Positions 1 through 33,117 of a stretch of 33,117 bases of DNA are shown piece by piece. This stretch comes from Deltaproteobacteria bacterium (GTDB lineage Bacteria > Myxococcota > XYA12-FULL-58-9 > JABJBS01). Below the pieces are notes generated by a model, which saw only the letters and a list, made by a program, of their open reading frames with translations, had not been told where the DNA came from and searched no databases. Each line of letters starts with the position of its first letter. The stretch's first letter is position 1. Position numbers and translations under genes: made by a program. The DNA lies in contig JABJBS010000344.1 of the NCBI GenBank assembly GCA_018668695.1, positions 1-33,117 on the forward strand, written 5' to 3'.

Positions 1-303
1 AAACCTCTAAGGTTGGGCATTAATGCGGGATAGTCGGCTGACGCATGGCCATCTAAACCACTAGATTCACTACACTTTTAACCATTCGGATAGAAAAGAA
101 AGGTCGACGCCTCACATATTGATCTCGGACTGGGTTTTTTGATTTTTCAACCTTGCTAAGTCAGGGATTTATAGTTATTGCGGCCGCGCTTCATACGTGT
201 TGGGCCATGAGGGCTCCTACACATGTCCGGTAGCCCCAGACGAAGATGAAGCGTAGCACGGACTCGTGCTGCTTATTATCACCTTTCGACGGGAGAATCA
301 GAC
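1..303. other. Leader and upstream region of fusA; no gene seen
   Basis: No open reading frame in this stretch looks like a protein. Near its 3' end is a hairpin with arms at 253-260 and 265-272 (GTAGCACG / CGTGCTGC, one wobble, loop GACT), about 30 nt before the fusA start. A weak promoter-like pair, TTCAAC at 146-151 and TATAGT at 170-175 with an 18-bp spacer, is the best I can find and is uncertain. There is no rpsL or rpsG reading frame, so fusA is not in a visible str operon. Confidence 0.4.
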
Positions 304-2403
304 GTGTCTAGCGCAATTACCGATTTATCCAAAGTTCGTAATATCGGCATCAGTGCCCACATTGACTCGGGCAAAACCACGCTGACCGAACGAATTCTGT
401 TTTATGCAGGACGTATCCACGCCATCCACGAAGTAAAAGGCAAAGACGGCGTCGGCGCCACCATGGATTCCATGGAGCTTGAGCGTGAGCGCGGTATTAC
501 CATTGCTTCAGCAGCAACCCACGTAACCTGGGAAGATAAGTTCATCAACGTTATCGATACTCCCGGACACGTTGACTTCACAATCGAAGTTGAGCGCTCT
601 TTGCGCGTTCTCGATGGTGCGATTCTGGTTCTTTGCTCCGTTGCCGGTGTTCAAAGTCAGTCTATCACTGTTGACCGCCAGATGCGTCGCTACAATGTTC
701 CTTGCCTTGCGTTCGTGAACAAGTGTGACCGAAGCGGTGCTGATCCATTGCGTGTTGCTCAGCAACTTCGTGACCAGCTCAAGCACAACTCAGTTGTGAT
801 GCAGCTTCCTATCGGACTCGAAGAGGACCACCGAGGCGTCGTTGATCTTATCACCATGAAGTCGCACATCTTTGAAGGCGAAAACGGCGAAGACATCATC
901 GAAGGCGATATCCCTGCGGATATGCTCGCTGAAGCTGAAGAGCGTCGCGAAATCATGCTCGACGCTGTTTCAATGAGCCACGATGGCCTCATGGAAGCGA
1001 TGCTCGAAGAAACTGTTACGCCTGAGTTGATCACGGAAGCAGTTCGTACAGCAACCATCGCTCGTGAGATTACACCTGTATTTATGGGCTCTGCTTATAA
1101 GAACGTTGGTGTACAGCCACTTATCGATGCAGTTGTTGCTTTCCTTCCTGACCCAACTGAAGTTACCAACGAAGCAATTCGGGTAAACAAAGAAGGTAAA
1201 GAAGAGTCTTTCGAAGTAAAGCCTGACTCAGAACTTCCGTTCATGGGTCTTGCATTCAAACTCGAAGTATCTCCTTACGGCCAGCTTACTTACCTGCGTA
1301 TGTACCAGGGAAGCCTGACCAAGGGTGACAGCATCATCAACAGCCGCACCGGTAAAAAGGTTAAGGTTGGTCGTCTGGTACGTATGCACTCCGATGACAT
1401 GCAAGATATTGAAGCCACTCAGGCTGGCGATATTGTTGCTCTCTTCGGTGTTGATTGTGCCTCTGGTGATACATTCACCGACGGTTCAATGAAGGCAAGT
1501 ATGACTTCTATGCACATTCCTGAGCCTGTTATTAAGCTTGCTATCAAGCCTAAGACGAACAAGGGAATGGACAACATGGGTAAGGCGATTTCTCGCTTTA
1601 CTAAAGAAGACCCAACTTTCCGTTCGGTAACCGACGACGAAACTGGTGAAACCATCATTGCAGGTATGGGCGAGCTTCACCTCGACGTTTACGTTGAGCG
1701 TATGCGCCGCGAATACGGCTGCGATGTTGAAACTGGTGCTCCACAGGTTGCGTACCGTGAAACCATCAGCCAAGCTATCGAGTACGATTACACGCACAAG
1801 AAGCAAACCGGTGGTTCAGGTCAGTACGGCCGTGTCCAAGGTGTCATTGAGCCAATGGAAGAAGCTGGGTTTGAGTTCGAAAGCAAAATCGTCGGTGGTG
1901 CTATTCCGAAGGAATACATCCCATCCGTTGAAAAAGGCTTTAAGAGCTCTATGGACCGCGGCGAGTACATCGGTTTCCCTGTACAGGGTATTCGTTTCGT
2001 ACTTACCGATGGTAACACTCACGCAGTTGACTCCTCGGACAATGCTTTCCAAGCTGCTGCCCGCGGTGCCTTCCGTGACAACTACCTGAAAGCTAAGCCA
2101 AAAGCGCTTGAGCCTATCATGACTGTTTCTGTTGAAGGTCCTACTGAGTTCCAAGGTGATATCCTCGGAACCATCATGCAACGACGTGGTGTTATTGTTG
2201 GAACAACAGAAGAGCACGGCTTTGTACGAATTGATGCAGACGTACCGCTGAGCGAAATGTTTGGTTACGCGACGATTCTTCGTTCAAACACTCAAGGTAA
2301 AGCAGATTTCAGCATGGAATTCGCACGCTACGGTACTGCTCCAAACGAAGTTGCTGAGAAGCTTCGTGAAGAGTGGCTTGAGAAGCGAGCTGCCGGTAAC
2401 TAA
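304..2403 (+). CDS. fusA: Elongation factor G, spdEFG1/mitochondrial EFG1 type
   Basis: Translational GTPase that moves tRNA and mRNA through the ribosome after peptide bond formation; cytosolic. The 699-aa length is normal for EF-G. The G1 loop AHIDSGKTT is at residues 18-26, DTPGH at 85-89 and NKCD at 139-142. Between G1 and G2 the sequence [20 protein letters not shown] (from residue 42) is, from memory, the signature of mitochondrial EFG1 and its bacterial counterpart spdEFG1, not of ordinary bacterial EF-G. That subgroup is known from spirochaetes, planctomycetes and deltaproteobacteria, and is usually paired with a recycling-specific spdEFG2 encoded elsewhere. The start is GTG with GGGAGA 7 nt upstream. 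No tuf or ribosomal protein gene is adjacent. A strong terminator follows. EF-G identity is certain; the subgroup is inferred from motifs. Confidence 0.97.
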
Positions 2404-2427
2404 TCAGCAACGCTTAAAAGTAGAATT

Positions 2428-2458
2428 AAAAATGGCCGGGTAATCCCCGGCCATTTTT
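2428..2458. terminator. Bidirectional intrinsic terminator after fusA
   Basis: A perfect 13-bp stem (AAAAATGGCCGGG at 2428-2440 and its complement at 2446-2458) encloses a 5-nt loop and lies 25 nt after the fusA stop. The A-tract and T-tract at the two ends make it usable from both strands, so it could also end transcripts of the small minus-strand reading frame at 2532-2651. Confidence 0.93.
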
Positions 2459-2531
2459 ATTTGGAAAACTAGATTGGTCCCTGCTCCTCGCAGGCACCGT
2501 CAGTAGGCTACTGCTCCTGACGAATCGCGGC

Positions 2532-2651
2532 TTATCGGTCTCTCAACCCACTGCGGTTGCGGCGCACATGAACCGGCTTTCTCTTCGGCTGGTTAGAGCG
2601 AATCCAAATCATCATCAGTCCTGCGCTTAATAGTACTGTTGTTGCCACCAT
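2532..2651 (-). CDS. Possible 39-aa single-pass membrane peptide
   Basis: I do not recognise this peptide. It begins MVATTVLLSAGLMMIW, a hydrophobic stretch long enough for one membrane span, and continues as a basic Arg/Lys/Asn-rich tail before a TAA stop. The ATG is preceded by AAAGGA with about 8 nt spacing, a credible ribosome-binding site. The reading frame faces the fusA terminator, which is symmetrical and could serve both. The longer 61-codon minus-strand frame overlapping it (2593-2778) has no membrane span or recognisable domain. A chance ORF remains quite possible at this length; conservation in relatives would decide. Confidence 0.3.
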   Translation of the reverse strand: MVATTVLLSAGLMMIWIRSNQPKRKPVHVRRNRSGLRDR

Positions 2652-2871
2652 CACTGAATTCCTTTCCGGCGAAACCTCTACCTAGAGAAAGTGTCGTCTG
2701 AATGACGGCCTTACTCAAGATAAACATTTTACCTACACCACCGGACATTGAGCCCGGCCCGGTTAAAAAACCATACATTCTCGGTCAGTTAGAGTTTAGG
2801 TCCCGCCCTACCGGGCGAAATTAAACTTAAACTTTATCGTACCTTTACTAACTTGGGGATCTATCCCAAAA

Positions 2872-2954
2872 GCGCAAGGTCTATGGATAAAACACGTGTA
2901 CCTAACACCTTGCGTCATAACGACTTTATGTTATCCATTGGGGGAACAGGTACG
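2872..2954. promoter_or_regulatory. Interleaved inverted repeats upstream of acyl-CoA oxidase gene
   Basis: Three inverted repeats overlap so that not all can form at once: CGCAAGGT (2873-2880) with ACCTTGCG (2907-2914), ATGGATAA (2883-2890) with TTATCCAT (2931-2938), and GTACCT (2898-2903) with AGGTAC (2948-2953). An 8-bp palindrome ACACGTGT sits at 2892-2899. They lie 60-140 nt before the start of the downstream gene. They could be protein operators or a leader RNA with alternative folds; the sequence alone does not say which. Confidence 0.4.
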
Positions 2955-3014
2955 GAGCGTTTTATGGATCACCCTATCCCATGACGGGTACGGGTATAAC
3001 GACGGGGGTAGCCA

Positions 3015-4892
3015 ATGACTACTGAATCCACTTTTGATGTAGAAAAGCTACGTTTCATTTTAGAACACGACAACCACGAAACCCGCGCAGCGCTAAAAGA
3101 GCTCTTCAAGGATGAGCTTTACACGCCTCGGTATGCGATTTCTCTCGAAGAGGAGCGCCAACTTGCTTATGAGCGCCTCAAGAAAATCTGCGAAGGCGGA
3201 CACATAAGTGTCACTGACTTCGATAAAAATCCTCACAGAATTTTCAGTGTTCATGAGGCTGTTGGGATGGTCGATGGTGCAACTGCAACTAAAATGACAG
3301 TGCAGTTCAATCTTTTTGGTGGCACCCTTCTCAAGTTGGGAACTGAAAAGCATCACAACAAGTACGTCAAAGAAATCGACGACTTTAAGTCTGTTGGTTG
3401 CTTCGGTCTCACTGAACTCGGCTACGGTAACAATGCCGTGGAGATGGAAACTACTGCAACTTACGACGCAGACAAAGACCAGTTCATCATTCATTCTCCA
3501 TCAACTAAGTCTAAGAAGTATTGGATCACCAACGGCGCGATTCATGCACACTACTGCATTGTCTTTGCCCATCTTCATATCAACGGCAACAATGAAGGCC
3601 TCCATACCTTCCTGGTCCCCATTCGTTCAAAGAATATGAAGCCGAAAAAAGGTGTAACCATCTGGGACATGGGGCACAAGATTGGCGTCAACGGCGTCGA
3701 CAATGCCAGCCTTAGCTTCGACAATGTTCGAATCCCTCGTGAAAACCTTCTGGACGCCATCAGTCAAGTGTCCGAAAATGGGACATTTAGCAGCGCTGTC
3801 AAAGGAAGCCGGAAACGCTTTCTTGTGGTTGCTGACCAACTCCTCAGCGGCCGTTTGTGCATTGCCTCTATGTGCCTAGGAAGTACCAAGGTTGCGCTCA
3901 TCACCGCGATTCGCTACGCCTCAAGTAGGCTAGCGGTTGGCCCAGAGGGCAAAAGCGATACGCCAATCATGTCTTACCAGTTGCAGCAGCGGGAGATACT
4001 CCCACTTCTTGCAAATACTTTTTGCTACAACTTCGCTCTCAACGCCGCAAAAGACAGTTATGCTGCGCAAACAGAAGAGGACAAATTAGAGGTCCTTTTA
4101 CTTTGCTGCGTACTCAAGCCTCTGATGACATGGCATGCAGAAAACACAGCCACCACTTGCCGTGAACGATGCGGTGGACAAGGCTATCTTTCGGCAAACC
4201 GCTTTGGTGAAGCCATTGCGGGAGCACATGCCGGCCTGACCGCAGAAGGCGACAACCGCGTCCTCATGCAGAAGGTAACAAAAGAGCTACTCGGTCTGAC
4301 AGATAAATTCGAACTGGCCAAAGAAATCGCAGCCGACTATTTACCAGCCGCCCTGCACCGCCTCGTCGACGGCTTGGTAAACATCGATCTTGAAGACAAC
4401 GATGACCTCGTCACTCTCTTTCGAGCACGCGAGAAACGCCTACTCGGGCAACTCGCCAACAAGCTCGCCAAGAGTAAAAAAGCTGGAGACAAGCTCTTTA
4501 ATACGTGGATGTTTGAGGAATCCGACCTGGTTCAAGCTGCGGCGAAAGCCTACGGAGAACGCATGGTGCTTGAAAAGTCCATTGAAGCCATCGATAAAAT
4601 GGACGACTCCTTGCAGCCTCTGATGAAGCGTCTCTGCAAACTCTACTCCCTAAATTGCGTTGAAAAAGATTTAGGCTGGATGCTCAGCGAAGGTCTCCTC
4701 TCACCGTCAAAAGGAACCGAGGTAAGTGAAATTACCCGTCGCCTCTGTAAAGAAGTTGCACCAGATGCATTGGCGCTGACTCAAGCTTTTGGCATCGAAG
4801 AACACATGCTCTTCTCACCCATCGCGGGTGACTGGGTTGCCTACAACGCTTATGACAACCAGGGTGAACTGACCAACCAGCCCGACGCGTAA
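3015..4892 (+). CDS. Acyl-CoA oxidase/dehydrogenase family flavoenzyme
   Basis: Probable FAD enzyme introducing the trans-2 double bond into acyl-CoA, the first step of beta-oxidation. The 625-aa length and layout match acyl-CoA oxidases (about 660 aa) better than the roughly 380-aa dehydrogenases. The flavin-facing segment [13 protein letters not shown] is at 128-140, WITNGAIHA at 170-178, the C-terminal dehydrogenase motif [13 protein letters not shown] at 385-397, and AEGDN at 410-414 carries the expected catalytic Glu411, equivalent to the base of peroxisomal ACOX enzymes. The ATG has GGGGG six nt upstream. No electron-transfer flavoprotein genes are nearby, which fits either an oxidase or a dehydrogenase served from elsewhere. 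Whether electrons go to O2 or to ETF cannot be told from sequence. Its leader is rich in inverted repeats. Confidence 0.88.
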
Positions 4893-5005
4893 GCTGCTGA
4901 TTTAGTTAAGATTTATATTCTTAATCAAGAGTTCTCTCCTACCCTTGGACGATTCTCCGTATCTGATATACGAGCCTCCGGCGAACCCACCCGGAAGGAA
5001 TACGT

Positions 5006-7477
5006 ATGACAACGGCACCACGTAAGGCATCCTCAACCAAGAAGCTTGAGATGGCTCTTCTCACATTCCTGGCCGAGCACCACCCCTTCTTGCTTCCGAC
5101 CGCACGCGAGTGCGTCAGTGATGCACTCGCCTCAGTCACGACTCTGAAAAAGGCATCTGACTACACAAAGCTTGGTAACAAGATTACCGGTGCGATTAAA
5201 AAGAAACTGCAACCAACCACGCGCGGCCTTGGCGAAACCACTCCTTTTGTCTCGGCCAAGGACCGCATGGCCCATGCAATCGAAGCCCTCTCCACAGATA
5301 TCACCGGTTTTTTGGAGCGCACCGCCCTTACGCAGAGCTTCACTGAAGAAGAGAAGAAGTGGATGTTACGGGGAATTTTACTGACCCGTGCTGTTGATAA
5401 CCAAATGAAGAAGATGTTTCTCACGGGAGAAGTTCAGTACGAGGGCAAAGGAGTTCAAGGCAAAGGGTTTCGTTCATTGGGGCAGGAAGCCATTTACGCA
5501 GCCGCGCTACGGCTCAAGCGAGATGCATGCCTATTCACCGGCAGTAGCTGGAAAGGCGACGTCGTTGCTCCACTTATTCGCGATTTGGGAATAGCGCTGG
5601 CGTTCATCGATGACGACGTATTCGTTGCCCTTAACGCTCAAGCCGGAAAGCAAGGCCTACCACTCGATGGTAAAGATTTACATCTTGGTCATGCACACCG
5701 AGGTGTTCTTCCGGCCGCAGCCCCGCTCGCTATCTCTACCGTGACGGCAACCGGCCAAGCACTTGCCATGAAATTATTAAAGCAAGACCGCGTTGCACTC
5801 GCTTTTATCGGTGAAGGCGGTAGTTCACTCGGTGAATGGCATGAAGCAATTAACCTCGGAGCAGTCCGCAAGCTGCCCATTATCTATTGCATTCAAAATA
5901 ACCAGACCGCATTGTCGACGCCCACCGATGCACAATCCGCAGTCCGAACGTTTGCAGATAAAGCCATCGGATACGGCATACCCCACGTCACGATAGATGG
6001 AACCGATCCAGAGGCCATCGCCGCAGCCTATGCTTGGGCCGCCGATCGAGCACGCCAAGGTCTCGGTGCCACCTTGATTGAACTGGTAGCCATGCGGATG
6101 TGCGGCCATGCCCATCACGACGATATGCTCTACCTGGGCGAAGATCCTGAGCTGTCTTTCGAATTGCCTGAACAAACAGACCGGGGCTATGTGGATGCTG
6201 AGGCCTATAAGGCCTGGAGCCAACGAGACCCTATTGCCACCTACTCGAAAAAGCTTATCTCAGAAGGCACCATCACCGCTCATGACTTCTTGGCACTTCA
6301 AGCCGATGTCATGCGCCAGATTGATGAAGCAATGAGCGCCGTGAAGCTAGCACCATGGCCCGAGCCCTCAGCTGCCGGACGCGGAGTTTATGTTACCGAT
6401 GATCCCCAGCGCACGCCCAATCAACCGGGCCAGGCCGAGCACTGCATTCCCAGCGCATCCGCGGAGGCCAGCCTGGTAGACGAGCCGGCTATCGGCGGCG
6501 GCAAACAGACCTACTTAGATGGCGTTTGGATGGGTGTGGGCGATGTCCTGGAAGACAATGAAAAGTCGTTTGTATTTGGGGAAGATGTCGCACCGCCCTA
6601 CGGGAATGCGTTTATGCTTCTACGCCCACTGACGGAAAAATACGGTGACCGCATCATCAACTCGCCACTGGCTGAGAATGCCATTGTTGGTGCATGTGTC
6701 GGTGCGAGCATCGAAGGTATGTGCGCCATTGGTGAAATCCAATTCAACGATTTTGTAGCCAGCGGCTTCAACCAAGTCGTCAACAATGCCGCCAAGCTTC
6801 ATTATCGCACAGGACAAGCCGCCAATATGGTTCTAAGAATGCCTTGGGGCGGACTCAGAAAAGCTGGACCCTATCACTCTCAAGATACGTCACCCTGGTT
6901 CTACCGAACACCGGGTCTGAAAATCGTGGCGCCCTCTACACCCCACGATGCCCGCGCCCTGATGTTGTCGGCTGCGCAAGATGGCGGCCCAGTGCTTTAT
7001 TATGAACACATTGCGCTCTACCGAAACCCGAAAATTAAACAAGATATTTCTGGCGGAGTGAGTCACGTCCCAATAGGAAAAGCCGCCTTTAGAAGACTCG
7101 GTGAGGATGTATCCATCATCACTTACGGCGCATTTGTTCATCACGCCTTAAACGCAGCCGCAGCTCTTCAGAAAAAGGGCATCGAAGCTGAGGTTCTCGA
7201 CTTAAGAAGCTTGATGCCCCTTGATTGGGAGGCAATCTCCACCACGCTTAAGCGAACCAATCGATTGATTCTTATGGGCGAAGATTCCCGAACAGGAAGT
7301 ATTCTTGAGTCGATTGCTTCACGGGTTGGAGACGAACTCTTTGAATTTCTGGATGCTCCCATTAGGGTCGTGGGCTCTCTTGATACCCCGGTTCCGTATG
7401 CACCGTCATTGGAATCATTCTTCCTCCCAAGCACCGCAGCACTCGAAGCAGCAGTCGAGGAAGTAGCCCGCTACTAA
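5006..7477 (+). CDS. Fused E1 alpha-beta 2-oxoacid dehydrogenase, branched-chain type
   Basis: Thiamine diphosphate-dependent E1 that decarboxylates a 2-oxoacid and passes the acyl group to the lipoyl domain of E2. Both E1 subunits lie in one 823-aa chain. Residues 1-110 form an extension I do not recognise. The alpha part (about 115-460) has the ThDP/Mg segment GEGGSSLGEWHEA (from about 268) ending in QNNQTALSTP, and GHAHHDDM near 367-374. The beta part (from about 498) has VFGEDVA, NSPLAENAIVGACVGASIEG and EIQFNDF. Motifs favour branched-chain 2-oxoacid (2-oxoisovalerate) over pyruvate dehydrogenase, but substrate is inferred. GGAAGGA lies 7 nt before the ATG. No E2 or E3 gene is in the window, so it must use subunits encoded elsewhere. 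The gap from the previous gene is 113 nt. Confidence 0.88.
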   Translation: MTTAPRKASSTKKLEMALLTFLAEHHPFLLPTARECVSDALASVTTLKKASDYTKLGNKITGAIKKKLQPTTRGLGETTPFVSAKDRMAHAIEALSTDITGFLERTALTQSFTEEEKKWMLRGILLTRAVDNQMKKMFLTGEVQYEGKGVQGKGFRSLGQEAIYAAALRLKRDACLFTGSSWKGDVVAPLIRDLGIALAFIDDDVFVALNAQAGKQGLPLDGKDLHLGHAHRGVLPAAAPLAISTVTATGQALAMKLLKQDRVALAFIGEGGSSLGEWHEAINLGAVRKLPIIYCIQNNQTALSTPTDAQSAVRTFADKAIGYGIPHVTIDGTDPEAIAAAYAWAADRARQGLGATLIELVAMRMCGHAHHDDMLYLGEDPELSFELPEQTDRGYVDAEAYKAWSQRDPIATYSKKLISEGTITAHDFLALQADVMRQIDEAMSAVKLAPWPEPSAAGRGVYVTDDPQRTPNQPGQAEHCIPSASAEASLVDEPAIGGGKQTYLDGVWMGVGDVLEDNEKSFVFGEDVAPPYGNAFMLLRPLTEKYGDRIINSPLAENAIVGACVGASIEGMCAIGEIQFNDFVASGFNQVVNNAAKLHYRTGQAANMVLRMPWGGLRKAGPYHSQDTSPWFYRTPGLKIVAPSTPHDARALMLSAAQDGGPVLYYEHIALYRNPKIKQDISGGVSHVPIGKAAFRRLGEDVSIITYGAFVHHALNAAAALQKKGIEAEVLDLRSLMPLDWEAISTTLKRTNRLILMGEDSRTGSILESIASRVGDELFEFLDAPIRVVGSLDTPVPYAPSLESFFLPSTAALEAAVEEVARY

Positions 7478-7497
7478 GCCGCCGCTGCCCTTTCCCG

Positions 7498-7574
7498 TAG
7501 AACGCCTACAAGCTTAAGAGCCCGCAGTGCGTGGTTCTAAGGGCGCAGTGCGTCAACTAGAACATGTTACAAGC
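7498..7574. promoter_or_regulatory. Repeat-rich control region before lipid operon
   Basis: The motif CGCAGTGCGT occurs at 7523-7532 and 7544-7553. Around it, TAGAAC followed closely by TACAAGC occurs at 7498-7513 and again at 7558-7574, and GTTCTA at 7534-7539 is the inverse of TAGAAC at 7558-7563. Such spaced, dyad-symmetric repeats ahead of an operon look like binding sites for a dimeric regulator. The same decamer forms a perfect palindrome at 15014-15028. The regulator is unknown. Confidence 0.45.
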
Positions 7575-7681
7575 CTATACACACACCATCTCAAAAACCC
7601 GTTAGAGCAATAATGTGGAAGGTGCGTCAGCACTTTGAGCACCCAGATAAGTTTTAACGTGTTCCAACAGGAAACCTGAGT

Positions 7682-8899
7682 ATGCAAGCCGTAGCCACTC
7701 AATCTAAACGCACGACCGAGGTTAATGAGAGCCAGGTCGAATCACTTCTTAAAATGGCTCAAAACACCGTTTCACGTGGTGATATGCCCTCTGTGCAAGT
7801 TGCTGTCGCTCACCACGGCGCACTTGTAGCATTTGAAACCTACGGTGAAGTCACTTGCCGAGGGGAAAGCAGCGTTGCCACCAACGACACCCTCTATGTT
7901 GCATTTTCAACAACCAAAGCTGTTGTGTCGATTGCAACATGGTTGCTGATGGAAGACGGAAAGCTCAAACCAAGCGATGAGGTCTCGAAAATCATCCCTG
8001 GATTTGTAAAGGGTGGTAAAGGATCGATCACTGTCGAGCACCTCCTCACCCACACTGCTGGCTTTCCAAGAGCACCCTTCTCCGTCCCTGAATGGGAAGA
8101 TAAGGCCGCTCGCCATAATCGTTTTGAGTCGTGGACAACCCAATGGGAACCTGGCAGCCGCTTTGTTTACCACGCCAATGCCAGCATGTGGGCACTCGCG
8201 CAGATTATCGAAGCCCAAAGCGGTATGGATTATCGCCAATTTATTCGAAGCCGAATCACAGCGCCCCTCGGATTGGATGACCTACACATTGGACTCAGCG
8301 CAGGGGAGCATCACCGAGTGGCCGACATCAAACATGTTGGCACGCCACCCGAGCCCGCCATGATGAAGCAGATGGGACTCGACCCCGATAAATTCAAGAA
8401 CGTTTCGCAAGAACAATGGTTGTCGCAATTTGACCGCGCTGACTTTAGAACGACCGGCGCACCCGGCTCAGGTGGCATTATGACAGCGGCCTCACTCGCA
8501 CTGTTTTATCAGGGGGTCCTGGGTCATCTCACCATGCCAGACGGCAAGACGCTCTTAAAACCAAGTACCGTCCAACAAGGACTGCAGGTGCGCACCCACG
8601 ACCTCAAAGATCCCATGACGGGTCAACCAGCCGGCCGAAGCCTTGGGCTAGTGATAGCCGGTGGGCAAGACAAGGTATTTCGCGGTTTTGCCCCGGGTCA
8701 CTCCGACCAAGCATTCGGACACCCAGGCGCAGGAGGCCAAGTCGGATGGGCCGACCCTCACACAGGTCTATCGTTTGCACTACTCACCAACGGTCTTGAG
8801 CGTAACCCACTGCAACTAGGTATGCGGGCCATGTCTTTTTCAAATCAAGCAACGGGATGCATCGAGCCTTCCAAAATCTCTCAGGAGACAAGAGTATGA
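7682..8899 (+). CDS. Serine beta-lactamase-like hydrolase (esterase family VIII type)
   Basis: Probable carboxylesterase or lipase of the class C beta-lactamase fold. The nucleophile motif SxxK is STTK at residues 76-79. The conserved Tyr is in VYHANASMW (Tyr163), in the YHA form common among family VIII esterases rather than the YxN of beta-lactamases. The third element is GHPGAGGQ followed by GWADPHTGLSFALLTNG near the C-terminus. There is no signal peptide, so it should act in the cytosol. It is the first gene of the lipid operon, and its TGA overlaps the ATG of the next gene, so the two are probably translationally coupled. Antibiotic hydrolysis is unlikely from this context. In operon context it may release acyl groups from stored esters, which is inference. 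Confidence 0.85.
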   Translation: MQAVATQSKRTTEVNESQVESLLKMAQNTVSRGDMPSVQVAVAHHGALVAFETYGEVTCRGESSVATNDTLYVAFSTTKAVVSIATWLLMEDGKLKPSDEVSKIIPGFVKGGKGSITVEHLLTHTAGFPRAPFSVPEWEDKAARHNRFESWTTQWEPGSRFVYHANASMWALAQIIEAQSGMDYRQFIRSRITAPLGLDDLHIGLSAGEHHRVADIKHVGTPPEPAMMKQMGLDPDKFKNVSQEQWLSQFDRADFRTTGAPGSGGIMTAASLALFYQGVLGHLTMPDGKTLLKPSTVQQGLQVRTHDLKDPMTGQPAGRSLGLVIAGGQDKVFRGFAPGHSDQAFGHPGAGGQVGWADPHTGLSFALLTNGLERNPLQLGMRAMSFSNQATGCIEPSKISQETRV

Positions 8900-9990
8900 T
8901 GAATTCAAAATCACCACGAAAAGGATTGACCCATAAACTATTGGGCGGCGTCGAAAAACTCATTCAAAACTATGACCCGATTAATAAATGGTCCGCCTTT
9001 TCGAAAGAACGTATTGCTGAGCCAGTCTTCCAACGGGACCAAGAGTTTATCCAGCAACTCCTGCCATTCATGGAAGCCTTTAATGCGTATTTCGGCTCTG
9101 AAATCCGTGGTTTCAATTTGATTCCAAAAGATAAGCCCGTTCTCTTGGTAGGTAACCACTCAGGCGGGGTCATGACACCCGATACTTGCAAATTGCTTTC
9201 GACCTGGTTTCAAGAGCGCAAGGACCAAACGCTCATCGGACTGGCTTTTGATGCGGCCTTCTCCATTCCCGGACTGGCCCCCATCATGCGCAAAATTGGT
9301 CAGGTACCCGCATCTCACGCCAACGCCCTCAAAGCGCTTGAGAACGGCTGCTCCGTGCTGGTTTATCCGGGCGGCGCCCACGAAGTGTTTCGTCCCTGGA
9401 GCGATAGAAATCAAATAGACTTCGCAGAGCACCGCGGGTTTATACGCCTCGCAATCAAAGCCGGTGTTGCCATTGTTCCTGTCGTCTCACACGGCGGTCA
9501 CAACACCACGATGGTTCTTAGCCGAGGTGAAAAACTAGCCAAGCTCTTCAAGATGGACCGCCTACGGATGACCGTCTATCCCATCCTTCTGCAATTTCCT
9601 TGGGGTATCTCCACACCTGGTCAGCCTGGAATACCGATGCCTGCGAAAATCACCATGCAGGTTCTCGAGCCAAGAGATATGTCGCACCACTGCCACGAAG
9701 ACGCTCAAGACGAAGAGCTGGTCAACAAGTATTACGAGGAAATCACAGAGGCCATGCAAGAGACCTTAGATGCACTGGTCCAAGAAAACCCCCGGCCCAT
9801 TGTGAGCCGAATTCAAAATCTAGTGGAATCTGTTTTTTACAAGCCAGAGAGAAAGTCCAATGCCCCAGCTGAAACAACTCACAAAATATATCAAGCAGAC
9901 TTATCAACTCGCGCGGTTCGCAACGGACCTACCGAAACTGATTCCTACAGCGAAGGTGAACCCAGCACTCCTTTTGCAGCAGCTGGCTAA
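8896..9990 (+). CDS. MGAT-like lysophospholipid/monoacylglycerol acyltransferase
   Basis: Acyltransferase of the PlsC/LPLAT superfamily, transferring acyl groups from acyl-CoA to a glycerolipid hydroxyl. VGNHSGGVMTPD carries the acceptor-site His with a longer spacing to Asp than the classical HX4D, as in MGAT/DGAT2-like members. LVYPGGAHEVFRPW and GFIRLAIKAGVAIVPVVSHG are the usual later blocks. I start at 8896 because AGGAGA lies 7 nt upstream and ATG overlaps the preceding TGA (ATGA); an upstream in-frame ATG at 8857 lies within the previous gene. The last 43 codons overlap the acyl-CoA synthetase in another frame. Its likely role is an intermediate acylation step feeding the WS/DGAT enzyme of the same operon. 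Confidence 0.85.
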   Translation: MMNSKSPRKGLTHKLLGGVEKLIQNYDPINKWSAFSKERIAEPVFQRDQEFIQQLLPFMEAFNAYFGSEIRGFNLIPKDKPVLLVGNHSGGVMTPDTCKLLSTWFQERKDQTLIGLAFDAAFSIPGLAPIMRKIGQVPASHANALKALENGCSVLVYPGGAHEVFRPWSDRNQIDFAEHRGFIRLAIKAGVAIVPVVSHGGHNTTMVLSRGEKLAKLFKMDRLRMTVYPILLQFPWGISTPGQPGIPMPAKITMQVLEPRDMSHHCHEDAQDEELVNKYYEEITEAMQETLDALVQENPRPIVSRIQNLVESVFYKPERKSNAPAETTHKIYQADLSTRAVRNGPTETDSYSEGEPSTPFAAAG

Positions 9991-11626
9991 GAAACAGCCT
10001 ACTGCGCTCGCTCTCGCGTTTGAGAATCAGCGTTACACCTGGCGGCAAATGAACGCGCGGGCCAACCAGTACGCAGCCTTTTTTAAAAAACAAGGGGTAC
10101 GCTCGGGCGACGTTGTTGCGCTGATGATGGACAATCGGCCCGATTACCTCTTTTGCGTCATGGGTCTGAACCGAATCGGCGCCATCACGTCGCTGATCAA
10201 TACCAATCTCAAAGGCGATGCTTTAGAGCACGCGCTTCAAGCCTGTGGCAGCACACGCTTATTTTTGGGCACCGAGCACATTCCAACCTTTGAAGATTCA
10301 CCATGCGCCAAAAACTCCGATCTTAAAGTATGGCTCCACGCTCCCGCCGGACAAGAAACCAGTCAAGACTGTGTGAATAAGTCGATCGACGGTTGCTCAC
10401 CACGCACCACCGACTACCGGTATACGCCGCGCGGCGAAGACGTTTATTGTTATATCTATACGTCGGGCACCACTGGGCTGCCGAAAGCTGCAGTCATTCG
10501 TAACCAGCGCATGCTCGGTGCAAACGTCTTCTTTGGGCACTTGGTTCATCAGAGTACTCCAGGCAGCCTCATTTATGTTCCGCTGCCCCTCTACCATTCC
10601 AACGCCATGTTGTTAGGCTTCGGTTCCTCCTTGGCCACAGGAGCGGCCATTGGACTACGACAGAAGTTCTCAGCGTCTGGTTTCTGGCCGGACGTTCAAA
10701 ACTTTCGTGCCACGAGCTTCGTTTATATCGGAGAACTTTGCCGCTACCTCCTCAATACTCCTTCGGTTCCTCAAGAGCGTGGTCATGAGCTTCAAGTGGC
10801 AGTCGGTAACGGATTACGACCTGACATCTGGGAAGAGTTTCAAGAACGATTTGAGATTCCAACCATTCGCGAGTTCTACGGAAGTACTGAAGGTAACGCT
10901 CCTGCCATCAACTTTTCTGGTAAGCCTGGAATGATCGGCAGACTGGCTCCAAGTATGGTCGTGGTGCAATGCGATCCCACCAGTGGAGAGATCCATAGAG
11001 ACGCCCGTGGGCATGCTAAAGCGGTTAATGCGGGTGAGTCCGGATTACTCCTTGGAAAAATATCTAAGCTCACGACCTTTGAGGGATACGTCGACAAAAA
11101 GGCGACCGCTAAAAAACTTGAGCATGACCTTTTTAAATCCGGAGATAGGTATTTTAACACCGGGGATCTGGTCAAACTTCATGAAGGACGCTGGTTAAGC
11201 TTTGAAGACAGACTTGGGGATACCTTTCGCTGGAAAGGCGAAAACGTCTCAACCACACAAGTTGCGGAAACCCTCAACGGTGCTCAAGGTGTTCTTGAAT
11301 CCAATGTGTACGGAGTCGCGGTTGAAAAAACTGAAGGTAAGGCGGGTATGGTAGCCCTTACCACCAATGACGATTTCGACATCAAAAAATTTGCACACTT
11401 TGTCAAAGACGAATTGGCGGCCTACCAGCGCCCTGTCTTCGTCAGAATCATTCAGGGCGGGATGCGTGTTACGGGTACATTCAAGCATCAAAAAACAGAT
11501 TACCGAAAAGAGGGATTTAATCCCAAATTAGTACAAGACCCGCTCTACTACCTTAGCGCAGGAAACTACTTGCCAGTGGACGCCAAGGCCTACAAAGCCA
11601 TTCATCAAGGCGAAGAAAGTATTTAA
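9860..11626 (+). CDS. Long-chain fatty acyl-CoA synthetase (FATP/FadD6-like)
   Basis: ATP-dependent activation of fatty acid to acyl-CoA through an acyl-adenylate. The P-loop-like AMP motif YTSGTTGLPK is at residues 200-209, FYGSTEGN near 339-346, YFNTGDL near 431-437 and the C-terminal hinge/fatty acid motif FRWKGENVST near 456-465. The segment before the first motif aligns in character with FadD6/FATP-type very-long-chain synthetases, including the YTWRQMNARANQYA block, so the early ATG at 9860 is preferred although it lies inside the previous gene: the overlap is 131 nt. A purine-rich stretch, AGAGAGAAAG, is the only ribosome-binding candidate. It supplies acyl-CoA for the acyltransferases on either side. 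Confidence 0.92.
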   Translation: MPQLKQLTKYIKQTYQLARFATDLPKLIPTAKVNPALLLQQLAKKQPTALALAFENQRYTWRQMNARANQYAAFFKKQGVRSGDVVALMMDNRPDYLFCVMGLNRIGAITSLINTNLKGDALEHALQACGSTRLFLGTEHIPTFEDSPCAKNSDLKVWLHAPAGQETSQDCVNKSIDGCSPRTTDYRYTPRGEDVYCYIYTSGTTGLPKAAVIRNQRMLGANVFFGHLVHQSTPGSLIYVPLPLYHSNAMLLGFGSSLATGAAIGLRQKFSASGFWPDVQNFRATSFVYIGELCRYLLNTPSVPQERGHELQVAVGNGLRPDIWEEFQERFEIPTIREFYGSTEGNAPAINFSGKPGMIGRLAPSMVVVQCDPTSGEIHRDARGHAKAVNAGESGLLLGKISKLTTFEGYVDKKATAKKLEHDLFKSGDRYFNTGDLVKLHEGRWLSFEDRLGDTFRWKGENVSTTQVAETLNGAQGVLESNVYGVAVEKTEGKAGMVALTTNDDFDIKKFAHFVKDELAAYQRPVFVRIIQGGMRVTGTFKHQKTDYRKEGFNPKLVQDPLYYLSAGNYLPVDAKAYKAIHQGEESI

Positions 11627-11628
11627 AA

Positions 11629-12774
11629 ATGAAGTCGCAATCACAAATGAGCGGTCTTCAACGCTTACTTCGATTACCGAGAAAAGTCCGTGTTCCCCAG
11701 CCTCCGGAGTTACCGCCGAAGGTGCAGCGCAAAATAGGAGCCGCTGTAGACAAGGCTGTTCTTACGCTGATGAAAGGGGTTCGTAAGAGTCCGCGGAAAA
11801 ATGATTTCTCCCGATTGCAGTTCGAAATTCAAAACGCCCACGACCTTTATGCGGAGGCTGGAATGCTGGTGAACCCCAAGCTATTTCACCCCGTTCCAGA
11901 ACCGCTGAATATCAAAAAGCGCAAAAAACGACTCGGCCCCGCCGGCCGATATACCGAGCTTACTTTTGAAAGCGGATACCGGTCGCCTCTTAACGAACCC
12001 GTGGGCCGCCGATGGATGTCCAAAAAGGAAAATCAAACCGCTTACGCGGGTGTCTTTGCCCATGATGATGTGACCCGGCCTTGGATTATTTGCATGCACG
12101 GTCTCGGTACAGGGAGCCCCTGGATAGATTTTCCTGCATTTCAAGTACGAAGACTACACAAACACTTAGGTCTGAATGTGGTTGTCCCGGTGATGCCAGC
12201 ACACGGCGCACGGCGGGCCTCTGATCAAGAACGTGGCGGGCTCTTAAGCTTTGAACTTGTTGAAAGCCTTCACGGCATTTCACAAGCGGTCTTTGAAGCT
12301 CGCAATCTCGTTCATTGGATTCGAGAGCAAGGTGGAACACAAATTGGGTTTTACGGAATATCGATGGGGTCATACGTGAGCGCACTAATGAGCGGCCTCG
12401 AAGAGCTCGACATGGTGATCTGCGCCATTCCTCTTTGTGATATTCCAGAGCTCTTTTCTGGGCACACAACCAAGCGCCTTCGTCGTAGAGCCGAAGAACA
12501 TGATATTTTGGGGCCCACCCTGCGTTCTTTATTTTGCCTGGTATCTCCCGAAGCGCTCACCCCGTCGGCACCTGAATCGAGTCGTTTGATTATGGCCGGC
12601 ACAGCTGACCACATCACACCCAATGCTCAGGCCAATAAACTTAGCCGAGCCTGGAAAACACCGGTGACCTGGTTTCCCGGTGGACATGTTAGCTACTTCT
12701 GGTCCAAACCAGCGCTTCAAACTGTTCATCAAGCCCTCAGGGCATTCGCAAATTTGGAAGAGGCACCCCTATGA
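11629..12774 (+). CDS. Alpha/beta hydrolase, probable lipase/esterase
   Basis: Serine hydrolase with the alpha/beta fold. The oxyanion-side motif CMHGLGTGSPW is followed by the nucleophile elbow GISMG with Ser245; Asp327 (AGTADH) and His353 (PGGHVS) complete a likely triad. About 150 basic N-terminal residues precede the catalytic domain and have no recognised motif; there is no signal peptide. It begins two nt after the synthetase stop and its TGA overlaps the ATG of the WS/DGAT gene. It could hydrolyse the wax ester or triacylglycerol made by the operon, or help attach the lipid inclusion surface; both are inferences from the neighbourhood. Confidence 0.8.
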   Translation: MKSQSQMSGLQRLLRLPRKVRVPQPPELPPKVQRKIGAAVDKAVLTLMKGVRKSPRKNDFSRLQFEIQNAHDLYAEAGMLVNPKLFHPVPEPLNIKKRKKRLGPAGRYTELTFESGYRSPLNEPVGRRWMSKKENQTAYAGVFAHDDVTRPWIICMHGLGTGSPWIDFPAFQVRRLHKHLGLNVVVPVMPAHGARRASDQERGGLLSFELVESLHGISQAVFEARNLVHWIREQGGTQIGFYGISMGSYVSALMSGLEELDMVICAIPLCDIPELFSGHTTKRLRRRAEEHDILGPTLRSLFCLVSPEALTPSAPESSRLIMAGTADHITPNAQANKLSRAWKTPVTWFPGGHVSYFWSKPALQTVHQALRAFANLEEAPL

Positions 12775-14186
12775 AAAGACTCAGCGGAATGGATGCAGCG
12801 TTTCTTTATGGAGAAACCCCAGCTGTGCATATGCACACGCTTAAGGTGGCCATTGTTGATGCCCCACAGGGCGACAGCAACTTTTTGTTTTCTCGGCTTA
12901 AGCATGAGCTGACCAAGCGTCTTCACCTCATGCCCCTTTTTAAATGTAAGGCCGTAAATGTACCGCTTGGTCTTCATCACCCGATCTGGGCCGATGATCC
13001 AGAATTCAATATCAGTCGTCATGTGCGCAGACTTGCAGTGGTTGCTCCAGGAGGACAACGAGAACTAGACGATACCATCGCGCAAATCGCAGGGCGCCCA
13101 CTACGGCGCGACCGGCCCCTCTGGGAAGTATGGATGCTTGAAGGATTGCCCGGCAACGAAATCGCTTATGTGGCTAAAATTCATCATGCGATTGCTGATG
13201 GTCTCGCGTCTTCAACACTTTTGAATCAGGTTATGGATCCAGCGGACGGCTCATCTCGTGTGACTCCGTTTCCCGCCACCCCAAAAGAGCCGAGTTCAAC
13301 GCCATCTCCCACGAAACTGGCCTGGAATGCGCTTAAGCAAACCCCTGCCAGGGCAGCTGGACTTCCGAGTCTCATGTCGCGAACACTGCAAGGCACTCGC
13401 AGACTCATTCGCCACCACCGCCAGGATGGTGACCGTTTACCGGGACCTTTTGCTACAGAGAAGACAGTGCTCAATACATCAATCGGACCGCGGCGCTCAT
13501 TTGCCACCACCAGTATTGAGTTTGAACGCTTACGGGTTATCAAAAGCTTTCTCAACGTGACCATCAATGATGTAGTCTTGGCATTGGTATCCGGCGCGCT
13601 AAGAGACTTTCTAAATACTTACGATATGTGTCCGGAGAAGCCCTTAATCGCTACAGTCCCGGTTTCTATCGCTCTCAACCACGGCGACATGCACACACAG
13701 GGCAACAAGCTGAGTAATCTCTTTACGTCGTTGTGTACCAACATCGAGTGCCCGCTCGAGCGTATTCGAGCGATTCATCTTGCCAGCGTAAGCGCGAAAC
13801 AGGCAAGCGATTGCATGGGAACGGAGATTCTACACGAGTGGGCAGAGTACATTCCACCGCTTCCATATAAGGCTGGTCTTCGGCTTTACTCAGACCTAAA
13901 GCTTGCCAATCGGCACCGTCCGCCCGCGAACGTTATCGTGTCCAATGTAAGAGGGCCTGACCGCATGTTGACCGTAGGCGGTAGAAAGCTCAAACGCTTC
14001 TATTCTGTAGGTCCCATCTTAGGCGGCATGGGTCTGAACCTCACTGCTTGGAGCTACGCCGGGCAATTGAATGTAACTGCCTTGGGCAACCACCAGACGT
14101 TGCCTCATATTCATGAGATTACAAATCGATTGGAATATGCTCTACAAGATTTAGAGCAAGCCATTGCGAAAGCAAAAGCGGCTTAG
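12771..14186 (+). CDS. Wax ester synthase / acyl-CoA:diacylglycerol acyltransferase
   Basis: Bifunctional WS/DGAT-type enzyme that esterifies fatty alcohols or diacylglycerol with acyl-CoA, producing storage wax ester or triacylglycerol at the inner membrane and lipid droplets. The N-terminus, MKRLSGMDAAFLY, is typical. The catalytic HHxxxDG is HHAIADG at residues 138-144. The second family motif NDVVLALVSGALR and the late GGMGLNLTAWSY block are present. The 471-aa length matches Acinetobacter and actinobacterial homologues. It is the last gene of the operon, coupled by a 4-nt ATGA overlap. Its TAG stop overlaps the TAA stop of the converging CAP gene, so no terminator separates them. No fatty acyl-CoA reductase is in the window, leaving wax ester versus TAG open. 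Confidence 0.95.
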   Translation: MKRLSGMDAAFLYGETPAVHMHTLKVAIVDAPQGDSNFLFSRLKHELTKRLHLMPLFKCKAVNVPLGLHHPIWADDPEFNISRHVRRLAVVAPGGQRELDDTIAQIAGRPLRRDRPLWEVWMLEGLPGNEIAYVAKIHHAIADGLASSTLLNQVMDPADGSSRVTPFPATPKEPSSTPSPTKLAWNALKQTPARAAGLPSLMSRTLQGTRRLIRHHRQDGDRLPGPFATEKTVLNTSIGPRRSFATTSIEFERLRVIKSFLNVTINDVVLALVSGALRDFLNTYDMCPEKPLIATVPVSIALNHGDMHTQGNKLSNLFTSLCTNIECPLERIRAIHLASVSAKQASDCMGTEILHEWAEYIPPLPYKAGLRLYSDLKLANRHRPPANVIVSNVRGPDRMLTVGGRKLKRFYSVGPILGGMGLNLTAWSYAGQLNVTALGNHQTLPHIHEITNRLEYALQDLEQAIAKAKAA

Positions 14187-14929
14187 GAAATTTTTACTCG
14201 GACCGGTTCACGCTCTTTGCGGCGTAGAAAAAATACACCGGCCAACATCCACATCCACAGAGTGGGTCCTGTTTGTCGGCAGCTAGCCTCAACCCCATCG
14301 TCCGAATCGATGCCTGAACCTTCGTCCGTAACACCATCACCTGTTTCAGTGTTGTTTTCTTCACCGCCGGAGTCTGGGGTTTCGCCCTCAGAGCCACCCT
14401 CTCCAGAACAGTCACCGGTACCATCTACCCAATTCGAGAAATTGTTGGTCCAGTACCAACCGAAATATGAGTTTTCAATATAGACTCGGCCAATTCCAAT
14501 GGAAGTAAAGCTTCGGTCCAGCATATTTTCATTGTGACCGGGACTTGTTCGCCACTGCTCAAAGGTAGCTTCCGCAGAAGCGTTGCCTGCGGCGATATTC
14601 TCAGCGGCGCTTGTCCATTGGTCATGACCAAATGCAGTGATTCGATCAAAGGGATCTCGACCCGTACAGATATCACCGGCATCATCACAAGGCGGTTCGT
14701 TGTGGTCGAAAAAACCTTGCTCACCCATCGCGCCACTCATGTAAGTGGCCGCATCGTTCATCGTAGGCGATGGCGTTAGGCATGGTGCTCCATTGGCTTC
14801 ACGGTACTCGTTGATGATTCGAAGAAACTCAACCTCTTGTTCATCGAGTGCAGAATCTCCAGCCGCCAAAATGCCTTGAGGAATCAGCATTGCGAAAGCC
14901 AAAAACAGATAGAACAACTTTATTTTCAT
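14183..14929 (-). CDS. CAP-domain (SCP/PR-1) surface protein with MYXO-CTERM-like tail
   Basis: Secreted protein of the cysteine-rich secretory/PR-1 superfamily; the biochemical role in bacteria is mostly unknown. A signal peptide occupies about residues 1-22 (MKIKLFYLFLAFAMLIPQGI). The CAP domain follows, with AAENIAAG and the signature GHNENML then FTSIGIGRVY. A Glu/Gly/Asp/Thr-rich linker leads to a C-terminal Cys, a hydrophobic span (LWMWMLAGVFFL) and RRKER, an arrangement like the MYXO-CTERM sorting tag of myxobacteria. I chose ATG 14929 over the upstream 14986 because GAGGAAA sits just before it and the signal peptide then begins at the start. Its stop overlaps that of the WS/DGAT gene on the other strand. 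Confidence 0.85.
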   Translation of the reverse strand: MKIKLFYLFLAFAMLIPQGILAAGDSALDEQEVEFLRIINEYREANGAPCLTPSPTMNDAATYMSGAMGEQGFFDHNEPPCDDAGDICTGRDPFDRITAFGHDQWTSAAENIAAGNASAEATFEQWRTSPGHNENMLDRSFTSIGIGRVYIENSYFGWYWTNNFSNWVDGTGDCSGEGGSEGETPDSGGEENNTETGDGVTDEGSGIDSDDGVEASCRQTGPTLWMWMLAGVFFLRRKEREPVRVKIS

Positions 14930-15013
14930 TACTTTCCTCAAAAGGGAGTCCGGGGGTTGGCTAACTATAGGCACCCTCAAGCTCATACGCCAAGCCTCAA
15001 CCGTAAAGTTCCT

Positions 15014-15028
15014 GGACGCAGTGCGTCC
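15014..15028. promoter_or_regulatory. Perfect 15-bp palindrome, probable operator
   Basis: GGACGCA-G-TGCGTCC is a perfect 7-bp dyad around one central base. It contains the same CGCAGTGCGT decamer found twice before the lipid operon. It lies between the divergent CAP gene (start 14929) and aconitase-family gene (start 15183), so it could control either. It lacks a T-tract on either outgoing side and has a one-base spacer, so it is not a terminator. Confidence 0.5.
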
Positions 15029-15141
15029 AAAAATAGCGTTTGATCACAGCTCTAAACATCCAATTAGATTGAGCTTTAATATAAATGCCTCGACCCACAC
15101 TGAAGAGTTGACGGTCTACCCTAAAGGTTCTATGCGGGCAG

Positions 15142-15167
15142 CCTCGAAGGGTATGATTACCTTGAGG
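15142..15167 (+). promoter_or_regulatory. Leader hairpin just before aconitase-family gene
   Basis: The arms CCTC-G-AAGG-G-TA and TACCTTGAGG pair over 10 bp with two single bulged G residues and a TGAT loop. The hairpin ends 5 nt before the GGAG ribosome-binding site at 15173-15176. A competing pair, TACCCT (15117-15122) with AGGGTA (15149-15154), overlaps its 5' arm. A role in controlling translation is conjecture. Confidence 0.3.
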
Positions 15168-15182
15168 ATAATGGAGTAGAGC

Positions 15183-17174
15183 ATGCAAGATGTAGATTCG
15201 ACACCCATGGTTCAGTTAACACCAGGCAAGCGGGTGCTCTTTCTCACCAAAGATCTCGACCTTATAAAAAAGCAGCTCTATGAAGGCCTCGACTTAAAGA
15301 TGGCCGACCTCAAACCTGAGGATTTACTCGACGATATCAATACCGACGTCATGACTCCTGCCTGGGTCTGCTTTGATCACCGCCCAGAAGACATTGCCAA
15401 AAATGCATACGCCGGGCTTCTCCATCAAGGCGAGCGGGTTTTCCAACCCAGCGCCTTAATGAATGGCAATTTTGAAGTGATCGTCAGTGGTCAGCGCAAA
15501 GGAACCGGCTCTTCGCGAGAAACGGCCGCCCAATGTGAAAGCTACAGCGGCATCAAGATTGTTATCGCCCACTCATTCGCGCCGATCCACGAACGCAACA
15601 ACATTAACCTCGGGCAGCTCATGGCAGGCTACGAGGCATTGGAGCGCTTGCAAAACGGAGAAGGCGTAGCACTGGAAGAATTTACCGGACGTTATGACCC
15701 CGTTACCCGTGTGATTCTAGAGAGCGGCGGGCTGTTCAAATTCTCTAAAAAATTGGCCACTGGCGAAGTGACTGTACCGGCGCCTGAAACCTCAAAACGC
15801 CCGATGACGATGGTCGAAAAAATCATTGCCCAGAAGCTTGTCGCTCAAGGCGATGAACATTTCGTAAAAGCAGGCGATGCTGTACTGGCTCGCACCGACG
15901 GTGGTTACAGCCATGAGTTTACCAGTGCCCAGGTTCATGAATTTCTAAGGCGCGAGTTTGGCGATGATTACAAAGTCAAAAACCCGCAAAAACTTGCCGT
16001 CTTTGAAGACCACCTCCTCTATGCCGACGGCGTAGCGCGTTTTGCTAAATTCAAAGATAAAATTCAGACCTTGCGCGACCTACAAAAAGAGTTTCAAGCA
16101 CACGCTGGCGTTCGGGACTACTCTGCTAAAAACGGAATCTCCCCCGGCATCTGCCACCAAGTAGCACGCGAGCACTTCATCGATCCCGGTGACTTTATCC
16201 AAGCAACTGACAGCCACACCTGTATGGGCGGAGGCAACAACGCCTTAACATACGGCGTTGGAGCAACCGAATACGCAGCAGCCATTCACAGTGGTGCAAG
16301 TTTCGTAAGAGTCCCAGAGGCTATTCGCTTTGAACTCGTAGGTGAGCTCAACGATGGCTGTACGGCCAAGGATGTTATTCTTCAAATCCTCGCCACGCAC
16401 GCAAGAGATGAAGATACACTTGACCGCTCCATGGAGTTTGGTGGACCGGGCCTCAAATCCTTGAGCATGGATGAACGAGCTACGCTCTGCAATATGGCTA
16501 CAGAGTGCACTGCTAAAACCGGAATCGCGGAATGGGATGAGAAGACCATCACATGGCTAAAAGAGCGACGCCCCGATTTAAATGAAGATGCGATTCGCGC
16601 CAAGTGCATCATGCCTGATGCAGGCGCACATTATGATGGCGGCGTTCACACCATTGATCTTTCGACCATCAAGCCCATGGTGGCTCACCCCGGTAATCCA
16701 GACAAAGGTATCCCATCGGATCCAACCAATGGCGCCAACATCACAGACATTGGCAATGTTCGAATTGATATCGCTTACGGCGGCTCTTGCACGGCAGGAA
16801 AAGCAGACGACTTTGCATTCTATGCACAGGTTGTTGAGGAAGCGCTCAATTCCGGTAAAAAAGTCGCCGACCACGTCAACTTCTTTATTCAATACGGAAG
16901 CGCAGATGTAGCGAGGTTTGCAAAAGAACAGGGCTGGACTGACCTATTTGAAAAAGCCGGTGTGCAGCTTATCAACCCGGGTTGTGGAGCATGCATCGGT
17001 TGCGGGCCAGGTGTAAGCGAAACAACTGAGCAGGTTACGGTCAGTGCAATCAACCGAAATTTTCAGGGCCGAAGTGGACCCGGTAAACTTTACCTGGCCT
17101 CACCTCTTACGGTCGCTGCATCAGCCTTTGCCGGTCATATTGTTTCTTACGAAGAAGGCATGTTTAAAGCCTAA
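15183..17174 (+). CDS. Aconitase-superfamily hydro-lyase, swivel domain first
   Basis: [4Fe-4S] dehydratase/isomerase of the aconitase, homoaconitase and isopropylmalate isomerase superfamily. The 663-aa chain carries the small swivel (LeuD-like) domain at the N-terminus, with GSSRE at 109-113 followed by IVIAHSFAPIHERNN, and the large catalytic (LeuC-like) domain after about residue 215. DSHTCMGG is at 343-350. Cluster ligands are probably Cys536 (GGSC), Cys601 and Cys604 (GCGAC), with the two-residue CxxC spacing of LeuC. Aconitase A and typical fungal fusions place the swivel last; here the order is reversed. The substrate cannot be fixed: citrate, isopropylmalate, homocitrate or methylcitrate are all possible. 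GGAG lies 6 nt before the ATG. It converges on the desaturase gene with 15 nt between them. Confidence 0.88.
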   Translation: MQDVDSTPMVQLTPGKRVLFLTKDLDLIKKQLYEGLDLKMADLKPEDLLDDINTDVMTPAWVCFDHRPEDIAKNAYAGLLHQGERVFQPSALMNGNFEVIVSGQRKGTGSSRETAAQCESYSGIKIVIAHSFAPIHERNNINLGQLMAGYEALERLQNGEGVALEEFTGRYDPVTRVILESGGLFKFSKKLATGEVTVPAPETSKRPMTMVEKIIAQKLVAQGDEHFVKAGDAVLARTDGGYSHEFTSAQVHEFLRREFGDDYKVKNPQKLAVFEDHLLYADGVARFAKFKDKIQTLRDLQKEFQAHAGVRDYSAKNGISPGICHQVAREHFIDPGDFIQATDSHTCMGGGNNALTYGVGATEYAAAIHSGASFVRVPEAIRFELVGELNDGCTAKDVILQILATHARDEDTLDRSMEFGGPGLKSLSMDERATLCNMATECTAKTGIAEWDEKTITWLKERRPDLNEDAIRAKCIMPDAGAHYDGGVHTIDLSTIKPMVAHPGNPDKGIPSDPTNGANITDIGNVRIDIAYGGSCTAGKADDFAFYAQVVEEALNSGKKVADHVNFFIQYGSADVARFAKEQGWTDLFEKAGVQLINPGCGACIGCGPGVSETTEQVTVSAINRNFQGRSGPGKLYLASPLTVAASAFAGHIVSYEEGMFKA

Positions 17175-17189
17175 CGGCCTTATAAATCC

Positions 17190-18830
17190 CTAGCCTGCTG
17201 GTACGGGCTCGTTCCACCGGCCATCTTGAGAAGCCCGGCGCTTTATAATTGCCCCACGCATATCTTTGAGCGTCACTGCCGATGCCGTCAGTACGCCGCC
17301 AAACATTCCACCCGCCACACCACACGAGCAGATATCAACGCCCGTCAGATAGAACCCCTTGATAGGCGTTCTGGGCCGCAGCCAAAGCTCTTTGAAGCGG
17401 TCTGGTGTATGTGACAATCCATAAATTTCACCTGAAGCAAAGCTCGCGAAGGTCTTCGTCGACAGCGGCGTAGAAAGCTCTAAGTAATCGATATTGCCTT
17501 CCAGTTGAGGGCACTGCTTATAGAGAGCTTCTAGCATACGCTGCGTATACTTTTCTTTTAAAGCATCATAATCATCGCCGCGCTTTTTCCACTTGGTATC
17601 TTCCCACTTCTTAAACCAATCAAAGGGCGCAAGAGACACAACTTCCAAAGTAGCCTTACCGGGATAGCGCTCTTCGAATGAGGGATCTTTAGCGGATGGA
17701 AATGAAAGGTAAGCAACGGGCAATGGATTGTTATCTGGATCTGCTAGAAAGTTTTCAATGGATGCATCATGGTCTTCGCCTGGATAGACCCAAAGATTTC
17801 TTTTCTCCAGATTGAGTTCCGAAGCTGTTTTCTTACAACCAATATACAAAGACATGTGAGCAACAGAAGGCTCAACGTTCTTCACCCGCTGGTCAAACCC
17901 ATACTTTTTGGCGACTTGCTCCGGCAAAAGTCGGTTGATGGTATTCACAACACCTGCGTTGCTGATGATTACAGGGGCAAAAAGTTCTTTCCCGTCTTCA
18001 AGCCGCACGCCAACCGCACGTCCCTTTTTCACAATCACTTCGTCTACGGGTGCGTTGGTTAAGACCTTACCGCCCGCTTGTTCAATGACTGGCAAAATGG
18101 TTTCGGCAATTCGAGCCGAGCCGCCGATGGGGTAAGCCCCACCTTCGAAATAATGATTCACGACCATACAATGAATAAAGAAACTTCCGTCCTTCGGAGA
18201 CAATCCATAATCACCGTATTGGCCTGCCAAAACTGCTCGCAGCCGCTTGTTGTCCGTGATTTCCGCCAGAACCTCACCGACTGTTTGTCCCGATGCTTTC
18301 ATCGCCTTACGTCGAAGCAATGGTCCCAAAACCGCGCTAACGGGTCCCGGAAGCGCTTTATCGAGGAAGTAGAACTGTCCGTCCTTGATGGTCTGCTTTA
18401 CGCGGCGAACATACTCTTTGATATTGTCCTCTTCTTCCGGGAAATACTCGGTAAGCTTTGCGATAAAATTTTTGCGGCCCTTCACCAGGTCGTATTTATC
18501 TTCGCCAATAACAATGCAGTCGTAAACTTCGCCCATATCGGCCCACTTGAGTTGACCGTCCGTGATATCATCAAAGACCCGCCGAACTTCAGCGCGCTCA
18601 TCATGAACTTCACCAATGTAATGCACACCCACGTCCCACTCATAGCCTTTGCGGCGAAAGGTATGCGTGAAACCACCTGCTGTATAATGACGCTCAAGTA
18701 CCAAAACACGCTTATCTGCATGGGTTGCCATCAATGCGGCTGTTGTTAGTCCGCCAATTCCAGATCCTATAACAATGGCATCGTATTCGCCCGTGCAACC
18801 ATGTTGCTTGTATGATGTTCCAATTCGCAT
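17190..18830 (-). CDS. RetSat/CrtI-like FAD-dependent oxidoreductase
   Basis: Flavoprotein of the phytoene desaturase/all-trans-retinol 13,14-reductase family, acting on a hydrophobic polyene or lipid. The Rossmann motif GSGIGG is at residues 22-27, the ribose-binding Glu in VLVLERHYTAGGFTH at about 46, and the C-terminal FAD segment is YLTGVDICSCGVAGGMFGG. DVGVHYIGEVH resembles retinol saturase more than CrtI. The 546-aa length is normal. No other carotenoid gene (crtB, crtE, crtY) is nearby, so a carotenoid substrate is not supported; saturation of an isoprenoid or fatty chain is equally open. It lies 14 nt after the tetR stop on the same strand and is very likely under that repressor. An opposite-strand 223-codon frame is a shadow. 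Confidence 0.85.
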   Translation of the reverse strand: MRIGTSYKQHGCTGEYDAIVIGSGIGGLTTAALMATHADKRVLVLERHYTAGGFTHTFRRKGYEWDVGVHYIGEVHDERAEVRRVFDDITDGQLKWADMGEVYDCIVIGEDKYDLVKGRKNFIAKLTEYFPEEEDNIKEYVRRVKQTIKDGQFYFLDKALPGPVSAVLGPLLRRKAMKASGQTVGEVLAEITDNKRLRAVLAGQYGDYGLSPKDGSFFIHCMVVNHYFEGGAYPIGGSARIAETILPVIEQAGGKVLTNAPVDEVIVKKGRAVGVRLEDGKELFAPVIISNAGVVNTINRLLPEQVAKKYGFDQRVKNVEPSVAHMSLYIGCKKTASELNLEKRNLWVYPGEDHDASIENFLADPDNNPLPVAYLSFPSAKDPSFEERYPGKATLEVVSLAPFDWFKKWEDTKWKKRGDDYDALKEKYTQRMLEALYKQCPQLEGNIDYLELSTPLSTKTFASFASGEIYGLSHTPDRFKELWLRPRTPIKGFYLTGVDICSCGVAGGMFGGVLTASAVTLKDMRGAIIKRRASQDGRWNEPVPAG

Positions 18831-18844
18831 TTTAGTAAACCTTT

Positions 18845-19432
18845 TTATGTGTGTGGGATTTCAAGAACGATTTCTGAGAGGTCTTTCAGGCTGCGGCCCA
18901 TCAAGAGCTTTCCCGAGAGATGCAGTGACACCAAGCCATGTGTGTTGGCCCAAAGAACGTGCGCGATGGTCAGCGGGTCTCCAGCCATGAAGCCCTCTCC
19001 AACGGCCAACTCTGTAGCCTTCACCAAATATGAAAAGCCTCTACGGCTTTGGGTTATCAAGTCGGGATAATTCTGGTCTTCTTCGCGGGGCAACTGAAAC
19101 ATAATCGTGTAAAGCTCAGGTTCAGCCACTGCAAATTCAATATAAGCTTGTTTCAAATTGAGAAGACAGTGTTCCGCACCTTTGCCGCTTCTAAAAGCCT
19201 CTTGCTGTTTGTCTGCAAACCGCTCGAAAGCCTGCGCACGCACTGCAGCTATAATCTCCTCGAGGTTTTCAAAATACCTGTAGGGAGTCATGGCGCTGCA
19301 ACCAAGCTCAGTGGCAATACCCCGCATCGTCAGCGCATCCATGCCACCTTCAATAAATAAGGACGTGGCACATTCTACGGCACGACTGCGAAAATCGCTT
19401 ATTTGCTCAGTTGATAGGGCTGCTCTTGGCAT
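18845..19432 (-). CDS. TetR-family transcriptional repressor
   Basis: DNA-binding regulator, 195 aa. The N-terminal helix-turn-helix spans about residues 30-60 (TMRGIATELGCSAMTPYRYF). The C-terminal ligand domain contains YIEFAVAEPELYTIMF, typical of TetR members with the WHG/TetR_C_33-type core. It is the first gene before the FAD oxidoreductase and is preceded by two adjacent dyads (19441-19467) fitting an autoregulatory operator. A hydrophobic ligand related to the oxidoreductase substrate is a reasonable inference. recQ lies upstream on the same strand, separated by 104 nt. Confidence 0.9.
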   Translation of the reverse strand: MPRAALSTEQISDFRSRAVECATSLFIEGGMDALTMRGIATELGCSAMTPYRYFENLEEIIAAVRAQAFERFADKQQEAFRSGKGAEHCLLNLKQAYIEFAVAEPELYTIMFQLPREEDQNYPDLITQSRRGFSYLVKATELAVGEGFMAGDPLTIAHVLWANTHGLVSLHLSGKLLMGRSLKDLSEIVLEIPHT

Positions 19433-19440
19433 ATGTTTAA

Positions 19441-19467
19441 CTTACGCTGTAAATTTTACACTGTAAA
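19441..19467. promoter_or_regulatory. Tandem operator for the TetR regulator
   Basis: TTTACACTGTAAA at 19455-19467 is a perfect 6-1-6 palindrome. Next to it, CTTACGCTGTAAA at 19441-19453 is an imperfect copy of the same site. They lie 8-35 bp upstream of the tetR start, where a repressor would block its own promoter. No further copy was seen in the window, so the regulon here is probably tetR and the FAD oxidoreductase. Confidence 0.7.
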
Positions 19468-19536
19468 CAATAAAACAAAGCCAAGGTCTAAAAACATAAA
19501 GCCCAATAATAACAGCCGAGTAAGTAGTGTAAGGTC

Positions 19537-21480
19537 TTAGTTGCTCAGAAACCGTTGTATGACTGAAAGAAAACCTGAGCCATAACGCTCAGCTTTGGCA
19601 GGTCCAATACCGTGAGCAAGTTTTAGCTCATCCATATTTCGAGGCTTAAGCATCGCGAGGTCACGCAAGGTACGATCGCTTGCGACCACATAAGGTGGCA
19701 CGCCCTGACTCTTAGCTTGTTCAAGACGGTATTCACGCAGCGCCTCGAACAAGTCGATGGCATCACCCTGTAAGGTTCCCGCTGAAAGGCGCTCCGAACG
19801 ACGGTCCTTGCGCTCTTCCGGCGTCTCGCTGCGGTGAATATGCCCATGGGATGCAAGAGGCGGCAGCAGTAAATGACCGGGGCGCTCACCCTTCATGACT
19901 GAAATCCCATCCTCGGTAAGCACGGCAAGAGGCCTGTCGCCGCCGATAAAGCTTACCCATCCGGCGGTGACACATCTCCGTAAGAGTTTCATATTCCACT
20001 CTTCTGAATGCTGACTCAAAATCCCAAAGGTCTTTGTTTCGCTCAATCCTGAGCTGATCAGTCGTTTTTCTTTTTTGCCACTCAAAAGCTGCGCAGCTGC
20101 ACGTAAACCAAAGCGGCCATGCACGCGTGCGACGCCGCTCAATGCTTTACGCACATAGAGCGTGACCTCATCAGAGTCTTGGTCCGGCTGTTGTTCTAGG
20201 CTCAAGCAAACATCGCACCGGCCGCAGCCATCAAGGCTTTCTGCATGATCCCCAAAATATCGTAAAATCGCATCATGGCGGCAGCTTCCACCTTCGGCCC
20301 ATCGCATCAATTCCAAAAAGAGATTCCACTTATGCTCCACCACTTGTTGCGGTGGTACTTCGCCATCAGAGCCTCGCTCAAGAAGGTGACGACGAAGCGG
20401 CATGTCACTTGCGGAAGTAAGCAGCAGCCCAAACGCATCTTCACCATCTCGCCCAGCGCGCCCCACTTCTTGATAATAAGCTTCCATCGACCCTGGAGGT
20501 GCTAAGTGAATCACCGCCCGCACATCGCCGCGGTCGATACCCATTCCAAACGCATTCGTAGCAACCACCAGTTGAAGCTCGCCCGACTTAAACGCGCGCC
20601 CTGTGTCCTCCCGGACTCGTGGGCCCAGCCCCGCATGATAAGGAGCAGCTCGCCAGCCAGACTCAGCCAAGCGTAAAGCCTCTTGCTCCGTCGCTTTACG
20701 CGTGGGCGCATAAATAATCGCAGTACCCTCATCACTGCCTGGGTCGCGAAGAGCTTGTCGCAAAAGCCTATCCACTTGCTTGTTGCGGTCTTTTTTACCA
20801 GTGGTATCCATCGCGCGCAGAGCCAGGTTCGGCCGGGCGAAACCTTTGATAAGTTGCGGCGTATCCGATCCTAAACCAAGACGTGCAAGAATTTCATCGC
20901 GCACGAAAGGTGTTGCCGTGGCAGTACAAGCAAGAATCGCCGCGTGAGGCATCTCACTGATAAACTCGCCGATGCGCATATACTCGGGCCTAAAGTCGTG
21001 GCCCCATTCACTGATACAATGTGCTTCATCGATTGCAATCAAAGGACAATCGAGCTTTTGTACCAAACTGCGAAACCCAGGAAAGTTAAGTCGTTCAGGC
21101 GCGACGTAAACCAGCTTATAAGCACCTTGTGCCATATTGCGCATACGTTCGCGCGCTTGCTCAGAGCTTAAAGTCGAGGCAAGAAAAGTAGCCGCAATAC
21201 CTTTTTCTTCCAGTGCTTGGACTTGGTCATGCATTAGAGCAATCAATGGCGATATCACAACGGTGGTTCCGGGAAGTAAGCTGGCCGGTAACTGATAGGT
21301 TAAACTCTTACCACCGCCTGTAGGTGCCACCAAAAGTAGCTTCTTTTTCTCGAGCAGAATCTCCACAGCTTCGCGCTGGCCTGGACGAAACTCTTGGAAA
21401 CCAAAACGCGCAAGTCCAGCCTCAAGCTCAAGGCTTTGAGATATGCTGATACTTTGTCCTGAATCAGGCGCGAATGTCAT
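19537..21480 (-). CDS. recQ: ATP-dependent DNA helicase RecQ
   Basis: 3'-5' superfamily 2 helicase for recombination and replication fork repair. From the chosen start it is 647 aa. Walker A APTGGGKS is at 52-59, DEAHCISEWGHDFRPEY from 151, FGMGIDRGDVRAVIHL near 311-326 and YYQEVGRAGRDG near 335-346. The RecQ zinc site is Cys400, Cys419, Cys422 and Cys425. An HRDC domain occupies roughly 565-640. I prefer ATG 21480, with CAGGAAA five nt upstream, over the in-frame ATG at 21543, which has no ribosome-binding site and adds residues outside the family. It is divergent from the Cys-rich lipoprotein gene. Confidence 0.96.
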   Translation of the reverse strand: MTFAPDSGQSISISQSLELEAGLARFGFQEFRPGQREAVEILLEKKKLLLVAPTGGGKSLTYQLPASLLPGTTVVISPLIALMHDQVQALEEKGIAATFLASTLSSEQARERMRNMAQGAYKLVYVAPERLNFPGFRSLVQKLDCPLIAIDEAHCISEWGHDFRPEYMRIGEFISEMPHAAILACTATATPFVRDEILARLGLGSDTPQLIKGFARPNLALRAMDTTGKKDRNKQVDRLLRQALRDPGSDEGTAIIYAPTRKATEQEALRLAESGWRAAPYHAGLGPRVREDTGRAFKSGELQLVVATNAFGMGIDRGDVRAVIHLAPPGSMEAYYQEVGRAGRDGEDAFGLLLTSASDMPLRRHLLERGSDGEVPPQQVVEHKWNLFLELMRWAEGGSCRHDAILRYFGDHAESLDGCGRCDVCLSLEQQPDQDSDEVTLYVRKALSGVARVHGRFGLRAAAQLLSGKKEKRLISSGLSETKTFGILSQHSEEWNMKLLRRCVTAGWVSFIGGDRPLAVLTEDGISVMKGERPGHLLLPPLASHGHIHRSETPEERKDRRSERLSAGTLQGDAIDLFEALREYRLEQAKSQGVPPYVVASDRTLRDLAMLKPRNMDELKLAHGIGPAKAERYGSGFLSVIQRFLSN

Positions 21481-21768
21481 GATTTCCTGGTTGCTCCCGT
21501 GAATTGCAGCAGTTGTCTTAACGGCTCCACCAACATCGTGCAACTCAACATCTTATCAACAAAATAGCTCAATGTTTTTAGCACCTTAACATTCCTCCGC
21601 TACGGGTCGGCCTATTTCTTCTATAAATCCATGCATCTAGATAAGTTAGTGCTAGTTTTGTTTGGGGGGTCCACGTGACCGAAAGAAGAGTCCAGATGCG
21701 TTGAGTATCAAAGTAACTGATGCCATTCGATTAATCAGTGCGCTCACTGAGTGCACGGGGGAGAGATG

Positions 21769-22986
21769 ATGAGAGTACCTTTACGAAAGAGCTTCGCGAC
21801 AACCGCGGTGTCCGTATTTTTGACACTGATGGTCGGCTGCGCCGCGACCGAAACAACCGGCGACGAAACCGATGCTGCAGATGCAAGTGATGCAAGTGAT
21901 GCCGCAGACAGCAGCGATGCAGCCGATGCATCAACCGCCGAGCCTGAATGTGAGGCAGATTCAGATTGCCCAGATGGCACCCAAAGATGTGACAATGGTG
22001 AGTGCGTTCCCAAATGCGAAGGCGTTGTCTGTAACGAGGACATCGGCGAAATCTGCGATCCAACCACCGGAGCGTGCGTGGGCGGCAGTGATACCTGCGA
22101 AACCAGCGACGATTGCTCGGGCGGTCAAATCTGCGAAGAAGGCCTGTGTGTACTCAGCCGATTGAGTGATTGTACAGGCGGTAAAGCCTGTGCGGCTGGC
22201 TTAGACTGTGTTGAAGGGCCGGTTAGTCTTTGCGTGGCACCTTGTGCTGACCACACTGCTTGTAGCATTTTTGAATATTGTATGACGCCGGACATGGTGC
22301 CAATTGCGCCTATGGCTGCCTTTACCAATTATTGTTTTCCAAATCTATGTAACCCGGGTGGAGATGCCTTTGGCGTTTTCCAAGACACCCCTTACAACGG
22401 GCCATGTGATGTGGTTGAAGATGGAGACGGTGCGGGCCGATGTATTGGACCCATCGACGAGAACATCCAAGGAATTTGTGCAGACTTCCAAGGCCAATTG
22501 GGTATTGGTGAAAGCTGTGACGCCGCCGCCCTGCAGGGCTCGGAAAACACTTGTCTGGATTCATTCTGTGCCGAACCGGTTCTTGGCGGAACATGCTCGC
22601 AACTGTGTAACGTGACTGAAGGCGCGACCTGCGAGGCAGGGACCCTAGGAGCTACATCCTGTCTCCCAAGCTTTACCGAAGGCAACGGACTTTGCATTCC
22701 CGGTTTGGCAATGGCTGAGGCAGGAGCAAGCTGCACGGCTGACCCAGCAACCGGCCTGAATAGCGGGGGACCTGCATGTGTGGATGGTTATGCGTGTGTT
22801 TCAACTGATCCGAGCAGTGAAGACCAAGTGTGCGTAGCATGGTGTAATCCCAATGCAGCTGAAGGCGAAGCCAACGGATGTTCTGAAACTGAGATTTGTT
22901 TCACAGAGGGTGCTCCAGACGGAACCGGCGTGTGTATCCCCGTTGCTTCTGGCGGTGATGGAGATGCTGGCGAAGATGCTGGTTGA
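21769..22986 (+). CDS. Cys-rich lipoprotein with Asp/Ala linker
   Basis: I do not recognise a specific function. The start at 21769 follows GGGGGAG by five nt; ATG 21766 and GTG 21751 are alternatives. The signal peptide ends in a lipobox, LMVGC, with acylated Cys at residue 24. A low-complexity linker of Asp, Ala and Ser (about 30-55) is encoded by imperfect GATGCA-type repeats. Most of the rest is a cysteine-rich ectodomain with repeats such as DSDCPDGTQRC and DDCSGGQICEEGLC, probably disulfide-bonded small modules. It closes with GGDGDAGEDAG. Such proteins are abundant in bradymonads and myxobacteria and are presumed surface-exposed. A strong terminator follows. Confidence 0.8.
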   Translation: MRVPLRKSFATTAVSVFLTLMVGCAATETTGDETDAADASDASDAADSSDAADASTAEPECEADSDCPDGTQRCDNGECVPKCEGVVCNEDIGEICDPTTGACVGGSDTCETSDDCSGGQICEEGLCVLSRLSDCTGGKACAAGLDCVEGPVSLCVAPCADHTACSIFEYCMTPDMVPIAPMAAFTNYCFPNLCNPGGDAFGVFQDTPYNGPCDVVEDGDGAGRCIGPIDENIQGICADFQGQLGIGESCDAAALQGSENTCLDSFCAEPVLGGTCSQLCNVTEGATCEAGTLGATSCLPSFTEGNGLCIPGLAMAEAGASCTADPATGLNSGGPACVDGYACVSTDPSSEDQVCVAWCNPNAAEGEANGCSETEICFTEGAPDGTGVCIPVASGGDGDAGEDAG

Positions 22987-23022
22987 GACTCCGACACTTA
23001 GAGCTTGAGCCAATTAAAAACT

Positions 23023-23053
23023 AAAAACGGGAGCCTGGCTCCCGTTTTTTTTT
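23023..23053 (+). terminator. Intrinsic terminator after the Cys-rich lipoprotein
   Basis: The arms ACGGGAGC and GCTCCCGT, with a CTG loop, are followed by a run of nine T residues and preceded by five A residues. It lies about 40 nt after the lipoprotein stop. The A-run may also let it act on transcripts of the converging Spy-like gene, whose stop is at 23080. Confidence 0.95.
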
Positions 23054-23079
23054 GCTCCATGATGAATGGAAGACAGCGA

Positions 23080-23826
23080 TTAATTTTTTTTACGCTGACG
23101 GTCGATTTGCTCATCGCGCCAGGTTTCATAGGCAACGAGTTTATTTTCATCGAGCAGGTCACGAACAAGCGTGTCGGTTTCAGTGCGCCGCATCCGAGTG
23201 GCCTTTCGAGCCTGAGCCCAAGAAATATCACCGCTTCGAACTTGGCCCCAAAATCCGCGGACGGCCTCGTTCTCAGAATTGATGGCGTCGTTTAAAGTAT
23301 CGGCGTCAGAACCCGAAAGGTCCAGCATCTCATTCAACGCTTCAAGCTCTTGCTCCACCCGTTCACGGCGACGCTCTTGCCTATCATCACGTCGTTCTGA
23401 AGAAGCTGCGGCCTGCTCTTCCCGAATCATATCGCGTAGGCGCTCACTGGCACGTGGGTTACTCATCACGGTTTCAAACGCATCCTCAACCGCTTGAGGC
23501 ATGGCTTGAGGCTGATCTTTTTCCTCTTCACCGGCACCGCTACCTTGAGCTTGCTCTAAACTTCCAGCGGCAGCAGCAAAGCTTGGACCTCGATTTTCTA
23601 AAATCGCAATACGGTTCTCGAGGGCACGCATCCGACCATTGCCACCGCGCATAGCTTTACGAAAATCATCCCCAACGCGCACCGGTTTGTCACTGGAGAG
23701 GAGTTCTCCCGTTTGAATACCCTGAGCTGATAATGATTCTTGCAGAGCACCGATTTTAGTGTGCTGCCAACCAAGTGCCGACACACAACCCGCTAATAAT
23801 ATCCACTGAAAGTATTGTGTCTTCAT
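23080..23826 (-). CDS. Spy/CpxP-like helical envelope protein, N-terminal anchor
   Basis: No exact family is recognised. The N-terminus MKTQYFQWILLAGCVSALGW is a hydrophobic anchor that also contains LAGC, so it is either a lipoprotein (Cys14) or a signal-anchored protein. A coiled-coil segment (RMRALENRIAILENRG) is followed by a Gln/Glu/Ala-rich stretch and by a charged helical domain rich in Arg and Glu (about 125-245) containing LNEMLDLSGSDADTLNDAI, which resembles the antiparallel-helix layout of Spy/CpxP periplasmic chaperones. The start is chosen as 23826, where the membrane segment begins; only GGGAA precedes it, and this lies in the stem of a large leader hairpin. It follows the selenoprotein gene on the same strand. 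Confidence 0.6.
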   Translation of the reverse strand: MKTQYFQWILLAGCVSALGWQHTKIGALQESLSAQGIQTGELLSSDKPVRVGDDFRKAMRGGNGRMRALENRIAILENRGPSFAAAAGSLEQAQGSGAGEEEKDQPQAMPQAVEDAFETVMSNPRASERLRDMIREEQAAASSERRDDRQERRRERVEQELEALNEMLDLSGSDADTLNDAINSENEAVRGFWGQVRSGDISWAQARKATRMRRTETDTLVRDLLDENKLVAYETWRDEQIDRQRKKN

Positions 23827-23828
23827 AG

Positions 23829-23901
23829 AGTTCCCGCCTCGTGTTGGATCGCTGTTTACGACACTCGATGAGTGCTGGCAATCCAACAAAAGCCGGGAAC
23901 T
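23829..23901 (-). promoter_or_regulatory. Three-tier leader hairpin covering the ribosome-binding region
   Basis: Read on the minus strand, three nested stems fill the gap between the peroxiredoxin stop and the Spy-like start: an outer stem (AGTTCCCG at 23901-23894 with CGGGAACT at 23836-23829), a middle stem (TGTTGGAT at 23888-23881 with ATCCAACA at 23849-23842) and an apical hairpin (CACTC-ATC-GAGTG, 23874-23862). The 3' arm of the outer stem contains the GGGAA that is the only ribosome-binding site of the downstream gene and ends two nt before its ATG. There is no U-tract, so it is not a terminator. It resembles a translational control element; its ligand or trigger is unknown. Confidence 0.6.
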
Positions 23902-23920
23902 TATCTACAAAGCAGTCAGG

Positions 23921-24685
23921 TTAATTACCGAATATCTGCTCACAATCGGCGAGCACCTCATTGGGATGTGCACCTGGGCTAAAATCGCTGATTTCAGTAT
24001 ATTCTAGAATCAGCTTACCCTCAGCATCCAACAAAACAGTGATTCGCGAATAAGCTCCGAACCAACCGTCATCGGCGCCATACCTTGCGGCCAAAGCACC
24101 CCTGGCATCATCTTGCCATAACTCGTATTGAAAGCCTTCTTGCTCAGCCCAGCTTTGATGCTCGGCCGGCGAAGCAGTACTCACACCTACAATCTGTACA
24201 CCCAATGCCTCGAACGCATCATATTGGTCACGGTACCCGCAACCTTCGATCGTTCAGCCAGGTGAATTGGCGAGTGGGTAAAACCACATCACCGTGGGTT
24301 GCCCCACAAGATTCGCAGCAGTTCGCTCTGAACCATCACGGTTTAAAGCAAGAAACTCTACAGGCTCAAGATTTGAAGCCGGCAAAGTTCCGTTAAGGTC
24401 GAGCTGCGAGAGATCGATCTCTTCAGGCTCAGTGGTATCTGAGGCATCGGACGGATCATCAGATGAACTCGCATCGCTTGTATCCGTATCCGAGTCGTCA
24501 GAACCATCTGACGCATCAGACGCGTCAGAGCCATCTGTCGAGTCTGTTGTACTCGCATCACTTGGATCTTGAGTATCATCAGCCACACTTTGATCCGTTC
24601 CCTGATTCTCAGAATCGGCCGGACCTCCTTCATCAGCCGCACAAGCCATCAGGCTTAGCGACAACAACAACACAAACCATCTCAC
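23921..24685 (-). CDS. Selenocysteine peroxiredoxin (BCP type), lipoprotein
   Basis: Thiol peroxidase reducing hydrogen peroxide and organic or lipid hydroperoxides, probably membrane-anchored. The true start is GTG 24685, with AGGAGG exactly six nt upstream; an in-frame ATG at 24727 lacks such a site. The signal peptide ends in LMAC (acylated Cys15). Residues about 20-85 are an acidic Asp/Ser/Ala/Thr linker. The peroxiredoxin domain follows: WFYPLANSPG, then in-frame TGA (24254-24256) at residue 144 where the peroxidatic Cys belongs, then TIEGCGYRDQYDAF and VQIVGVSTASPAEH. Resolving Cys149 gives the CxxxxC pattern of BCP enzymes. The frame is unbroken across the TGA, and a SECIS-like hairpin follows. 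Ordinary gene callers will report two truncated ORFs. The 254-residue chain includes Sec. selA-selD are not in the window. Confidence 0.9.
24226..24256 (-). promoter_or_regulatory. Bacterial SECIS element with its UGA codon
   Basis: The minus strand has TGA (24256-24254), nine nt, then GGTTGCGG (24244-24237), loop GTA (24236-24234) and CCGTGACC (24233-24226). All eight positions pair, two by G-U wobble. The apical loop begins 18 nt after the UGA and holds the GU pair recognised by SelB. From memory, the E. coli fdhF SECIS contains GGUUGCAGGU at a similar distance, almost the same upper strand. This supports UGA recoding as selenocysteine. Confidence 0.85.
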
Positions 24686-25007
24686 ATCAAACCTCCTGGT
24701 ACAGTGAGTTATAACGCAGTGCTTCATAACGGTTCTTTCCTGATCTCACCATAGCTTGTTCACCTAAATCAACCTCTGCTCAATGCTCATCCGCGACTAT
24801 TTTGGCGGATAAGGACTCATAATGTGGCGTTTTCGACCGCTCAAGCACCAGTTTTGAAACACACTCCTAAAAAACCTAATAAAATTAACGAATCCGATTA
24901 GCGATTCGATTGTAAAACTTTGGCATAACCCATGCAGTTACCTTTACAGCTCAATGGCAGGATGTTCAGCTGCCCGAAAATGCGAAATCTAAAACCGAGA
25001 GTTGTAA
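24686..25007. other. 322-bp divergent intergenic region
   Basis: The region separates the selenoprotein gene (minus) and the patatin-like gene (plus) and should hold both promoters. AGGAGG for the selenoprotein is at 24697-24692. An inverted repeat, CGAATC (24889-24894) with GATTCG (24903-24908), is operator-like. The stretch 24865-24920 is AT-rich. I see no reading frame or RNA gene that I would support. Confidence 0.45.
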
Positions 25008-25853
25008 ATGCATTTAATCAAACGCCATCCAGAGTCTTTACCCAACGCTCCTCGCCAGGAGTCACTCTGCGGCCACGAGCATAATCTCCACTTCTCTTTT
25101 GCAGGCGGCGCGATACTTTCCTTTTTCAACGTTGGTATCACTCGCTACATTCTCAAGAAGTATGACCGTGACGATGTAAGCCGCGTGTACGGTATTTCGG
25201 GCGGTGCCCTCTGCGGACTCTGGTTCCTGGCCAGCCACAACTCCAAGAACTTCGATCTCGTGACCGATACCTACGTTAAAGAGTGGGAAGCCAAGGTTGC
25301 CCGTGAAGGTGGCAAAGTCGCTTTGCAACGCTCGCTTCGCTATCACCGCTCACTGCTCTGGCGCTTTTTACCAACCGATGCCTACATCCGCTGCTCTGGC
25401 AAATTGCATATTGCCCTGACCCGCGCCCGAACCGGAAAACTCGAAATTATTTCAGAGTTCAATTCCCAAAAGCACCTCATCGATACAGTCATTGCGGCCA
25501 TGTCGATTCCATTCGTCAATACATGGCGCCCTGTTCGCGTGGACAAGAAGTGGTACCTTGATGCAGGGATGATCACCAATCAGATCACATGCTGCAGCGA
25601 AGTGATTTGCTGCTCACCTTTTCCCCAGCTCTTCTCCTTTTGGAAAAAGCCCGAATTTGTGCCCCATCAAAGTATTATGGGCCGCAATCGCCTCATTGAT
25701 GCCTTTGATCCAGAAACCGACGTTCGCAAGCAGCTCGAAATGGGGTTTGAAGCAGCCAAAACGTATTTTGAAGACCCGTACCAGCAACCTCGCTTAAGTT
25801 CCGGTCAACCCCGCGCTATTTTTCCAACACTCCAAACACTCGGTATCTCTTAA
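25008..25853 (+). CDS. Patatin-like phospholipase
   Basis: Serine acyl hydrolase with a Ser-Asp dyad, cleaving phospholipid or lipid ester. The oxyanion motif is FSFAGGAILSFF (29-40), the nucleophile elbow YGISGGALCG carries Ser64, and the dyad Asp185 is in LDAGM. AAMSIPF (163-169) is the usual strand before the active-site Asp. The 281-aa length is a minimal patatin domain. It has no signal peptide, so it acts in the cytosol or is delivered by another route. Clustered cysteines (ITCCSEVICC) follow the catalytic Asp and may bind metal or be chance. It stands first in a run of plus-strand genes; the ribosome-binding site is weak (CCGAGAG). Confidence 0.85.
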   Translation: MHLIKRHPESLPNAPRQESLCGHEHNLHFSFAGGAILSFFNVGITRYILKKYDRDDVSRVYGISGGALCGLWFLASHNSKNFDLVTDTYVKEWEAKVAREGGKVALQRSLRYHRSLLWRFLPTDAYIRCSGKLHIALTRARTGKLEIISEFNSQKHLIDTVIAAMSIPFVNTWRPVRVDKKWYLDAGMITNQITCCSEVICCSPFPQLFSFWKKPEFVPHQSIMGRNRLIDAFDPETDVRKQLEMGFEAAKTYFEDPYQQPRLSSGQPRAIFPTLQTLGIS

Positions 25854-25917
25854 GCCAACCCACTCGCTCAGGTTTGCCACTTACGTGGTCTAAGGTTAAG
25901 GTCTTCTCCAGCTATAA

Positions 25918-27423
25918 ATGCGACTGCGTAGGAGATTCGTCTTGGGAAAAAGTGAGCAAACAGCTCGAAGAAAATTATTGTGGCCCATCGTTCTCCTATT
26001 GGTTTCCGTGCTCCCTACGCTTTACTGGGACTCACTGATTAACGAAATTGGCATCGATGTCATCTCTCAGACCATCAAAATCATTAAATACTCAATTGCC
26101 ACCGTTGCGTGGTTAAGTGTTGCCTGGCTCGCGGTTCGCTTGGTCGATGTTCTCGTATGGGACGGTTTGGTCGCCCCCCGCCTTGGCGGCAACGTTCCCC
26201 GGCTTCTTAAAGATGTCGTCGCGGCCATCATTTTTATCATCGCAGTCACGGGTATCATCGGCGGAGTTTTTAACCTGCCCGTCAGCGGGATCTGGGCAAC
26301 TTCTGGTGTCGTTGGTTTAGTCGTCGGTCTGGCCGTACAAAGTATGATCTCTGATGTCTTCAGTGGCATCGCCATCAATGTGGATAGACCATTTAAAATT
26401 GGTGATTGGATTCGCCTCAACCTCAGAGGCATACCCGATATGATTGGCTGTGTTGAAGAGGTCAACTGGCGCTCCACGCGTATCCGCACCACAGACGGCC
26501 TCCGGCATATCGTACCCAACAATCTTATGGGACAGATTATTGTTACCAACCTCTGCGAGCCGGAGCTACGTAGCCGTTTTGAGCTTCTTTTCACACTCGA
26601 CTTTGAAGTACCGCCAGAGCGCGCTTTACGTATTTTAAACGCAGGCGTTAAAGCGGCCAAAGGCCCTCTCGCCGATCCTGCACCGAAAGCCCGCGTCAAC
26701 GGCATCACCGAATGGGGTGTAGAATACAAAGTTCGATATTGGCTTTTGCCAGCAGACTTCTCCCCCAACAAAGGTCGCAACGCAGTTTGTTCAAGCATCC
26801 TTGAGCATCTTCATCATGCAGGCGTCACTCTGGCCTATCAGAAGCAAGACCTTTACGTGGCTGAAATGCCCAACCGTCAGCTCACCCTTGAAACCGACCA
26901 AAAAGCCTTGGTACGGCGAATCGATATTTTCAAATCGCTTGAAGAAAATGAAGTAGAATCCTTGAGTCAGCGCATCACTCAACGCCAATTCAAAACGGGC
27001 GACTCCATTGTTAAAAAGGACGACCCAGGCGAGTCCATGTACATCGTCGTTGAAGGCCTGCTCTTCGTCTACGCTGATCTTGAAGGCGATGGCACCACAA
27101 CCACAAGGGTCGGCAAGCTCATCCCAGGTGACTTCTTTGGCGAGATGTCGCTCCTAACAGGCGAGCCCCGTTCTGCCACTGTCGAAGCCGCCACGGACAC
27201 GATTGTCTACGAGATTACCCGCTCTGATATCGAGGACCTGCTTGCTCAACGCCCGAAGATAGCCAACCGCATCACTCAAGTGGTTGCGCAAAGACGCGTA
27301 AGCAACCTTAAAACTCGGGATAACTTAAGCCACGAAGAACATCATGAAGAAACCAAGAACTTCGCAGACCAGCTACTTGGGAAGATGCGCGGATTCTTCA
27401 AAGGGTTGGGAATGGGAGAATAG
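25918..27423 (+). CDS. MscS-family channel with cyclic-nucleotide-binding domain
   Basis: Small-conductance mechanosensitive channel fold fused to a C-terminal cNMP-binding domain, the layout of bacterial bCNG channels. Membrane spans lie at about 20-38, 58-82, 96-118 and 124-152; the last, GVVGLVVGLAVQSMISDVFSG, is the MscS pore helix. The beta domain follows, with DRPFKIGDWI and RTTDGLRHIVPNNLMG. The cNMP domain occupies about 335-460, with the phosphate-binding cassette FFGEMSLLTGEPRSATVEA and its conserved Arg. The ATG at 25918 has no ribosome-binding site; TTG at 25942, nine codons in, has AGGAGA seven nt upstream and may be the real start. Inferred role: gating of ion flux by cAMP or cGMP and perhaps turgor. 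The next gene starts directly after the stop. Confidence 0.9.
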   Translation: MRLRRRFVLGKSEQTARRKLLWPIVLLLVSVLPTLYWDSLINEIGIDVISQTIKIIKYSIATVAWLSVAWLAVRLVDVLVWDGLVAPRLGGNVPRLLKDVVAAIIFIIAVTGIIGGVFNLPVSGIWATSGVVGLVVGLAVQSMISDVFSGIAINVDRPFKIGDWIRLNLRGIPDMIGCVEEVNWRSTRIRTTDGLRHIVPNNLMGQIIVTNLCEPELRSRFELLFTLDFEVPPERALRILNAGVKAAKGPLADPAPKARVNGITEWGVEYKVRYWLLPADFSPNKGRNAVCSSILEHLHHAGVTLAYQKQDLYVAEMPNRQLTLETDQKALVRRIDIFKSLEENEVESLSQRITQRQFKTGDSIVKKDDPGESMYIVVEGLLFVYADLEGDGTTTTRVGKLIPGDFFGEMSLLTGEPRSATVEAATDTIVYEITRSDIEDLLAQRPKIANRITQVVAQRRVSNLKTRDNLSHEEHHEETKNFADQLLGKMRGFFKGLGMGE

Positions 27424-27424
27424 A

Positions 27425-28543
27425 ATGTTGCGAACATCAACGTCACTTCTTCTTCTCACCTTGTCTCTCTTTGGCTGCCACTCTCATTCAGCTCCTGGAC
27501 CGCAGAGCATTGCTGAAGTAAAGCCGAGCACTGGACCTCACATTCAATCAACGACCGTATTCTCCTGCTTTGAAAAGGGGCTTATGCGCGCTCCCGATAA
27601 GCCTGCAAGCTGTGAGCCCTCCGCCATCGCTGTTCACCATGGCCGAGTAATCCTGGGTAACGATAAACCCATTCCAGGTGATACACGCTCCCCTGTCTTT
27701 TCATTAAACTTCGACCAAGGCATTCTGAGCCAACGACCCGATGTGTTTCATACCGAGACTCCTTTCCGCATGGCCCGAAAATACGAAGACTTTACCACCA
27801 CGCCAGACGGGCGCTGGGCCTTCGCCACCACCGGTTTTGATAGAATCAACGAATCCGATTCTGAGCTAGACGTCTTTAATACGCTTCTCTATTGGCCCGT
27901 TGACCGGCCATCTGCAGTAAGCATCGCTCAGATGAGCAGCCGCGACGGACAAGCGAGTTCAGCTGGGTTACGTTCGGAGATGAAACGAGCACTTGCTAAT
28001 GACAAATATCCAGAGGGACCGCCTTACTGGAAAGTTGAAGCACTTGCCGCTATCCCAGGGAATACGCTTTTGTTTGGCGTCCGCGAAATGGGCAAGAGCT
28101 ACGAAGAATTTAGTTACTCCACACAGATATTAGCGTTGCCCTACAGCATGGATGAGAACGGCTTCCAAGCGACTGGACCGATTGAACCGGTTTACGCATT
28201 CGATACATCGGCTGTTCCCGAAACAGTTGCTATCTCGGGGCTTGAATACGCTCCCGAAACACAAACTCTCTGGCTGCTCACCAGTTTTGAGCTAGACAAT
28301 ACAGCGAGCGGTGTTGGCGGTTATCTTTGGTCTCTCAAGACCACTGGCCTTCCTCTTTCAGGCAAGCCTACCCTTTTACGACAAAACGACGAAAAGCCGC
28401 TGAAGTTTACCCACAAATCTGAGGGTGTAGCTCCACTCGACACCCACCGTTTGATGGTTATTCACGATGACGACCGCCGTACAGGCCCTTCACTTGGTCG
28501 CGAATTACATCAAGCAGTCCTCCAAATCGTCCAAATTCCTTAG
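27425..28543 (+). CDS. Lipoprotein with phytase-esterase/DUF3616-like repeats
   Basis: Probable outer-membrane or periplasmic lipoprotein of 372 aa. The start at 27425 is right after the TAG of the channel gene, with GGGAG six nt upstream. The signal peptide MLRTSTSLLLLTLSLFGC ends in a lipobox at Cys18. The mature part has blade-like segments (VHHGRVILGND, YEDFTTTPDGRWAFATTGF, WKVEALAAIPGNTLLFGVRE, KSEGVAPLDTHRLMVIHDDD) resembling the beta-propeller of DUF3616/esterase-like-phytase proteins. That assignment is by eye and only moderate. No catalytic residues can be named with confidence. Confidence 0.6.
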   Translation: MLRTSTSLLLLTLSLFGCHSHSAPGPQSIAEVKPSTGPHIQSTTVFSCFEKGLMRAPDKPASCEPSAIAVHHGRVILGNDKPIPGDTRSPVFSLNFDQGILSQRPDVFHTETPFRMARKYEDFTTTPDGRWAFATTGFDRINESDSELDVFNTLLYWPVDRPSAVSIAQMSSRDGQASSAGLRSEMKRALANDKYPEGPPYWKVEALAAIPGNTLLFGVREMGKSYEEFSYSTQILALPYSMDENGFQATGPIEPVYAFDTSAVPETVAISGLEYAPETQTLWLLTSFELDNTASGVGGYLWSLKTTGLPLSGKPTLLRQNDEKPLKFTHKSEGVAPLDTHRLMVIHDDDRRTGPSLGRELHQAVLQIVQIP

Positions 28544-28629
28544 ACATTACAGCCTCACAACTCCATACACACCAACGGTGGACAACCGCCCTCGAAGCGG
28601 GTTAAACGATAAACTCCAAAGGAGTAACC

Positions 28630-29463
28630 ATGGATACCCCAACGTTCAACGGAACCGACAACTACCTCACATCTGCCGACTTACGAGACACGGTTAATGT
28701 AGCCATTGCCCTTCAAAAGCCCCTTCTTATTAAAGGTGAGCCGGGTACCGGCAAAACACTCTTGGCCGAAGCCATTGCAGAAGCACTCGATACAGAGATT
28801 TTAGTTTGGAACGTGAAGTCTACGACCAAGGCCCAAAATGGTCTTTACGTATATGACACAGTTCAGCGCCTAAACGACGCGCGATTTGGCGACGGTGACA
28901 TCACCGACATCAGTAAATATATCAAGTTTGGCCCGCTGGGCGCCTCGTTTCAAAAGGACAAGCGCGTGGTTCTGCTCATCGATGAAATCGATAAAGCCGA
29001 TATGGAATTTCCAAACGACCTTCTACACGAGCTCGACCGAATGAGCTTCACTGTGAGCGAAACTGGCGAGCATATAAAGGCTGAAAACCGCCCTATCGTC
29101 ATCATTACGTCCAATAATGAGAAAGAGCTTCCAGATGCATTCCTTCGGCGCTGCGTGTTTCACTACATCGCTTTTCCTGCGAAAGAGCTGATGGAAGATA
29201 TCGTTAAGGTTCATCACCCGGAGTTAGAAGAGAAGCTTTTAGAGCAGTGCTTGACCCGGTTTTATTGGATTCGTGAGCTCCCGGACATCCGCAAGCGCCC
29301 CTCTACAAGTGAGCTTGTAGACTGGATTGCCGCTTTAAGAAGGGCCGGCATCTCTCCCGAAAGCCTCGAGAAGAAACTTCCATTTTTGGGTGTTCTGTTG
29401 AAGCGAGAAAATGACATCGCGGAAGTTGAGCAAGGTCCCAAGCAGCGCAGTACAGGCTGGTGA
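28630..29463 (+). CDS. MoxR-family AAA+ ATPase
   Basis: Hexameric AAA+ ATPase that acts as a chaperone together with von Willebrand A partners. Walker A GEPGTGKT is at residues 36-43, Walker B VVLLIDEIDKAD at 113-124, sensor 1 IITSNNE near 154-160, and the Arg pair FLRRC just after. The 277-aa length is slightly short for MoxR but complete. AAAGGAG lies six nt before the ATG. The VWA gene begins one nt after its stop, the classic MoxR-VWA pair. Substrates vary widely in this family (metal insertion into CO dehydrogenase, surface protein maturation), and nothing nearby tells which applies. Confidence 0.92.
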   Translation: MDTPTFNGTDNYLTSADLRDTVNVAIALQKPLLIKGEPGTGKTLLAEAIAEALDTEILVWNVKSTTKAQNGLYVYDTVQRLNDARFGDGDITDISKYIKFGPLGASFQKDKRVVLLIDEIDKADMEFPNDLLHELDRMSFTVSETGEHIKAENRPIVIITSNNEKELPDAFLRRCVFHYIAFPAKELMEDIVKVHHPELEEKLLEQCLTRFYWIRELPDIRKRPSTSELVDWIAALRRAGISPESLEKKLPFLGVLLKRENDIAEVEQGPKQRSTGW

Positions 29464-29464
29464 T

Positions 29465-30655
29465 ATGTTTTTAGACTTTCTTTTTCATGCCCGGGCAGTT
29501 GGTCTCAAAGTCAGTGTGACAGAGTGGATGACACTCATGGAAGCACTCGCTCAAGGTCACGCTCGTTCCGACCTTGCATGCTTCTACCACTTAGGCAGAA
29601 GCATCTTGATCAAAAAAGAAAGTCAATTTGACCTTTGGGACCGGGCATTCGCTAGCTACTTCAAAGGCATTGAACATACCTTCGATTTAGACGACGAACT
29701 CATGGACTGGCTCTCCAACCCTGTGCTCCCGAAAGAACTCAGCGCAGAAGAACTTGCGAAGCTCCAAGAGCTTGATCTCGATGAACTGCGCAAAAAGTTC
29801 GAAGAAACTCTAAAGAAACAAGATGAGCGCCACGATGGCGGAAACCGATGGGTCGGCACTGGCGGCTCAAGCCCATACGGCCACGGCGGTTACCATCCCT
29901 CGGGTGTTCGTATCGGCGGACCAGGCGGCGGACGCAATGCTGTGCAAGTTGCCGAGCTTCGCCAGTTTCGCAATTTGAGAAATGACCGGGTCTTGGATAC
30001 TCGGCAAATCGGTGTCGCCTTAAGGCGTCTTCGCAAGCTCGCCCGTGATACCGGGCCAGAAGAGCTTAGCGTCCCGAAAACCATCGATAAAACTGCTCGC
30101 GATGGCGGCGAGATTGATCTGGTCTTCGAACCTCCTCGTAACAACAAGCTTAAGCTTCTTTTACTCATGGACGTTGGCGGCTCCATGGATCCCCACTCCG
30201 AACTTTGCGAGCGGTTGTTCAGTGCCGCGCACGCTGCAAGTCATTTCAAAAAATTCGAAGCCTACCAGTTTCACAACTGCGTCTATGAGAATCTGTACAC
30301 CGATATGCAAGAATATCGCGGCATCATGACTCAGGATCTCCTCAACCGAATCGACCAAACTTGGACTCTAGTGATTGTAGGCGATGCTTGGATGAGCCCT
30401 TACGAGCTTACCCATACCGGCGGCGCCATTTACTATTTCCACAACAACGTGGTCCCCGGACTGGAGTGGCTTAAGCGGCTTCGCCAAAAGGTTCCAAAAT
30501 CGGTATGGCTCAACCCTGAACCCGAAAAATTTTGGGGCAGTGCCAAGAGCATACGCCTGGTTAAAGATGTCTTCCCGATGTACCAATTCTCGGTTGACGG
30601 CCTGACAGAAGCAGTGGATTACCTGCGCGGTGCCCATTCGCACCCAATGCATTGA
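29465..30655 (+). CDS. VWA domain protein, CoxE-like
   Basis: Partner of the preceding MoxR ATPase. Residues 1-125 are helical and charged (ELDLDELRKKFEETLKKQ), followed by a Gly-rich segment (VGTGGSSPYGHGGYHPSG), a conserved region of basic residues and the VWA domain from about 230. The metal-ion-dependent adhesion site starts DVGGSM at Asp236, lacking the first Ser of the canonical DxSxS, as is usual in the CoxE-type branch. WLNPEPEKFWGSAKS and MYQFSVDGLTEAVDYL near the C-terminus are typical. I start at ATG 29465, one nt after the upstream TGA; the frame runs further up to 29411 inside the previous gene but without clear domain content. SrkA follows after 31 nt. Confidence 0.88.
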   Translation: MFLDFLFHARAVGLKVSVTEWMTLMEALAQGHARSDLACFYHLGRSILIKKESQFDLWDRAFASYFKGIEHTFDLDDELMDWLSNPVLPKELSAEELAKLQELDLDELRKKFEETLKKQDERHDGGNRWVGTGGSSPYGHGGYHPSGVRIGGPGGGRNAVQVAELRQFRNLRNDRVLDTRQIGVALRRLRKLARDTGPEELSVPKTIDKTARDGGEIDLVFEPPRNNKLKLLLLMDVGGSMDPHSELCERLFSAAHAASHFKKFEAYQFHNCVYENLYTDMQEYRGIMTQDLLNRIDQTWTLVIVGDAWMSPYELTHTGGAIYYFHNNVVPGLEWLKRLRQKVPKSVWLNPEPEKFWGSAKSIRLVKDVFPMYQFSVDGLTEAVDYLRGAHSHPMH

Positions 30656-30686
30656 GTCTTGTGGCCCCAAAGGGTAAAGCATCTCC

Positions 30687-31694
30687 ATGACTCAAGACCA
30701 AAATATGGACCAACCCTTCGGCACTCATCCGCTGGCCGGGAAATTCAACGACCTCACCCCTGAAAACGTACTGGATGCAGTGGAGGCAGGAGGGCGCCGG
30801 TGCACAGGCCGGTTCATCATCCTTAACAGCTACGAGAACCGTGTTTACCAGCTTGAGCTCGATGATGAGACCATGGTGGTGGGTAAATTTTACCGCCCCG
30901 GCCGGTGGAGCAAGGAAGCCATTCTCGCGGAACACCGTTTTCTCAAAGAGCTTGAAGAAGTTGAAATCCCTGTCGCGACGCCCATCGATCTCGGCGATGG
31001 TGAAACCGTCGGCACCGTGGACGGGATTTACTACTCCCTCTTCCCACGTAAAGGCGGGCGCAATCCAGAAGAGCTTGGCGACGAGCAGGTTCAAATGCTT
31101 GGTCGTTTGGTTGGTCGAATTCACAACATCGGGGCTATGGCTCCTGCCCCCGAGCGGATCAACCTAAATCCCACCAGCTATGGCCATGCCAACTTAAACT
31201 TCTTATTGGAAAACGACCTGATACCCGCCGAAGCCCGGGAAAACTTCAAGATTACGGTTGAATCACTTCTAATGCGCATTGAACCCATGTTCAATGGCAT
31301 CAACAACATTAGAATTCATGGCGATTGTCATTTTGGGAATGTTCTCTGGACGCCGGATGGAGCCACCTTCTTAGACTTTGACGATATGGCCAATGGACCG
31401 GCTGTCCAAGATATATGGATGCTGGTCCCAGGCTACGACGAACATGCACGGCTTCAACGCGAAGTCCTGATTGAAGCCTATGAATCCTTTCGCGAATTCA
31501 ATCGCCAAGAGTTGCGTCTTATCGAGCCTCTTCGAGCTCTTCGCTACATCCACTACGCTTCATGGATTGCACGAAGATGGGAAGACCCTATCTTTAAACG
31601 AACTTTTGAATACTTTGGCACGGTTCAATATTGGCAAAAAGAAACGCTGGATTTGCGAGAGCAAATTGGGCGTATTGATATGTTGGTTTATTGA
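30687..31694 (+). CDS. srkA: Stress response kinase A (SrkA/RdoA-like)
   Basis: Serine/threonine protein kinase of the aminoglycoside phosphotransferase-like fold; in E. coli (YihE) it counters stress-induced cell death. Substrate-ATP residues are clear: RFIILNSYENRVYQLELDD at the N-lobe, VVGKFYRPGRWSKEAI with the ATP-binding Lys, HGDCHFGN at 211-218 with catalytic Asp213, and the metal-binding DFDD at 230-233. The 335-aa length matches E. coli SrkA (328 aa). It has AAAGGG upstream. It is last in the plus-strand run and overlaps the converging glycosyltransferase gene by 7 nt. No dsbA gene follows, unlike in enterobacteria. Confidence 0.9.
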   Translation: MTQDQNMDQPFGTHPLAGKFNDLTPENVLDAVEAGGRRCTGRFIILNSYENRVYQLELDDETMVVGKFYRPGRWSKEAILAEHRFLKELEEVEIPVATPIDLGDGETVGTVDGIYYSLFPRKGGRNPEELGDEQVQMLGRLVGRIHNIGAMAPAPERINLNPTSYGHANLNFLLENDLIPAEARENFKITVESLLMRIEPMFNGINNIRIHGDCHFGNVLWTPDGATFLDFDDMANGPAVQDIWMLVPGYDEHARLQREVLIEAYESFREFNRQELRLIEPLRALRYIHYASWIARRWEDPIFKRTFEYFGTVQYWQKETLDLREQIGRIDMLVY

Positions 31695-32689
31695 GGTTCT
31701 CTCATGCCTTCATACATCTGAGCCATCTCAGTCAATCCCGCTATGCGGTATTTTTCGATGTCACGCTCTAAATACCCATACTCTTTGGAAAATGTAGGGC
31801 CGCAAGCATGCAAGCAGGTATGGTCGTGGATGATACCTGCTCCTAAACCCATACTAATCACCCGAGAACAGAGAACTCCGTCCTCACTTTGGCTCATAGA
31901 GAGTTCAATACCCTCAAAACGATTTACACGGTCAAAAGTCTCCCGCTTGATTGCTGCGCAACAGCCAACGACCGGGCCACGCTCAATCGTCATCCCATTT
32001 CGTTCTTCCAGACTATAATGCTCAATATCCGGCTTGGCACCGTTCGTCCGCCAATCTTGAACCACATTCATTCCCAGAAATCCGAAGTCAGGAAAAGCCT
32101 CAAAATAATCCAAAAAGATCTGGTCGAAATTCTGCGGCAACTCAATCACATCGTCATCGATTTCAATAATCAAGTCGCCTTTGCAGAGGTCGAAGGCATT
32201 GCGGTAAATCTCTAAACCAACATTACTATCTGCTTCATAAACCTCTGTAGCCCCCCCAGCTCGTGCGATCTCAACCGAGTTATCCGTGGAACCATTGTCG
32301 ACCACCAAGATCTCAACACTATCGTGAGAACTCAATTTCGCATTGATCTGTTCCAAGCAGTCCTTAAGCATCTCTGCCCTATTCCAGGAACAGATAACCA
32401 CAGAGATCCTAATTCCCGACGCATAATCTTGGGTTACCGAATGAGCAGGCTCTCCACCAGCATTCAACACCTCTCTAATCACCTCTTGGGTTACCGAGCA
32501 ATGCGGATTAAACTGTTCACAACACTGCCTTAGAATTCGCCAGGCAAGAGCTGGGTAACCATGCTCCAAGCAGTTTTGAGCCGCTTTAAGAAATAGTCTT
32601 CGCGAGCCTTTTTCCCGCAGCATCAAGAGCAGCTCTCGTTCAACGTCCCGATTAGAGTTTGAGGCTTCGATTATTTTTCTAGTTAACAT
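31688..32689 (-). CDS. Family 2 glycosyltransferase
   Basis: GT-A fold, nucleotide-sugar-dependent glycosyltransferase, 333 aa. An N-terminal helical part (1-90) resembles one or two TPR-like hairpins. The catalytic domain starts at about 94 with ISVVICSWNRAEMLKDCL, then VEILVVDNGSTDNS (125-138) and the metal-binding DDD at 178-180 in IIEIDDDV. GPVVGCCAAIKRETFDRV is the acceptor-side block. No membrane spans are seen, so it probably works at the cytosolic face on a lipid or protein acceptor. The upstream TPR gene ends nine nt before its ATG, so the two are cotranscribed. The sugar and acceptor are unknown. Confidence 0.88.
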   Translation of the reverse strand: MLTRKIIEASNSNRDVERELLLMLREKGSRRLFLKAAQNCLEHGYPALAWRILRQCCEQFNPHCSVTQEVIREVLNAGGEPAHSVTQDYASGIRISVVICSWNRAEMLKDCLEQINAKLSSHDSVEILVVDNGSTDNSVEIARAGGATEVYEADSNVGLEIYRNAFDLCKGDLIIEIDDDVIELPQNFDQIFLDYFEAFPDFGFLGMNVVQDWRTNGAKPDIEHYSLEERNGMTIERGPVVGCCAAIKRETFDRVNRFEGIELSMSQSEDGVLCSRVISMGLGAGIIHDHTCLHACGPTFSKEYGYLERDIEKYRIAGLTEMAQMYEGMREPQ

Positions 32690-32698
32690 TGGCTCGAG

Positions 32699-33117
32699 CT
32701 ATCCTCGCCCACATAAGCCGCTTAGCTTGGTATACAGTGAAGCTATCTCAGGGTCATTCGGATGAACTACTAAATATTTACCTACGTATGAATGAATTTC
32801 AGCATAACTTTGAAAAGTCGCACCCAGCTCCACGAAGCTTACTAAGCTCGCCCGCATTTTGGGATCGATATCCAGGACTTCACGATAAAGTTGGTAGGCT
32901 TCTTGATTTGACTGCCGGGCTTGGCAGCATTTAGCCAGCTCCGCCAGAACATTTACATCGACATCTCGTTCCAAGAAAACTCGCAAGACACTTTCTGCCA
33001 CATCTAATCGGCCGCAATGACGTAAGAGACTTGCATATTGCGCTACAGCGACTTCGTTGGAAGCGTCTGCATCAAGAGAGATTTTATAATGTTCGATCGC
33101 TTTTTCAGGATCACTTT
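32699..33117 (-). CDS. TPR-repeat protein, N-terminal part outside window
   Basis: The 3' end of a longer gene: the frame stays open from the TAG at 32699-32701 to the window edge, so any start seen inside it (for example GTG 33001) is not the real one. The visible 138 residues contain tetratricopeptide helices, DPEKAIEHYKISLDADASNE at the edge, then QSNQEAYQLYREVLDIDPKM and KYLVVHPNDPEIASLYTKLS, a 34-residue periodicity typical of TPR scaffolds. It lies directly upstream of the glycosyltransferase gene and may assemble or recruit it. Only the family-level call is safe. Confidence 0.8.
   Translation of the reverse strand, partial: SDPEKAIEHYKISLDADASNEVAVAQYASLLRHCGRLDVAESVLRVFLERDVDVNVLAELAKCCQARQSNQEAYQLYREVLDIDPKMRASLVSFVELGATFQSYAEIHSYVGKYLVVHPNDPEIASLYTKLSGLCGRG

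Follow-up and report, generated by a model that had tools for sequence, protein, structure and literature searches.

The window (the whole 33,117-nt stretch of DNA that was analysed) carries on its minus strand a gene which, once a single in-frame TGA is read as selenocysteine (Sec), codes for a predicted lipoprotein with a peroxiredoxin domain of the BCP/PrxQ type (Table 1). Read in this way, the frame runs uninterrupted from the GTG at 24685 to the TAA at 23921 and contains just this one TGA; an ORF finder that takes TGA as a stop cuts the gene into two pieces. The earlier note had joined these two minus-strand ORFs into one gene, and the frame is indeed continuous across the TGA. On either side of it, codon preference points to this frame (0.10 and 0.16 bits per codon), and the other two forward frames are negative. 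On the downstream side a reverse frame reaches 0.11 as well, so the result counts as supportive evidence only for frame continuity. Since gene-calling programs as a rule stop at a TGA, a protein of this kind is easily overlooked. The host genome (G000; loci are designated below by L, genomes by G) comprises 5.87 Mb in 424 contigs, is 98.6% complete and probably belongs to the Myxococcota, the phylum referred to below.

Table 1. Features of the peroxiredoxin locus (window coordinates)
Feature	Position	Strand	Details
Ribosome-binding site	24692..24697	-	AGGAGG, 6 nt 5' of GTG; read from sequence
Whole gene, putative Sec-containing BCP/PrxQ-type peroxiredoxin lipoprotein	23921..24685	-	254 residues with Sec144; GTG start, TAA stop
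Predicted lipoprotein signal	24641..24685	-	MRWFVLLLSLSLMA|C, lipobox LMAC, Cys15 = +1; judged by eye
Acidic Asp/Ser linker	24401..24640	-	residues 16-95; 22 D, 17 S, 5 E, zero K/R
AhpC-TSA (peroxiredoxin) domain	24011..24358	-	across the TGA; Pfam
TGA read as Sec144	24254..24256	-	peroxidatic position (PGUT)
SECIS-like hairpin	24226..24244	-	GGUUGCGG-GUA-CCGUGACC, loop 24234-24236; folding, bSECIS rules
Codon of Cys149, presumed resolving Cys	24239..24241	-	role inferred from BCP/PrxQ family
Downstream gene, membrane-anchored coiled-coil-like protein	23080..23826	-	ATG 23824-23826
Terminator-like 12-bp hairpin	23023..23049		T tails on both strands; beyond the downstream gene

In the product of the downstream gene, a membrane segment at the N terminus precedes a body that is charged and coiled-coil-like, and no Pfam family scored above its cut-off for this protein. 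Since no terminator-like site was found between this gene and the peroxiredoxin gene, the two are possibly co-transcribed. Elsewhere in the window, positions 14183-14986 (minus strand) code for a secreted protein that by eye is CAP/SCP-fold-like. Its C terminus, a hydrophobic stretch with FFLRRKER, resembles a sorting tail of the MYXO-CTERM type.

The peroxiredoxin domain and its relatives

The Pfam AhpC-TSA profile matches residues 110-225 with an E-value of 4e-22 (78.9 bits, cut-off 26). When the window protein is aligned with its homologues, the TGA falls on the column of the invariant catalytic Cys, where the homologues have either Cys or Sec; this agrees with the earlier placement of the TGA at the peroxidatic site (PG-C-T). 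Three further residues are invariant: the motif Pro, the Thr that follows Sec, and an Arg (alignment residue 129). In the window site, PLANSPGU, Ser replaces the usual Thr of PxxxTxxC, so the site reads as PxxxT/SxxC(U) and is accompanied by the Arg. Cys149, reported earlier as kept, is present in the translation at the +5 resolving position and lies in the predicted model on the same helix as Sec144. Apart from Cys15 and Cys149 the only Cys is C248.

For residues 86-254 a fold was modelled with an alignment of the window sequence and locus sequences, 26 in all, as input and with Cys in place of Sec; the model has a mean pLDDT of 90.8 and a pTM of 0.88. Both by sequence and by predicted fold the best PDB matches are BCP/PrxQ proteins, namely M. 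tuberculosis BcpB (5epf), Sulfolobus Bcp1 (3drn) and Xanthomonas PrxQ (5iiz), with TM values of 0.74-0.79 by query length; the modelled domain is thus nearest to BCP/PrxQ in fold. These Cys-type structures share with the window protein the fold and the layout of the active site. They differ from it in having Cys for Sec, in sequence (26-32% identity) and in the absence of a membrane anchor from the solved chains. Since the NCBIfam equivalog cut-offs are missed for BCP (NF006960, 57.7 bits of the 140 needed), PrxQ (NF053650, 48.1 of 260) and PrxU (NF040737, 22.4 of 270), the window protein is, judging by its sequence, a divergent relative of BCP/PrxQ and not an equivalog of any of these three families.

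Sec-containing peroxiredoxins as such are not new, as the earlier note had said. Sec-Prx of the COG1225 Bcp/PF00578 type (motif TxxU) is included in two catalogues of prokaryotic selenoproteins (PMC9312934, PMC13188914), and the experimental case that they cite is the Eubacterium acidaminophilum enzyme (Soehling 2001, as cited there). The catalogued proteins resemble the window protein in the peroxiredoxin fold, the UGA at the peroxidatic Cys and a SECIS within the coding region directly downstream. The window protein differs from them in its lipoprotein signal and acidic linker and in Ser for Thr in PxxxTxxU, and against the PrxU equivalog model it reaches only 22 bits (cut-off 270). The words 'lipoprotein' and 'Myxococc-' do not occur in either catalogue text, and a search of open-access papers for selenoproteins in Myxococcota or for lipoprotein Sec-peroxiredoxins returned nothing relevant. 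Because both catalogues already include the COG1225/Bcp type, what is new by comparison with them is the lipoprotein form, not the Sec-BCP kind of peroxiredoxin.

A profile search of 195 genomes of the phylum found the lipoprotein Sec-BCP, among the matches listed, in two genomes: the window gene and L036 in G052. The profile derives from these two sequences, which makes them top-scoring by construction; from about 320 bits the score drops to 102 at the next matches. L036, the closest relative found, shares with the window protein the LMAC lipobox, the site FYPLANxxGUT and the TGA at the same codon, and it has its own paired SECIS-like hairpin, GGUCUCGG-GUU-CCGAGAUC. It differs in being only 39% identical, in its shorter linker, in its gene neighbourhood, which the window does not share, and in having no +5 Cys, so the two lipoproteins do not have a resolving role at this position in common. 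Beyond the phylum, coverage was confined to a scan of genome contigs, whose one match, L071 of a Bacteroidales MAG, is a BCP of the Cys type. Cytosolic Sec-BCPs are common in the phylum (L053 of G000 itself, L073-L077, L099, L100, L102, L113 and L117). They share with the window protein the PGUT(x)xGCGFRD site and have a nearly identical hairpin, GGUUGCGG-GUU-CCGCGACC. Unlike it, they lack lipobox and linker, are 26-32% identical to the window domain and form a separate branch of the tree.

Decoding of the TGA

The earlier note had singled out absence of selB and tRNA-Sec as evidence against its reading; selA, selB, selC and selD are all present in G000. The genome encodes tRNA-Sec (selC), selA adjoining selB, and selD. 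Both selA and selB are clear family matches. A search of the genome for the SelB-wing_2 domain was negative, but the genome proved to encode a full-length SelB that has wing_3. Across the phylum, selA is present without exception in the 26 genomes listed as having a TGA-type homologue and in 124 of the 169 others (P = 0.0006, with genomes treated as independent despite their kinship and with the TGA-type genomes being those among the matches listed).

The hairpin downstream of the TGA has an 8-bp stem and a GUA loop located 17 nt from the UGA. Its energy is -9.3 kcal/mol for the stem-loop alone and -10.8 kcal/mol for a folded 23-nt piece (z = -2.95 against dinucleotide shuffles). The published bSECIS model specifies a stem of 4-16 bp, a loop of 3-9 nt with G within the first two positions, a spacing of 16-37 nt and an energy of at most -7.5 kcal/mol (PMC13188914). 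The window hairpin falls within these limits, as expected from the earlier proposal of a bacterial SECIS at a distance suited to SelB. The likeness then noted between its upper strand and the E. coli fdhF SECIS is also borne out: GGUUGC and then GGU are common to both, the fdhF 42-mer having been verified against annotated fdhF in E. coli genomes. An Rfam scan of 24050-24400 matched no family, which says little, the generic bacterial SECIS being short and variable. Because the hairpin lies within conserved codons (G-C-G-Y-R-D), we compared it with synonymous recodings of the same peptide at the codon usage of the window, of which 3.4% have an equally stable hairpin. By itself, therefore, it is only moderately beyond chance, and it is the comparison of homologues that makes it convincing.

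Among phylum homologues, a hairpin reaching -7.5 kcal/mol follows the site in 22 of 25 TGA genes and in one of 27 Cys genes; the corresponding P-value (7e-10) is too strong, since the sequences are related. The covariation score of 11 distinct TGA genes was reached by 3 of 500 shuffles. Two-sided compensatory changes are seen in L036 (G-C to U-A) and in L072 (G-C to C-G). About six changes between Sec and Cys are needed on the tree, in which long branches affect the placement of the two lipoproteins. The single Cys gene with a strong hairpin (GGUUGUGG-GUU-CCGCGACC) is L031 of G092, a Cys-type BCP. As it is nested in a Sec clade, it looks like a recent change from Sec to Cys with a leftover SECIS. 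A different hairpin, in which 21 nt, not 17, separate the loop from the UGA, is found in L078 and L079 (G103 and G067) and in family f23 (L076, L091, L098, L118, L121 and L124), which suggests that Sec-BCP groups of the phylum have remade their SECIS on more than one occasion.

Within G000, eight of the 26 AhpC-TSA matches contain exactly one TGA, in each case at the position of a redox-active Cys. The sites are PGUT in the two proteins of BCP type (the window gene and L053), GGURKE (L055), and UxxC or a similar motif in L057 (ATWUPVC), L064 (DWUGYC), L065 (DWUGSC), L067 (FGULFC) and L082 (AAWUQGC). Most of these eight genes have a hairpin after the TGA; a simple hairpin search missed L055 and L067. 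L064 and L065 have a hairpin in common, with a compensatory difference.

These data bear on whether the TGA might be a real stop in what is otherwise an ordinary lipoprotein peroxiredoxin of the Cys type, produced by a nonsense mutation or by an error of sequencing or assembly. Cys homologues are common and the gene comes from a single draft genome in 424 contigs. Against this stand the frame and the peroxiredoxin motifs, kept in both halves of the gene, the redox sites at which the other TGA genes of G000 have their TGA, and the complete Sec machinery. Moreover, a sequencing error is unlikely because the distant L036 likewise has TGA at this codon, together with a compensated hairpin of its own. 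Overall, we consider a genuine stop very improbable. Reading of the UGA as some other residue, whether through near-cognate decoding or because the genetic code has changed, is more improbable still: this analysis found nothing that supports it, the Sec machinery is complete and accompanied by a hairpin within the SECIS rules, and the TGA occupies a redox-Cys position in every TGA-containing homologue examined. Given this machinery, the TGA on the catalytic column, the bSECIS-type hairpins across homologues and the same TGA in L036, the in-frame TGA of the window gene is almost certainly read as Sec.

A predicted Sec-peroxiredoxin of the cell envelope

The N terminus (MRWFVLLLSLSLMAC) is short and, by eye, resembles a lipoprotein signal, with Cys at +1 of a putative lipobox whose LMAC recurs in L036. 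Lipid anchoring in the cell envelope is therefore a prediction from sequence. In E. coli, the residue after the lipid-bearing Cys sets the membrane destination (the +2 rule). By this rule the Ala that we see at +2 would direct the protein to the outer membrane. The earlier note had regarded the long acidic Asp/Ser linker as special, and this did not hold. An unrelated Cys-rich lipoprotein-like protein encoded in the window at 21751-22986 (plus strand) has a lipobox, LMVGC, followed by a similar Asp/Ser/Ala linker, and the linker of L069 is also of a similar Asp/Ser kind. As the unrelated lipoprotein carries the same kind of linker, this feature is, on the sequences compared, a general habit of G000 lipoproteins and no functional mark; as a sign of a role in envelope defence it is ruled out.

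Several of the other seven TGA-containing proteins of G000 are likewise predicted to be secreted or to be lipoproteins. A lipobox is evident in L064 and L065, and L082 may be a lipoprotein too. Matches from a thioredoxin search of the genome have no TGA. The genome also encodes a DsbD-type protein with a C-terminal Trx domain, and an envelope selenol/thiol system is plausible.

The presence in G000 of several Sec-containing TlpA-like lipoproteins raises the question of whether the window protein, too, acts mainly in thiol:disulfide (or other thiol) redox chemistry and not as a peroxidase. Its divergence from BCP, with Ser in place of Thr in PxxxTxxC and a score below the BCP equivalog cut-off, would fit such a role. 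However, its site is the PGUT of peroxiredoxins and comes with the conserved Pro and Arg, the structures most similar to the protein are those of BCP/PrxQ peroxidases, and the UxxC motif is lacking. We consider a mainly thiol-redox function unlikely, if somewhat less so than a genuine stop. The explanation that we favour, and hold to be highly probable as a whole, is that the gene codes for a Sec-containing BCP/PrxQ-type peroxiredoxin made as a lipoprotein.

For this peroxiredoxin, the following course may be proposed. The hairpin that closely follows UGA144 would guide SelB and Sec-tRNA-Sec in decoding this codon as Sec. The protein would be exported, receive its lipid on Cys15 and be held at the envelope through the flexible acidic linker. 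The Pro and Arg conserved in peroxiredoxin sites, here with Ser for the usual Thr, would activate Sec144, which would reduce hydrogen or organic peroxides and itself become a selenenic acid. Cys149 on the same helix would then resolve the selenenic acid to a selenenylsulfide, and a thiol reductant of the envelope, probably a Trx-fold protein fed by a DsbD-like membrane protein, would recycle the enzyme. In this scheme Sec insertion, peroxidase activity, location, the resolving role of Cys149 and the reductant are all inferred from sequence and, for the steps beyond the hairpin, from what is typical of the family. The fold, the active site and the lipobox point to a putative function in defence of the envelope against peroxides.

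More tentatively, the window protein might belong to an extracytoplasmic selenium redox circuit. Together with the Sec-containing Trx-fold envelope proteins L064, L065, L082 and perhaps L057, and fed by a DsbD-like protein, it could form a selenol relay for the removal of peroxides from the cell surface; we regard such a circuit as possible but doubtful. The repeated exchange of Sec and Cys across the phylum, including a Cys gene that keeps its hairpin, also lends itself as a natural test of SECIS gain and decay. For the organism itself, a lipid-anchored Sec-peroxiredoxin encoded alongside other Sec-containing lipoproteins suggests that selenium chemistry takes place in the envelope of some Myxococcota.
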